Of a DNA stretch of 64,000 nucleotides, positions 1-64,000 are shown piece by piece. Made by a program: the position numbers and the translations under genes. The stretch lies in the NCBI GenBank assembly GCA_945860295.1, contig CAMAQH010000014.1, positions 1-64,000 on the forward strand, written 5' to 3'. The DNA is from Prosthecobacter debontii. GTDB lineage: Bacteria; Verrucomicrobiota; Verrucomicrobiia; Verrucomicrobiales; Verrucomicrobiaceae. How positions within the stretch are numbered: position 1 is the first letter of the stretch; every line of letters begins with the position of its first letter. The notes beneath the pieces were generated by a model that ran no database searches, was not told where the DNA came from, and saw nothing but the letters and a program-made list of their open reading frames with translations.

Positions 1-705
1 TGTGGATGTTGTTGGAACTTCTAATTCATATGCTCTGGTTCTGCCAAGTGCGAGTCCGACACTAACTGTCGATGTAGGCACCGCAACCGGACAAACTTTT
101 CAATGGTTCAAGAAAGCTGATGTCGGTCCTGACGCCCAACTTGCAAACGGCAGTAAGTTTGCTGGCGTGACTACAAAAACGCTAGCACTTAATTCAGTGT
201 CTACTGCCACTGATGCTGCTAGATACTACTGCGAGGTAAGAAAATACGGACAAACAGTTTCAGGAGGAATTAGAAATTTGGTAATCATTCCTGCGCTGGT
301 TTCTCAATTGGCGTCAACAGGTGGGGATGCCATTCTGACAATTGAGCCAGCTGTGGCGGATGCAGCGACAGAAGATTTGCTAACCTATGCTTGGATTAAA
401 GGCACAGGCACGACTTCGTTAGCTTCTAGTGCCACTTATACTATCTCCAATGTTAATACATCAAGTGCCGGAGCATACAGTTGCAAGGTAACTCTTTCTC
501 CACCTCCACAAAGCGGAACACCAATCACTGTGACCAGTGCGGCTGCAAATGTGGATGTTGTTGGAACTTCTAATTCATATGCTCTGGTTCTGCCAAGTGC
601 GAGTCCGACACTAACTGTCGATGTAGGCACCGCAACCGGACAAACTTTCCAATGGTTCAAGAAAGCTGATGTCGGTCTTGACACCCAACTTGCAAACACC
701 ACCAA
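1..705 (+). repeat. Near-identical direct duplication of an Ig-domain segment: about 1-156 and about 550-705, offset 549 bp = 183 codons
   Basis: TGTGGATGTTGTTGGAACTTCTAATTCATATGCTCTGG...CAACTTGCAAAC occurs at 1 and again at 550 with only a few mismatches; flanking sequence stays similar but more diverged. Confidence 0.9.
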
Positions 706-3064
706 GTTCGCAGGCGTGACTACAAAAACGCTAACAGTTAATTCAGTTTCAGCTGACACCGACGCTGGTAGATACTACTGTAAGGTAACCAAATACGGAC
801 AAACTGTTACAGGTGGCAATAGAGTTTTGTCTATTGTCAAAGCTGCGCAGAATACTACAGCTCTTGCCGGTTCACCGTTGGCTTTAAGTCAACCCATAGC
901 CCTTGGTCAAAATGACTTAACTCTCACTTATCTATGGAAAAAAGGAACAAGTTCGTTGGTGCCGATTCAAAATTCTCAAATTTTGTCTTTGGGTTCTTGT
1001 TCCCTGGGAGACTCTGGGAGCTACAGTTGTTCTGTATCCTTGGGCACGACAACGCCTCTCGCCTTTGGATCCTTAACGGTTACAGCACCTACGGTTGCAG
1101 TTTCGGTGGTTGAAAATATTCCATTAGTATTTAACACTAAAGTATCATCCGCATCAACTAAGCTTTCAGTTAACACATCAGGGACTGGATTGACTTATTT
1201 GTGGAAAAGATCGGGTGGTTCTTTGACTGGAGCTAAGTATTCTGGTATTACTACGAATAGTCTGACCATATCAAACATTACTGCAGCTGATCTTTTAATA
1301 GACTATGTTTGCACTGTAAATGGCTATTCAGGATTTACGACTGACGTCAGCGTTCAACTAAAAGAACTAAAGCCAAGTTTTGGCACTATAGATCCTCCTA
1401 AGGGCATTGTCGGTAGTGCATACAACTATCAAATTCCGGTTAGCCCAGATGTTAATGCTTCCCCTGATTCCTATGCCAGCACAGCATTGCCTGCTGGACT
1501 AACGTTAAACTCTAAAACAGGTGTAATTTCAGGCGTGCCTACAGCTTCTGGAGCTAAACCGCTTACGTTTACCATTACAAATGAGTCGGGTGCCGCTACT
1601 GCACCCGCAACCATAGATATTTTGCCATTTCCGACAGCTATCGCCGGTGCTTACAACGGACCAATAGCCCGAGGGTCCGCACTCAATGGCGAATTAGGTG
1701 GAACCTTTTCAATGACGATCACTACAACGGGTGCAATTTCCGGTAGTATTGTATCAGGCAGTTCAGCAGCGCGTGCCTTCACCTCCTCAAATGCTACTTT
1801 GTCACTACCTATCAATCCATCCACTGGTGCTCTAACCAGTGATCCCAATGTTGTCATTTCACTTCCGGCCACATCTGCTTTGCCAAGTTTAGCGGTTGAA
1901 TTATTTCTATCTAGAACAGCAGTAAGTGGTTCATCAGTTCAAAGTACAATCATAACGGATGGAACGATTGTTGCGGGTTCATCAACACCAGTATCATTCA
2001 CCGGTTGGCGTAATAAGTGGTCCGCAACTGCTGTTGCCAACACTTCTGAAATCGCTACCGCATATGCTGGCTTATATAACGTTGGTATGGATTTGTCCCT
2101 GCCTAGCGCCCTAAGTGGCCAACCCGCAAAGGTGCCTCAGGGGAGTGGTTATTTAACTTTCACTGTATCCACTAATGGGAGTTATTCAGTTACGGGCCGT
2201 GCTTCTGATGGTGAGGTGATCACCAGTTCTGCATTTATCGGGCCAAATGGGCAGCTATTGGTTTTTGATGGTATCTATACGACGACTCAAAAAGGATCCC
2301 TTCTCAGCTCTAATTTAGACGACACTACTCCAACTAACAACCTGTCAATTGTTTCGGGTGTCAGCAATAATGTAAATCGTATTCAGGGACAACTCACCTG
2401 GAACCGGCCTGCAAATACTGCAACCACTGCAAGATTATACAAAAATGGTTTTGGATTCGGGCCTAATACACCAGCATCAACTCCTGATGTTCCAGAACCT
2501 GTAATACTCACTTCCTTTGGAGGTCGTTATAACCCACCTTTGGTTGCCACTACAGCTAATCCAACTCCATTAGTTTTACTCGGAATTTCGGCAGTCAATT
2601 TGTTGCCGACACCGCCGACACGTAATGCCCAACTTGTATTTAGCGAAGATGGTGTCTTGCCTGTAATCGCACTCCCATATCCTGATCCGTTCCCTAGTGA
2701 TATAAATGCCACTAGAAATCCAAACATTGGAATTTCTATTGTTAAAGGCAATACTTTAACACTCCCCACGGGAACTACTGCAAATCCAGCTAGCACTACG
2801 GTAACAATTACCGCAGCAACTGGCCTAATTTCGGGACAGTTTACACTAAATGATCCAAATCCACGCGGAACGCCCGCTACCATATCCAGGACGGTTCAAT
2901 ACAAAGCTTTATTGGTGCCAGTAACACTCTCAGGTCAAGATCCTGTCTATTCATCAGTAGGAGTAGGCGCATTTACAATTGACTTATTACCAGCGTCAGG
3001 AACTACTCAAACTGCAACGACGACTCCACAGCAAGTTGGCCGTGTTGTTCTTCAGAAGCGATAG
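1..3064 (+). CDS. Secreted/surface Ig-like repeat protein with putative He_PIG domain and long C-terminal module (5' truncated by window)
   Basis: Open from window edge to TAG at 3062-3064. Repeated Ig-like motifs (TFQWFKKADVG...DAARYYCEV, LTYLWKRSGGS...TISNITAADLLIDYVCTV) and a 'LPAGLTLNSKTGVISGVPT' He_PIG-type motif. Confidence 0.8.
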   Translation, partial: VDVVGTSNSYALVLPSASPTLTVDVGTATGQTFQWFKKADVGPDAQLANGSKFAGVTTKTLALNSVSTATDAARYYCEVRKYGQTVSGGIRNLVIIPALVSQLASTGGDAILTIEPAVADAATEDLLTYAWIKGTGTTSLASSATYTISNVNTSSAGAYSCKVTLSPPPQSGTPITVTSAAANVDVVGTSNSYALVLPSASPTLTVDVGTATGQTFQWFKKADVGLDTQLANTTKFAGVTTKTLTVNSVSADTDAGRYYCKVTKYGQTVTGGNRVLSIVKAAQNTTALAGSPLALSQPIALGQNDLTLTYLWKKGTSSLVPIQNSQILSLGSCSLGDSGSYSCSVSLGTTTPLAFGSLTVTAPTVAVSVVENIPLVFNTKVSSASTKLSVNTSGTGLTYLWKRSGGSLTGAKYSGITTNSLTISNITAADLLIDYVCTVNGYSGFTTDVSVQLKELKPSFGTIDPPKGIVGSAYNYQIPVSPDVNASPDSYASTALPAGLTLNSKTGVISGVPTASGAKPLTFTITNESGAATAPATIDILPFPTAIAGAYNGPIARGSALNGELGGTFSMTITTTGAISGSIVSGSSAARAFTSSNATLSLPINPSTGALTSDPNVVISLPATSALPSLAVELFLSRTAVSGSSVQSTIITDGTIVAGSSTPVSFTGWRNKWSATAVANTSEIATAYAGLYNVGMDLSLPSALSGQPAKVPQGSGYLTFTVSTNGSYSVTGRASDGEVITSSAFIGPNGQLLVFDGIYTTTQKGSLLSSNLDDTTPTNNLSIVSGVSNNVNRIQGQLTWNRPANTATTARLYKNGFGFGPNTPASTPDVPEPVILTSFGGRYNPPLVATTANPTPLVLLGISAVNLLPTPPTRNAQLVFSEDGVLPVIALPYPDPFPSDINATRNPNIGISIVKGNTLTLPTGTTANPASTTVTITAATGLISGQFTLNDPNPRGTPATISRTVQYKALLVPVTLSGQDPVYSSVGVGAFTIDLLPASGTTQTATTTPQQVGRVVLQKR

Positions 3065-3197
3065 ACATTTGTAACGTTAAATTTTCTCTATTTGGAGGGA
3101 AAACTGTTTGGTATTTCTTAAGTGATAGTGAATTTTTAATTTTATACGTGGTTTAACTCAATGGATCACATTTTCGTGGCTAGTTCGTTTTACACTT

Positions 3198-6100
3198 ATG
3201 CGACTCATATGCCAAATACTAGCTCTGGCGTTAGTTGTTCATGAATGTGCGCCAGCAGTTATTGCGCAGGAATCTGTAGCTCGTCAGTGGAATGAGCAGT
3301 TGCTTTCGGCCATTCGGTTAAGCATTCCGAACCCGCCGGTTCACGCCAGAAATTTATTTCATTGTGCAGTTGTCATGTATGACTCCTGGGCTGCTTTTGA
3401 TGAACATGCTGTCGGGTATTTAAATTCTGAAAAGGCGCCATGGTCTTCTGGTGACACGAACGCTGCGAGAGCCGAAGCCATAAGCTATGCAGCCTATCGT
3501 TTAATCAGATCAAGATACTTGAACGGAAAAAATGCCTCGACGATCTTGTCAAATCTTGACGCACAAATGATAGCTCTAGGCTACTCGCCCGAAATTGCCC
3601 AAGCTGGAGTAACTTCTATTTTATTACCCGCGGATTTAGGTAAACGCATCGCCCAGGACATTATCGATGCAAGTTCCAGTGATGGATTTGCTGAAATTGA
3701 TCATCCGCAAGCATACTCCAGTATCACCAACCCAAATCTCAACTATCCTTTAAGTGTTCTTGGTAAAAATGGCAATCTAATCTCAAACATGCCTGTTGGA
3801 TATGGGATTCCACCAGCTACGAACCCAAACTTTTGGCAACCACTTGATCTATCCAGTAGCGTTACTCAGAATGGCCTTATTATTTCAGGAGGCGTGCAAA
3901 CTTTTTTGGGAGTGCAGAGTCTCGCAACGGCATCTTTTAGCCTCACTCGCATCGATCGTTCCAAGCCCTGGATAGACCCTTTTGGAGGCCCCTCTAGGCT
4001 CAGTATGAATGGAGCAAATAGCACCTCCGATCATCGATACAAAGAAAATGCCCTTGATGTGCTCTTGCTTGGATCTTATCTGGGTGATGATAAACTAATC
4101 AATATCGCACCCAGCTATCTTGGCAACAATACGCTAGGAACTGATGATGGAATTGGTTACGAATTTAATCCAGTCACTAACACAAAATACGATGAAAATT
4201 ACGTAAAGATTAGTGACTACACGCGCGCTATAGCGGAATACTGGGCGGATGGCCCTAATTCAGAAACGCCACCTGGTCACTGGCATTCTATTGCAAATCA
4301 AGTTTCAGACAGCCCGGCTTTGATTAAAAGGGTGGGAGGAATAGGTCCACTTATTGATCGTCTCGAATGGGACGTGAAGATGTATTTTGCACTCTCTGCT
4401 GCATTACACGATGCTAGCTGTGCGGCATGGTCCCTTAAAAGGTATTATTCTGGGGTTCGGCCGATAACTATGATTCGTTTCATGGGGAGTAACGGTCAAT
4501 CTTCAGACCCATCCGCTCCATTTTACCACCCTCAGGGTCTTTTGTTATTAGATGGCGTGGTTGAAGTTGTCTCACTTGATTCCGCAGGGGCAGGCGGTAA
4601 ACATCAATTAATTTGGGATTTGAACACTGCCTCTTATAGGCCAGGAACCGATTTCATTGGTAGAGTAGTCGTTTACTCTTGGCCTGGAGAGCATCCGGAT
4701 AATCCTGCAGCTCCTTCGGTTGCAAATCATCAAAACAACTTGAGATGGATGCTGGCAAAAGACTGGTTGCCCTTCCAGCGGAAAACATTCGTCACGCCAG
4801 CCTTCCCTGGATATGTCTCTGGGCACAGCACTTTTTCCAGGGCGGCGGCACAATGCCTAGCCTTGTTTACCGGCAGCCCTTATTTCCCTAGCGGCTTGCA
4901 TCAGGTTACAATCCCTGCCAATTCACTTCAGATAGATCAGGGGCCCAGTGTGGCAGTTAGCTTACAATGGTGCAGTTATTATGATGCAGCTGACGAAGCT
5001 GGAATCTCTAGGCGATATGGTGGCATTCATCCAAGTGAGGATGATTACCATGGGAGATATATTGGTAATATAGTTGGTGACACGGCTTATGCTCTTGCCG
5101 AAAAATATTGGACTGGCGCAATTACCTCAACGGTGAAGGGTGTTGAAATATTAAGGCAACCAAGTTCTGTTCACGTGAGTGAATCAAGTCGTCTTGCTTT
5201 ATCGCTGGGTATGGAGGGAACGGGCCCTCTGTTCTGTCAATGGAGGAGATATGGCCAGAGAATCGCTTCGGCTACTATGCCTGAATTTGTGATTGAATCC
5301 ACGCAACTGGCTGATCAAGGTGCTTATGATGTCATTGTTTCTAATGTATTGGGGGCTACAACCAGTGAGACGGCTAGTGTGATCGTGCATCGGCTGCCTT
5401 GGATAAAGACGCAACCTGTATCTCAACTGCTCGCTGTCGGTCAATCCGCCGAAATAAAGGCCGAATTATTTGGTGCTCCGCCATTAACGGTCCAATGGCT
5501 TAAGGCAGGTTGTAATGTTTCAATAGCAAAGTCTAATCCATTAAGTTTCTCTTCCATAAGCCTAACTAATGCGGGAACCTATCAGCTCTCCGTTAAAAAT
5601 ATTATAAGTTCTGTTACAAGTGCAAAAGCTGAATTGGCTGTCGTGGCTACGCAGCCGCGAGAATTCAAGCTGGGAACGGGTGGTTCTGCACGATTGTCCG
5701 TTGAGGTGGCAGGTAATGGAATGAGTTTCCAATGGTGGAAAGGGGATGTGATCATCAGGGACACTACTCGAATCAGTGGTTCAAATGACAAGGTGTTAAC
5801 GATACGGCAATTGACGTTGTCCGACGCGGGAGCCTATCATTGCGTAGTTACGGGTTTAGGTGGAGCAATTGCGGCAGGGGATCAGACCCTCATCGTTTTT
5901 GATATGGCCCCAAAGTTGCCGAACATTATTTTAATGGCTGACGCAATGATTGGCAGGGATTACAGTTTTCAAATACCATTAGACAAGGACGGAGGTGCTG
6001 CCACAAGCTACACCGCCAGTGGTTTGCCGCTGGGTTTAAAGCTGGATGCAGCCTCTGGTGTAATCTCTGGTCGGCCTCTTGCTGGGCCATCAGGCGGTTA

Positions 6101-7340
6101 TGTGGTAATGTTAAAAGCAACTAATTCCAAGGGAGCGTCCGTCGGTTATACAATTCTTGTTATTACACCACTGCGTGCCGGAACTATTGGTACCTATACC
6201 GCAATGGTAAAGCGCGATGCCCGACAAAATGGTAATTTAGGTGATTTTGGAGGCCGACTTGATATTGTTATAAGTGGCTCTGCCGCATATTCAGGTAAAT
6301 TGACACTCGGCTCGGTTGCCTACTCAATCAATGGGGCGTTGAATGTCAGTCCTGTGGATGATCCAACGGGACTTGCTCTGATTAAAACAAAGGATAACCA
6401 GGTGTTATCTTTGAATTTTAAGCTCAATCTCACTTCTCAAACTTCTCAAACGCTTACAGGCTATTTGCGCTATGGCGGGTTAGATGGTGATGCTGAAATT
6501 CTAGGTTCGCGAAATTTTTGGAATACCAGTCTTATCCCTGCAACTAATCGTCTTGGGATGCATACCTACGCGCTGCAGACCTCCTTGAAAAATGTTCTAA
6601 CTTCTGAGTTGCCAGAGGGTAGTGGGTTTGGGTCAGCAATTGTTGCGAAATCTGGAATTGTCACTCTTGTCATAAAACTGCCTGACGGTGGGTCTGTAAC
6701 GAATAGTTCAGGTATGGGTTTTAGCGGTGATTTTGTAGTCTATTCTCAACTATACACCGGGACGGGTTCTATTGTTGGGCAACTAGTGATTGCGCAAGAT
6801 TTGAAACATTCGATGACAGGCTATTTGGATTGGTATAAGCAGCCGCAGATTAAGCCAAGTGAGCGGCTCTATAAACTTGGTTTTGGACCAGTTACAGTGG
6901 CGGCTGAGGGCGGACTCTATTTGCCGCCAACGATATCACAAATTATCGTCGGGCTTCCTATTGCAGAAAAAAATGCTGAACTGAAATTCATTAAACATGG
7001 TCCAAATGCTCTGGTTAACTCAGCGGGACTTCCTAATCCTATAGTCTTTAAAATCGACTCTAATAATAAACCAATTTTACCTAAATACCCTAGTGTTGAA
7101 AATCCCAATCAAGTAACCTTGTTGGTCAATCCGTTGACTGGGACTTTTAGTGGCCGATTTTTGTATTCACCCAAGACCAATGAGGGGTCTAAGAATTTAA
7201 CTTCAGTTGTAGTTTATGAAGGTGTCCTTGTTTCATCACTGAAAAAAGGATTGGGATACTTTTTGCTTCCAGAGCTACCAATAGGAATAACTTCTCCAAT
7301 CTGGAGCGGGTTGGTCGTTTTTGGTCCACCTGATATTTAG
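3198..7340 (+). CDS. Secreted vanadium-dependent haloperoxidase-like (PAP2 superfamily) protein with Ig-like, He_PIG and long C-terminal module
   Basis: N-terminal signal peptide (MRLICQILALALVVHECAPAVIAQ). VHPO-like motifs: 'WSLKRYYSGVRPITMIRF', 'PAFPGYVSGHSTFSRAAAQCLA', 'GGIHPSEDDYHGRYIGNIVGDTAYALAEKYW'. Ig-like motifs follow, then 'LPLGLKLDAASGVISGRPL'. Confidence 0.8.
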   Translation: MRLICQILALALVVHECAPAVIAQESVARQWNEQLLSAIRLSIPNPPVHARNLFHCAVVMYDSWAAFDEHAVGYLNSEKAPWSSGDTNAARAEAISYAAYRLIRSRYLNGKNASTILSNLDAQMIALGYSPEIAQAGVTSILLPADLGKRIAQDIIDASSSDGFAEIDHPQAYSSITNPNLNYPLSVLGKNGNLISNMPVGYGIPPATNPNFWQPLDLSSSVTQNGLIISGGVQTFLGVQSLATASFSLTRIDRSKPWIDPFGGPSRLSMNGANSTSDHRYKENALDVLLLGSYLGDDKLINIAPSYLGNNTLGTDDGIGYEFNPVTNTKYDENYVKISDYTRAIAEYWADGPNSETPPGHWHSIANQVSDSPALIKRVGGIGPLIDRLEWDVKMYFALSAALHDASCAAWSLKRYYSGVRPITMIRFMGSNGQSSDPSAPFYHPQGLLLLDGVVEVVSLDSAGAGGKHQLIWDLNTASYRPGTDFIGRVVVYSWPGEHPDNPAAPSVANHQNNLRWMLAKDWLPFQRKTFVTPAFPGYVSGHSTFSRAAAQCLALFTGSPYFPSGLHQVTIPANSLQIDQGPSVAVSLQWCSYYDAADEAGISRRYGGIHPSEDDYHGRYIGNIVGDTAYALAEKYWTGAITSTVKGVEILRQPSSVHVSESSRLALSLGMEGTGPLFCQWRRYGQRIASATMPEFVIESTQLADQGAYDVIVSNVLGATTSETASVIVHRLPWIKTQPVSQLLAVGQSAEIKAELFGAPPLTVQWLKAGCNVSIAKSNPLSFSSISLTNAGTYQLSVKNIISSVTSAKAELAVVATQPREFKLGTGGSARLSVEVAGNGMSFQWWKGDVIIRDTTRISGSNDKVLTIRQLTLSDAGAYHCVVTGLGGAIAAGDQTLIVFDMAPKLPNIILMADAMIGRDYSFQIPLDKDGGAATSYTASGLPLGLKLDAASGVISGRPLAGPSGGYVVMLKATNSKGASVGYTILVITPLRAGTIGTYTAMVKRDARQNGNLGDFGGRLDIVISGSAAYSGKLTLGSVAYSINGALNVSPVDDPTGLALIKTKDNQVLSLNFKLNLTSQTSQTLTGYLRYGGLDGDAEILGSRNFWNTSLIPATNRLGMHTYALQTSLKNVLTSELPEGSGFGSAIVAKSGIVTLVIKLPDGGSVTNSSGMGFSGDFVVYSQLYTGTGSIVGQLVIAQDLKHSMTGYLDWYKQPQIKPSERLYKLGFGPVTVAAEGGLYLPPTISQIIVGLPIAEKNAELKFIKHGPNALVNSAGLPNPIVFKIDSNNKPILPKYPSVENPNQVTLLVNPLTGTFSGRFLYSPKTNEGSKNLTSVVVYEGVLVSSLKKGLGYFLLPELPIGITSPIWSGLVVFGPPDI

Positions 7341-7397
7341 CTGTTTATCTTTGACCCCGCTGGGGCATGCGGCTAAAACGGGTTTCCTCACTCTCTC

Positions 7398-8717
7398 ATG
7401 TCCGCTTCTGCCCGTCAGCACACTCTTGTCAAATCGGCCTCAATCACTGGAACTTCTCTGCACACTGGAGAGCAGGTGACACTTACCTTGCATCCAGCCC
7501 CTGAGAACTTTGGCTTTAAATTCCGCCGCATGGATCTGGAGGACAAGCCTTTCATCCCCGCCCTAGTGGAGAAAGTGCAGAAGGTGGAGCGCGCCACCAC
7601 CATCGCCGAAGGCGGAGTGAATGTGCATACCGTGGAGCATGTGATCAGCGCCCTGGCCGGCATGGGTGTGGACAATGCGATCATCGAGATGGACTCGAAT
7701 GAGCCACCCATCGTGGACGGTAGTTCGCTGCCATTTGTTGAACTCATCAAGAAGGCTGGGATTCAGGAGCAGCAGGCTGCTCGCAAAGTTTTTGAGATTC
7801 GCGAACCGATCTACCAGGAGACCCGTGATGGCACGATCATCACCATCGTGCCGGACAAAAAATTCCGCATCAGTTGCACCAATGTCGGACCAGGCGGGCG
7901 CTTCACGCAGTATTTCTCAGTGGAGATCAATCCTGAAACCTATGAAAAGGAAATCGCTCCCGCGCGCACCTTTGTGTATTACGAGGACATCGCCCCGCTG
8001 ATGGAAAAGGGTCTGATCAAAGGCGGCACGCTGGAGGCAGCCGTCGTCGTTCGTGGCGAGACGTTACTCTCCAAGCAGCCGCTGCGCTTTGAGAACGAGT
8101 TCGTTCGGCATAAGATTCTCGACCTTGTGGGGGATCTCATGCTGGCTGGTAAACGCATCACAGGACATGTGATCGCCGTGCGCCCTGGCCACGGACCAAA
8201 TACCGAGATGGCCCGTGCGATTGATGTCCAATACAACGCCATGCGCGCCATGGTGCCGCCGACGGTGAATATCCCGACAGGTGATGCCGTGCTCGACATC
8301 AACGAGGTGATGCGCATTCTACCGCACCGCTACCCGTTCCTGCTGGTGGATCGGATCATCGGATTTGAAGGTGAGACCAAATGTACAGGCATCAAGAACG
8401 TCACCATCAACGAGCCGTTCTTTCAAGGCCACTTCCCTGGCCACCCGATCATGCCAGGCGTGCTGCAGCTTGAGGCCATGGCTCAGGTCGCGAGTATCGT
8501 CCTGCTTAGACTACCGGGGAACCAAGGCAAGATCGGCTACTTTATGAGTGCCAACAATGTGAAGTGGCGCAAGCCCGTGCAGCCAGGCGATACGTTGATC
8601 ATCGAGACTGAAATGCATAAGATCAAACGCAGCATCGCTCAGGCCTCGGCCCGCTGCATCGTCAACGGACAGGTCGTCTCCGAAGCGGATCTCATGTTCA
8701 GCGTCGTGGATCGGTGA
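7398..8717 (+). CDS. lpxC/fabZ: Bifunctional UDP-3-O-acyl-GlcNAc deacetylase / 3-hydroxyacyl-ACP dehydratase (LpxC-FabZ fusion)
   Basis: N-terminal LpxC ('SITGTSLHTGEQVTLTLHPAPENFGFKFRR', 'VHTVEHVISALAGMGVDNAIIEMDSNEPPIVDGSS'); C-terminal FabZ ('ILPHRYPFLLVDRI', 'FFQGHFPGHPIMPGVLQLEAMAQ'). Confidence 0.95.
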   Translation: MSASARQHTLVKSASITGTSLHTGEQVTLTLHPAPENFGFKFRRMDLEDKPFIPALVEKVQKVERATTIAEGGVNVHTVEHVISALAGMGVDNAIIEMDSNEPPIVDGSSLPFVELIKKAGIQEQQAARKVFEIREPIYQETRDGTIITIVPDKKFRISCTNVGPGGRFTQYFSVEINPETYEKEIAPARTFVYYEDIAPLMEKGLIKGGTLEAAVVVRGETLLSKQPLRFENEFVRHKILDLVGDLMLAGKRITGHVIAVRPGHGPNTEMARAIDVQYNAMRAMVPPTVNIPTGDAVLDINEVMRILPHRYPFLLVDRIIGFEGETKCTGIKNVTINEPFFQGHFPGHPIMPGVLQLEAMAQVASIVLLRLPGNQGKIGYFMSANNVKWRKPVQPGDTLIIETEMHKIKRSIAQASARCIVNGQVVSEADLMFSVVDR

Positions 8718-8766
8718 GGTGCAGCGACAAGTTCCATTCTCGATTTTTTCAATCTCAGTTCCCCGC

Positions 8767-9561
8767 ATGATTCACCCGACCGCCATCATTGATTCGTTAG
8801 CCCGTGTGGGTGCTGACGTCAGCATCGGCCCCCACTGCATCATCGGCGCAGAGGTAGAGATCGGTGATGGCTCCTGGCTTCAGCATCATGTCACCGTGAT
8901 GGGGCCTACCAAGATCGGGAAGAAGAACCGCTTCTACGCTTACTGCTCGATCGGCCAGCAAACGCAGGATTTGAAATACAGCGCTGAACCCACAGGTCTT
9001 GAGATCGGTGACGACAATACCTTCCGTGAGTTTTGCTCCGTTCACCGCGCTACTTCAGCCGGCGACAAAACCATCATCGGTAGCCATAACACCTTCCTCT
9101 GTTACGTCCACATTGCCCACGACTGCGTGGTCGGGAATCACGTCATCTTCTCAAACAACGGCACTTTAGCTGGCCATGTTTTGGTAGGAGATCACGCCAT
9201 TATTGGCGGACTCAGCGCGGTGCATCAGTTTTGCCGCATCGGCACACGCAGCATCATCGGCGGCTGCTCCAAGATCGTCCAAGACGTGCCGCCATATTGC
9301 ACTGCGGATGGCAACCCCGCGCGTGTTCGTGGATTAAACATCGTCGGTCTGAAGCGTGCCGGATTCACCCGTGATCAGATGCGTGCGCTGCGGGATGCGT
9401 TTCGCAAAATCTATCGCTCAGGACTCAACAATGCCCAAGCCGTGGAAGAACTGCGCGCGCAGGAACTCAGCGCCGAGGCAGCCGTTTTTACCGACTTTGT
9501 CGCAGGCACCAAGCGCGGCATCATCGCTGGTGGCAAAGGCGGAGTCGATGAAGAGGAGTGA
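8767..9561 (+). CDS. lpxA: Acyl-ACP--UDP-GlcNAc O-acyltransferase
   Basis: Left-handed beta-helix hexapeptides from 'MIHPTAIIDSLARVGADVSIGPHCIIG'; 'YCSIGQQTQDLKY', 'NTFREFCSVHRAT'. The ORF track start 8719 adds an unlikely 16-aa extension. Confidence 0.95.
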   Translation: MIHPTAIIDSLARVGADVSIGPHCIIGAEVEIGDGSWLQHHVTVMGPTKIGKKNRFYAYCSIGQQTQDLKYSAEPTGLEIGDDNTFREFCSVHRATSAGDKTIIGSHNTFLCYVHIAHDCVVGNHVIFSNNGTLAGHVLVGDHAIIGGLSAVHQFCRIGTRSIIGGCSKIVQDVPPYCTADGNPARVRGLNIVGLKRAGFTRDQMRALRDAFRKIYRSGLNNAQAVEELRAQELSAEAAVFTDFVAGTKRGIIAGGKGGVDEEE

Positions 9562-9565
9562 TGCT

Positions 9566-10036
9566 ATGGAGAACGCACCTTCCCCCCTGAATCCCGAGCC
9601 GCGCGTGCGACTGAGCATCCCTGAGTATGCGATGGCTCTTGCTCATGTGGCCAGCCTGCGCTCCGAGGACCCCTTTCGGAAAGTCGGCGCGGTGGCCCTA
9701 GATTTTGATAATCGAGTGATCGGCACTGCCTACAATGGGCTGGCTCCTGGCTACAACGCATCACCGGACTTTTGGATTGATCGTGATGATCGCCGAAAAT
9801 ACATGCTTCATGCCGAGGTGAATCTTTGTAGCCTTTTCACTCGTGGCAATGTGCGTCTCGTGGCCTGCACGACCAAGCCCTGCACCAGTTGCATGCAGAT
9901 GCTCTGCGCTTACGGCGTCAAAGCAGTGTATTATCGCGACGACTATCTCGAGTCTGAAGCAGACCTCATCGCCAAGCGCTACAGCATTCAGTTGGTGCAG
10001 TTGGTCGATTACCCGCAGGTGACGTCTCCCGTATAA
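9566..10036 (+). CDS. dCMP/cytidine deaminase family protein
   Basis: Zn motif 'HAEVNLC...CTTKPCTSCMQML' (HAE...PCxxC); 'RSEDPFRKVGAVALDFDNRVIGTAYNG'. Start at 9566 or 9548, next to the lpxA stop. Confidence 0.85.
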   Translation: MENAPSPLNPEPRVRLSIPEYAMALAHVASLRSEDPFRKVGAVALDFDNRVIGTAYNGLAPGYNASPDFWIDRDDRRKYMLHAEVNLCSLFTRGNVRLVACTTKPCTSCMQMLCAYGVKAVYYRDDYLESEADLIAKRYSIQLVQLVDYPQVTSPV

Positions 10037-10089
10037 TCCGGTTCACTATGGATTTGCAGCGGAGCGCGATTCGCCGAAGCTGTGGCCCG

Positions 10090-10602
10090 ATGATCCCAGT
10101 TAATTTACGCGCCGCTCTCTCCATTATCATCCTGCCCGCCGTGCTGGCCTCCTGCGGCTCGTCGCCAAGAGTTCGAGGTGTGCCGCGCAAGCTGCCTGTG
10201 ATTGACCTGCTTGGTAGCGCACAGACGCCAGCGCACAGTATGGAGAAGAAGAGCTACCCCTTCAATGCTGACGGCGACTACATGACCGCCTGGGCCTCCA
10301 ATGGCAGTGCTTCAGAGCACGACAACGACTCGTGGAGTTCATCCCATGATGGATCGGTTTCCAAAAGAAATCCTTCGCCCGTGAGAAAGGTTTCCTCATC
10401 ACCCAGCAAGAAAAAGACAGTTACAAGCAGCAAGTCGAAGAGTGGCAGCAGCAAAGGCGCTAGCAGAAATTATGTGATCAAGAGAGGTGACACGCTGGGA
10501 GCCATCGCTCAAAGGAACGGCACCACCGTCTCCAAGATCAAGGCCGCCAATGGCATGTCATCAGACAAAATCCGTGAAGGCAAGTCGCTGAAGATCCCCT
10601 AG
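10090..10602 (+). CDS. LysM-domain lipoprotein
   Basis: Lipobox-like 'AVLASCGSS'; C-terminal LysM 'YVIKRGDTLGAIAQRNGTTVSKIKAANGMSSDKIREGKSLKIP'. Confidence 0.85.
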   Translation: MIPVNLRAALSIIILPAVLASCGSSPRVRGVPRKLPVIDLLGSAQTPAHSMEKKSYPFNADGDYMTAWASNGSASEHDNDSWSSSHDGSVSKRNPSPVRKVSSSPSKKKTVTSSKSKSGSSKGASRNYVIKRGDTLGAIAQRNGTTVSKIKAANGMSSDKIREGKSLKIP

Positions 10603-10608
10603 TAGTTC

Positions 10609-11202
10609 ATGAATAAGATACGGTTCATCGCGTTCCTCACCATGGGCTTGTTCAGTCCAGTTGCGCAGGCACTGACATTTGGCACGGTCATTATCGATCC
10701 AGGGCATGGCGGAAAAGACGGCGGCTGCGTGTGGCATGGGCTGGTGGAAAAGAAGCTTTGTCTCGATACCGCGCTGCGGTTGGAACGTCTGCTTAAAGCC
10801 AAAGGACTGCGTGTCGTCATGAGTAGGCGCAGCGACGAGCATGTGGAACTCGAAGAGCGAGCGGTCATCGCCAATCGCTATTCAAAGGCCGTCTTTGTCA
10901 GTATCCATTTTAATGCTTCAAAAGATCGTAACATCAGTGGCATGGAGATCTTTTATCGCAGCGACAGCGGCAAGACTCTGGCCAGGAAAATCCTAAGCAG
11001 CATGGACCAGAATTTGATAGGCGTGAATCGTGGTGTGTTTCTGGGGGATCTCAGTGTTCTGCGCCGCACGCTCATGCCTGCCGTCCTAATCGAGTGCGGG
11101 TATTTGAGTAATCGCACCGAGTCGCAGCGCTGTGGTGCCGCCGCGCATCGCCAGAGGTTGGCAGAGTCCATTGCCTCAGGCATTTTAGGCTCACGATCAT
11201 GA
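10609..11202 (+). CDS. N-acetylmuramoyl-L-alanine amidase (Amidase_3)
   Basis: 'VIIDPGHGGKDGGCVWHGLVEKKLCLDTALRLERLLKAKGLRVVMSR', 'FVSIHFNAS', 'VLIECGYLSN'; signal peptide. Confidence 0.92.
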   Translation: MNKIRFIAFLTMGLFSPVAQALTFGTVIIDPGHGGKDGGCVWHGLVEKKLCLDTALRLERLLKAKGLRVVMSRRSDEHVELEERAVIANRYSKAVFVSIHFNASKDRNISGMEIFYRSDSGKTLARKILSSMDQNLIGVNRGVFLGDLSVLRRTLMPAVLIECGYLSNRTESQRCGAAAHRQRLAESIASGILGSRS

Positions 11203-11474
11203 CTGATCGTGTTCAACTCGTGGTGCGAGTCACGCCAAACGCACGCCGTTCAGAGATCCTAGGCTGGGGCGCTGATGAAAAGGGCCGCTCTGTCCTGATG
11301 ATAAAACTCGCCGCTCCTCCGTTGGATGGCAAAGCCAACACGGAACTCCTGCGTTTCATGTCCGACTTGCTCGACTGTGCTAAGGGGCATGTGCAGCTTC
11401 TGCGCGGTGAGGGCAGTCGCCAAAAGGTTTTAGAAGTCCCTGCGTACTCACTTGAGAAACTACCTTCGCGTTGA
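11199..11474 (+). CDS. DUF167 / YggU family protein
   Basis: 'RVTPNARRSEILGW...IKLAAPPLDGKANTELLRFMSDLL'; 4-bp overlap with upstream amidase. Confidence 0.85.
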   Translation: MTDRVQLVVRVTPNARRSEILGWGADEKGRSVLMIKLAAPPLDGKANTELLRFMSDLLDCAKGHVQLLRGEGSRQKVLEVPAYSLEKLPSR

Positions 11475-11539
11475 AAGGCTTTCTTCATTTGACGCAGACA
11501 GACGAGCGGGCTAGAAACTCGCCCCGAACACTTTGACTC

Positions 11540-12190
11540 ATGTTCGGTCAAAGCAGCCTTATGCAAATCGTTCGCCCCTTGTTTCGTCTCATTCTGGCCC
11601 TCAGCCTATTTTCCCTCATCGGCTCCATTTCCGGCTCCCCCCTGCCTGCCGATCATCCCTGTGGTGAGTTAGTGAGAAAATACCTGACATGTGTGGTTAA
11701 CCAGGAATGGAAAACCGCTGCCAGTCTCTTGCTCCCGAGTTCCTTGGACAGAAAACAGAAGGAAACCATCTCCGTCATCAAGACCGCTCCGACCATGACT
11801 GAGGAAGCCCAGATGCTTGAGCGCTTCGGAGTCAAAGAAATCCGTGACCTCGAAAAACTCAGCCCTCAAGAGTTCTATGTCTTGGATCGTGAAGCCTGGC
11901 ACAAGCGCATCAATGCCGCTGCTGATGTCACCAAGCGCAAGCAGGAGACGCTCAAGATTGACGTGCTCGGCCTCGTCGAAGAAAAAGACAAAGGCTACGT
12001 CCACGCCACCGTGCGCACCTCGCAGGAGACACTGACTGACCGCATTGAAGAACTCTTCCTCATCTCCTTCATCAAAGAAAACGGCAAGTGGGTCATCTGG
12101 CCTGAAATGAAGGATCGCCCGATCATCACCCCGATCGAAGCGAAGAAAGAAGACACCAAGAAGAAGAAAGAAGACGCTAAGAAGAAGTAA
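11540..12190 (+). CDS. Secreted hypothetical protein with Lys-rich C-terminal tail
   Basis: N-terminal signal; ends KKEDTKKKKEDAKKK; followed by a strong terminator. Confidence 0.7.
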   Translation: MFGQSSLMQIVRPLFRLILALSLFSLIGSISGSPLPADHPCGELVRKYLTCVVNQEWKTAASLLLPSSLDRKQKETISVIKTAPTMTEEAQMLERFGVKEIRDLEKLSPQEFYVLDREAWHKRINAAADVTKRKQETLKIDVLGLVEEKDKGYVHATVRTSQETLTDRIEELFLISFIKENGKWVIWPEMKDRPIITPIEAKKEDTKKKKEDAKKK

Positions 12191-12216
12191 AGCTTCTCCC
12201 CGACTTTCATTTTCCG

Positions 12217-12247
12217 AGGCAGGATGGTTCTCCATCCTGCCTTTTTA
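12217..12247 (+). terminator. Rho-independent terminator
   Basis: GGCAGGATGG-TTCT-CCATCCTGCC followed by TTTTTA. Confidence 0.9.
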
Positions 12248-12292
12248 TTTCATGAAAGGCACACGCACGCAGACTGTTAAAGATGGCCTGCC

Positions 12293-14077
12293 ATGACACG
12301 TCTCATCCTTCTTGCCAGTCTGCTCTTCGCCCTAACAATCCCTGCGGCTGACAAGCCGAATGTGCTCATTTTTTTGGCCGATGACATGGGCTGGGGAGAT
12401 ATCTCCGCGAATGGAAACCCCAATCACGCCACGCCGAGCATCGACTCCATCGCAAAGGATGGCGTGAAGCTCGACCGCTTCTATGTCTGTCCCGTCTGCT
12501 CGCCGACGCGTGCGGAGTTTCTCACTGGGCGCTACCATCCACGAGGCGGCGTTAAAGGCGTCTCCACAGGCCAGGAGCGGCTGAATCTCGACGAGCGCAC
12601 TCTGGCAGATGCCTTCAAGGCCGCAGGCTATCGCACGGGAGCTTTTGGTAAATGGCACAATGGCAGCCAGTGGCCGTATCATCCGAACGCGCGCGGCTTT
12701 GATGAGTTCTACGGCTTCACCTCCGGCCACTGGGGCGAGTACTTTGACCCGCCGCTCGATCACAACGGCCAGCCCGTGCGCGGCAAAGGTTACATGACCG
12801 ACCTGCTCACGGACAAGGCGCTGGAGTTCATTGATGCCAGCAAGGACAAGCCCTTCTTTTGCTACGTGCCCTACAACGTGCCGCACTCACCCTGGGCCGT
12901 CCCGCAGGCCGACTGGGCGCGCTTCAAAGACAAGACCATCATCACCAGCGAGCGTGACAAAGCCAAAGAGGAGATCGATGAAACTCGCTGCGCATTGGCC
13001 ATGGTCTCCAACATGGACGCCAATATCGGTCGCGTGCTCCGTCGTCTCGATGAACTCAAACTCACCAAAAACACCATTGTCATCTTCTTCACCGACAACG
13101 GCCCTAACACGTTTCGCTGGAATGGCAGCATGAAGGGCAAGAAAGGCACCACGGATGAAGGCGGCGTGCGCTCCCCCTTCTTCATTCGCTGGCCCGGCCA
13201 TCTGCCCAGCGATCATGTCGTCAAAGAGATCACAGGAGCCATCGACATCCTGCCCACTCTCTGCGCCCTCACCAGCGTGCCACGTCTCGGTGAGAAGCCT
13301 CTCGATGGGCGCGATCTCAGCCCCTTGTTGAAAAAGCAATCCGCCGCGTGGCCCGACCGCATGATCTTCTCCACTTGGGGGCCGAGCGTCAGCGTCAGAA
13401 CCCAAGCGCATCGGCTTGATGGCCAGGGCGCGCTCTATGACATGATCACTGATCCCGATCAGACTCAAAACATCGCCACCACGCAGCCCGAGATTGCTCA
13501 AGCTTTGACTCAAGCCGTGAAGCAATGGCGAAAAGAAGTCCTAGGCGCTGCCGCGCCCGCAGGGAAACGCAACAAAGCAGGCAAAGGCAACGCCGTGGAT
13601 CAGCGGCCCATCCCCGTGGGTTATCGTGAGTTCCCGCGTTCTCCATTGCCCGCTCGTGATGGCGAGCCTCAGGGTGGTGTGAAGCGCAGTTCAGGCGCGC
13701 CAAACTGCTCCTACTTCGTCAACTGGATCACCAAGGAAGGTCGCATGATCTGGAATCTCGACGTCAAAACCACAGGCGACTACAGCGTCGAAATTCTCTA
13801 CACCTGTCCGCTCGCTGGCGCAGGCTCCACCATCGAGCTGGCTTCTGGAGAAAACCGGCTCAGTGCCAAAGTCACTCTAGGATGGAACCCGCCGCTCTAC
13901 ACCAATCAAGACACCATCCCACGTCCAGCAGGCGAGTCTCAAATGAAGGAGTTCCGCAGCCTTGAAGCCGGCACGCTCCATCTTGACAAAGGCCGCTCTG
14001 TTCTCAGCCTCAGTGCCACTGACATTCCCGGTCACAGCGTCATGGACGTGCGCCAGATCAATCTCATCTTGAAGTGA
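12293..14077 (+). CDS. Secreted sulfatase (CxPxR type)
   Basis: 'NVLIFLADDMGWGD', active-site 'CSPTRAEFLTGRY', 'FFTDNGPN'; signal peptide. Confidence 0.92.
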   Translation: MTRLILLASLLFALTIPAADKPNVLIFLADDMGWGDISANGNPNHATPSIDSIAKDGVKLDRFYVCPVCSPTRAEFLTGRYHPRGGVKGVSTGQERLNLDERTLADAFKAAGYRTGAFGKWHNGSQWPYHPNARGFDEFYGFTSGHWGEYFDPPLDHNGQPVRGKGYMTDLLTDKALEFIDASKDKPFFCYVPYNVPHSPWAVPQADWARFKDKTIITSERDKAKEEIDETRCALAMVSNMDANIGRVLRRLDELKLTKNTIVIFFTDNGPNTFRWNGSMKGKKGTTDEGGVRSPFFIRWPGHLPSDHVVKEITGAIDILPTLCALTSVPRLGEKPLDGRDLSPLLKKQSAAWPDRMIFSTWGPSVSVRTQAHRLDGQGALYDMITDPDQTQNIATTQPEIAQALTQAVKQWRKEVLGAAAPAGKRNKAGKGNAVDQRPIPVGYREFPRSPLPARDGEPQGGVKRSSGAPNCSYFVNWITKEGRMIWNLDVKTTGDYSVEILYTCPLAGAGSTIELASGENRLSAKVTLGWNPPLYTNQDTIPRPAGESQMKEFRSLEAGTLHLDKGRSVLSLSATDIPGHSVMDVRQINLILK

Positions 14078-14132
14078 GCCTTTGCATGTCATGGTAAGAA
14101 AGAGCGCAGCGACATAGGCGCGTATGGTCTGC

Positions 14133-16229
14133 ATGAAACTTCTGCTTTGGCTCATACTTGTCTCTGGTCTCGTGGCTGCACCTTATCCTGAAAAGACGCC
14201 AGACACGCCTGGCAATAGGATGCTGCAAGGCTACTGGGAGCGGCAGGTGCGTGAGATCGAGATGACGGGCGGGCTGACGGACATTCAGACGGTTGAAGAT
14301 TGGAAAGCCAAAGTGCCGATCTATCGCCAACAACTCGCGGAGATGCTGGGGCTGAGTCCGCTGCCTGAACGCACACCGCTCATGGCAACCAAGACGGGCG
14401 GCTTTTCTGGTGATGGCTATCGCGTGGAGAACATGCATTACCAGGCGGTGCCGGGGCTTTATGTGACGGCGAATCTTTATCTGCCGGAGAAGATCGACAA
14501 GCCTGCACCGACGATTCTCTATGTCTGCGGTCATGCCAATGTGGTGAAGGATGGTGTGAGCTATGGCAACAAAACAGGCTATCACCATCACGGTGTCTGG
14601 TTTGCTCAGCATGGCTATGTTTGCCTGATCATCGATACCGTGCAGCTTGGTGAGATTCGCGGTGAGCATCACGGCACTTACAGTAAGGGGCGCTGGTGGT
14701 GGTTCTCACGTGGCTACACACCGGCTGGACTCGAAGCCTGGGCTGGAATACGCGCGCTGGATTATTTGGAGACACGTTCTGAGGTGGACAAGACGCGCTT
14801 CGGAGTCACGGGGCGCAGTGGTGGCGGAGCCTACTCGTGGTGGGTGGCGGCACTGGATGAGCGCATCAAAGCGGCGGCTCCGACGGCAGGCGTCACCTCC
14901 ATGAAAAATCATGTGGCTGATGGCTGTGTCGAAGGGCACTGCGACTGCATGTTTTATGTAAACACGTATCGCTGGGATTATGATAGGCTCGTGGCGCTGG
15001 TGGCTCCGCGTGCGCTGCTGATTTGCAACACGGACAAGGACCCAATCTTTCCCGTCGACGGTGTGTTTAGCATCTATCAAAACGTCCGTCGCATCTACTC
15101 ACTGCTCGGAGCGGAGGACAAAATAGGCCTGCAAGTGGCTGAGGGGCCGCATAAAGATGTGCAGCCGCTCAACAATGGCGCTTTCCACTGGTTCGAGCGC
15201 CAACTCAAAGGCGCGGACCCGATGGCGGTGCTGGATGAAGGTGCGAAGAAGTCGCTCGAACCTGAACAGCTCCAGGTCTTCAAAGAACTGCCGAAGGACG
15301 AAAAGAACACCACCATGGATCAGACTTTTGTTGCGAAAGCTCCAACACCTGCGGTGCCCTTGAGCGCAGAAGATTGGTCGAAGCAGCGTGATGCCTGGAT
15401 GACTTCACTCAAGGATAAAGTCTTTGCTGGCTGGCCTCACGAAGCGGCAGCGATCGTGGTGAGCAAGGAAGGTAGCAGCGAGCGCGATGGCATTCGTTTC
15501 ACAGCCTTTGATTTCGAGCCTGAGCCAGGGATTCGTCTGCGCTTCTATCTCACGCATCGCGCTGGTTTGCGGGCCGAGGATTTGGAACTGATCGCACTCA
15601 ATGTGCTGGATGCCGAAGGCTGGCAGGACTTCTGCAACACCTACGAGTCGCGCTTTGCCAAGCACATCGAAACCTTCCCCAACACCAACAAGGATGATGC
15701 GGCTTTCGATAGCGAGAAGAAGATGTTTGAGACCTTCAAATGGGGCATGGCCTACATCTGCCCACGCGGCATCGGTCCCACGGAATGGACGGGCAGTGAG
15801 AAGGCTCAAACTCAGCGCTTGCGCCGCTTTTATCTGCTCGGTCAAACGGTGGACTCCATGCGTGTCTGGGACATCCGCCGCACCGTGCAGGCGGTGAAAC
15901 AGATCCCTGGCTTCGAGAAGACGCCGCTCTGGCTACAGGGCCACCGTGACATGGCGGCAGATGCTCTCTATGCATCGCTCTTTGAAGAAGGCATCACGCG
16001 ACTGGATCTGCATGATCTGCCAGTCAGTCATGATATCGGTCCGGCCTACCTCAATGTGCTGAGACATCTCGATCTCCCTCAAGCCGCAGCGATGGCTGCT
16101 GAGCGCACTCGTTTGATCATCTACAGCACCGATGAAAAGCCGTGGAGCTATCCAGACGCTGTCGTGAAGCTGTTGAAGTTGCCCGCGAAACAATGGCAGA
16201 TTCGCAAGCCAGCTAAAGCGGACGAGTGA
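14133..16229 (+). CDS. Secreted alpha/beta hydrolase (acetyl-xylan-esterase-like), two-module
   Basis: Nucleophile elbow 'GVTGRSGGGAYSWWVAALDERIKAAAPTAG'; 'APTILYVCGHAN'; signal peptide; second hydrolase-like half. Confidence 0.75.
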   Translation: MKLLLWLILVSGLVAAPYPEKTPDTPGNRMLQGYWERQVREIEMTGGLTDIQTVEDWKAKVPIYRQQLAEMLGLSPLPERTPLMATKTGGFSGDGYRVENMHYQAVPGLYVTANLYLPEKIDKPAPTILYVCGHANVVKDGVSYGNKTGYHHHGVWFAQHGYVCLIIDTVQLGEIRGEHHGTYSKGRWWWFSRGYTPAGLEAWAGIRALDYLETRSEVDKTRFGVTGRSGGGAYSWWVAALDERIKAAAPTAGVTSMKNHVADGCVEGHCDCMFYVNTYRWDYDRLVALVAPRALLICNTDKDPIFPVDGVFSIYQNVRRIYSLLGAEDKIGLQVAEGPHKDVQPLNNGAFHWFERQLKGADPMAVLDEGAKKSLEPEQLQVFKELPKDEKNTTMDQTFVAKAPTPAVPLSAEDWSKQRDAWMTSLKDKVFAGWPHEAAAIVVSKEGSSERDGIRFTAFDFEPEPGIRLRFYLTHRAGLRAEDLELIALNVLDAEGWQDFCNTYESRFAKHIETFPNTNKDDAAFDSEKKMFETFKWGMAYICPRGIGPTEWTGSEKAQTQRLRRFYLLGQTVDSMRVWDIRRTVQAVKQIPGFEKTPLWLQGHRDMAADALYASLFEEGITRLDLHDLPVSHDIGPAYLNVLRHLDLPQAAAMAAERTRLIIYSTDEKPWSYPDAVVKLLKLPAKQWQIRKPAKADE

Positions 16230-16233
16230 TGCC

Positions 16234-16692
16234 TCACTTCACGGCTGGCAGGAGTTCAGCCGGAGCCGCCTCGATCTTCGCCAAAAAGCGCGCGGGGATT
16301 TCCACGGCTTTCATTTTGCCAGACATCGCATCCTTTCGCACACAGGCGGCGACGAGGTGGCCTTCGGCACTGAGAGTGCCGTCTTGTTTCCAGAAGCGGA
16401 TCAGATAACGCAGGGTCTTTGGGCGCACTTCTTCCACGAGCAGTTCCATGGTGAATTGCTCTTCAAATCTCAGTGGCGCACGGTAGTCGCAGGAGACGTG
16501 GACACGCGGCCAACCGACGCGCTCTTCATCGGGGATGAGCGGTGAGTTATCCCAGATGGACATGTCCAGTGCACGGAAGAAGTCATGCTCCACGCGCTCC
16601 ATGTAGCGGAAGAAATTCGAGAAATGCACAATGCCGGCCATGTCCGTGTCGGCAAACTGGACGCGCTCGGTGAGAGTGTGGCGGTGGGGCAT
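16234..16692 (-). CDS. Acyl-CoA thioesterase (4HBT/YbgC-like)
   Basis: 'VQFADTDMAGIVHFSNFFRYMERVEHDFFRALD' hot-dog thioesterase motif. Confidence 0.88.
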   Translation of the reverse strand: MPHRHTLTERVQFADTDMAGIVHFSNFFRYMERVEHDFFRALDMSIWDNSPLIPDEERVGWPRVHVSCDYRAPLRFEEQFTMELLVEEVRPKTLRYLIRFWKQDGTLSAEGHLVAACVRKDAMSGKMKAVEIPARFLAKIEAAPAELLPAVK

Positions 16693-16722
16693 GGCGAATC
16701 ACTGGCGCGGAGCCGCTGAAGG

Positions 16723-18162
16723 TCAAAGCCGAAACGCAGTGCCGAGATGCTCGAGGACATCCGAGGGCAGGACCGAAAGCTGCGCCATTTCCAGCGCGGC
16801 GGTTTCTGCAGCGCGCCCACAAACCCAGGCACCAAGGCCGGCGGCGCGATGCAAAGGAAGCTGCTGGCCCACGAGAGCGGCGCAGACGCCCGTGAGCACA
16901 TCGCCCATGCCACCCGTGGCCATGCCGGGGTGACCTGTGGTGTTGTAGAGTGTCGGCTGACCTGCGGTCGCGATGACGGTGCGTGCTCCTTTAAGTAGCA
17001 GAGTGTGACCGGGATGTGAGACTGCCCAGCGTGTGGCCCAGTCGTGACGCGCAGTCTGATTCGGTAGTAGTCGTAGCATCTCACCAGGATGCGGTGTGAG
17101 CAGTCTTGGCCCTGCTGAAGCCGAATCGTTTTTTGCCATCATCGTGATCGCATCAGCATCAATGATGGCCGGGATTTTGACATCACGAATCACTGCCAAC
17201 ACTTCGGTCTCATAGTCAAAACCAAGCCCAGGACCGATGGCTAAAACATCAAAGTGCATCTCAAACACTTCACGATAGTCCCGCACGATTTTCACCATCA
17301 CCTCAGGTGGCACGCGAGCGGCGAGTAGGGCATAGACTTCTTCTTTGACCAGCAGCGTCACCAGACCTGCTCCGGCGCGTAATGCACCGCTACAGGCAAA
17401 GATGGCCGCGCCGATAAACCCGCGTGATCCAGCGATGATGCCGACGCGCCCGGCCTGGCCTTTGTGAAAATCGAACTCACGACGCGGCAACCATCCGCTG
17501 AGCAACTCCGGCGTCAGGATCTGTGCTGTGTCTGCAAGCTCTAATGAATGAAGATCTGGCAGCGACAAGAGTGCCAGTCGCCCAACAAACATTGTCGCAG
17601 TGTCAGCAAGGAGGCCCGTCTTGGCAAAGGCCATGGTCACGGTCAGGTCGGCCTGTACGCAGTCCGGCGCAGGTATTCCCGTATCGCCGTTCAAGCCTGA
17701 TGGAATATCCATGGCCACGGTCCATGCCTGATGCGCACTCCGTTGTGCATTCATCTCAGCCGCCAGCGCGCGAATCCCCGGACGGATCTCTCCAACTGCG
17801 CCGATGCCGAGCAGACCATCGAGCAGCACAGCGCCGGTGATCTGGGGTGCGTGCTCCAGAATACGCACACCCGTCAGAGCCGCGAGAAGGGCGCGGGGCA
17901 GGGGCTTCATTGACTCCACTGGAGCACTGAGCCGTGCCAGCACTTGCCAGCCTTGCTTTTGCAGTTCACGCGCAGCCACCAGCGCATCTCCGGCATTGTT
18001 GCCCGAGCCAAGATAGATGATGAGCGTGCCAGACTGTGGAAAGAAGCGCCGCACTTCTTTGGCGATACTACAGCCCGCCTGCTCCATGAGATCGGCTGCA
18101 CTCACACCACGATTAAAGGCCTGTTGTTCGATCTCCTGCATCTGCTGGCAAGTCACGATCAT
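16723..18162 (-). CDS. nnrD/nnrE: Bifunctional NAD(P)HX epimerase / ADP-dependent NAD(P)HX dehydratase
   Basis: YjeF_N start 'QMQEIEQQAFNRGVSAADLMEQAG', 'GSGNNAGDALVAARELQKQGW'; C-terminal 'TPHPGEMLRLL', 'GHPGMATGGMGDVLTGVCAALVGQ'. Confidence 0.93.
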   Translation of the reverse strand: MIVTCQQMQEIEQQAFNRGVSAADLMEQAGCSIAKEVRRFFPQSGTLIIYLGSGNNAGDALVAARELQKQGWQVLARLSAPVESMKPLPRALLAALTGVRILEHAPQITGAVLLDGLLGIGAVGEIRPGIRALAAEMNAQRSAHQAWTVAMDIPSGLNGDTGIPAPDCVQADLTVTMAFAKTGLLADTATMFVGRLALLSLPDLHSLELADTAQILTPELLSGWLPRREFDFHKGQAGRVGIIAGSRGFIGAAIFACSGALRAGAGLVTLLVKEEVYALLAARVPPEVMVKIVRDYREVFEMHFDVLAIGPGLGFDYETEVLAVIRDVKIPAIIDADAITMMAKNDSASAGPRLLTPHPGEMLRLLPNQTARHDWATRWAVSHPGHTLLLKGARTVIATAGQPTLYNTTGHPGMATGGMGDVLTGVCAALVGQQLPLHRAAGLGAWVCGRAAETAALEMAQLSVLPSDVLEHLGTAFRL

Positions 18163-18173
18163 GGTGCAGGCCC

Positions 18174-18803
18174 TCAATTTGCTTTCTTGTAGGAGACGAT
18201 GCCCTGCGCGATGCCTTCGGCGATGCGCTTGCGAAACTCGCCGGTCATCATGCGACCACGGTCAGAGGAATTACTGACAAAGCCGCACTCCACCAGCACG
18301 GCTGGGTTACGAGTTGTCTCACGGATGACGTGAAAGCTGGCGTGCTTGATTCCCCGATTGGTCATGCTCGTGCGCTGCACCAAGTAGGCCTGGATGTAAG
18401 CGGCGAGGGTGAAGGATTTGGTCGAGTAATGATATGTCTCCACTCCGGTACCGCTACCGCCTCGGTTGTAGTTGTAGTGAATGCTCACGAATATGGCATT
18501 GCCATAGCGATTGCCTGTGGCAGCACGCGACGGGAGCGGGATGAAGACATCGCGCGAGCGGGTCATGATCACCTTGAGTCCTGCCTTTTTTAAAAGCTCC
18601 TCGACTCGGCGAGCGGTATCCAGCGCGAGATGCTTTTCATACACATAACCAATGGCAGCGCCGCGATCAAAGTCGCCGTGCCCAGCGTCCAGTACCACGG
18701 TATCAAAGGCCTTTGCCACGGGACTTACGAAGATCAGCAGCGCCCATAGCATAGAGTTCAGAGAACGATTCAAAGAAGGGAGGCTGTAGAGCGAAGGGAT
18801 CAT
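18174..18803 (-). CDS. N-acetylmuramoyl-L-alanine amidase (second paralogue)
   Basis: 'VVLDAGHGDFDRGAAIGYVYEKHLALDTARRVEELLKKAGLKVIMTRSRD', 'FVSIHYN', 'AVLVECGFVSN'. Confidence 0.9.
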   Translation of the reverse strand: MIPSLYSLPSLNRSLNSMLWALLIFVSPVAKAFDTVVLDAGHGDFDRGAAIGYVYEKHLALDTARRVEELLKKAGLKVIMTRSRDVFIPLPSRAATGNRYGNAIFVSIHYNYNRGGSGTGVETYHYSTKSFTLAAYIQAYLVQRTSMTNRGIKHASFHVIRETTRNPAVLVECGFVSNSSDRGRMMTGEFRKRIAEGIAQGIVSYKKAN

Positions 18804-18916
18804 GCAGGGGGATTCCAAGAAGTCACTACAACGCAGGCGGCGACCGTGACTTCATCTGTTTTCAGTTAGCGTCTGGCGGTGGGGATGGTCAAGCTGTTTG
18901 GCTGCTTCTTGTCTGC

Positions 18917-19954
18917 TCATTCACGGTCATGGATTGCATCGACGATGAAGCTTTCCACATCAGCCTGAGTCGTGGCCCATGAGCACATGAGACGGGAGCC
19001 GCCGCCGATGAAGCTGTAAAACTGCCAGCCGTGGGATTTGAGGCGGACTTTGATGGGATCGGGTAACTTTGCGAAAACGGCGTTGGCATCGACAGGGTAA
19101 AGAATTTGCACGCCGGGGATTTTGCCAAGGCCATCCGCGAGTTGGCGGGCAAGTCCGTTGGCTCTTGCGGCGTGTGTTTGCCAGACGTTGTCGGTGAGAA
19201 TGCGCAGCCACTGGGCGGAGATGAAGCGCATCTTTGAGCAAAGCTGACCGGCTTGTTTGCAGCGGTACTCAAAATCACGCGCGAGGGCTTTGTCAAAAAA
19301 AACAACGGCCTCGGTGACCGCCATGCCGAGCTTTGTGCCGCCGCAGCAGAGAACATTGACTCCGGCACGCCAGGTGATGTCGGCAGGTGAGGCGCTGCCT
19401 CCGGCGAGAGCGTTGAAGAAGCGCGCACCGTCCATGTGGACATGCATTCCATATTGTTTGGCTAGGCCGCATAGACCCGCGATCTCGCCCGGACGATAGA
19501 CGGTGCCCAGCTCAGTGCTCTGGCTTAGGCTGAGTGCGCGTGGTCGCGGGTAATGCAGGTTGGAGCGGTGAGTGATGAGGCGCTCGACATCGGTGGGATC
19601 AAGTTTGCCTAACGAGCTCTTGGCGGTGAGAAGCTTGCTGCCATTGGAGAAGAACTCCGGTGCACCACATTCGTCCGTCTCGACATGGGCCACGTCGCTG
19701 CAAATGACGCTGTGATAGCTTTGGCAAAGAGAGGCCAGGGAGAGTGAGTTCGCTGCGGTGCCATTGAAGACAAAGAACACCTCGCAATCCGTCTCGAAGA
19801 ACTGGCGGAAGGTCTCGCAAGCCTGAGCTGTGATGGTGTCGGCTCCATAGCTGGGGTGGTAGCCCGTGTTCGCTTCCTGGAGCGCCTGCCAAGCCTCGGG
19901 GCAGATGCCTGAGGTATTGTCGGAGGCGAAGTGGTATTTAAATTCAGTGTTCAC
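18917..19954 (-). CDS. Low-specificity L-threonine aldolase (beta-eliminating lyase family)
   Basis: 'YGADTITAQACETFRQFFE', 'MHVHMDGARFFNALAG', 'GGTKLGMAVTEAVVFF'. Confidence 0.88.
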   Translation of the reverse strand: MNTEFKYHFASDNTSGICPEAWQALQEANTGYHPSYGADTITAQACETFRQFFETDCEVFFVFNGTAANSLSLASLCQSYHSVICSDVAHVETDECGAPEFFSNGSKLLTAKSSLGKLDPTDVERLITHRSNLHYPRPRALSLSQSTELGTVYRPGEIAGLCGLAKQYGMHVHMDGARFFNALAGGSASPADITWRAGVNVLCCGGTKLGMAVTEAVVFFDKALARDFEYRCKQAGQLCSKMRFISAQWLRILTDNVWQTHAARANGLARQLADGLGKIPGVQILYPVDANAVFAKLPDPIKVRLKSHGWQFYSFIGGGSRLMCSWATTQADVESFIVDAIHDRE

Positions 19955-20378
19955 GATTCGCAGTTCGTCGTTGTATGAATTTAAGCAAGAGGCCGAGCGC
20001 TAGGAGGGTGAGATCGCGCGCGATGAGTTCCGTGTAGTTGCTCGTAGCCGCGCCGCTGTCACCAAAGCAGCCACAGCGGATGTCGGTGCCGCGAAACCAC
20101 GCGAAGCTAATGGCGATGAGGAAGGCGAGCAGGCTTCCATTCAAAACCAGCAGTCCGCCTTTTCTCAAAAAGCCTGTGATCACTGCCAGTCCCCCCAAAA
20201 TCTCCAACCACGGCAGAAACATGGCGAGTATCCCCGCATACGGATCAGGCAGCAGAGCAAAGCTGCGCACGTCATCGAGAAAGACCATCGGGTTCCAAGC
20301 CTTCACCACCCCAGCATAAACGAAGACGCCGCCGTAAAGGAGGTGGAGGAGACCAGATAGCAGCTTCATGAAGATCAA
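19944..20378 (-). CDS. DoxX/MauE-type membrane protein
   Basis: 'LLHLLYGGVFVYAGVVKAWNPMVFLDDVRSF', 'GTDIRCGCFG', several TM segments. Confidence 0.75.
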   Translation of the reverse strand: MIFMKLLSGLLHLLYGGVFVYAGVVKAWNPMVFLDDVRSFALLPDPYAGILAMFLPWLEILGGLAVITGFLRKGGLLVLNGSLLAFLIAISFAWFRGTDIRCGCFGDSGAATSNYTELIARDLTLLALGLLLKFIQRRTANREH

Positions 20379-21658
20379 TCTGCTGGCTGATCAAGGATCG
20401 CGGGTTCGTCTTTCTCCAGCGGCAGCATGATCGACACGAGTGCTGCAGGGATGAACAAGAAGCCGGCATAGAGCAGCGCTTCGCGGTAGTCGCCCACTTT
20501 GACAAAGATGCCGAAGAACACGGTGCCGCCAGCAGCGACGATGCGGCCGATGTTGTAGCAAAAGCCGGAGCCTGTGGTGCGCAGGAGCACGGGGAAGAGC
20601 GGCGGCAGACACATAGTGAAGAGGCCGAAGACACCCTGACAGGCGCCGATGATGGCGAACTGAATCTTCGTGGTCTCCCAGTCCCAGGTTCGGGAGAAGG
20701 CAATGTACATGATGCCAAAGTAGGCCAGCATCATCAGCACGATGGCTTTGCGATAGCCCATCAGTTTGGCCAGCGCGCCGGCGATGTAGTTACCGATGAG
20801 GCTGCCGAACATGATCCACATGAGGGCGGTGACGAGTGCGTTGTCTTTACCCGCTTTCGTCAGGCTGGTGATCTCGGGTAGGCTGAGGATGTGCTTTTGC
20901 TGCCAGTAAAGGAAAGTCCAGTGAGCGGTGAGTGATACGGCGCAGATGAGCATGACTCGCCACGTCACCCCGCGCACCGATGGACCAAAGAGATCGGCAA
21001 TGCGCGGCACAGGTTGACCGACACGGGCCTGCTCCCAGGCTTCGGTTTCGGGAACGGCCTTGCGAATCCAGAGGGTCAGGAAGGCTGGCAGGACACCGAT
21101 GAGGAAGATGAAGCGTGGTTCCTTACCGGCGAGCATCCAACCGGCGAAACAGGCGAGCAGCACGCCGCAGTTCACCGCTGATTGCAGGGTGGCGGCGATC
21201 CATGGACGCCATTTCTTTGGCCAAGTCTCCGAGAGCAGCGAAGCGCCCACAGCCCACTCACCGCCGATGCCGAGCGCGGCGAGGAAGCGGAAGATCATGA
21301 GATGCCACCAGGTCTGCGCAAAGAACGACAGGCCGGTGAAGCAGGCATAGGTCAGAATGGTCAGCGTCAGCGTGCGGCTGCGGCCCAGGAGATCCCCCAC
21401 ACGGCCAAAGAACGCGCCACCCAGCGCCCAGCCGGCGAGAAATCCGGCCTGGATGATCGCTCCATGCGTGCCTACGGATGGATCGCTTTCTGGCAGCACC
21501 ATAAGCTGCGCCACAAAGGCTGTAGCCACCAGCGTGTACAAGTGCATGTCCAGTCCATCGAAAAGCCAGCCGAGCCACGCGGCGATGCCTGAGCGCACTT
21601 GATGAGACGAGAGATCGCGCAGGCGAGTGATTTCATTGGGTTGGGTGGAGCGGGTCAT
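20375..21658 (-). CDS. MFS transporter
   Basis: About 12 hydrophobic segments, 'GWALGGAFFGRVGDLLGRSRTLTLTIL', 'ALGIGGEWAVGASLLSETWP'. Likely start MTRSTQPNE. Confidence 0.88.
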   Translation of the reverse strand: MTRSTQPNEITRLRDLSSHQVRSGIAAWLGWLFDGLDMHLYTLVATAFVAQLMVLPESDPSVGTHGAIIQAGFLAGWALGGAFFGRVGDLLGRSRTLTLTILTYACFTGLSFFAQTWWHLMIFRFLAALGIGGEWAVGASLLSETWPKKWRPWIAATLQSAVNCGVLLACFAGWMLAGKEPRFIFLIGVLPAFLTLWIRKAVPETEAWEQARVGQPVPRIADLFGPSVRGVTWRVMLICAVSLTAHWTFLYWQQKHILSLPEITSLTKAGKDNALVTALMWIMFGSLIGNYIAGALAKLMGYRKAIVLMMLAYFGIMYIAFSRTWDWETTKIQFAIIGACQGVFGLFTMCLPPLFPVLLRTTGSGFCYNIGRIVAAGGTVFFGIFVKVGDYREALLYAGFLFIPAALVSIMLPLEKDEPAILDQPAD

Positions 21659-21817
21659 GGAAAGGTGAGAGCTTTGGGCATTCAGAGGCTTGTGGCAAGC
21701 TTTGTGAATGTCCGCCGCCCGAGTAAGCTTAACATTCATGATGTTAAATCCCAATACAGCCAGTCATTCAAATGTAATTTCCATACATCGCGCGGCGTGC
21801 CAATGGGGAGCCGGTCC

Positions 21818-23484
21818 ATGTCACTCGTTCCCCCCGATGAGTTGGTGTTTCTTGCCTTCGACACGCAGATCAAGCGTCTGGTCGAAGTGCATGTTTTGAA
21901 CAATGGTGCCCAGCTGGTGCTGATGTTAAACGCTCGGCCTTTGAGCGTGCTGAAATGGCCGCGGCAGTTCGTAGTCCGACCTTCATGCGAGTTATCGATG
22001 TGGGTGAGGATCAGGGGTTTGTTTATTATACGAGCAATCTTAATGAGGGTGAGTTTGTTGCCAACTACATCGACCGTCGTGGTGCGCTACCATCTGCCAC
22101 GGTGTTTTCGCTTCTGTTACAAATGCTCGACGACTTGAAGTTGTTGGGCGACCGCCCGCGTCTCGTCACTCAGATGCGTTTGGATCGAGTGATGGTCTCC
22201 ACCTTGCAAGACACTTTCCTGCAACTTCGGCTTTATGATTTTGGGCTTTCCACATACGAAGCCGCGGCGGCTGATGGCTCTGCGCAGGTCTTGCAGGTGT
22301 GTGAGCTTATCTTTCTACTGCTGAATGGGAAAGTCTATGCGGGTGAGAGCCCTGATTGCTTCCCCGTGCTGACATCGTTGCCAATGAATCTGCGCACCAC
22401 ACTGCGCGCTGCCTTGAGCGACTCCACCAATGCGTTCACTTCCACCGAGAGGTTGCGTGACGATGTGCGCGAGGCTTGCTGTGCTTTTGTTAGCAGTATT
22501 CAGGAGCGCAGTTCGCGGAAGAAACTCGTCGTCATAACTGCCACGCGGCCGCTCTCTCAGCTCCAAGATCTACTGCTAGAAGGTGTGCCTGTGGAAAAAC
22601 TTCTTGGGAGTCGCTACCGTGCTGAGGATGAAGGTCCGGTTGGGCGTCTGCCGGTTTCCATTCCCTGTGTGAATGTGAAAAATGACCAACCCGTGATGGT
22701 TCACCTGCTGCCGTCTTCACGATTGGTGGAAAAGTCACAATACGATGCCGTGCCACAGCAGAGCTGGCGCTTCAGTGCTGATAAGCACCCTAACATCCTT
22801 CGCAGCCTCAGCCTGTGGGAGAGTCCTGAATGGAGCTTCTTGACTGAAGAGCGTGAGCCTGGCTTCACCCTGACTCGTCTGCTCACGGAGCGTCTCACAC
22901 TGAATGCCCGTGAGGTGTCTGTTGTACTGCGTCAGGTTTTGGCAGGCCTAGATCAGTCTCTGGAATGTGGTGTGCCGCGCCTTGCACTCCACCCATCAAA
23001 CATCGTCCTCCGTGTCGGCAAAGGCGGGCCTATGCAGTCCCGTGAGTTTGATCGGCTGATGCAAAAACGACTCGATGCCTGGCCACCCTTTGTGGTGAAA
23101 CTACGCGCCCATCTGACTATGCGGAATCTTTATGAGCCACCGCTTGTGAACTTGCCTCAATCACTGGACTTCGATGGTGAAAGCCAGGCGGATCGTGAAT
23201 ACAGGAATCGCTCATTCGTCGCCCTCGCCGTTTATCTACTCACGGGCGAGTGGCAGGTCGCGGATACCCCGATCTTTCCTGAAGCCATTGCTGAATCTCT
23301 CGCCGTCTTTATTCGTGATACACTGGAGCAGACTCAGCAGCAGGGGCGCACAGTCACGTCTGCCGATTTTTTTGCAAAAGTTCGAGTCCATCATGAGCGG
23401 TCCTGCGGTGCCAGATTTGGCAACTCGGCTGCGCGGCGCAAACGTCGCCCTAGAGAAAATGGAAAGCGTCGGCAGCGTGTCTGA
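21818..23484 (+). CDS. Tandem protein-kinase-like (pseudokinase) protein; coding region appears to change from frame 2 to frame 1 near 21900-21931
   Basis: Frame 2 gives N-lobe-like 'DELVFLAFDTQIKRLVEVHVLNNGA'; frame 1 continues 'FERAEMAAAVRSPTFMRVIDVGEDQGFVYYTSNL...LRLYDFGLS'. Second kinase-like unit 'VVLRQVLAGLDQSLECGVPRLALHPSNIVLRVG'. HRD residues not conserved. Confidence 0.6.
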
Positions 23485-24064
23485 CTTCGATGATGATCGG
23501 GATACTTTGTTCGATGACTCGGATGAAGATATCAGCCCGATCTCACGCCGATTGCACACGCATGATTTTGATCAGCGAGAGAGCAGGAGCAGCTCTGCCT
23601 GGCCCGTGTGGGCAGCGGCAGCCGTGGTGGTCTTTGGCCTCATCGCTCGGTGGATCATGTCTCCATCAGCAACTCCCACGGCCGCCGAGGTTGCCCAACC
23701 AAAGATTGAAACGAAACAGGAAGCACCTGTGAAGCCTTTCGTTGTGGCGCCGGCGACGCCTAAGCCCGTAGCTGCGGAGGTCGTGGCAGTGAAGACACCC
23801 CAGCCACCGAAGACCATCGCTGCAAATCCGCCTGCTCCCGTGACACTAGCACCTTCTGTCGATAAACCTGCGCCGTTGCCGTTGCCGATGACGCCGCCTG
23901 CGCCGATCGTCGCGCCAAACCCCGCTATCATGCGCAAGGCCTTACTCCCCTCGGTGGAAGAGGTCGCCAAATTTAAACAAGGTCAGGTCAAGCCGCAGGC
24001 TGTGCCTTTTCTAGTGCAAGTCATACCGACTGCACCACAGCAGATCGGCGTAGTGCCGACATGA
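23393..24064 (+). CDS. Single-TM protein with acidic N-terminal region and Pro/Ala-rich periplasmic tail; overlaps, and may be the true C-terminus of, the upstream kinase-like protein
   Basis: TM 'AWPVWAAAAVVVFGLIARWIM'; PA/PT-rich tail. Frame 2 joins the upstream kinase frame if the T7 run at 23367-23373 is T6. Confidence 0.65.
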   Translation: MSGPAVPDLATRLRGANVALEKMESVGSVSDFDDDRDTLFDDSDEDISPISRRLHTHDFDQRESRSSSAWPVWAAAAVVVFGLIARWIMSPSATPTAAEVAQPKIETKQEAPVKPFVVAPATPKPVAAEVVAVKTPQPPKTIAANPPAPVTLAPSVDKPAPLPLPMTPPAPIVAPNPAIMRKALLPSVEEVAKFKQGQVKPQAVPFLVQVIPTAPQQIGVVPT

Positions 24065-24120
24065 ATATGGCTCAGCCGCTGGATCCGGCTCGCACACAGG
24101 ATCGTCGTTAAGCTGATGGT

Positions 24121-25050
24121 TTACCGCTCGATCCAGCGGTAAGCCACTCGCGAATTCTTCCAGAAATACTTCTCGCAGGCTTCAGTGCCTTTGCTGCTGA
24201 AGTAATCACGCACCAACCCGAAGACCACGTCATACGAAGCACCGCGATCACTCACCGGCCAGTTGCTGCCATAGATCAACCGATCCGGTCCAAAGCACTC
24301 CCACAGATGATCCAGGATCGGCAGGTAATAGCCGACTTCTTTCGAAGCCTGACCTTCCGCTCCCTTCACCTGCTCGACCAGTGCAGACACTTTCATCCAC
24401 ACGTTTTTCTGTTTCGAGATCACGCGGATGTTCTCCTTCCAATCAGGCTTCAATGATTTTGGATCGCCACTGCTACCCAGATGATTGATCACGATTCGCA
24501 GGTCCGTCACCTCCGCCGCTAGAGCAGCCGCAGGCAGCAGAGATTCAGGCGGGCCATTTAGGTCCAGCTCCAGTCCATGATCGGCGAGCAGTTTTGCTCC
24601 AGAAAGCACCTGATCTTTGATCGCGGTATCACTCACCGCAGCACCGCTCCAGCGCACACCCCGGAAGATCGGATTCCTGGAAAAGCGCTTTAAGTTATCC
24701 CTAAAGCCCGCATCAGCCGCCTCCAGATGCCCGACAAAACCGATGATGCATTTTTCCTGCTCGGCCAGATCAAGAATCCACTGATTGTCCTCCACCCAGG
24801 AACTCGCCTCCACGATCACAGTTTCCTTGATGCCATGCGGCTCTGCTTGCGCGCGCCAGTCAGCAGGCAGCACGGGTCGATATAGCTTCGTTCCCTTGCC
24901 CGGCCACGGCACGCCCTGCGGGCGTGTCGGGTCATAGAAATGCGTGTGAGTGTCGATGATACGCGTCGCCACCGTAGCAGCCTGGCTTGCTGTGGCGGCG
25001 GGGCACAATGCCAATGCGGCAGTGGATTGGATAAAGTGGCGGCGTTTCAT
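24121..25050 (-). CDS. Secreted amidohydrolase-2 family TIM-barrel hydrolase
   Basis: 'RIIDTHTHFYDPTRPQGVPWPGKG', 'LIYGSNWPVSD'; N-terminal 'MKRRHFIQSTAALALCPAATASQA' signal. Confidence 0.88.
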   Translation of the reverse strand: MKRRHFIQSTAALALCPAATASQAATVATRIIDTHTHFYDPTRPQGVPWPGKGTKLYRPVLPADWRAQAEPHGIKETVIVEASSWVEDNQWILDLAEQEKCIIGFVGHLEAADAGFRDNLKRFSRNPIFRGVRWSGAAVSDTAIKDQVLSGAKLLADHGLELDLNGPPESLLPAAALAAEVTDLRIVINHLGSSGDPKSLKPDWKENIRVISKQKNVWMKVSALVEQVKGAEGQASKEVGYYLPILDHLWECFGPDRLIYGSNWPVSDRGASYDVVFGLVRDYFSSKGTEACEKYFWKNSRVAYRWIER

Positions 25051-25193
25051 GGGATGCGTGGATTCGGGAGTGTATGGATCAGCCACTTCCTTTCTCCTCT
25101 TTCAAAGAAAACCTGAGTCATGGATGAAAGCATCCTCGTCTGGCCTGTTTCTTGATTGCCAAAGCACCTACCGCTCCCCATCATGCGCGCCGA

Positions 25194-26954
25194 ATGACCC
25201 AAGCCGACACACGACCCGAGAAAATTTGGCCAGGCACCGCTGTCTCCTCCGGCGTGGCCCATGCTGTCGTGCATGTCATGAAGGACGACTTCGACGAGCC
25301 TGATGAAGACCCCATCCTGCCTGAGGACGTGGAAAGCGATCTTGCCCGCTGGCACAAGGCGCTGGAAGTCACGCGCGTCGAGATTGAGGCCCTGCAAAAA
25401 GTCATGGCCGACGAGCAAGGCGGTTCCGAGGCAGACATCTTTGAAGCCCATCTACTCATCCTTCACGACAACTCCATCTTGAAGCAGGTGGAGAAGACCG
25501 TGCGCGAAAAACTCATCTGTGTCGATGCCGTCTATTACCGTCTCATGTGCAAGCACATGGACGCCCTGCGTGGCCTCGCTGACTCGTATCTGCGCGAGCG
25601 TTTTCTCGACATCAAAGACATCACCCACCGCGTCATGCGGCATCTTCGCGGTGAGATGCTCCAGCACCCCATGTTTGATGATCCTGTCATCATCATTGCG
25701 CACGATCTCACGCCATCAGACACCGTGCAGCTTGACCGCAGCAAGGTGCTCGGCTTTGCCCTGGAAACCGGCAGCGCAAACTCACACGCCGCCATCATCG
25801 CTCGCTCCCTGGCCCTGCCCGCTGTTGTCCGTCTGCACAATATTTGTGATGAACTTCACTCCGGCGATCCCGTCTTGCTCGATGGTGATGAAGGCCTGCT
25901 CATCTTCAATCCCTCCGCCGCCACGCTGGCCAAATACCGCAGCCGTGAAGAGCAGTCAGACGCGCGTGAAGACGCCCTACTAGTCACCCGTCATCAGCCC
26001 TCCGTCACCACAGATGGTTATGTCGTCAATGTCAGCGCCAACGCCGAATTCATCGAGGAGATGGCCGCCATCCGCGACAGTGGTGCCGAGCACGTCGGCC
26101 TCTTCCGCACCGAGTTCCTGCATCTCGAAAACCCGGACGGCTCAGAGGACTGGCTAGCCGACTGCTACACCCAGGCCGTCAAAGCCATGTCACCCGGTGA
26201 GGTCATCTTTCGCACCCTCGACATCGGCGGAGATAAAGTGGACCCGAACATGAACGTTGCCGCCGAGCCAAACCCCTTCCTCGGCTGGCGTGGCATCCGC
26301 GTCTCACTCGGCATGAAGGACCTCTTTCGCAAGCAGCTCCGCGCCCTCCTGCGCGCTGCCGCTCATGGCCGTGTTGGCATCATGTTCCCCATGGTCTGTG
26401 GGGTCGAGGAAGTCCGCGCCGCGCGTGCCCTGTTGGACGAATGCGCCACCGAACTGCGCCGTGAAGGCCATGCCGTACCTGAGGAAATCAGCATCGGCGC
26501 CATGATCGAAATTCCCAGCGCCGCCCTCTCGGCCGACCTCATCGCCACCGAGGTGGATTTCCTCAGTCTCGGCACCAACGACCTCACTCAATATACCCTC
26601 GCCGTAGATCGGCTCAATGAGCGCGTCGCCGACCTCTACCAGCCCACGCACCCATCAGTGCTTCGCCTCATTGAAATGACCGTCACCGCCGCGCGCAAGG
26701 CAGGCATCCGCGTCTGTATTTGTGGTGAGATGGCCTCCGACATCGAAATCACGCCCCTGCTCATCGGCCTCGGACTGAATGAACTCAGCGTCGCCTCCGG
26801 TCAGGTTGCCCGCCTGAAGCACGCCATCCGCAAGCTCGACGCGACCGAGTGCCAGACCCTCGCCGCCGACATCATGCAGCTCGGCAGCGCCCCAGAGATT
26901 CTCGCCAAAAGCCGCATGTCAGCCATCCAGCAGTATCCCGAGTTATTTGTGTGA
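25194..26954 (+). CDS. ptsI: Phosphoenolpyruvate-protein phosphotransferase (PTS enzyme I)
   Basis: 'ETGSANSHAAIIARSLALPAVV', 'EHVGLFRTEFLHLE', 'FRTLDIGGDKVDPNMNVAAEPNPFLGWRGIR', 'LSLGTNDLTQYTLAVDR'. Confidence 0.93.
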   Translation: MTQADTRPEKIWPGTAVSSGVAHAVVHVMKDDFDEPDEDPILPEDVESDLARWHKALEVTRVEIEALQKVMADEQGGSEADIFEAHLLILHDNSILKQVEKTVREKLICVDAVYYRLMCKHMDALRGLADSYLRERFLDIKDITHRVMRHLRGEMLQHPMFDDPVIIIAHDLTPSDTVQLDRSKVLGFALETGSANSHAAIIARSLALPAVVRLHNICDELHSGDPVLLDGDEGLLIFNPSAATLAKYRSREEQSDAREDALLVTRHQPSVTTDGYVVNVSANAEFIEEMAAIRDSGAEHVGLFRTEFLHLENPDGSEDWLADCYTQAVKAMSPGEVIFRTLDIGGDKVDPNMNVAAEPNPFLGWRGIRVSLGMKDLFRKQLRALLRAAAHGRVGIMFPMVCGVEEVRAARALLDECATELRREGHAVPEEISIGAMIEIPSAALSADLIATEVDFLSLGTNDLTQYTLAVDRLNERVADLYQPTHPSVLRLIEMTVTAARKAGIRVCICGEMASDIEITPLLIGLGLNELSVASGQVARLKHAIRKLDATECQTLAADIMQLGSAPEILAKSRMSAIQQYPELFV

Positions 26955-27017
26955 ACGCAGGGTGAAGATCGGCCGATCATGTCTGCAAGTTACGCTGTGG
27001 CCTTTTGAATCTTTAGA

Positions 27018-27929
27018 TTACTTCTTTGGCGCTGGTGCGGCCTGTTTGGGATAGCCGTTGAGTTTGATGATTGCGACTTTGTTTTCACTGGGGAAGTCGG
27101 CTGGAACTTCGGCGGTGGCTTTGGTGTCGCCGGTGGCGGCCCATTCGGTGCCGCGCTGGAGGGTTTCGTAAAAGCCGCGATCGAGCATGGAGTAGTCGGC
27201 ATGACCAAGAGTGGTGTGGAAGACGCGGCCCTGACCGTAGCTCAGCACCATGAGATTGGGCTCGTTTTGTGAAGTGAGGTCGGACATGGCGGTGGCGAGG
27301 ATTTCGACGTTTTCGGCTGGGCCGCGCAGGCGACTGTAGAGTTCGTCTTTGGCGTGCAGCCAGCGCTTCGGCAGGCCACGGGTGATGGGGTGATCGGAGT
27401 TTTGGATTTCGACAATGAACTCGTGCTGAGCTCCATGAGCGCCGCCTTTGCCAGCGCTGGTGTCGCGAAAAAGTTTGCCGTCTTTGACATAGAGCCACGG
27501 GCCGGAGACTTCGTCGCGCCCACCCCAGCCGCCGACTCCAATCATTTGATTATACTCTTTCCACTCGGGAAAGGAATTGTTGGCAGCATGGATGGAGACG
27601 AAGCCTCCACCGCCTTTGACATACGCGTCAAAGCTGCTGCGCACGGCCTGCGGCCAGGGTTCGCCATTGTAATTGCTGACGATGACGGCGTAGTCGCTAA
27701 ACGTCGGATTCCAGCTCGCCCAGGCGTCGGCTGGAGAGCCTTTTTGGGGTGTGGTGCTGACCTCGACGGTGAAGGCTGTGCTGCTTTCCAGAGCGTCTTT
27801 GAGCACGGGAGTTGTGATGTCCCACTTGTGATTGTTTTGGCCGTCCACGATGAGGACTTTAAGCTTGTTAGCGGCAGGGGCACTGAGGGCGAGCGTGAGG
27901 GTGGCGATGGTGAGGAGCGGGTAGCGCAT
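27018..27929 (-). CDS. Secreted ThuA-like (type 1 glutamine amidotransferase-like) protein
   Basis: 'KLKVLIVDGQNNHKWDITTPVLKDALE', 'GGGGFVSIHAANNSFPEWKEYNQMIGVGGW', 'HPITRGLP'; signal peptide. Confidence 0.88.
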   Translation of the reverse strand: MRYPLLTIATLTLALSAPAANKLKVLIVDGQNNHKWDITTPVLKDALESSTAFTVEVSTTPQKGSPADAWASWNPTFSDYAVIVSNYNGEPWPQAVRSSFDAYVKGGGGFVSIHAANNSFPEWKEYNQMIGVGGWGGRDEVSGPWLYVKDGKLFRDTSAGKGGAHGAQHEFIVEIQNSDHPITRGLPKRWLHAKDELYSRLRGPAENVEILATAMSDLTSQNEPNLMVLSYGQGRVFHTTLGHADYSMLDRGFYETLQRGTEWAATGDTKATAEVPADFPSENKVAIIKLNGYPKQAAPAPKK

Positions 27930-28067
27930 GAAAGCGTTTCTATCGGAATCTGGCACGGTTGGCAAGCATCAACAGCGTCAACCGAGTCAGCAGGATCAAG
28001 GCCATCTGAGAGAAGTGAAACAGTGAGCTTGTAGAAAGAGTTTTTTCATGGCTTCATCGGCGCTCAC

Positions 28068-29063
28068 ATGATGCTGCGCGTTTTTTATCTCTTTCTACTA
28101 ACGGTTTTTGGTCTGGTCTCTGGTTGCAAACGCAGCGCGGAGCCAGAGGCCAAGGTGATACGCGGCATCGTGCTGTTGAGCGCGCAGGGTGAGCGGCCCT
28201 ATGAACTGGCACAGAAGCAAAATTTGTTGCGAGTGAGCGGTATGAATATGGAGGTGAATCTGCTGACCTATGATGCGGCCGGTAGTGCGCGCACTCAGGT
28301 GGAGCAGTTCGGCAAGGCGATGACGGAGAAGCCGCTGGCGATTGTGGTGACGCCTGTGGATGCGGCGGTGCTGTTTGATCAAGTGAACGCGGCGGTGCAG
28401 GCGGGCGTGCTGGTGATCGGCCTGGGGGAGAAGGCATCTGCCATGCCCTGCTCGACGGTGCTTTCATGCGATCAGCGTGAGCTGGGTCGCCTAGCCGGTG
28501 AACTGACAGTGAATGCACTGACTCGCCTAGCCAAGGATGAGAACAAGCCTGAGGTGACGGGCCGTGTGGTGGAGATCCGGGGAGATGAACTGGGCGAACT
28601 GAGCACGCCAAGGCATGAGGGCTTTATCGAGGTGCTGAACAAAGCACCGGGAGTCGTGGTGGTGCATGATGCACCGGGTGCTTGGACGAAGCTGGGTGGT
28701 AAGGAGCGCACGCTGGAGGCGATCAAATTACAAAGCAGTTTCGATGTGCTGTATGCGCACAATGACGCCATGGCTTTTGGCGCAGGAGCAGCGCTCGGTG
28801 CGCAACGCTCTAATGTGCTCTTAATTGGCACGGACGGTTTTCTCGGTGAAGAAGGCGGACTGACTCTGGTGAGCAATGGTGATCTTGATGGCAGTATCTA
28901 TCAGCCGATCCTGGTGGATATGGCCTGGAAGATCATCTCTCGCCGACTGATCGAGTCTGCCTTCATCCTGAAGCCTTCATATCGGCTTGTGCCCACATTG
29001 ATTACGCCAAAGAACGCCAGCGATCTGATGCGCGATGGTATGCCTCCACTGCCGGAGCCGTGA
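28068..29063 (+). CDS. Periplasmic sugar-binding-like lipoprotein (PBP type 1)
   Basis: Lipobox 'FGLVSGCKR'; 'AIVVTPVDAAVLFDQVNAAVQAGVLVIGLG', 'VLYAHNDAMAFGAGAALG', 'LIGTDGF'. Confidence 0.85.
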   Translation: MMLRVFYLFLLTVFGLVSGCKRSAEPEAKVIRGIVLLSAQGERPYELAQKQNLLRVSGMNMEVNLLTYDAAGSARTQVEQFGKAMTEKPLAIVVTPVDAAVLFDQVNAAVQAGVLVIGLGEKASAMPCSTVLSCDQRELGRLAGELTVNALTRLAKDENKPEVTGRVVEIRGDELGELSTPRHEGFIEVLNKAPGVVVVHDAPGAWTKLGGKERTLEAIKLQSSFDVLYAHNDAMAFGAGAALGAQRSNVLLIGTDGFLGEEGGLTLVSNGDLDGSIYQPILVDMAWKIISRRLIESAFILKPSYRLVPTLITPKNASDLMRDGMPPLPEP

Positions 29064-29081
29064 GCGGCTGACATCGCGGGT

Positions 29082-29597
29082 TTAAACGGACTTCTTTTTC
29101 GCAGCCTTCTTAGCGGGCGCGGCTTTTTTAGCGGGCGCGGCTTTTTTAGCGGCTGCCTTCTTGGCTGGGACAGCCTTTTTAGTGGCCACTTTCTTTGCCG
29201 CGACTTTCTTTGTCGTGGCGCGCTTTTTGGCGACGGGGGCTTCGGGCTTTTCTTCCTGCCAGATCAGGGTGGGGGCATCGCCCCAGAGTTCTTCGAGGGC
29301 GTAAAACTCACGCTTCTCGGGGGATAGGATGTGAACGAGGACGTTCGGGAAATTGACGATCAGCCATTGGCTCTCGTAGGTGCCGTCGCTGATGAGCGGT
29401 TTCACACCATGCTGATCACGCATCTCTTCGACGATTTGATCACGCACGGCACGGAGTTGCGGATTGGAGTTGGCGGTGACGATGACAAAAAAATCTGTCA
29501 CGGGGGAGAGTCCGCGCAAGTCGAGCAGGAGGATGTCATCCGCTTTCTTTTCATCGGCATATTTGGCGCAAAGGCGGGCGATCTCGATTGATTCCAT
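29082..29597 (-). CDS. rsfS: Ribosome silencing factor RsfS (Iojap) with Lys/Ala-rich C-terminal tail
   Basis: 'KKADDILLLDLRGLSPVTDFFVIVTANSNPQLRAVRDQIVEEM', 'WLIVNFPNVLVHILSPEKREFYALEELW'; tail KKVAAKKVATKKAVPAKKAAAKKAAPAKKAAPAKKAAKKKSV. Confidence 0.92.
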   Translation of the reverse strand: MESIEIARLCAKYADEKKADDILLLDLRGLSPVTDFFVIVTANSNPQLRAVRDQIVEEMRDQHGVKPLISDGTYESQWLIVNFPNVLVHILSPEKREFYALEELWGDAPTLIWQEEKPEAPVAKKRATTKKVAAKKVATKKAVPAKKAAAKKAAPAKKAAPAKKAAKKKSV

Positions 29598-29834
29598 GGG
29601 GGTCAGTTAAAAATGTGATGTCCCTTGAAGCCCACTTTCACGCACAAAGCAAGCCTGCATCCTGGCGTGGTGCTGCTACGCATCCAAATGATAAAAGGCT
29701 GATTGCTACGGGATTCACAAGATTGGCAGGCTTCACAGGACTGAAAATCTTGTTCATACTGAGCCTCGTCTAAATCCTGTGACTGAGGTCATGATCGACA
29801 ACTAGGCACCAATTTGATGCATAAGCCCTACGCC

Positions 29835-31052
29835 CTATGGCATCATCTTGGCCGTGGCTTCGTGGAAGGCCTGCCGCATCGGGGAGGCATCTCCGTTCTT
29901 CAATCCGGCGCGCTGGATGAGCAGGATGTGGATGGTTTTCTTCACGGGATCGATCCAGCCCTGGGTGCCATGTGCGCCGCCATGTCCGTAGGTGCCTGGG
30001 CTGAGCGTGGCGGTGACGGCGGTGGGTGTGACGACGATATGGAAGCCGAGTCCCATGCCCATGCCTTCGGTGAAGCTGGCTTTGAGGTCGCCAGTGTGGT
30101 TCTGCGTCATGAGCTTCAGCGTGGCTTCGGAGAGGTAGCGCTTTTTGTCGAGCTCGCCTCCGTTGAGGACCATGCGGTAGAATTTGAGCAGATCTTCGGC
30201 GGTGGAAAAGAGTCCACCGGCAGCAAGCGGGGTGCGCTTTTTATCCGAGAAAGGCGGAGTGAGATACTTGATGGTGGTGGCTTCCAGGCCCTTGCCATCG
30301 GCGGTGGGTTTGTAGGAGGTGGCGAGCCGTTTCAGTTCGCTCTTGCTGGGCCAGAAGGTGGTGTTCTTCATGTGCAGGGGATTGAAGAGGCGCTTCTCCA
30401 GGAAGCGGGCGTAGTCCTCGCCGCTAACGACTTCGATGATGCGTCCGAGGGTATTGATGCCGGGGTTGCAGTAGGACCACTTGGAGCCGGGCTCGAACTT
30501 CAAGGGACTGAGCGCGTAGGTGATGACGGCTTCTTTGAGCGTTAGGACGTCGATGGCATCGGCATCGAGCGGTGAGTTGGTCACGAGACCGCTGGAGTGG
30601 GTTAGCAGGTCTTTGATGGTGATGGCGCGTGCGGGTTTGACTAGCACGGTCTGCGCATCGCTCTTCTCTTTGAGCAGCATCTGGCCTTTGAATTCGGGCA
30701 GATATTTGGACACTGGATCGTCGATGCTGAGCTTGCCTTCATCCTGAAGCATCATGACGGCGAACGCGGTGATGGGCTTGGTCATGGAGGCGATCCAGAA
30801 GAGGCTGTCCTTCTGCATCGGTGTCTTGGTTTCCAGATCCTGAAACCCAACCGCCTCGTTACTAAGTAGTTTGTTATCCTGCCAGACAAGCGTGACAGCA
30901 CCAGCGAGCTGGCCATCTTTGATGAAGGGCTCCTGGCTCGTCGCGATGGGCGAAAGCGGAACGGCTTCAGGTGCAGATTTCTCCGCGTGAAGCGAAAGAG
31001 CGAGGAAGAGGATAGGAAGAAGGCGAAGCGTTGTCATGGCGTGGTTTTGCAT
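29835..31052 (-). CDS. Serine hydrolase (class C beta-lactamase-like)
   Basis: 'SLFWIASMTKPITAFAVMMLQDEGKLSIDDPVSKYLPEF' (SxTK), 'WSYCNPGINTLGRIIEVVSG' (YxN); signal peptide. Confidence 0.88.
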   Translation of the reverse strand: MQNHAMTTLRLLPILFLALSLHAEKSAPEAVPLSPIATSQEPFIKDGQLAGAVTLVWQDNKLLSNEAVGFQDLETKTPMQKDSLFWIASMTKPITAFAVMMLQDEGKLSIDDPVSKYLPEFKGQMLLKEKSDAQTVLVKPARAITIKDLLTHSSGLVTNSPLDADAIDVLTLKEAVITYALSPLKFEPGSKWSYCNPGINTLGRIIEVVSGEDYARFLEKRLFNPLHMKNTTFWPSKSELKRLATSYKPTADGKGLEATTIKYLTPPFSDKKRTPLAAGGLFSTAEDLLKFYRMVLNGGELDKKRYLSEATLKLMTQNHTGDLKASFTEGMGMGLGFHIVVTPTAVTATLSPGTYGHGGAHGTQGWIDPVKKTIHILLIQRAGLKNGDASPMRQAFHEATAKMMP

Positions 31053-31091
31053 CCTCCATTCCAGCCTGCCTGAGCCCGATACGCAAGCCTG

Positions 31092-31982
31092 CTATTTTAG
31101 CGCCTCGACAATCGCCCGGACGTTGTGGGCGAACATGGTCTCGAAGGTGTGGGCTTCTTTGGCGGTGCCGTCGGCGATGAGTGTCTGGCCGGTTTTCACG
31201 CTGGTGCCACGGACGATTTCGGTAAGCACTTTGGGATTGGCCTGGTCTTCGGGGAAGACGGCTTTGATCTTGTTGTCTCGGATGACCTGGATGGTCTGAG
31301 CGATGTGTTTTGAAGATGAGTCATCGCCACGGCCGATGCCGAGAACGGAGATGGGCTCAAAGCCGTACTCTTTGCAGAAGTAACCGAAGGCAGCGTGAGC
31401 GGTGACGAGTTTACGGTCATCGCGTGGGATGACGGAGATTTCCTTTTGAGCCCAGCTTTTCAGTTCGCTGAAGCGCTTGGAGGCGGCTTTGGCACCGCTG
31501 GTGTAGGTGGCTTCATTGGCAGGTGCGGCGGCGGAGAAAGCGTCTGCTAGAATGCGTGCGGCGCGCTTCATGTTTTCGGCGCTGTGCCACCAGTGGGGGT
31601 CGGCTCCGTGATGGTGGTGCTCTTCAGTCTTTTCGTTGTCGTCGTGATTGCAGGTGGCGGGAATGGAGGGGATCTTTTCGCCAACTTCGAGGATTTGGAT
31701 GCCTGCGCCCAGGCTGTCGCGGAGCTTGGGGAGAAAGCTTTCCAACTCTTTGCCAGAAGCAAGCACGAGCCGTGCTCCGCGCATGGAGGCGAGGTCTTTG
31801 GGTGATGGCTCGAAGTGATGGATGTCTCCACCGGGTTTCATGATTTCGACCACCTCGATCTGATCTCCACCCACCTGCCGAGCCAGATCGGCGATGAGGG
31901 GATGCAGTGAGGCGACCTTCAACGGCTCGGCCTGGAGGCTAGCTGTGATGAGGTAGATGAGAGAAATGGCGGTGCGGATCAT
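31092..31982 (-). CDS. znuA: Zinc/metal ABC transporter substrate-binding protein (ZnuA-like)
   Basis: 'VASLHPLIADLARQVGGDQIEVVEIMKPGGDIHHFEPSPKDL', His-rich loop 'HDDNEKTEEHHHHGADPHWWHS'. Confidence 0.88.
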   Translation of the reverse strand: MIRTAISLIYLITASLQAEPLKVASLHPLIADLARQVGGDQIEVVEIMKPGGDIHHFEPSPKDLASMRGARLVLASGKELESFLPKLRDSLGAGIQILEVGEKIPSIPATCNHDDNEKTEEHHHHGADPHWWHSAENMKRAARILADAFSAAAPANEATYTSGAKAASKRFSELKSWAQKEISVIPRDDRKLVTAHAAFGYFCKEYGFEPISVLGIGRGDDSSSKHIAQTIQVIRDNKIKAVFPEDQANPKVLTEIVRGTSVKTGQTLIADGTAKEAHTFETMFAHNVRAIVEALK

Positions 31983-32061
31983 GGCGACTGGGCGGGTTTG
32001 AAGAGGCTTGTACGGATGGCGGGAAATTCAATTCCAGAGATTAGGCAGTCCCGCCGCGGGA

Positions 32062-32094
32062 CCACCTCACCTCACCTCACCTCACCTCACCTCT
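32062..32094. repeat. Pentanucleotide tandem repeat (CCTCA)n, about 6 units
   Basis: ACCACCTCACCTCACCTCACCTCACCTCACCTCTC in the znuA-like / TonB receptor intergenic region. Confidence 0.95.
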
Positions 32095-32135
32095 CGAGAG
32101 TCAACGCTGCTCGCTAGAGTTAATTACGTAAATTA

Positions 32136-32160
32136 ATTGCAAATGCATATGAATTGCAAT
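32136..32160. promoter_or_regulatory. Inverted repeat, candidate operator (Zur/Fur-like?)
   Basis: ATTGCAA-ATGCATATGAA-TTGCAAT: perfect 7-bp arms, 20 bp upstream of the TonB receptor ORF and between divergent zinc-uptake genes. Confidence 0.4.
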
Positions 32161-32179
32161 AAGACGCGCTGATTATCCC

Positions 32180-34264
32180 ATGAACGCACTTTCCGAAATC
32201 TACTCCGCACTCATTCCAGCCTTGGGTTTTGCTTTCCTTTCCACCGGTTTTTGCCAGGACATACCGAGCACGATTCGCGAGGCGGCAAATCAGCCTGTAA
32301 CGGCACTCGAGGCGACTTTGCTGGATGAGATTGTGGTCACGGCACCTCTTGAGCGGACTTTGTTTGAGCAGGCTCAGTCGGCGTCGGTTTTGACGGGAGA
32401 GAAACTCCAACTCGCGATGGAGCCGACGCTAGGCCAGACCTTGGCGCGACAACCGGGAGTGAGTAGCAGCTACTTTGGGCCGGTGGCCAGCAGGCCGGTT
32501 ATTCGTGGCCTTGAGGGGGATCGAATCCGCGTGCTACAAAACGGGCTGAATACCATCGATGCGGCTGGCACGAGTGTGGATCATGCGGTGAGTTTTGATG
32601 TTTCCAATGTCACGAGTCTCGAGGTCGTGCGCGGTCCGGCGACTTTGCTTTATGGTTCAAATGCCATCGGTGGTGTGGTGAATGCTGTTGATAATCGGAT
32701 ACCAATGGAGCGTCTCGATGGCCTGCATGGCAATCTTGGCGGGCGCTATTCGTCGGTGGACAATGGCTACGGTGGCAATGTGATGGTCGAGGGTGGAGAT
32801 GGGCCGATTGCTTTTCATTTCGAGGGCTTTAGCCGCATGGCGGAGGACTTGGCGATCCCAGGCAATGCGCTTTCGGAGCGCTACCGACAGCAAACGGGTG
32901 ATCCAGGTTCTGAGGGTCGTCTGCCTGGCAGCAATCTGCGCTCGGAAGGCTTCTCTGGCGGGTTGAGCTACATCGAAGAGTGGGGCTTCATGGGAGCCTC
33001 TCTGACGACTTTTCACACGAACTATGCCTCACCAGCAGAGCAGGGGATCAGTATCGATATGGAGCAGGTGAGGCTGGATGTGCGCGGTGCTTTTTATGAG
33101 CCACTGCCGCTGATCAAAGAGATCAACTACCGCTTTGCCTGGTCGGACTATGCTCACACGGAGTTTGAGGGCGCGGAGGAGGGCACCATCTTCAAGAATG
33201 AAGGCTACGATGGCCGTGTGGAAGTGAAGCATGAAAAGATCGCGGGCATGGAGGGTGTGCTCGGTTTTCAGACTGATGGTAGTGATTTTGCGGCCCAAGG
33301 TGAAGAGGCTTTTTTGCCGACGGTTTTCACTCGATCTAACAGTGCTTTTATCTTTGAGGAACTGCCGTTTGGGCCTGTGCGGTTGCAGTTGGGTGCCCGC
33401 TATGATCACATCACGGTGGAGTCTCAGGACTCAGACAACCCAGCGTTCGGAGCAGGGCTGGGGCGGGCTTTTGATAACTTCAGTGGATCTCTGGGCGCGG
33501 TGTACAATCCCACAGAGGATTACGCAATCGCCCTCTCGGCGACGTATGCTGAGCGAACACCGACGTATCAGGAGTTGTTTGCCAATGGAGCACACATCGC
33601 GACGGGTGTTTTCGAGGCGGGGGATGTGGGACTCGGCGTGGAGCACTCTATCGGTATCGATTTGAATGTGCGAAAACGCACTGGCTGGGTGACGGGCAGT
33701 ATCGGCGGTTACTATAATCGTTTTAGCGACTATATCGGCCTCTTTCCGACAGGTGCGCTGGATGCGGGATCGGGCTTACCGATTGTCGAGTATCGAGCGA
33801 CGGATGCTGAGTTCATCGGCGCTGAGTTGGAAACTAGCGTGCGTCTGCTGCATCCTTTGACAGACAAGCCCGTCCCATTTGAGCAGACAAATCTAAACCT
33901 GGAATTCAGGGCTGATGTGGTGCGTGCTCGTGATCTGCGCACGGGTGCTCCCTTGCCTCGAATCCCGCCGTTTCACCTGACTAGCGCCATCGCCTACCAG
34001 CGGGGTGCTTTGGGCGCGCGACTCGAGGGCGTGTATGCCGCACCACAAGATCGGACGAGTGCTGGCGAGCTACCTACTGACAGCTACTTCATGGTAAATG
34101 CAGCCATCACCTATAGCTTGTTCAAGGGGCCAGTGAGCTGGGATTTCTATGTCAAAGGCGTGAATCTGTCAGATGCCGAAGCGCGCGAGCACACCTCATT
34201 CTTGAAGGATCGCGCCCCGCTCGGTGGTCGAGGCTTTGTCGCAGGCGTCAAGATGACATTCTGA
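32180..34264 (+). CDS. TonB-dependent outer membrane receptor, ZnuD-like
   Basis: 'LDEIVVTAPLERTLFEQAQSASVLTGEKLQ', plug 'RPVIRGLEGDRIRVLQNGLNTIDAAGTSVDHAVSFD', 'VEVVRGPATLLYGSNAIGGVVN'-type motif; 'GEEAFLPTVFT' ZnuD-like segment. Confidence 0.9.
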   Translation: MNALSEIYSALIPALGFAFLSTGFCQDIPSTIREAANQPVTALEATLLDEIVVTAPLERTLFEQAQSASVLTGEKLQLAMEPTLGQTLARQPGVSSSYFGPVASRPVIRGLEGDRIRVLQNGLNTIDAAGTSVDHAVSFDVSNVTSLEVVRGPATLLYGSNAIGGVVNAVDNRIPMERLDGLHGNLGGRYSSVDNGYGGNVMVEGGDGPIAFHFEGFSRMAEDLAIPGNALSERYRQQTGDPGSEGRLPGSNLRSEGFSGGLSYIEEWGFMGASLTTFHTNYASPAEQGISIDMEQVRLDVRGAFYEPLPLIKEINYRFAWSDYAHTEFEGAEEGTIFKNEGYDGRVEVKHEKIAGMEGVLGFQTDGSDFAAQGEEAFLPTVFTRSNSAFIFEELPFGPVRLQLGARYDHITVESQDSDNPAFGAGLGRAFDNFSGSLGAVYNPTEDYAIALSATYAERTPTYQELFANGAHIATGVFEAGDVGLGVEHSIGIDLNVRKRTGWVTGSIGGYYNRFSDYIGLFPTGALDAGSGLPIVEYRATDAEFIGAELETSVRLLHPLTDKPVPFEQTNLNLEFRADVVRARDLRTGAPLPRIPPFHLTSAIAYQRGALGARLEGVYAAPQDRTSAGELPTDSYFMVNAAITYSLFKGPVSWDFYVKGVNLSDAEAREHTSFLKDRAPLGGRGFVAGVKMTF

Positions 34265-34489
34265 GTTCGTGTGGTCGCTTTAGCGCTGCCGAGACGGGCA
34301 CATCAGTCAGACAGCCATCTAAATAAGGGGCGCGCTGGTGACTGCCAGGCCCTGACGTGTGGCGCCGGTGAGTCCTGAATATCCACGAGATATGCATAAC
34401 AGGCACAACCCCATGTGCATTCCCGATAGCGCCCCGTGCGTAAAAGCGCTTCACAGAAGCCGTTGGTATCGGTTAACCTAGTTCCAACC

Positions 34490-37400
34490 ATGAAGCGTCT
34501 CCTCCTCTCCGCCCTGCTGCTTTCGTCATTCGTCATTTGTCATTCGTCATTCGCGGCAGAGCCGCTGCGCGTCTTCATCCGCAGCGGACCGAAGTCCCAC
34601 GGCCCCGGAGCGCATGATCATCCCAGCTTCCTCCGCGACTGGGTGCCACTGCTAAACGAGCGCGGTGCCAAATGTGAAGGCGGTGATGCATTCCCCACCG
34701 CCGAGCAACTCGCCAAGACTGACGTGCTCGTCCTTCACACCGACAATGGTGGTGACATTAAAATCGGCCAAGAGCGTAAAGACCTGCTGGAGTTCCTTCA
34801 GCGCGGCGGCGGCATCGTCACCATCCACGCGGCCTCAGTTTCAAAAGATCACGATTGGTTCAAGTCGATCATCGGCGGCTCATGGCATCACGGCCAAACC
34901 AAATGGCTGGAAGGCCCCATGCATCTCTACTTCACAGATAAAGAGAACCCCATCACCAAGGACATGTCGAACTTCGCCATGGACGACGAGATCTACTACG
35001 ACATGGATCTCCTACCCGAGTGCAAGATCCTCGCCGGAGCCTACACGCCGAAGCCCGCTGGCCTGCGCAATGAAAAGGCCGCCAAGAAAGCCGAAGAAAG
35101 CACCAAGGGCGGCAAGCAAGTCAGCATCTACGACATCCAACCGCAGGTCTGGACTTATGAGAAGGACAACTACCGCTCCTTTGTTTCCATCCCCGGCCAC
35201 TACTATGAGAACTTCAACCGACCCAATTTCCGCGCCATGCTGCTGCGCGGCATTGCTTGGGCCGGTAAGCGTGACAACTCCGATGAGCTCTGCAAGCCTA
35301 ACGAACTTGGCGACAATCTCCGCTACGTCGAAGGCGGTCCAACCCGCCCGGAGAAAGCGGCCGAGAAACTCGAAGTGCATCCTGAGTTCAACATCTCGCT
35401 CGTCGCAAGCGAACCGCTGATCAACAAGGTCATGAATGTCGATTGGGATGAGAAAGGTCGCCTCTGGGTCTGCGAGACACCAGAGTATCCAAATGGCCGC
35501 CGTGAGTTGAACGTTGAGAAGTGGAAGGACTCCGGCTCCTGGACCAAAACATACGACCGCGATCCGACCGACCGCATCTCCATCCTCACCGATACCAATG
35601 GCGACGGCATCATGGACAAGAAGCATGTCTTTGCCGACAAGCTCGAACTCGTCACCAGCTTCTGCTTTAACAAAAACGGCGTCATCGCCTGCGCCGCACC
35701 TGACATCTGGTACCTCGAAGACACGAATGGTGACGAAGTGGCCGACAAACGCACGAAGCTCTACACCGGACTCGGCACCGGTGACACGCACGCCGTCATC
35801 AACAACCTCCGCTGGGGCCTTGATGGCTGGGTTTATGCCACACACGGCTACAGCGCCGGTCGAGTCACCTCACCCGATGGCAAGACCGACTTTGGCACCG
35901 ACGGCAGTGGCGTCGTGCGCTTCAAGCCTGATGGCAGCGCCTTCGAGCAATACGCCTCACGCGGCGGCAACACCTGGGGCCTCGACATCACCTCCGACGG
36001 CCAAGTCTTCTTCACGCAACCCACCAGCGGCACCGTCCTCTTCCATGTCGTGCTACCCGAGTATGTGCTGGCCAAAGGCAAGATCCCCGGCACCACCAGC
36101 TGGAAAGGTATGATCACTGGCCAAAAGACCTACCCGCTCATGTCCTGGCCTGAGCAAGCTTATGTGCAGATCGACTACGTCGGCAGCTTCACCGCTGCCG
36201 CTGGTTGCGCCATCTATGAAGGCGGTGCCTGGCCCGAGAAGTGGAACTACAGCTACTTCACCACCGAGCCGACGCTGAACATCGTGCATCACGAGTTCGT
36301 CGAGAAAGACGGCGTCAGCTACAAGTCGCACAAAGAAGCCGGCCGCGAAGAAACCGAGTTCATCCGCAGCAAAGACCTCTGGTTCCGCCCCATCGAAAAC
36401 CGCGTCGGCCCCGATGGCGCGCTTTATGTCGTCGATTTCTACAACCAAGCCGTCATCCACAACGACACCCGTGGTCCCATTCACGGTCCAGCGAACGCCG
36501 CCGTGCGTCCTGACCGTGATCACTACTTCGGCCGCATCTGGAAGGTGAATCACAAGGAAGCGAAAGCTCCAGCAAATGTCACCTATCGCCACCGTCCTGA
36601 GTCAAAGGGGGCAATGGGTAGCACTGCACTCAAAGCCTATGAAGCGAAGGCTGATGCCCTTTCGACCTTCAAGTCTGCACAAGACGACTGGACACGTTCT
36701 GCCGTGATCGCAGGTTCTGTTGATTCCGCAGAAGACACGATTATTCAGGCACTCTCGTCGCCACAAGGACTCGATCCTCTTGTAAAGGCCTTGCTGCCAT
36801 CTTTGAAATCGGCGGAGAAAACCATCGTCGCCTGTGCCAGCGCCGATGCGAACGCCAACTCTCTAAAAACTGTTATCCTCCAAGGTATTGCACAGCAGAT
36901 CACTGAAGCCCCACCTATCACTCCAGCTCTTGCTGACGCTCTCAAAAAACTCCTCGCCCAGCCAGTGCTAGCCGCCGCCACCTTGCCGCTCGTCACAAAG
37001 TGGGACAAGGCCGGCGCACTCGCAGGTGAAGTCAAAACGCAGCTCGCCAATCTCGGCGCGAAGCTCTCCAACGACAAAGCACCTGTCGAAGCACGCATCA
37101 GCGCAGCCCAAGCACTCATCGGTGTCGGTGGCGACGCCTCCGAGCTTGCAGTTCGGGCTTTAGCCGGTCCGGAAGCTCCACAGGCACTCCAAGCCGCGAT
37201 CATCACCGCCTTGAGCGAAAAGGGAGACACGAACGCTCTCGTCACATCGTTGAACGGGCTGAAGCCCGCGCTGCAAACGCAAGCCTTCGACGCCATCCTG
37301 AAGCGTCCTGAGTCTTCGCTCGCGCTGCTGGCTTCGATTGCCGAGGGCAAGCTCGATCCCAAGATTATTGGCCCAGGTAACATTGCTCGACTGCGCACGC

Positions 37401-39307
37401 ATCCGAACAAAAAAGTCGCCATGCAGGCCAACGCGATGATGGACAAGCTCAACCCGAACGCCAAGGCCAAGAACGCGCTCATCGCGCAGTTTGCTCCTGA
37501 AGTGGAGAAGCCGGGCGATGCCACGAAGGGCAAGATGATATTCACCGCCGCCTGCTCCATCTGCCACAAGTATGGCGATGTAGGCACGCGTGATGTCGGC
37601 CCTTCCCTCATGGGCATGGGTGCACACGGACCTGCCGAGTTGCTCGTGCACATCATCGACCCCAACCGCGAAGTCGATCCCACCTTCTGGGCTTGGAACA
37701 TCACCAAAAAGAATGGCGAAACCCTCGCAGGCATCATCGCCAGCGAGAACACCGCCAGCGTCACACTGCGCAATCAAGCCGGTGATTTCGAGATCAACAA
37801 AGCCGACATCGCCAATCGCGAAAACACCAAGCGCAGCCTCATGCCAGATGGGCTCGATGCCCTCGGCGCGGAGAGCCTGCGCGACATCCTCGCCTTCGTC
37901 TGCGGCAGTGCGGACAACCATTTCCGCGTCATGGATCTGCGCAGTGCCTACACCGCCGATACGCGCCAGGGCAGCTTTGCCAAGGCAGAGGACAAGGATG
38001 GCACCGTCACACTGCACAAGTTTGGCAACGTCACCGTGAATGGCGTGCCGTTCTTCATCATGGACCCCGAGAAGTCCAGCACTGGCGCGAACATCATCGT
38101 CCTCAAGGGCGGGCCTCAGAATAGCTTTGCTTGGGACCTGCCGACCAAGGCTGAGATACCTTCCAACGCTACCGCCGCCAGCATTCACATGCTCGGCGGT
38201 GTCGCGGCATGGGCTTGGCCATTTGGTGGCGACGAAAACATCGGCAAGCCAGCGATGAGCGTTCATGTTGAATATGCCGACGGTGACAAGGAATCCATCG
38301 TCCTCAAAAACGGCGAACACTTCGCCGACTACATCGGCAAAGCCGAAGTTCCACTGAGTGAAAATGCAGGCGACTTCACCAAGCGCGGCCAGCTCCGCTA
38401 CCTCGCGGTGAACTTGAAGAAGAAAGCCGCACTCAAGAAGATCACCCTCGAAACCAGCGGCAGCATCATCTGTCCCTGCACCGTGGCCATCACCACCAGC
38501 ACTGAGCCTGTCAAACAAGGAGTGACGGCTTCAAGCCGTCAGCTAAAAGGGAAGGCTGGGAGCCCTACCTCCTTGGAGACGACTCCCAAAGGAGGCGGCA
38601 AAGGTGATGGCCCTCTCGTTCCTGCCGAACCCGCGAAGTGGGAAGCTGGTAAAACCAAAGTCCTCGTCATCGGCGGCGGCTCCTCGCACAACTTCGCCGA
38701 GTTCTTTGGCAAAACCGATGTCGCCACGCTCAAGGCTGCCGGGTTCAGCGTCCACTACACCGAAGACCGCGACCAAGCCGCCACCGAACTCGCCAATGCC
38801 GACGTCGCCATCATTAGCGTGAACCGCAAATTTTTCGACACCGCTGCCTATCGCAAAGCTTTGTTTGATTTCGCCGCCGCTGGCAAAGGCATCGTCATGC
38901 TGCATCCCGGCACTTGGTATGGATTCGCGGGATGGCCGGAGCTGAATGCGCAGATCGTCGGCGGCGGTGCACGCGGCCACGACAAGATCCATCCGTTTGA
39001 TGTGAAGGCCGTGAAGGCGGATCACCCCGTGATGGCAGGCGTGCCTGCGAGCTTCACGGTTGAAGACGAACTTTACTACATCAACGCCGAGCCCGAGAAA
39101 ACTCCACCCGGCACCGCCAAGATCACCGTGTTGGCTGAAACTAGCCCCAGCGACAAATTCAAAGCCGCACACCCAAGCGTGTGGATCACCGAGCACGCCA
39201 AGGCCAAAGTCGTCGGCTTCGCTCTCGGCCATGATGCCCGCGTTCACGACCTCAAGCCCTACCAGCAGCTCCTCATCAACGCCGCCAAATGGTCGAGTGG
39301 AAAGTGA
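34490..39307 (+). CDS. Multidomain secreted protein: ThuA - PVC-type beta-propeller dehydrogenase - repeat region - cytochrome c - beta-rich domain - ThuA
   Basis: ThuA-like 'RGGGIVTIHAASVSKDHDWFKSIIGGSWHHG'; 'MNVDWDEKGRLWVCETPEYPNG'; heme motif 'CSICHKYGDVGTRDVGPSLMGMG'; C-terminal ThuA 'AGKGIVMLHPGTWYGFAGWPELNAQIVGGGARGHDKIHPF'. Confidence 0.88.
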   Translation: MKRLLLSALLLSSFVICHSSFAAEPLRVFIRSGPKSHGPGAHDHPSFLRDWVPLLNERGAKCEGGDAFPTAEQLAKTDVLVLHTDNGGDIKIGQERKDLLEFLQRGGGIVTIHAASVSKDHDWFKSIIGGSWHHGQTKWLEGPMHLYFTDKENPITKDMSNFAMDDEIYYDMDLLPECKILAGAYTPKPAGLRNEKAAKKAEESTKGGKQVSIYDIQPQVWTYEKDNYRSFVSIPGHYYENFNRPNFRAMLLRGIAWAGKRDNSDELCKPNELGDNLRYVEGGPTRPEKAAEKLEVHPEFNISLVASEPLINKVMNVDWDEKGRLWVCETPEYPNGRRELNVEKWKDSGSWTKTYDRDPTDRISILTDTNGDGIMDKKHVFADKLELVTSFCFNKNGVIACAAPDIWYLEDTNGDEVADKRTKLYTGLGTGDTHAVINNLRWGLDGWVYATHGYSAGRVTSPDGKTDFGTDGSGVVRFKPDGSAFEQYASRGGNTWGLDITSDGQVFFTQPTSGTVLFHVVLPEYVLAKGKIPGTTSWKGMITGQKTYPLMSWPEQAYVQIDYVGSFTAAAGCAIYEGGAWPEKWNYSYFTTEPTLNIVHHEFVEKDGVSYKSHKEAGREETEFIRSKDLWFRPIENRVGPDGALYVVDFYNQAVIHNDTRGPIHGPANAAVRPDRDHYFGRIWKVNHKEAKAPANVTYRHRPESKGAMGSTALKAYEAKADALSTFKSAQDDWTRSAVIAGSVDSAEDTIIQALSSPQGLDPLVKALLPSLKSAEKTIVACASADANANSLKTVILQGIAQQITEAPPITPALADALKKLLAQPVLAAATLPLVTKWDKAGALAGEVKTQLANLGAKLSNDKAPVEARISAAQALIGVGGDASELAVRALAGPEAPQALQAAIITALSEKGDTNALVTSLNGLKPALQTQAFDAILKRPESSLALLASIAEGKLDPKIIGPGNIARLRTHPNKKVAMQANAMMDKLNPNAKAKNALIAQFAPEVEKPGDATKGKMIFTAACSICHKYGDVGTRDVGPSLMGMGAHGPAELLVHIIDPNREVDPTFWAWNITKKNGETLAGIIASENTASVTLRNQAGDFEINKADIANRENTKRSLMPDGLDALGAESLRDILAFVCGSADNHFRVMDLRSAYTADTRQGSFAKAEDKDGTVTLHKFGNVTVNGVPFFIMDPEKSSTGANIIVLKGGPQNSFAWDLPTKAEIPSNATAASIHMLGGVAAWAWPFGGDENIGKPAMSVHVEYADGDKESIVLKNGEHFADYIGKAEVPLSENAGDFTKRGQLRYLAVNLKKKAALKKITLETSGSIICPCTVAITTSTEPVKQGVTASSRQLKGKAGSPTSLETTPKGGGKGDGPLVPAEPAKWEAGKTKVLVIGGGSSHNFAEFFGKTDVATLKAAGFSVHYTEDRDQAATELANADVAIISVNRKFFDTAAYRKALFDFAAAGKGIVMLHPGTWYGFAGWPELNAQIVGGGARGHDKIHPFDVKAVKADHPVMAGVPASFTVEDELYYINAEPEKTPPGTAKITVLAETSPSDKFKAAHPSVWITEHAKAKVVGFALGHDARVHDLKPYQQLLINAAKWSSGK
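34522..34553 (+). repeat. 7-bp tandem repeat (TTCGTCA)n encoding signal-peptide core SSFVICHSSF
   Basis: TTCGTCA TTCGTCA TTTGTCA TTCGTCA TTCG. Confidence 0.92.
38523..38594. repeat. Palindromic REP-like element inside a coding region (two adjacent hairpins)
   Basis: TGACGGCTT-C-AAGCCGTCA (38523-38541) followed by CCTCCTTGGAG ACGA CTCCCAAAGGAGG (about 38567-38594). Confidence 0.6.
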
Positions 39308-39461
39308 CGCCGAGAGTCGGAGCGCGAGTATGGCGTAGCTTACTCGCCGCTCTCTTCCAGCGCCAAGGAGTCCACGAAGTCAGTCATCACTTTAAGCCCG
39401 AAGAAGTCGGTAGTCTGCGACACACGCGCGCCCCAATAAGCGTCGCTACAACTTGAGTCTG

Positions 39462-42299
39462 TTACTTTAAAAAGCGAAACTCAGGCGTGGCCCACAGCGT
39501 CTGAATGAAGCGTGCCCAGACATCGCGTTGCTCATCGGCGGTGGCGTTGCCGGAGATCGAGCTTTCGATGTAATCTTGGGCGATCTGGCCTTCCTTTTCG
39601 TTCGGCGGACGACTCAGCGAGCGCTGATAGGCAAGCTCAATGCCTTTGGATAAATCATGTTCATCTCGAAGCACAGCCAAAGCAGCGGCGCGTGCTTGTT
39701 CGATGACTTCAGTGTTGTTCATCAAGTAGAGCGCCTGGGTGGCAACGGTGCTGGTGGTGCGCTGGCCGATAGGTTGGTTGATGTCGGCAAAGTCGAAGAC
39801 TTCAAACAGCGGGTGTCGCACGTTGCGGAAAGCGGCTGTGTAAACGCTCCGCCGCGTGTCATCGAAGGCGAAACCGTATTCCAGGTTTTGAATCTTTTGA
39901 TCGTTTGAGTCCACCTTCGTGGCACCGCCGACATTCTGTCCGCCAAACTTGGCATCCAAGGTTCCCGCGGCCACGAGCATCGCATCGCGAAGGCATTCGG
40001 CGTCGAGACGCTTGCGGTTCATGTGAGAGAGCAGGCGGTTGTCGGCATCGGTTTGAGGTGCTGCTTTATGATGCCCTGCACTGATCATGCGATAGGTCCG
40101 GCTCATCACCATCTCGCGTACGAGCTTCTTCAAATCCCAGCCTTCGTCCATGAACTTCACGGCGAGGTAGTCGAGCAATTCGGGATGCGAGGGCAGTTCG
40201 CCAGTGCTGCCGAAATTGTCTGTGGTGCGGACGATGCCTGCACCGAAGAGCCAGTGCCAGACGCGGTTCACCAGTACTCGTGAGGTCAGTGGATTGCTGC
40301 GACTTGTGATCCACTGAGCAAGCTGGAGTCGCCCACTTTGATCTGCGGCGATGACTGGCGCAGGGCCTTTGAGCGCGACTTGCAAAAAGCCGCGCGGGGC
40401 TGGCGCACCGAGATTGCGCGTGCTGCCACGGATATGAATGCGTGCATCTTCCGGCAGTGGGTCGTCCGCCACGGTCATCGCCTCGGGGCGCGCGGGAGCC
40501 GATTTTTTCAGAGCCTTGAGTTCCTTTTCCAGCTCGGAGAGTTTGCTTTGCAGAGACTTTTCTTGGGTGCTTGCTGTCTTTGCGGGCATGTCAGGCATGT
40601 CGGCATCAGCGGGGATGAACTGAACGGCATCGACCGTGACGTAGCCCTCTGCTCCAGCGTTGGAAACCATGACGAAGTTTTGTCCGCTGGTCTCAAAACG
40701 CCAAGTGCCGATGGTCGCAAATTGCAGGCCGTTGCGTGCGCCTGTGGCTTGTTTGAAATACACGAGTTCCTCGCCATCAGCGTGAAGCACTGTGGCTTGA
40801 ACACGCTCAGCTCGGTTGGTCGATCCGCTGTAAGCGACACGTATTTCGTAGCGTCCTGCCACAGGCAGCTTCGGCGTAAAGGAGATGGTTTTTTCACCAC
40901 GGCCTTGATTGTCGTCATGCACGTAGCCGCCGCCGATGAAGGGCGGGTAAAGACTGGAGTTTTTCCACTGGCCGACCTTTTGTGCTTCCGTGTCATCAAC
41001 CACGATGCCGGGTAGATCATGAGACGTGAGCTTTTTACGTTTGCGCAATGCTAAGCCACCGGCGTCACGCAGGTCGTCTTTAAGTGCAGCGATCTCGCTC
41101 TCCAGCTTTGAGGCCGATGCTTCATAAACTTTGAGCTTGGCTTCCTGCTCGCCCTCAAAGGGCAGGGGAGTGTCGATCCAGTGGGCGACATTGTCGGTGT
41201 AGTTCTTTAGTGTGCGCGTGCTGCGCAGGATGCCGGCGAGTGCGTAGTAGTCGCTCGTGGGGATGGGATCAAACTTGTGATCGTGACAGCGTGCGCAGCC
41301 GATCGTCATACCGAGAAAAGATTTACCGATGGAGTCGAGCTGCTCGTCCACGATGTCCATGCGCAGCATGCCTTTGTCCTGCTCCTCATAGTTGGTTGGC
41401 CCAAGTGTAAGGAAACCAGTGGCGGTGAGGAGCCGTCGCCGCTCTGTGGTGTTTTGATGTGGTAATAAATCGCCAGCCAGCATCTCAGTGATCATTCGAT
41501 CCAGTGGCGTGTTTTTACGGATCGACTCCAGCAGGTAGTCCCTGAAGCGCCACGCATCCTTGAATGGCAGTGACCGCCCGCCGCCGGATGATTCTGCAAA
41601 GCGCGACATGTCCATGAAGTGCGAAGTCCAGCGCTCCGCGAAAGCAGGTGAGGCTAGAAGGCGCTCAATTTCAGATGTGAAATTTGAAGTTTCAGGGGCA
41701 TATGGTGGCAGCCCTGTGAGATCAAACGAGAGCCTGCGCATGAGCGTGGCTGCATCTGCCTCTGGTGCTGGATCTAGGTGATTCGTTTCAAGCTTGGCCA
41801 GGATGTAGCGGTCGATGTCGTTGACGGGCCAATCCGTTTTTTTAACGGCTGGCGGCGCTTTTACGATTGGCAATTGGAAGGACCAGAAGCTGCCATCGGC
41901 TTTCGCTTGTCTGGCGTGTTGGTTGACGGTGGCAGGTTTTTCGCGTGGATCGGGAGCGCCTGCTACGATCCATCGTTTCAAGTCCGCGAGTTGGTCAGCC
42001 GAGAGCTTTTTCTTTGGCGGCATCTTCAGATCGCGATCCGTGTAGTTCACTGCCTTCCAGAGTAGGCTTTCATCCGTCTTGCCGGGAATCAGTGCTGGGC
42101 CGGAGTCGCCACCTTTCTTCCAGCCAGCTTGATGGTCTAGTCGCAGACTGCCTTTCTGTTTGTCCGCTCCATGGCATTCCTGACAGTTCTCAACGAGTAG
42201 CGGACGGATGCGTTTTTCAAAAAACTCAATGTCAGCCTCAGCAGCACTCAGATGTGCTGAAGTTATGAGGAAAAGAAGGATGAAATAGAGGCGACGCAT
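39462..42299 (-). CDS. PSCyt1/DUF1549/DUF1553 secreted protein with N-terminal cytochrome-like motif
   Basis: 'IRPLLVENCQECHGADKQKGSLRLD', 'DLTGLPP', 'FLGMTIGCARCHDHKFDPI', 'VNRVWHWLFGAGIVRTTDNFG'. Confidence 0.92.
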   Translation of the reverse strand: MRRLYFILLFLITSAHLSAAEADIEFFEKRIRPLLVENCQECHGADKQKGSLRLDHQAGWKKGGDSGPALIPGKTDESLLWKAVNYTDRDLKMPPKKKLSADQLADLKRWIVAGAPDPREKPATVNQHARQAKADGSFWSFQLPIVKAPPAVKKTDWPVNDIDRYILAKLETNHLDPAPEADAATLMRRLSFDLTGLPPYAPETSNFTSEIERLLASPAFAERWTSHFMDMSRFAESSGGGRSLPFKDAWRFRDYLLESIRKNTPLDRMITEMLAGDLLPHQNTTERRRLLTATGFLTLGPTNYEEQDKGMLRMDIVDEQLDSIGKSFLGMTIGCARCHDHKFDPIPTSDYYALAGILRSTRTLKNYTDNVAHWIDTPLPFEGEQEAKLKVYEASASKLESEIAALKDDLRDAGGLALRKRKKLTSHDLPGIVVDDTEAQKVGQWKNSSLYPPFIGGGYVHDDNQGRGEKTISFTPKLPVAGRYEIRVAYSGSTNRAERVQATVLHADGEELVYFKQATGARNGLQFATIGTWRFETSGQNFVMVSNAGAEGYVTVDAVQFIPADADMPDMPAKTASTQEKSLQSKLSELEKELKALKKSAPARPEAMTVADDPLPEDARIHIRGSTRNLGAPAPRGFLQVALKGPAPVIAADQSGRLQLAQWITSRSNPLTSRVLVNRVWHWLFGAGIVRTTDNFGSTGELPSHPELLDYLAVKFMDEGWDLKKLVREMVMSRTYRMISAGHHKAAPQTDADNRLLSHMNRKRLDAECLRDAMLVAAGTLDAKFGGQNVGGATKVDSNDQKIQNLEYGFAFDDTRRSVYTAAFRNVRHPLFEVFDFADINQPIGQRTTSTVATQALYLMNNTEVIEQARAAALAVLRDEHDLSKGIELAYQRSLSRPPNEKEGQIAQDYIESSISGNATADEQRDVWARFIQTLWATPEFRFLK

Positions 42300-42393
42300 T
42301 CTGGGTGATGAACGCTAACGAGGCTGCTGAAGAGGCTCTTTCAGTCGCTGTATGATGCTCGCGCTCACTGGTTCTGCGCGAGGTTGCTGTCGG

Positions 42394-43671
42394 CTACTTC
42401 CCCACGGCCCGCTTCAGTTCATGCTGGGCTTTGTTGAAGTCGGTAACGGCCTGCACGCGGCTTTGTCTGGCGCGGGTGAGTTCTTCTCTGGCGAGCAGGT
42501 ATTCGAGGACGACGCCGAGCTGGCTGGCTTGGCGTTCTTTAGCGAGTTTGGCCATCTCCTCAGCAGCGGTGACGGCTTCGTCGTTGATGGCGATTTGATC
42601 GTGGGCGCTTTGAGACTTCGCGGCGGCTTCGACGACCTCGCGGCCGATGGCCGCCTTGATCTGCTCGGTTTGCAGATTGGTGGCTTCTTCGCGGGCATTG
42701 GTGATGACCTTGCGCTGCTTATCAAAGAGCCCGCTGGGGCCAATCTTCCAGCCGAGGCCGATGTAGAAGTCCTGAGTGTCGTCAAAGTTGCCCGTGTTGT
42801 TGCCAAAGCCTCCGCCGAGTCCACCTGCGCCGTAGCCAGCCTGCACATTCGGAATGATCGGGGCGATACGGGCGCGGTCTCTCTCAAGCTGCGCTGCAGT
42901 GGTGGCGGCTCTGGCGGCTTTGAGTTCAGGGCGGTGCTGTGTGGCCTGGGTAATCATGGTGGCAACGCCTGTCTTGCCATTGAGGCGCACGGGCACGAGA
43001 TCGGACTTCGCGGGTCGGAGTTCGGACTGGGCTGGCAGACGCAGCGTCTCGGCCAAAGCAGCAGCAGCGAGGTCGCGCTTCTCTTGTTCCTGACGAATGG
43101 CGAGCTTGGCGCGTGAGACCTGCGTTTTGACGCGCAGCAAATCCGCACGAAAGGCCGTGCCTGCCGTGACGGCTCCTTCGAGCTGCTTTTCATAGTCATG
43201 GCTCAGGCGCAGATCATCCTCGATGATGGCGACACTGGCCTCCGTGCTCAGCAGATCGAAGTAACGTGACGTGGCCTGAGTCACGATGTCGCGCCGCGAT
43301 TTCTCGGCGAGTTGTTCAGCGGCGAGCGCCTTTTGTTTGGCGGCGAGCGCCGAGTAATAAAGATCGCCTGGTGACCAGTCGATCATGATATTCGTGCCGA
43401 CGGTGTACTGCTGCTTGTAAGCATTGAAGACCGCTCCTGCGACATCCTGGATGTTTCCATCATGCCGCCTGTAGCCGACACCAAGGCTCAACGATGGCCA
43501 GAAGCGCTGCCAAGCCTGCTTCGACTCCGCGATGGTCTCCGTGTGCTTCACACGAGCGAGCTGGATCTCGTCGTTGTTCGCGCCAGCGAGCTTCATCACG
43601 GTCGGGAGATCGACGTGGACCGGAGCGGCAGTGGAAAGCGTGGCGGCGAGGAGGAAGAGGAACTTTTTCAT
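42394..43671 (-). CDS. TolC-family outer membrane efflux protein
   Basis: 'AKQKALAAEQLAEKSRRDIVTQATSRYFDLLSTEASV' helical TolC pattern; signal peptide; adjacent to RND genes. Confidence 0.85.
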   Translation of the reverse strand: MKKFLFLLAATLSTAAPVHVDLPTVMKLAGANNDEIQLARVKHTETIAESKQAWQRFWPSLSLGVGYRRHDGNIQDVAGAVFNAYKQQYTVGTNIMIDWSPGDLYYSALAAKQKALAAEQLAEKSRRDIVTQATSRYFDLLSTEASVAIIEDDLRLSHDYEKQLEGAVTAGTAFRADLLRVKTQVSRAKLAIRQEQEKRDLAAAALAETLRLPAQSELRPAKSDLVPVRLNGKTGVATMITQATQHRPELKAARAATTAAQLERDRARIAPIIPNVQAGYGAGGLGGGFGNNTGNFDDTQDFYIGLGWKIGPSGLFDKQRKVITNAREEATNLQTEQIKAAIGREVVEAAAKSQSAHDQIAINDEAVTAAEEMAKLAKERQASQLGVVLEYLLAREELTRARQSRVQAVTDFNKAQHELKRAVGK

Positions 43672-43682
43672 CTGGCTACGAA

Positions 43683-44681
43683 TCAGGGTTTGGCGGTGAC
43701 GGCTTGCTTGTCGGTCAGGGCAACGGTTCCGGGAACAAGAAGCACGTCGTCGGCTTTCAATTCGAGGACTTCGACGTTCGTGCCGTCATTGAAACCGATC
43801 TTCACAACGGTCTTGATGGCTTTGCCGTCCACATGTTTGAAAACAATAGCATTCGTCTTTTCCATGACGAGGGCGGCGATGGGAATCAATGCGGCTTCAT
43901 CATGTTTTTCGACGGCGATCTTGGTCATGGCATACATGCCAGGGCGGAGTTTGAGGTCGGGGTTTTTGAGGTCGGCTTCGGCGAGCATGGTGCGGGTGGC
44001 GGGATCGAGCGCGTAGGCAATGCGGCTGATACTGGCTTCGATGGGAGTCGCGTAGACAGCATCGATCTGGGCTTTGATGGGCTTGCCGACGGTAACGAGG
44101 CCGGTTTCGAGTTCGGTGACGGGGATTTGCAGGCGCAGGGCACTGAGATCGGTGACTTCGAGCAGCTTCGTTGTGTTCGCGGTGGCGAGTGATCCGGGAT
44201 CGGCGTGGCGTGCGGTGATGATGCCGTCGAAGGGTGCTTTGAGTGTGGCGAACTGGATCTGCGTCTCGCTGCGCTCCAATCCAGCCTTGGCGATGGCGAG
44301 CTTGGCCTCGGCATCATCGATGGCTTGTGGTAAGATGAGATCAGGAGACTTCGCTCGTGCAGCGTGGAGGCGCTTCACTTCGATACTGGCCGCTGTAACC
44401 TCGGCCTTCGATTTGGCGATGTCGGCTTGGAGTTCGGGCACTTCGAGCGTGGCGAGGACTTGGCCTGCTTTGACGGCGTCGCCTTTGTCCACAGTCAGCG
44501 TGGCGATGTAGCCGGTGACTTTGGCGTGCAGCGTAGCCTGCTGCCAAGGCGCTAGCGTGGCGGGCAGTGAAACCCAGCGGTGGATGGTGCCGGTGGTGGG
44601 CTTGGTCGTCGGGAGTTCGAGGGCCGAAGCGAATGTGGTGAGAGCGATAAAGAGCAGGGGACGCATGGGGGCAGTAATCAA
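43683..44681 (-). CDS. RND efflux periplasmic adaptor (membrane fusion protein)
   Basis: 'ATLHAKVTGYIATLTVDKGDAVKAGQVLATLEVPELQADIAKSKAEV', 'LKAPFDGIITARHADPGSL'. Confidence 0.92.
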   Translation of the reverse strand: MITAPMRPLLFIALTTFASALELPTTKPTTGTIHRWVSLPATLAPWQQATLHAKVTGYIATLTVDKGDAVKAGQVLATLEVPELQADIAKSKAEVTAASIEVKRLHAARAKSPDLILPQAIDDAEAKLAIAKAGLERSETQIQFATLKAPFDGIITARHADPGSLATANTTKLLEVTDLSALRLQIPVTELETGLVTVGKPIKAQIDAVYATPIEASISRIAYALDPATRTMLAEADLKNPDLKLRPGMYAMTKIAVEKHDEAALIPIAALVMEKTNAIVFKHVDGKAIKTVVKIGFNDGTNVEVLELKADDVLLVPGTVALTDKQAVTAKP

Positions 44682-44683
44682 AG

Positions 44684-44998
44684 TTAAACAAACTCAGTCC
44701 AGTCATCCAGGCCTACGATCTTCATGAAGTCGCCGATGTAATTCCCGACTTGTTCAGATTCCTCTGCGTTCTCTTCATTGAACTGCTCTTGAAGCTCTTC
44801 GGCGGCGCGATAAAGAATGCGATCTGTGGTGCTGCGAGCGAGGAGTGACTCGCACTTGTCTAAAAAGGCATTCACGCGCTTCTCACAGCGCAGGCGTGTC
44901 TCTTCATCCGCAGCACCGGGATAATACTCGGCTTCGAGGAACTTGGTCTGGAGCTTGAGCGACTTGATCGCGGCTTGGGTTTTAGGAGTTAGATTCAT
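44684..44998 (-). CDS. Small conserved-looking hypothetical protein (possibly DUF4844-like)
   Basis: 104-aa ORF tightly packed (1-2 bp gaps) between RND pump and adaptor genes. Confidence 0.65.
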   Translation of the reverse strand: MNLTPKTQAAIKSLKLQTKFLEAEYYPGAADEETRLRCEKRVNAFLDKCESLLARSTTDRILYRAAEELQEQFNEENAEESEQVGNYIGDFMKIVGLDDWTEFV

Positions 44999-47900
44999 TT
45001 AGTCGATGGGTTCGAGTGAGGCATTCTTTGCCGTCTTGCTTGCCAGCAGCGCATATACGGCAGGCAGCACGAGCACTGTCGCAACGGTCGCCAAGGCGAG
45101 GCCGCCGATGGTGGCAATGGCTAGAGGGGATGTTTGGGATTTGGCGAGGGCCATAGGGATCATGCCGGCGATCATGGCGAAGGTGGTCATCAAAATAGGG
45201 CGCAGGCGAGTGGTGGCGGATTCGAGCGCGGCGTCGCGCTTGGTCATGCCGGTGAGCTGGGCACGGTGGGCGAAGGTGACGAGCAGGATGGCATTGGCGA
45301 CAGCGACACCGACGGCCATGATAGCTCCCATGAAGCTTTGGATATTGACCGTGGTGCCGGTGAGCTTCAAGGCGAGCACGACGCCGAGCAGTGCGGCGGG
45401 AATGGTGGTGAGCACGATCACCGCAAGGCGGATGCTTTGAAAGTTCGCGACGAGGAGCAGGAAGATGGTGACAATGGCAATGAGGAGGCCCGTTTGCAGG
45501 CCACTTTGCAGTTCCTTCATGGTCGGGACTTGGCCGCGCAGAGCGACGGCGACGCCGGTGGGCGCAGGGTTGTCAGCGATGACTTTTTCGACCTGCTTGG
45601 CGATGTTGCCGAGTGGTTGATCGTGCAGGTTAGCGATGATGGAAACGGTGCGGGACATGTTGTAGCGGTCGTATTGGCCGATGACGCTGCCTTCGCTGAT
45701 TTTGGCAATATTGCGCAGTGCGACAGGCGCCTTTTCGGCGGCGGTAATGGGCAGGTTACGCAGGTCTTCGAGGCTTTTCATCATCGTCTGCGGCACCTGT
45801 ACTTGCAGGCTGTAGCTTTGGCCGGATTTCGGATCGGCCCAGTAGTTGGATACGGTGAAGCGGCTGCTGGCGGTAGCGGCGACTAGGCTGCGTGTGGCAT
45901 CGCTCATTTTCACGCCGAGCAGGCCGGCGCGTTCGCGGTCGATGTTCACATCGACGCTCGGGTAATCGAGTGTTTGGCTGAATTGCACGTCACGCAGGTC
46001 TTTGAGCTCGGCGAGTTTAACGCGCAGCGTTTCGGCATGAGCACGACTGGCGGCGAAGTCTTTGCCGCTGACGGCGACTTCGATGGGCGTGGGCGATCCG
46101 AGTGCCATGACGCGGCTGACGATGTCGGCAGGCTCGAAGGAGAAGAGGACGTTCGGGAACTCGGCGGCGAGTCGGGCGCGGAGCTTCTCACGCAGTGCAA
46201 CGATGGGCGGTGAGCCATCTTTGAGCTGAATTTGTAGCGTGGCTTCTTCTGGACCGCTGTTCCATTGATGGATGAGATTGATGGGGTAATTTGGTGCATG
46301 GACACCGATGAGCCCCATGCTGGTGGCGATGGGCGCTTCTTCCTCAATGATGGTTAGCGTGCGCAGGGCGATTTGTTCGGTGGTTTCGAGTCGAGTGGCG
46401 GTGGGCGCGCGCAGGCGGAGCTGTAGCTGGCCGACATCAATCTGCGGGAAGATCTCCGTGCCGAGGAAAGGCATGATGAGGCTGATGGCGAAGACTGTGC
46501 CGATGATGTAGGCCGGGACGAGAATGTGGCGTGTGGTGAGCACATTGTTAAATATCGGTCTGATGAGGCGGATCGGTCGGATTTGATTGGGCTGTGGCTC
46601 CCGATGCCACCAGATGCTGAGGATGGGCACCAGCGTGCTGGAGAGCAAATACGAAGCGATCATGGCAAAGCCGACCGCGAGTGACAAAGGCAGGAACAGA
46701 GCTTTCGCAGCGCCGGTCATGAAGAAGCTCGGCACGAAAACGGCGAGGATGCAGAGCATGCTCAGCGAGCGCGGGCCGATGGTTTCCTCGGAGGCATCGA
46801 GGACGATGCGGCGCAGGCTGTGACCGACGCCGAGCTTCATCCTTCGATGAATATTTTCGATCTCGACGGTGGCCTCGTCGACGAGAATGCCGACGGCGAG
46901 AGCGAGGCCGCCGAGGGTCATCAGATTGACCGTGCTACCAGTGAGCCAGAGGGCGAGGAGAGATGCCGCAATGGCGATGGGAATGGTGATGATGACGATC
47001 ACTGCACTGCGCAGATCACGCAGAAAGAGAAGCACCATCAGGCCTGTGAGTGCGGCCCCGAGAAGACCCTCTTTAACGAGGTCGTCGATAGCGCGGATGA
47101 TCCAGGGGCTTTGATCGAACTCAAAGGTGACGTTGATGTCTTCGGGGCAGGCGGCTTTGAATTTGCCGAGGTTCGCTTTGACCAACTCGACGACGCTGAG
47201 TGTGGAGGCAACACTGCGCTTGGTGACGGGCATGTAGACGGTTCGTTTGCCGTTCACGATGGCGATGCTGGTCATGAGATCGCTGCCATCACTGACTTCT
47301 CCGATGTCGCGTACGAAGACCGAGCCTTTGTCAGTGACCTTCAGTGGCACGGCGGCTAGGTCTTGGATGTTTTTTACGAAGGCATTCGTCGGCACAATGG
47401 GGAAACTGTTTGGCAGCGCTAGGTTGCCGCTGGGGCTCATTGTGTTGGCCTCAGTCATCGCTTTGACGACGTCATCGGGCGACAAACCATAAGCGCGGAG
47501 GCGGTCGGGCTTCACGTTGATCAAAATGGAGCGGGCACTGCCGCCGAAGGGCGGGGGAGCGCTCACGCCAGGCAGTGTAGCAAACAATGGGCGCACCATG
47601 TTTAGCGCGGCATCCTGCATCTGACCGACAGTGCGGGTGGGATTCTCCGTGGAGAAGACGAGATTGCCCACGGCCACACTACCAGCATCAAAGCGCGTCA
47701 CAAAGGCTCCCGGTGTGCCAGGCGGCATGAAGCTGCGACTGCGGTTTACATAGGCGATGGTTTCCGACAGTGCTGCTGACATGTCGGTGCCAGGATGGAA
47801 CTGAAGCTTCATAATGGAGGCTCCCTGGATGTTTTTCGACTCCACATGCTCGATGCCCGCGATGTAGAGGAAATGATATTCGTAATAGTAAGTTAGGTAG

Positions 47901-48082
47901 CCTTCCATCTGTGCCGCATCCATACCGCCGAATGGCTGCGCGACGTAGATTGTAGGAATGCCGAGCGGCGGGAAGACATCACGCGCCATCTTTTGTTCAG
48001 CGACCCAAGCGCCGAGGAGGATCGCCATGACAGCTACAAGAATGGTCCAAGGACGGCAAAGGGCGAAGCGAGGGATGGACAT
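44999..48082 (-). CDS. RND efflux transporter permease (AcrB/MMPL superfamily)
   Basis: 1027 aa, '[25 protein letters not shown]', two 6-TM blocks, '[18 protein letters not shown]'. Confidence 0.93.
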
Positions 48083-48145
48083 GCGGAAGAGTCGGCGAAA
48101 GCGGAGCGTGTGAACTGGCTGCAGAGGATGTTCTTGCAGGCGATT

Positions 48146-49450
48146 TCAACTAAAGGCTAGTTGCTGTAGCAAGCCAAGCACAGCACAGACTCCGATCACG
48201 GGCATGAGGCCGACTTTAAAGCTCTGCATGGCGACAAATGCGAGGATGGCGAGGGTAGCGACGAATACGTCGAAGCACCCACTTGCGGGCCACAGTGCTT
48301 GAGTGGTAAAATTTACGCCGAGATTGAGGATGACGCCGAAGACTGCGGCGGTGATGGCCGTTAGGGCGGCGCTGAGGCGGGGCTGCTGGCCGAGTTTCTC
48401 GATGTGCGGTGCGCCGAGGAAAACGAAAAGAAAGCTGGGTAGAAAAGTGGTCCAGGTGGTGATGAGGGCGCTGACTGTCGCGCTGAAGAGTGGTGTGAGT
48501 GCGCCGGGCTGCTGCCAGCCGCCTACGAAGCCGACGAATTGCAGCACCATGATCAGCGGACCGGGCGTGGTCTCGGCGAGCGCGAGACCGCTCATCATCT
48601 GCGGATGAGAGAGCCAGCCGTGAGTCTCGACAGCCTGCTGAGCGACATAGGGCAGCACGGCATAAGCTCCGCCGAAAGTGACGAGTGAGGCTTTGCTGAA
48701 GAAGAGGCCCTGCTGGGCCTGCGTGCTGCTCCAGCCGAGCCACCATGCGATGGCAAAGACGGGCAGCCACCAAAGCGTGAGGCAGAGAACGGTGATGCTC
48801 ATGCTTCGCGCCCATGAGGCTGGAATTACATCTGGTAGCTCGATGGCGGCGCTGGACTCTTTGGCCGAGCCGCGACCTTTGCCCGCAGGGAACTGTGCCG
48901 GAAGAAGACGATTGCCGATCCAGCCGAGCATGGCGGCCATGAACACGATGATGACAAACGAGACGTGGAAGAAATATATGGCGGTGAATGAAGCGGCGGC
49001 CACGGCCCAGAGCGTGGGGCTTTTGAGAGCTTTCTTGCCAATGCGCAGCACGGCCTCAGCCACGACGGCGATCACGGCTCCGAGCAGTCCATGAAAGATG
49101 GCTGCGAGCCAGGGCAGATGACCGCCTGCCATGTAAAGCCAGCTCAGACCAAAGAGGATGAGAACGGCAGGCAGCACAAACAGAATACCGGCTGCGATGC
49201 CACCTCTGGCTCCATGCAGACGCCAGCCGAGATAGGTGGCTAGTTGTTGCGCCTCTGGGCCGGGCAGGAGCATGCAGAAATTCAGCGCGTGGAGGAAATG
49301 CGTGTCGTTGATCCAGCGACGTTTTTCCACCAACTCCTGATGCATGAGGGCGATCTGCCCCACTGGACCCCCGAAACTGATCCAGCCTAATTTGAGCCAG
49401 TAACGCAGGGCTTCAGGGAAGGTTGGCATCTCGGGAACTACGTGATTCAT
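48146..49450 (-). CDS. chrA: Chromate transporter, two-domain (long-chain) ChrA family
   Basis: 'WLKLGWISFGGPVGQIALMHQELVEKRRWI', 'LNFCMLLPGPEAQQLATYLGWRLHGARGGIAAG'; second half 'KASLVTFGGAYAVLPYVAQQAVE...MMSGLALAETTPGPLIMVLQFVGFVGG'. Confidence 0.92.
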   Translation of the reverse strand: MNHVVPEMPTFPEALRYWLKLGWISFGGPVGQIALMHQELVEKRRWINDTHFLHALNFCMLLPGPEAQQLATYLGWRLHGARGGIAAGILFVLPAVLILFGLSWLYMAGGHLPWLAAIFHGLLGAVIAVVAEAVLRIGKKALKSPTLWAVAAASFTAIYFFHVSFVIIVFMAAMLGWIGNRLLPAQFPAGKGRGSAKESSAAIELPDVIPASWARSMSITVLCLTLWWLPVFAIAWWLGWSSTQAQQGLFFSKASLVTFGGAYAVLPYVAQQAVETHGWLSHPQMMSGLALAETTPGPLIMVLQFVGFVGGWQQPGALTPLFSATVSALITTWTTFLPSFLFVFLGAPHIEKLGQQPRLSAALTAITAAVFGVILNLGVNFTTQALWPASGCFDVFVATLAILAFVAMQSFKVGLMPVIGVCAVLGLLQQLAFS

Positions 49451-49562
49451 GGGGAAGAAGAGAGCGAGTGTGGCAGAGGAGCAAAAGGAATTCATCCCAT
49501 CATTTGACAGAAGAGGGTGAGCGTGTACTTTCGCCCCCCTTTCCCCAGAAAGGCCCCCTGTT

Positions 49563-50063
49563 ATGGCAAACGTCCAAGTTATCCTCAAAGAACAAATCAA
49601 AGGTCTCGGTGCCGAGGCTGATGTCGTGCGCGTGAAGCGTGGTTTCGCTCGTAATTTCCTCGTCCCTCAGGGCAAGGCTTATGACACGACACCCGGTAAT
49701 CTGCGCCACCTGAAACACCTCAAAGCGCTGCGTGCTGAGCGCGAGTCGAAGGAAGTCCAGGAAGCCGAGAAGATCGCCGCTAAGCTGAAGAAGCTGAAGC
49801 TGAAACTCACTCTCCAAACCGGTCAAGGCGGCAAGGCCTTCGGTTCTATCACCACGATCGACATCGCTAAGGCGGTGCTTGAAAGCGCTGGTAAGATCGA
49901 ACTCGATCGTCACCAAATTCAGCTTGAGAAGCCGATCAAGAGCACCGGTTCATTCGAGGTGCCTGTGAAGCTACACGCTGAAGTGAGCTGCTTCCTGAAG
50001 ATCACCGTCACCGCTGCTGGCGCTGAGGATGTGGCTGCTTCTGAAGACACGAGCGAAGAATAG
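49563..50063 (+). CDS. rplI: 50S ribosomal protein L9
   Basis: 'VQVILKEQIKGLGAEADVVRVKRGFARNFLVPQGKAYDTT'. Confidence 0.95.
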   Translation: MANVQVILKEQIKGLGAEADVVRVKRGFARNFLVPQGKAYDTTPGNLRHLKHLKALRAERESKEVQEAEKIAAKLKKLKLKLTLQTGQGGKAFGSITTIDIAKAVLESAGKIELDRHQIQLEKPIKSTGSFEVPVKLHAEVSCFLKITVTAAGAEDVAASEDTSEE

Positions 50064-50078
50064 TCTAACTTTAATTAT

Positions 50079-50114
50079 AAAAGCCGCGCTCCGTGAGGGG
50101 CGCGGCTTTTTTGT
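50079..50114 (+). terminator. Rho-independent terminator of rplI
   Basis: AAAAGCCGCGC...GCGCGGCTTTTTT. Confidence 0.93.
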
Positions 50115-50132
50115 TTTGCCGTTAGGCTGAGG

Positions 50133-50176
50133 CGGCGGACTGAAAGTTCGCCGGACGCTGACAGGCGTGAACGCCT
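50133..50176. repeat. REP-like palindromic element(s)
   Basis: GGCGGAC-TGAAA-GTTCGCC and AGGCGT-GA-ACGCCT side by side between convergent genes. Confidence 0.55.
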
Positions 50177-50179
50177 ATC

Positions 50180-50497
50180 CTACTGGGACTTTTTGGTGAG
50201 GCTGAGGATCTGGTAGTTCTTGGCGAAGGTGCCGAGAGCTTCAGTGGCGGATTCTTTGGTCACGCTCTCACTGTTGGCCACGATGATGAGCTTTTGCTCG
50301 TCGGCATTGTCGCCGGCTTTGACATCGACACTGATGACGCCTGGGAGCTTTTGGGTGATGGCTCCCGTGATGTGAGCTTTGCAAGCCGAGCAGACGACAC
50401 CTGTGATCTTGCCTTCATAGGTGATGGACTTTTTTTCGTCTGCTGCTTGGAGGTTGAGTGATAGAAGCAAGGAAAGGGCGAGGAGAAGTTTTTTCAT
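50180..50497 (-). CDS. Secreted heavy-metal-associated (HMA)-like protein
   Basis: Signal peptide then 'YEGKITGVVCSACKAHITGAITQKLPGVISVDV' (CxxC, HMA-like). Confidence 0.75.
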   Translation of the reverse strand: MKKLLLALSLLLSLNLQAADEKKSITYEGKITGVVCSACKAHITGAITQKLPGVISVDVKAGDNADEQKLIIVANSESVTKESATEALGTFAKNYQILSLTKKSQ

Positions 50498-50522
50498 GGA
50501 GTTGTTGTAGGTGTGCAGACAG

Positions 50523-50560
50523 CAAAACGCCGGGATGTGAGTTTGTCCAGCATCCCGGCG
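50523..50560 (-). terminator. Rho-independent terminator downstream of rhodanese gene
   Basis: On - strand CGCCGGGATG-CTGGACAAACTCA-CATCCCGGCG-TTTTGC. Confidence 0.8.
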
Positions 50561-50579
50561 CGACGATTGAGCCGGTCAA

Positions 50580-50957
50580 TTATTTCTCAAGAGCTTCACC
50601 AGCGGTCTTCCAGCCGGAGATACCAGCGGAGAGGTGTTTCACATTAGTGTAGCCGAGTTCAGCAGCCTTTTTAGCAGCGGCCTTGTAGGCATTGCAGCTT
50701 GGGCCACCACAATAAGCGACGACGAGGGCGGCTTTGTCAGATGGGAGAGCGGCGGCCAATGTGGAACCTTTGGATTCAAAGTCGATCGCGCTAGGCACAT
50801 GGCCAGCGGTGAAGGAATCGGAACCATTGACGTCAATGACGGTCACTTTCTTCTCAGCGATGGCGACCTTGAGGTCAGCGATGCTGATGTCTGGGAACTC
50901 GGCAGCCATGGCGGATGCTGCGACGAGGGAGAGGGCGAGTGCGATGAGTTTCTTCAT
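50580..50957 (-). CDS. Secreted rhodanese-like protein
   Basis: 'VTVIDVNGSDSFTAGHVPSAI', 'LVVAYCGGPSCNAYKAAAKKAAELGYTNVKHLSAGISGWK'. Confidence 0.9.
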   Translation of the reverse strand: MKKLIALALSLVAASAMAAEFPDISIADLKVAIAEKKVTVIDVNGSDSFTAGHVPSAIDFESKGSTLAAALPSDKAALVVAYCGGPSCNAYKAAAKKAAELGYTNVKHLSAGISGWKTAGEALEK

Positions 50958-51117
50958 GGGTGGTGTTCGTTGATTTTAGTTTGTTGTGGGTGTCACCGCC
51001 TGACTGAAAACAGTGAGGTGGCGGCTTTCAGACGCTTTAGGCCAGCTTTTAATTCCGACCGAAGGGCGCAGATTTGATCTTATTACGACGTGAAGCGTTG
51101 AATCGTGCAAATAAATA

Positions 51118-52383
51118 TTAGCGCCACCAATTTGGCAGGCCGGGCAGGGTGTCCTTTAGGATGCTGCGGATCGCGCGTTTTTCATCGGCAGGGATGTGGG
51201 CGAAGGCGGGGCTGGGGTTTTGATCGCGCAGGCCTTCGGCCATTTTGTAATAGACACGTTCCTTGAGTTCCCTGGGCAGCTTTTGCCAGGACTCGGTGTA
51301 GAGCATGTAACTGGCGCGGTATTTGAAGATGCGGCTACTCAGATCGAAATCTTTGAGCGAGACACCCCCGGCGGTGGGCTTTTTATTGCGCTGGAATTCG
51401 CGGATGAAGGTGGCGTCGCCCTCGATCCCCTGACGTGGGAGGTTGGCTTCATCGGCAAAGAGGATGTAGCGGGCGAGGTCTTTGGAGTGTTTCTCGATTT
51501 CCGCTTTAGCCGCTGTGGGGAGTAAACCGGGACTCTGAGCCATGAGCTGACGAAATAAATAAGCGGCATGGAAGACACGGTTTTCAAAACCGATCTGGTG
51601 CTCATGAACGAGGTTCGGCAGGATGTCGCTGGTGGGCAGTAGATGCAGATTGAGATCTGACATCTGGCCAGGCTCGACTGCTGTTTTGACAAAGCCGCGT
51701 GAGGAACTGGTGCGGCCCATGAAGTTCGCATGAGTCTCGGTGAGATGGTGGCCACCGGTGAGGTGCCAGCCACCGAAGCGTTTATTTAAGGGGATATGAT
51801 GACCCTGCTCATCACGCCGGTAGGTTTCCAGACTGGCACCGCTGAGCATGGGTAGAACTGACTCGGCGATCAGTCCGGGCACGCGATGAGTGGCATTGCC
51901 TGCGTGGCAGTTAAAACACTTCTCTGAGCGCGCAATGAGCGGCATCGGGCCGCCACGCTGAAGGCGGTCGAAGATGTAAAAGATTGACCCCATCTCCGGG
52001 TCCATGCTGATGACCTCCACCTTCCCACCGGGGACGAAGCCGACGTAGGTATCTTCATTGAAGTAAAGGGCGCGTGGATTGCGCGGATTGATGATCTCGC
52101 TCTGCAATGAACTGGCTGAGAAGACCAGAAGCTGGGAGCTGATGGGGATGTCGAGCGCTTTGAGGAGGCTGGTGAGAAAGGCTTTATCGTCAGACGTATC
52201 GAGCTTCACCTCACCCGCGATGAGCTGTGGCAATAAAGCCGCAAAGCGATCTCCAGGTTTGTGCGTGAGGTAGCTGTGTGGCTTGGCTTTGAATTCGATG
52301 ATCGTTACCTTCGCCGCCTCAGTCGCAGCCATGCCTGCGATAGGCAGCAGACAGAGTGAGGCTAGCAGGCGGTGGAAAATCAT
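51118..52383 (-). CDS. Secreted mono-heme cytochrome-like hypothetical protein
   Basis: Signal peptide; single CxxCH 'RSEKCFNCHAGNATHRVPGL'; no other family recognised. Confidence 0.7.
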   Translation of the reverse strand: MIFHRLLASLCLLPIAGMAATEAAKVTIIEFKAKPHSYLTHKPGDRFAALLPQLIAGEVKLDTSDDKAFLTSLLKALDIPISSQLLVFSASSLQSEIINPRNPRALYFNEDTYVGFVPGGKVEVISMDPEMGSIFYIFDRLQRGGPMPLIARSEKCFNCHAGNATHRVPGLIAESVLPMLSGASLETYRRDEQGHHIPLNKRFGGWHLTGGHHLTETHANFMGRTSSSRGFVKTAVEPGQMSDLNLHLLPTSDILPNLVHEHQIGFENRVFHAAYLFRQLMAQSPGLLPTAAKAEIEKHSKDLARYILFADEANLPRQGIEGDATFIREFQRNKKPTAGGVSLKDFDLSSRIFKYRASYMLYTESWQKLPRELKERVYYKMAEGLRDQNPSPAFAHIPADEKRAIRSILKDTLPGLPNWWR

Positions 52384-52532
52384 GTGTATCAGCATACGAG
52401 AGCGGTGACTCAATTGTAACGCACATTGTGGCATTCACTTGGGTGAAGTCTTTTTTGTGCTTTCAGCCTCAAAGAACCCGCTGCATAGCTGCCGACTTTT
52501 CAGACTCTGAACCATCCATTCTTCTTCCCAGA

Positions 52533-52934
52533 ATGAGCGAATCCGCTGAATCCCAACGCGCCGACAAGTGGCTGCATCATCTCCGTATTTTTAAAACACG
52601 CAGCCTCGCCATCCAGGCTTTTGCGAAAGGCAATGTCACGCTCGATGGCCAGCGCCTGAAGCCTGCGCGGGATATGAAGGCAGGTGATGTGATCGAGGTC
52701 GTGCGTGGAGATCTTCGATTGCGGCTGCGTGTGCTGGGCTTTCCAGCGCAGCGACTCAGCGCTGCACGAGTGCCTGAGTTCTGTGAAAACCTGACGCCTG
52801 AGGAATGGATCATCAAAGCCGCTGCCCTGCGGCATCAGCGTGAACTAGAGACGCCCCGCACCCATGAGGTCGTGGCAAAGCCTAACAAACAGCAACTCAG
52901 ACAACTGCGCGAATGGTGGGATCAGGAGCGCTAG
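52533..52934 (+). CDS. S4-domain RNA-binding protein (Hsp15-like)
   Basis: 'QRADKWLHHLRIFKTRSLAIQAFAKGNVTLDGQRLKPARDMKAGDVIEV'. Confidence 0.88.
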   Translation: MSESAESQRADKWLHHLRIFKTRSLAIQAFAKGNVTLDGQRLKPARDMKAGDVIEVVRGDLRLRLRVLGFPAQRLSAARVPEFCENLTPEEWIIKAAALRHQRELETPRTHEVVAKPNKQQLRQLREWWDQER

Positions 52935-52940
52935 CCTGCC

Positions 52941-54854
52941 TCACTTCTTTTTTTTGCCCTTCTTCTTCGGCTGCGGTGTGGCGTCTGGCTCAAACTCTGC
53001 TGCCGTGCCCGTGATGTCGGCGAGAAGACGTGCGACGTAGCCGCTGAAGCGACCATCAGGCGACTCGCCCTTCTTTGGCAGCGTCTTCAGTTGCTCGGCG
53101 ACGGGCTTGGCCTTGTCACCGAGATCGCCGATGGCATTCAGCGCGCTCATGGAGGTGAAGACATTGTGCTGGCTCCAGTTTGCGAGCTGCACAAGTGCGG
53201 GCAGGGAAGAGCTGCGCTCGCTGTCGCTGCCAAACTTGGCCAGCGTCCAGTGCGCCACGACTTGGACATAGGTGGAGCTATCTTTCGTCGCCTTCACGAG
53301 TTCATCATGCGCTGCGGTCACAGCATCACTGCCACGCATGAGCAGGCCCATGGCGGACCAGTAGCGCACGGCGTTGTCGGGATCGGCAAAGCCAGTTTTG
53401 AGCGCGGTGATGCTATCTGCTTTCATGGATGAAGCCTCGCCCGCTGCTTTTATAATGCGCGCCACGGGATATAGCTTGTCATCATGGCCCATGTCATAGG
53501 GCGTGGTGCCCTCCGAGCGATGATGGATATCGCCCTCAGGTAGCAGACCCACATCGCGGATATTCAACGCCAGCGCTTCTTGTGCATGCCGCATCTTCTC
53601 CAGTGTCGCCGCATGATCAGATTTGGTGGCGAGATTATGCACTTCATCAGGATCACTTTGCAGGTCGTAGAGTTCTTCGGCGGCTTTGGGTTCCTGCCAA
53701 AAGAGGGACTGCTCAGGCGTGAGCTTGCCTGCATCATAGAGCTTGCGCCAAACTCGCGTGCTGGGTGTTTCAAACTGATAGGCGACGTGCTGCCCCTGGG
53801 AGAGATGCGGCATGTAGTTTCGCACATAGACGAAGCGTCCATCGGTCACGCTGCGCACGGTATCGTAGCGCTCATCCATACGGCCTCGGAAGCCATACAC
53901 GAAGGGCTGCAACTCGGTTTGAAACTTGCCGGCAAAGGCGTGGCCCTGCATCCACTCTGGTGGCTGCACACCGATGAGGCTGAGCAGGGTGGGTGCTAGA
54001 TCGACAAAGCTGACCAGCCTGTCGGACTTAGCGCCTGCGCTGTATTCCTTCGGGGCCAGATGCTGCCACTTCTTCGGGAAATACACGACCATGGGCACCT
54101 GCAAGCCGCTGTTGGATGGCCAGCGTTTGTTGCGTGACATGCCGCTGCCGTGATCGGCGAAGTAGAAGACGATGGTCTCTTCAGCAAGACCGGCGGCCTC
54201 CAGTTCAGCGAGGCGCTCACCCGCAGACGCATCAGCTTCAGTGACGGTGTCATAGTACTGCGCCCAGTCCTGGCGGACTTCTGGTGTGTCGGGGTGATAG
54301 GTTGGCACGCGGACTTTGGCGGGATCGTGGATGGCAGTGTGCGGGCGTTTGCGGAGCTGGCTTTCATGGCTGCACGTCTCATTGAAGATGGCAAAGAATG
54401 GCTGGCCAGCCTTGCGGTTCTTCCAGTGTGATTTGGCGGAGGATTCATCCCATACACCTTCAGGTTTGGCGAGGTTGTAGTCCTCTTTGCTGTTGTTCGT
54501 GCAGAAGTGACCCGACTCGCGGAGGAACTCTGGATACATCTTCTTTCCCTTTGGCAGAGCAACCATGCTTCGCATGTGCTCACCACCCGTGGAGGCTGGA
54601 TACAGCCCTGAAATCATCGTGGTGCGTGCCGCTGCGCAGACGGGACCATTTGACCAGGCATGTTTGAAAAGCATGCCCTTGGCGGCGATTGCATCAATGT
54701 TGGGAGTTGTGGCAAACGTGTCACCATAGCAGCCCATGTGCGGGCCGTGATCTTCACTCGTCAGCCAGAGGATGTTTGGCGCGCTTTCTGCGCTGAATGA
54801 CGAATGACAGATGACGAATGACGAAACAAGGGCAGCTAAGAGGAGACGTTTCAT
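52941..54854 (-). CDS. Secreted sulfatase (CxAxR-type signature) with C-terminal HEAT-like/extended region
   Basis: 'PNILWLTSEDHGPHMGCYGD', 'VCAAARTTMISGLYPASTG', 'FYFADHGSGMSRNKRW'; Lys-rich C-terminus KKKGKKKK. Confidence 0.88.
   Translation of the reverse strand: MKRLLLAALVSSFVICHSSFSAESAPNILWLTSEDHGPHMGCYGDTFATTPNIDAIAAKGMLFKHAWSNGPVCAAARTTMISGLYPASTGGEHMRSMVALPKGKKMYPEFLRESGHFCTNNSKEDYNLAKPEGVWDESSAKSHWKNRKAGQPFFAIFNETCSHESQLRKRPHTAIHDPAKVRVPTYHPDTPEVRQDWAQYYDTVTEADASAGERLAELEAAGLAEETIVFYFADHGSGMSRNKRWPSNSGLQVPMVVYFPKKWQHLAPKEYSAGAKSDRLVSFVDLAPTLLSLIGVQPPEWMQGHAFAGKFQTELQPFVYGFRGRMDERYDTVRSVTDGRFVYVRNYMPHLSQGQHVAYQFETPSTRVWRKLYDAGKLTPEQSLFWQEPKAAEELYDLQSDPDEVHNLATKSDHAATLEKMRHAQEALALNIRDVGLLPEGDIHHRSEGTTPYDMGHDDKLYPVARIIKAAGEASSMKADSITALKTGFADPDNAVRYWSAMGLLMRGSDAVTAAHDELVKATKDSSTYVQVVAHWTLAKFGSDSERSSSLPALVQLANWSQHNVFTSMSALNAIGDLGDKAKPVAEQLKTLPKKGESPDGRFSGYVARLLADITGTAAEFEPDATPQPKKKGKKKK
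54795..54825 (-). repeat. 7-bp tandem repeat (TTCGTCA)n encoding signal-peptide core SSFVICHSSF (second locus)
   Basis: On - strand TTCGTCA TTCGTCA TCTGTCA TTCGTCA TTC. Confidence 0.9.
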
Positions 54855-54903
54855 GAGCCTGCCGAAACGTGGGACCAACCTCTGATCCTTCAGCAAGTTC
54901 ACA

Positions 54904-56070
54904 TCAACGCACCCGCACCATCGCAGGCTCGGGATACTCAAAGGTACGGCCCTCAAAGTTACGGATCACCGTGCGCTGCTCATCACGGATAAGCACATAG
55001 TCAGGATTCACCGGCACCTTGCCGCCACCGCCTGGGGCGTCGATGACAAACTGCGGCACGCCGTAGCCTGTGGTGTGACCGCGCAGTTGCTCGATGATCT
55101 CAACCCCTGAGGCCACGCTGGCGCGCAGATGCGAGCTGCCCTGGATCAGGTCACACTGATACAAATAGTAGGGCCGCACGCGGCACATCAGCAACTTTTG
55201 CACGAGGCTCTTCATCACCTCAGCATCATCATTCACGCTGCGCAGTAGCACGCTTTGATTGCCCAGCGGCACGCCATGATTGGCCAGCCGCTCCAGTGCT
55301 TCTTTGACCTCGGTCGTAAGCTCACGCGGATGATTGGTATGAATGCTCAGCCACAGCGGATGATAGCGCGCCAGCATCTGGCAGAGCGCCGGCGTGATGC
55401 GCTGCGGCAGAAAGATCGGCACGCGGCTGCCGATGCGCAGGAACTCGATGTGCTTGATCGAGCGCAGACGTTTCAAGATCGCCTCCAGCTTGCCATCAGA
55501 GAAGAGCAGGGGATCACCGCCGCTGAGCAGCACGTCACGCACCTCGTCGTGCCTTTCCAGATAACGAAACGCTGCCTCGTAATCCGTGTGCAGTTCCTGC
55601 TCACCCACACCACTAACCACGCGGCTGCGGGTGCAGTAGCGGCAGTAGCTAGCGCAGCGGTCGGTCACCAGAAACAGCACGCGGTCCGGATAACGATGCA
55701 CCAGCCCAGGCACTGGCATGTGACTGTCCTCACCACAGGGATCGGCCATCTCATCCGGGTCTTCCCAGGTCTCCTCGATGCGTGGGATCACCTGTCGGCG
55801 GATCGGGCACTCCGGATCGACGGCGTCGATCAGATTGAAATAATGCGGAGTGATCGCCATCGCAAGCTTGTTGCCGCTGAGCAGCACGCCCGCGCGTTCC
55901 TCGCCGCAGAGTTCCAGGTGCTCTTCCAGTCCGGCTAGCGTCGTCACACGATTGCGGAGCTGCCATGTGGCAGAGTTCCAGTCTTCGGAGGAGACGTTTT
56001 TATTTTTCCAGTAACCCGGAGCATGGGAGCGGAAAGTTTTCTCCGGGAGCGATGAGGGCGGCGTGCGCAT
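54904..56070 (-). CDS. kamA: KamA family radical SAM protein (lysine 2,3-aminomutase-like)
   Basis: 'VLFLVTDRCASYCRYCTRSRVV' (CxxxCxxC), 'DVLLSGGDPLLFSDGKLEAIL'. Confidence 0.92.
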   Translation of the reverse strand: MRTPPSSLPEKTFRSHAPGYWKNKNVSSEDWNSATWQLRNRVTTLAGLEEHLELCGEERAGVLLSGNKLAMAITPHYFNLIDAVDPECPIRRQVIPRIEETWEDPDEMADPCGEDSHMPVPGLVHRYPDRVLFLVTDRCASYCRYCTRSRVVSGVGEQELHTDYEAAFRYLERHDEVRDVLLSGGDPLLFSDGKLEAILKRLRSIKHIEFLRIGSRVPIFLPQRITPALCQMLARYHPLWLSIHTNHPRELTTEVKEALERLANHGVPLGNQSVLLRSVNDDAEVMKSLVQKLLMCRVRPYYLYQCDLIQGSSHLRASVASGVEIIEQLRGHTTGYGVPQFVIDAPGGGGKVPVNPDYVLIRDEQRTVIRNFEGRTFEYPEPAMVRVR

Positions 56071-56222
56071 GAATGAATTGGCAAGACCGTACGCCTGTGA
56101 TTTTCTAAGTGTCAAAACTTTTGCATGAAAGCTTGAGTTTTGAACCGGCTTAGAAAAGCCCTTATGTTGCAGGCTGTTTTGTGAGCGCGGGCTCTAATTT
56201 GAATGATCGTTAAATAGCCTAA

Positions 56223-56438
56223 ATGGCAGGGTGTGCATCTCTTGGGGTGTTTAACTGGAAGTGGCTGGCCCGATTGGCAGTTCTGATATTCGTCTTTTTT
56301 GTTTTTCTGGTCATCGTCAGCCTTGTTATCCCTGGGCATCATTCGGGCAGCGATCGTGAATTTATTCATGTGAAGTCCACGATGAAGGACATCCAAGTCT
56401 CTTTTGGACACTTCAGGAATGTGCCGCTGAGTTCTTGA
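56223..56438 (+). CDS. Small putative membrane protein / pilin-like remnant
   Basis: 71-aa ORF with one strong TM (WLARLAVLIFVFFVFLVIVSLVI); coding status uncertain. Confidence 0.35.
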   Translation: MAGCASLGVFNWKWLARLAVLIFVFFVFLVIVSLVIPGHHSGSDREFIHVKSTMKDIQVSFGHFRNVPLSS

Positions 56439-56656
56439 ATTCCACCTTCATTATCTTTTCTTCGTGCCCTGACCGTGACCCGAATTCCTAGAATGACAAC
56501 ATCTGTAAATGGCGATGAATCAAGACACCATCTTTGAATTATTTTGGGTGGCTGCTAGGTGCATTTGAGTGAGGTGATAGTGGAGATCAGGGGTTGAGAA
56601 AGGGGCGGATGTTTCGTTTACTGGGGCCGCTTTTCTCAACCATCCCATCCTCACTT

Positions 56657-57907
56657 ATGCCGATCATCGCCGTTCTCGGAACTCTGGACTCCAAAGGAGC
56701 TGAACATGCTTATCTCGCGGGTTGTATCCGTGCTCGCGGTCATGAGCCGCTGCTGATCAATGTGGGCAGTCTTGATGAGCCGACGATTCACCCTGATGTG
56801 AGCGCAGAAGAGGTGGCGGAAGCGAGTGGCGAGGACTGGCAGGCGATCCTGGCACAGCAGGATCGTGGCGAATGCGTGGCGCTGATGGCGCGTGCGGCGG
56901 CGAAGTATGTGAGCGGACTCGTGGAGAGCGGACGCATCCAGGGCGTGGTTTCGCTCGGTGGTGGTGGTGGCACCGCCATCTGCACGGCGGCGATGCGTGC
57001 GCTGCCCATCGGTTTCCCGAAGGTGATGGTGAGCACGCTGGCCAGTGGCAACACTGCGCCCTATGTCGGTACGAGGGACATCGTGATGATGCCGGCCATC
57101 GTCGATGTGGCGGGCATTAATCGTCTGTCCCGTGTGATCTTTGAAAACGCGGCGGGTGCCATCTGCGGCATGGTGGAGGCGGCGGAACTGCGCAAGCAGC
57201 GCCCGGTCTCGGACCGGCCGCTGATCGTCGCCAGCATGTTTGGCAACACAACGGCCTGTGTGACTGAGGCCAAGGAATTGCTGGAAGCGGCGGGCTATGA
57301 GGTGCTTGTCTTTGCTGCTACTGGTAATGGCGGACGCGCCATGGAGTCGCTGATCGAAAGCGGCATGGTAGCGGGCGTGCTCGACATCACGACCACCGAA
57401 TGGGCTGACGAACTGCTGGGCGGCGTGCTCAATGCCGGACCCGAGCGACTGGATGCGACAGCGAAAGCCAAGGTGCCTGCTATCGTCACTCCGGGCTGCC
57501 TAGACATGGTGAATTTTGGCGAGCCACAAACCGTGCCGGCGAAGTTTGCTGGACGCACTTTCTACCATCACAACCCGCAGGTGACTCTGATGCGCACCTC
57601 GCCGGAAGAGTGCGCGCAGCTCGGGAAAATCATCGCTGAAAAAGTGAATACCTACTCAGCGCCGGTCACCATGCTACTGCCGCTAAAGGCGATCAGCGTG
57701 ATCAGTGCAGAAGGGAAAGCCTTCCATGATCCGAAAGCCGATGCGGCGCTCTTTGCCGCGATCAAAGAGCATCTGCGGGCGGACATTCCAGTGATCGAGA
57801 TGGATGTGGAGATCAATGACTCCTCCTTTGCCACAGCCTGTGCTGAAAATTTGCTGGTGAATATGCGTTGCACAGCGCTGCAAGCGTTACAAGTGGAGCG
57901 AAGTTAG
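56657..57907 (+). CDS. UPF0261 / Tm-1-like ATP-binding domain protein
   Basis: 'PIIAVLGTLDSKGAEHAYLAGCIRARGHEPLLINVG', 'VVSLGGGGGTAICTAAMRALPIGFPKVMVSTLASGNTAPYVGTRDIVMM'. Confidence 0.9.
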   Translation: MPIIAVLGTLDSKGAEHAYLAGCIRARGHEPLLINVGSLDEPTIHPDVSAEEVAEASGEDWQAILAQQDRGECVALMARAAAKYVSGLVESGRIQGVVSLGGGGGTAICTAAMRALPIGFPKVMVSTLASGNTAPYVGTRDIVMMPAIVDVAGINRLSRVIFENAAGAICGMVEAAELRKQRPVSDRPLIVASMFGNTTACVTEAKELLEAAGYEVLVFAATGNGGRAMESLIESGMVAGVLDITTTEWADELLGGVLNAGPERLDATAKAKVPAIVTPGCLDMVNFGEPQTVPAKFAGRTFYHHNPQVTLMRTSPEECAQLGKIIAEKVNTYSAPVTMLLPLKAISVISAEGKAFHDPKADAALFAAIKEHLRADIPVIEMDVEINDSSFATACAENLLVNMRCTALQALQVERS

Positions 57908-58257
57908 TGGATCTTTTGGATACAATTGAGACGATTTAAAGCCTCCTAATCGTTACTTTTTATTCCGTTGGTGGAAAACAATTAAGTGGTCTAAAGGCTT
58001 TAAATGCAATATTTTAGACTGTTATTACACGCTAATTGAAGTTTGTCATAATCGACAATAAATGGCTTTTTGTCAGGCATTGGTTATTGCTCGGGCCCCC
58101 GGCGTGCTGCCTTTAGTTCAGGGGAGAGCTTTGAAGACTTTGATCTCATTGCATGACTGGGCTCTCAGACTTTTAATGGTTATTAATGTAACGATTAAAA
58201 AGTTTCAAATATGAGCGAGTAACCTTGGGTGCACCATTGTATAGAGACTGATTTTGA

Positions 58258-59109
58258 TTAGACCCGTGCTAAACCGAGAAGCTCTTTTACGCGGTCAATC
58301 TGTGCTGCGGATGTTTTGGCGACGAAGCCACGGGCGTGTGCGAAGTGGACGTCGGGTTCTTTTTCGATGCGTGTGAAGTCGTAGCTTGGGTCGTCGTTGT
58401 GGCGTGAAAGGCCGTAGCCGCTGCCGCGGCGGTCGGGGTAGATGAGCGCGGCGATACTGCGGCTCTTGCCGATGCGCTCCAGGTAGCGGCCGATGCCTGC
58501 TGAGGGTTCATCGGGGATGGGGTCGGTGCGGGGTATGAAAAGGATTTCATGGCCATCCATGCTCCAGATTTCGGCGTGCTGTGCGACGAAGTCGAGGCGG
58601 GTGCGGAGATCACGCAAATACTCGAGGAGGTCCTGGCCGATGTAGCTGAGAATTTCCCACAATGGCTCGCCGGGTTCGAGGCGCTTGGCTTTGGCGAAGC
58701 GACGTAGAATGGTGATGTCGATGGGGGAACTAAGCTTGTTCATTGTGTCACGACCCACGCCGAGCCACTTGGCGGTGACGTTGGGGCCGCGGGTGTCGAA
58801 CCACTCGGCTGGCTCCAGCCAATCACAGAATTGCCGAGCATCTTCATAGACGCCGAGATGCTGGAGCACAAGGCTGAGGGCGCAGACGGGCGGGTGGTCG
58901 GCTGGGAACTGATGGTGATCGAAATTGTATCTCTCGGGCGCGTGCTCGCCGCCGACATCGACGACTGCGATAGTGGGGTCGGCGAGATCTTCCTCGGTGG
59001 GTTCGCGGCGAATGATGGGCACGCGGTGCACTGCGGCGAGGAGGCAACAGGCGAGGAGTTCGTCTTTATGAGCGCTGCCAGGATGGGTAAGAATAAGAGA
59101 GGGTGACAT
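58258..59109 (-). CDS. MYG1-like / DHH-fold metal-dependent hydrolase
   Basis: 'LILTHPGSAHKDELLACCLLA', 'VVDVGGEHAPERYNFDHHQ'. Confidence 0.82.
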   Translation of the reverse strand: MSPSLILTHPGSAHKDELLACCLLAAVHRVPIIRREPTEEDLADPTIAVVDVGGEHAPERYNFDHHQFPADHPPVCALSLVLQHLGVYEDARQFCDWLEPAEWFDTRGPNVTAKWLGVGRDTMNKLSSPIDITILRRFAKAKRLEPGEPLWEILSYIGQDLLEYLRDLRTRLDFVAQHAEIWSMDGHEILFIPRTDPIPDEPSAGIGRYLERIGKSRSIAALIYPDRRGSGYGLSRHNDDPSYDFTRIEKEPDVHFAHARGFVAKTSAAQIDRVKELLGLARV

Positions 59110-59290
59110 GGGTGAGGGGGCGGAGACTTGTGAAAGGCTGCAAAGCGCTAGTTCGTTCGATGCACTAAAAAGTTGCATCCATTGCTAGGCTCCATTGGAG
59201 CGTTGCCGACGACTTTACGCCAGATGCATTTCTCGTGTGTCGTCTTGGGGTGTATGCCTTTTTCATTTTAGAGGGCTTCGGTGAATGGGC

Positions 59291-60172
59291 TCACTCGCTC
59301 TCGGGAAGGACGTCGACGGCGACCTCAAGGCGCTGCTTGCCGGTTCCGATGGTGACGCCGCGGAGTGGGCTGACATCGCTGAAATCACGGCCCCAGGCGA
59401 GGGTGATGTGGCGGTCTGAGGGGAGGATGTTGTTGGTGGGGTCGGCATCCATCCAGCCGATGGTTTCACCACAATAGACGGAGACCCAGGCGTGGGAGGC
59501 GTCGGCCCCGACGAGCTTAACTTTACCGGGCGGGGGTAGGGTTTCGAGATAGCCGCTGACGTAGCGAGTGGGGATGCCGAGGCTGCGCAGACTGGCGATC
59601 ATGACCTGGGCGAAGTCCTGGCAGACGCCTCGGCGCTTTTTGATTACTTCTTCAACGGGGGTGGTGTGGTCGGTAGCGGTGGGGTCGAAGAGGAAGTCTT
59701 CGTTGATGCGGCGATTCAGGTCGCAGACGGCTTCGAGAACGGGCCGCTTGGTGGTAAAGGAGGCTCGGGCGTAGTCGGCGAAGGCTGGGCCGACAGGGAT
59801 CAATGGGGAGGCGTAGGTGAGCTCGCCTGCGGTGCTGGAGGCATTAAAGCGGCTGCTGCGGCAGGCGTCGCGGATGGTCTCCCAGGGTGGGGAGAGAGTG
59901 GCATCGACGACAATGGCACGCTGAACTTCGACGAGGCTGCGGGCGATGACTTCGAGCTTCTGGTGAGAGCCTTCGATCTCGAAATAGACGTGGGTATTAC
60001 CGAAGTAATCGGTGCGCTCGGAGCGCTTGACTGGCTCGGGGCGGATGGTCATCTCATGCCAGGGACACTCCTGGAAGGGCAGTGCACGTGGCTCGAGTCG
60101 CGCGGTGTAATGGCACACGGTGACGGGGCTATCATAGGTGTAGGTGGTGCGGTGGATGATGCGGTAACGCAC
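59291..60172 (-). CDS. Transglutaminase-like cysteine protease family protein with N-terminal beta-region
   Basis: 'MRYRIIHRTTYTYDSPVTVCHYTARLEPR', 'KRRGVCQDFAQVMIASLRSLGIPTRYVSGYLET', 'DASHAWVSVYCGETIGWMDADPTN'. Confidence 0.92.
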   Translation of the reverse strand: MRYRIIHRTTYTYDSPVTVCHYTARLEPRALPFQECPWHEMTIRPEPVKRSERTDYFGNTHVYFEIEGSHQKLEVIARSLVEVQRAIVVDATLSPPWETIRDACRSSRFNASSTAGELTYASPLIPVGPAFADYARASFTTKRPVLEAVCDLNRRINEDFLFDPTATDHTTPVEEVIKKRRGVCQDFAQVMIASLRSLGIPTRYVSGYLETLPPPGKVKLVGADASHAWVSVYCGETIGWMDADPTNNILPSDRHITLAWGRDFSDVSPLRGVTIGTGKQRLEVAVDVLPESE

Positions 60173-60184
60173 GGTAAATGGGAG

Positions 60185-62716
60185 TTAGCCTTCGGCCCGG
60201 CGGGAGGCATGGGAGAAGAAGTGCTCGGTGATGAGATTGGAGAGTTTTTCCAGCCCGTGGCTGAGATTTTCACAGGCGGTGGGGACGTGCCCAAAGATAT
60301 CGTCTCCAGCTTTGGCGAGGGCATCGAGATTGAGCGCGGAGAGGTCTGACTGGAGGGAGTCACACTGGTGGCGGGCGCTTTCGCCACGGTCAGCGGTGGG
60401 GTCCATGGGGAGCTGGGTGGTCTGCCGACTAAGGATGCTGAACTGATGGGCGACGGAGCGTGGGTTGATGTCGTTGAGCAGTAGCAGATCTAGCACGGGA
60501 ATGAGGCTGGGCTGGGCGAAGTGCAGGCGGCGGTAGGTCATGGTGCTGTCGCAAATTTCCAACAATGGACTGAGCAGTGTGTCATCCAGCGCGCATTGTT
60601 TTGTGGCGGTGGTGACGAGGTTGAGAGCGATGCTGGCGCGCTCGATTCGTTTGCCTATTTCGAGGAAGCGCCAGCCGTGGCCACGGGTCATGTTTTCCTG
60701 CTGCATCCCGCTGAAGGCGGCGAGGTCGAGGATGAGGGTATCGAGCACGCCCTGGGCGGTGGAGACGACGAAGGGACCAGCTGGGAGGCGGGCGTCACGC
60801 TCGATGCGGTTGAAGAGGCGCCAGGTATCGTCTGAAAGTCGGTCACGCGCGGCGGCGGCATTGTAGCGCAGACGGCTGAGGAGAAAAGGGACGCTGCTTC
60901 CGCGCTTGTGATCGAGGAGGAGAGCCTGGAGATTATCGATCATTGAGGTCGTGCCTTCCTTTGGCACGAGTCCCATGCGGACCATGAGGGCGAGGCAGCC
61001 CTGAACTTCCCGACCCTGAGTCTGCGTGCGCTCACCGGCGAGGCGCTGCATGACGGCGCGGAGGAGACGCACGGTGATCTCTAGCCGCTCGGCGTAGCGG
61101 CCGAGCCAGTACAAATGATCGGCAACTCGGCTGGGCACGCCGCTGGGTGGGCGTGCTGGGCGAATGACGATGGGCTGCTGCTGGCGGCGGCTTTCATAAT
61201 AGGTGTCGAATGAGCCGTCGCCGATGACCCAGGTGTCTTTGCTGATGCCGCCGCTGCGCATGGTGACGAGCCAGCGGTGTGGCTCGGGACTTACCCGCGA
61301 AAGACCGCCGGGCATTGCGATGAAGCCGTCTCCCTGAGCGATGATGAAGGCACGCCAGACGAGGGAGCGTGGCTCGATCTTGCTGCCTGTCCAGGTGGGT
61401 GCGGTGGAGAGGCTAAGCACCTCCTGAGCGACCCATTCATGGGGAGTAGCGCGGATGGTATCGAGCATTCGGGCTTTCTGCTCGGCATCGAGATCAGCGA
61501 GGAAGACGGGATCACGTGCGCCACGGACAAAGGCAGGTTTAACGACCCAGCGGTCTGGCTGGGAGACAACGATATCTAGCTCGCGTTTCTGACCACACCA
61601 CCACGTGGGCACACAGGGGAGGAGTAACTCCTCACCCAGCAAATGACGGCAGAGGCCGGGCATGAAGGGATGTAGAGCTGGGGTCTCCACCAATCCCGCA
61701 CCGAGTCCATTGGCTATGGCAATGCTGCCATTGCGCCAGGCTTCTAGCAATCCGGGAGCGCCGAGCAATGAGCCGGAATTGAGTTCGAGGGGGTCGCAGA
61801 AGACGTCATCGACATGGCGCACCATGACATCGACACGGCGCAGGCCTTCGAGGGTCTTCAGATGCAAATGACGGTCGCGAACGGTAAGATCGGCCCCTTC
61901 GACGAGAGGGAAGCCGAGGTAGCGTGCTTTGAAGGCATGTTCAAAGTAGGTCTCATTATAAGGGCCCGGCGTGAGCATGAGGATGCCGGCATCTCCGCTG
62001 CGTCGCTTCGGCGCGAGTGAGCGGAGCATGTCGCGCTTCATCTCAAAGTAGGCGGCGAGTCGTTTGACCTTGGAGGCATTGAACTCCTCTGCATAGACGT
62101 TGGCGAGGATGATGCGATTTTCTAGAGCGTAACCATGTCCGCTGGGTGCCTGAGCACGGTCAGCAAGCACTCGCCAACGGCCATCAGTACCACGAACGAG
62201 GTCGCTGCCCATGGTGAAAACAAAGCGCCCACCTGGCGGATTGATCCCGCGAACGGGTCGGAGGTAGCCGGGATTGGCATAGACGAGGCTGGGTGGCAGA
62301 AGGCCGTCACGCAGCAGTTTCTGCGGCCCATAGAGGTCTAGCAGGATGGTATTGAGCAGGCGTCCGCGCTGATCGAGTCCGCGCTGGACTTGCTGAAACT
62401 CTTCCAAAGCCAGGATGAATGGCAGGGTATCAAGCGACCAGGGGCGGCTGGTGCCCAAAGCGTCGTCGTGGATGTTGTATGTGACACCGTGGTCACGTAG
62501 CAGACGCTGGATACTGTCAGCTCGGACACTGAAGTCGCTCTTGGTGCACTGATTGAGAAAGCTGCCGAAAGTCTTCCAGTGCGGCCGCAATTCGCCATTG
62601 GGCAAAAGCATCTCGTCATAAATCCCAGGCTCCTGCTGGTAGCCAATCACACCAGAAGTCCGTTCTGGCGATTGTGATTGGGACTGAGCGCTAGACGACG
62701 GTGCTGGGTGAGGCAT
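60185..62716 (-). CDS. Fused circularly permuted ATP-grasp (DUF404/407) - alpha-E (DUF403) protein
   Basis: N-term 'YDEMLLPNGELRPHWKTF...', 'ILMLTPGPYNETYFEHAFKARYLGFPLVEGADLTV'; C-term 'VADHLYWLGRYAERLEITVRLLRAVMQRLAGER'. Confidence 0.9.
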   Translation of the reverse strand: MPHPAPSSSAQSQSQSPERTSGVIGYQQEPGIYDEMLLPNGELRPHWKTFGSFLNQCTKSDFSVRADSIQRLLRDHGVTYNIHDDALGTSRPWSLDTLPFILALEEFQQVQRGLDQRGRLLNTILLDLYGPQKLLRDGLLPPSLVYANPGYLRPVRGINPPGGRFVFTMGSDLVRGTDGRWRVLADRAQAPSGHGYALENRIILANVYAEEFNASKVKRLAAYFEMKRDMLRSLAPKRRSGDAGILMLTPGPYNETYFEHAFKARYLGFPLVEGADLTVRDRHLHLKTLEGLRRVDVMVRHVDDVFCDPLELNSGSLLGAPGLLEAWRNGSIAIANGLGAGLVETPALHPFMPGLCRHLLGEELLLPCVPTWWCGQKRELDIVVSQPDRWVVKPAFVRGARDPVFLADLDAEQKARMLDTIRATPHEWVAQEVLSLSTAPTWTGSKIEPRSLVWRAFIIAQGDGFIAMPGGLSRVSPEPHRWLVTMRSGGISKDTWVIGDGSFDTYYESRRQQQPIVIRPARPPSGVPSRVADHLYWLGRYAERLEITVRLLRAVMQRLAGERTQTQGREVQGCLALMVRMGLVPKEGTTSMIDNLQALLLDHKRGSSVPFLLSRLRYNAAAARDRLSDDTWRLFNRIERDARLPAGPFVVSTAQGVLDTLILDLAAFSGMQQENMTRGHGWRFLEIGKRIERASIALNLVTTATKQCALDDTLLSPLLEICDSTMTYRRLHFAQPSLIPVLDLLLLNDINPRSVAHQFSILSRQTTQLPMDPTADRGESARHQCDSLQSDLSALNLDALAKAGDDIFGHVPTACENLSHGLEKLSNLITEHFFSHASRRAEG

Positions 62717-62831
62717 TGGCTATTCGGTAGCTTCGTATACGCGCCAGAATCAGGCCAAGTGAGAGTTTATGTGCAGATTCTCGATTCAAAAACTGGTAAA
62801 ACCTAGCGCCGCAAGTCTGAGCGGATAGCAA

Positions 62832-63029
62832 TTAGCGGCTTCCAGGCATCATCTGACCATAACGGGAATTACCTTCCCATTTGGTAGGACGGTTCCATGG
62901 AAGCGTGCTGTCACTAACCGTGGGAGCCACGCGTTCGCGGCGTTTGGGTTCATCTGCTGAATTGCATGAGACAAGAGATGCAACAACAAAAGCAGTGACC
63001 AGCGACAGATAAATGATCCGGGATTTCAT
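62832..63029 (-). CDS. Small lipoprotein
   Basis: 65 aa with lipobox 'VVASLVSCNSADEPKRRERV'. Confidence 0.6.
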   Translation of the reverse strand: MKSRIIYLSLVTAFVVASLVSCNSADEPKRRERVAPTVSDSTLPWNRPTKWEGNSRYGQMMPGSR

Positions 63030-63055
63030 ATCGCCATTTTACGCATGAATTGCGA

Positions 63056-63841
63056 TTACTGATACAGGTTTTCCAAAATCACCTGATCGCCGGGAGCGAT
63101 ACGGAGACCAGCAGTCAAGGTCTCTGGAACAATGTTTGCGACTGTGCGCTCGCCCTCTATGGATAGGACGCTGAGCTTACCCACGGTTTGTGTGCCACGA
63201 ACGACCAGGAGCTTGGTGGCATCACTGATGCCGAGTGCCTTGCCTGCGTTCACCACTACAAAGCCCCACTCATTGTTCACTGCCACGATTCTGGCGTCCA
63301 AGCTGTTGCGATCAAAGGACTTTTTGCGGTCAGCGATCTTCCGTGTGACTTCATCATGAGCACGGTTGGCATCGACCATCTTAGCTTCTTCAGCTTCGAC
63401 TTCCTTCTTCTTGGCTTCCATCTGGGCTTGGAACTCAGCGGTGGACTTTTTCATGCCATTGATCTGCTCGACCATAGTTTCAGGTTTGATGTCCTTAGGC
63501 AGTTTTTCCAATTTGATGCGTAGATCAAGGCCCTTCTTATTGGCCACATCGAGCTTATCCGTTACCAGCTTGGTGTCATTGTCAGTCTGAGCAATCTTGA
63601 GCTTCTGTGATTTGACCTTTTCGGTTTGAATTTCGAGATCCTGCTGAATTTTGGCGATTTCTCCGCCAACTTTGTTCACCTCTGAAACGATGGAGTTTGC
63701 TGCACTTAGTGCGCCCTGAACTTGAACATTGATGGCTGTTACATCGCTGCGGACTTTAGCAAATTCACGCCCATTGTGATAGGCAAAGAAGGTGGACGCA
63801 AGAATCAGAAGTGCGCTGAGAATGAAGAGAACTTTGGTCAT
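63056..63841 (-). CDS. Membrane-anchored coiled-coil protein
   Basis: N-terminal TM (VLFILSALLILASTFFAYHNG), long heptad-like region, C-terminal beta region 'WGFVVVNAGKALGISDATKLLVVRGTQTVGKLSV'. Confidence 0.75.
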   Translation of the reverse strand: MTKVLFILSALLILASTFFAYHNGREFAKVRSDVTAINVQVQGALSAANSIVSEVNKVGGEIAKIQQDLEIQTEKVKSQKLKIAQTDNDTKLVTDKLDVANKKGLDLRIKLEKLPKDIKPETMVEQINGMKKSTAEFQAQMEAKKKEVEAEEAKMVDANRAHDEVTRKIADRKKSFDRNSLDARIVAVNNEWGFVVVNAGKALGISDATKLLVVRGTQTVGKLSVLSIEGERTVANIVPETLTAGLRIAPGDQVILENLYQ

Positions 63842-63900
63842 GGAAGGAAAGGGGGAATAGGTGATCTAGCGGTAGTGAGGGTACTCAAGCTGATGTTTGA

Positions 63901-64000
63901 TCAAGGCTTAGCAGGGGCAGCGCCGAAGGGATCTGCGGTGCTTGGTGCTACAGGAGTACCTGCTGGTGCTGGAGCCGCAGGCGCAGCGCCAAAAGGATCT
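63901..64000 (-). CDS. C-terminus of Pro/Ala-rich protein with DPFGAAPA repeats (truncated by window)
   Basis: - strand reads DPFGAAPAAPAPAGTPVAPSTADPFGAAPAKP*; stop at 63903-63901. Confidence 0.7.
   Translation of the reverse strand, partial: DPFGAAPAAPAPAGTPVAPSTADPFGAAPAKP

Follow-up and report, generated by a model that had tools for sequence, protein, structure and literature searches.

In equine arteritis virus, the −1 frameshift site G UUA AAC is separated by a spacer of 5 nt from an elaborate pseudoknot, and a downstream stimulatory structure is expected after a spacer of approximately 5–9 nt (PMC3835772). The window analyzed in this study, a 64,000-nt stretch of Prosthecobacter debontii contig CAMAQH010000014.1, contains GTTAAAC at 21925–21931 (+ strand), in the register G_TTA_AAC that an earlier note on this DNA had given. 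The note placed this heptamer at a single frame switch within a pseudokinase gene, put forward programmed recoding as a hypothesis, and regarded a base missing through assembly error or real decay as the simpler explanation. Comparison with orthologues, which encode the protein in one frame, supports the simpler explanation. The heptamer near the switch is a coincidence and programmed recoding is not supported; very probably, the window copy is a recently decayed pseudogene with at least three frame-changing indels and a lost start.

Reading Frames of the Window Copy

Codon-by-codon comparison with orthologues revealed at least three frame changes in the window copy, all features of which lie on the + strand. 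At the expected orthologous N-terminus, an ATG is followed by TAA in frame 1 (21772–21777), and about eight N-terminal codons present in orthologues are absent, both as judged by eye. The N-terminal piece, IARRANGEPVHVTRSP, is encoded in frame 1 at 21787–21834, where the tblastn alignment starts at 21787; no other place in the window scores as high against the orthologue profile as the interval 21790–21834 (28.7 bits; next place, 15.2 bits). A surplus base in a run of six C (break 1, 21830–21835) then shifts the coding sequence from frame 1 to frame 2, in which the kinase-like N-lobe piece DELVFLAFDTQIKRLVEVHVLNNGAQL (21836–21916) shares 62–81% identity with orthologues.

Break 2, the switch seen by the earlier note, is real: frame 2 gives VFLAFDTQIKRLVEVHVLNNGA up to 21910, frame 1 resumes with KRSAFERAEMAAAVRSPTFMRVIDVGEDQGFVYYTSNL, and both pieces match the same orthologues, in which they form a single frame. 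It lies within 21911–21927, with the best position at 21917–21918, and is one base short (17 nt in the window vs. 18 nt in the closest orthologue) outside any homopolymer. The main piece (21919–23379, frame 1) covers most of both kinase-like domains, matches PF00069, shares 64–69% identity with the closest orthologues, and runs for approximately 487 codons with zero nonsense codons. Break 3, a surplus base in AAAAG at 23376–23380, leads from frame 1 back to frame 2 and was also detected, at 23357, by a codon model that uses no homology. The C-terminal piece (23381–24064, frame 2) encodes a probable membrane helix and a Pro-rich tail with 31–47% identity to orthologues. Breaks 1 and 3 are opposite in direction to break 2. 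The switch reported earlier is therefore present but is one of at least three, the others being marked by the frame-1 piece at 21790–21834 and the frame-2 piece from 23381 onward.

The frame-1 ORF of 509 aa from the ATG at 21955 to 23484 might alternatively be a shortened functional gene for a soluble tandem pseudokinase, since it is a single open frame with good conservation and retains most of both kinase-like domains. We regard this as highly improbable, because it has neither the membrane anchor nor the conserved N-terminal strands and its final ~30 residues are out-of-frame sequence; in addition, no promoter-like site of the one promoter type considered was found on the + strand here, which is a weak argument.

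Protein Encoded by Intact Orthologues

Intact orthologues encode a protein with two kinase-like domains, a hydrophobic stretch that, as read from the translation, is probably membrane-spanning, and a Pro-rich tail. Positions 32–173 and 328–421 of the orthologue profile match PDB kinase chains (E-values down to 3e-6), and PF00069 is matched by the window piece with 32.5 bits (cut-off 31.7) and by an orthologue (L003) with 36.3 bits, so that the family belongs to the kinase superfamily by sequence match to kinase-domain profiles. Every NCBIfam match of the kinase-like protein is far under its cut-off. Inspection of the translations and consensus by eye indicated that domain 1 keeps DFG or DYG and has no HRD, and that domain 2 keeps HPSN and has neither HRD nor DFG. 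HRD and DFG, which together characterize an active kinase, do not co-occur in either domain. Both domains look like pseudokinases from these motifs, and the pseudokinase label of the earlier note is reasonable for a protein whose two kinase-like domains each lack parts of the catalytic motifs. An AlphaFold model of one orthologue, computed without an alignment, reached a pLDDT of 36 and was left aside.

Distribution of Orthologues and Gene Neighborhood

The orthologue search covered 56 related genomes. Close orthologues with 57–68% identity were identified in 26 same-genus genomes (L003–L028), 25 of which have one continuous frame through all three break sites; where the contig allows, they are open frames of approximately 800–970 aa. 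The gene is also intact in the Verrucomicrobiaceae MAG SSF29 (L152). Among the 56 genomes searched, a close orthologue was not found in six same-genus genomes (G005, G007, G012, G013, G025, and G031). The C-terminal tail of the orthologue L021 (G032:C58) contains an internal TGA and a frame break, at a site that differs from those of the window copy; L021 was broken independently.

The window copy is flanked by two open genes on the − strand, one for an MFS transporter (20375–21754) and one for an amidohydrolase (24121–25086). The transporter family also flanks the orthologue in G003, G006, G023, and G024, and the amidohydrolase family does so in G003, G017, G023, and G033. Intact orthologues at the syntenic locus in relatives and several inactivating changes in the window copy itself (three breaks and an eroded start) are both features by which a pseudogene is recognized. 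The gene looks dispensable because several congeners have no close orthologue and the G032 copy is independently broken. A dispensable gene also fits the size of the window genome, which is 4.7 Mb at 95% completeness (many congeners have 6–7 Mb), together with the congeners that have no close orthologue.

The GTTAAAC Heptamer

Programmed −1 ribosomal frameshifting at G_TTA_AAC would join the frames on both sides of break 2, and the heptamer does lie in the right register near the switch, with a short stem drawable on its 3′ side. The position of the switch nevertheless argues against slippage at this site: scanning the junction of break 2 against the orthologue profile gave 122.9 bits at 21917–21918 and 114.5 bits for a slip at the heptamer, so that slippage fits 8 bits worse and the site of the missing base precedes the heptamer. 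GTTAAAC is in register, but the frame changes before it is reached. In frame 1, its letters are part of Val-Lys-Arg codons (GTT AAA C), and the corresponding columns hold Lys-Arg or Lys-Lys codons in most of the orthologues.

Conservation points the same way. The outcome that the earlier note had named beforehand as speaking against recoding is the one observed: the frame is continuous in the orthologues, and GTTAAAC is absent at the site from all of them, so that neither the split frame nor the signal is conserved in relatives. The CGCTC/GAGCG stem proposed earlier can be drawn, but it abuts the heptamer without a spacer, and no stimulatory structure follows at a distance of approximately 5–9 nt; the 86-nt stretch is no more stably folded than shuffled versions of itself (z −0.87).

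Motifs of this kind are also frequent by chance. In coding DNA of this genome, an in-register XXXYYYZ or GTTAAAC occurs in approximately 2.4% of 31-nt stretches (~0.8 per kb), and N XXY YYZ, the relaxed form that includes the window heptamer, occurs in approximately 12.5% (4.3 per kb). As a separate observation, GTTAAAC is present seven times in the window, both strands counted, vs. 2.65 expected by shuffling, and none of 100 shuffles reached seven.

Even with a −1 slip, the gene would stay defective, since neither the two breaks of opposite direction nor the damaged start would be repaired; a slip at the heptamer would yield no full protein. Taken together, the absence of the heptamer from single-frame orthologues, the upstream switch, the two further + direction breaks with the lost start, the lack of a spacer and of unusual downstream structure, and the chance frequency of such motifs make programmed frameshifting at this site exceedingly unlikely. 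A narrower version, in which ribosomes of this one species slip by −1 at or close to G_TTA_AAC as a lineage-specific trait and produce a little fused N-lobe/kinase-like protein despite the other breaks, has in our opinion a similarly negligible probability. A candidate recoding site is hereby removed, and the case illustrates why a single heptamer close to a single frame break deserves little weight before orthologues have been compared and other breaks sought.

Gene Decay or Assembly Error

The three breaks might also be local sequencing or assembly errors in a gene that is intact in the organism. This explanation draws on the location of two of the three breaks in short homopolymers (C6 and A4), which also counts against decay, and on the well-conserved residual reading frame with its lack of nonsense codons. 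The genome was compared both ways with relatives, with 849 kb of the window genome, 1.19 Mb of G018, and 400 kb of G017. Among genes shared with G018, 1 of 109 is frame-broken in the window genome, namely the kinase-like gene, and 0 of 115 is frame-broken in G018 in the reciprocal comparison, by a both-way tblastn that is insensitive to short shifted stretches and did not pick up breaks 1 and 2 either. A relaxed pass flagged weak candidate displaced pieces in 4 other genes of 120, vs. 2 of 121 reciprocally. The raw output of the codon model comprised 26 switch events for 464 kb of the genome's own DNA and 6 for 400 kb of G018; homology supports only the event in the kinase-like gene as a break within a single gene, several of the others correspond to separate adjacent genes in G018, and many have no match.

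Scattered sequencing error is unlikely because the kinase-like gene is the sole frame-broken gene among the 109 shared. For the same reason, indel error throughout the genome was considered as a cause and rejected as unlikely. Errors confined to this locus are in turn difficult to reconcile with the finding that none of the remaining 108 shared genes (849 kb sampled) has a break of this kind, with the strong coincidence of three breaks within one gene, with the location of break 2 outside homopolymers, and with an N-terminus that is several codons short. We therefore consider local error improbable, albeit a more serious contender than a shortened functional gene, and infer that the breaks lie in the DNA of the organism rather than in the assembly.

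Recent decay fits best, with local assembly error second, and the open and syntenic flanking genes speak for decay. Otherwise invariant columns are changed slightly more often in the window copy (13 of 143) than in the sister copy (8 of 138), and the relative-rate test is not significant (chi2 1.1–3.4). This result and the lack of nonsense codons in the main frame mean that the breaks must be recent or, equally, errors. Under recent decay, the gene, inherited vertically and encoding a membrane-anchored tandem kinase-like protein, would have gained at least three indels and lost its start; translation of the decayed copy would yield short peptides, with a soluble, truncated fragment as the largest possible product.

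Linkage to the Bacterial Tubulin Operon

One set of relatives carries the intact orthologue on the same strand as btubA and approximately 145–290 nt upstream of it. Linked copies are found at 14 same-genus loci and in SSF29, and two further copies run into the edge of a contig; the linkage spans L152:4665-10749 and is also seen in L183, L192, L193, L199, and, in part, L010–L028. In L152 and L183, btubA is followed by btubB and then bklc. The L152 BtubA matches 2BTO with an E-value of 3e-266, and the L152 TPR protein matches BKLC 5O01 with 2e-110. In G011 (G011:C74:23639-24978), btubA appears as a pair of overlapping pieces that differ in reading frame, one of them with a TGA, possibly a break or an assembly error.

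Across 34 same-genus genomes, 23 have both the gene and BtubA (G020 being counted on a 44% paralogue alone), 4 only the gene, 1 only BtubA, and 6 neither, a co-occurrence with a Fisher p of 0.001 that is uncorrected for kinship and includes some incomplete genomes. Most congeners have BtubA; in the window genome (G000), it was not found beyond a weak FtsZ-level match, and the btubA-btubB-bklc operon is absent. The window copy occupies a btub-free locus common to its own clade, in which the gene is unlinked from btub. No mention of a kinase was found in the limited part of the btub literature that was consulted. On genomic grounds, the conserved adjacency to the btub operon in one clade suggests a candidate role for the intact gene as partner or regulator of the bacterial tubulin cytoskeleton. 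This linkage may matter more than the loss of a recoding candidate.

Comparison With Known Systems

The window shares with the equine arteritis virus site the identical seven letters in the identical register. It differs in having no spacer, no unusual structure, and no conservation, and in the frame change being upstream of the heptamer. Compared with Ser/Thr kinases of the PknB/StkP type (PF00069), the gene family resembles them in the two profile stretches of the orthologue that match kinase chains and in a membrane helix with a tail that is presumably extracytoplasmic. It differs from them in its tandem kinase-like domains, neither of which has a full HRD, and PASTA domains were not found in the family. 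The closest likeness is to ordinary indel-made bacterial pseudogenes, with which the window copy shares several indels in one gene, intact syntenic orthologues, and open neighbors. Nothing sets it notably apart from these, its decay being young as judged by the main frame free of nonsense codons, and the locus is most probably an ordinary decaying gene, with no novel mode of decoding involved.
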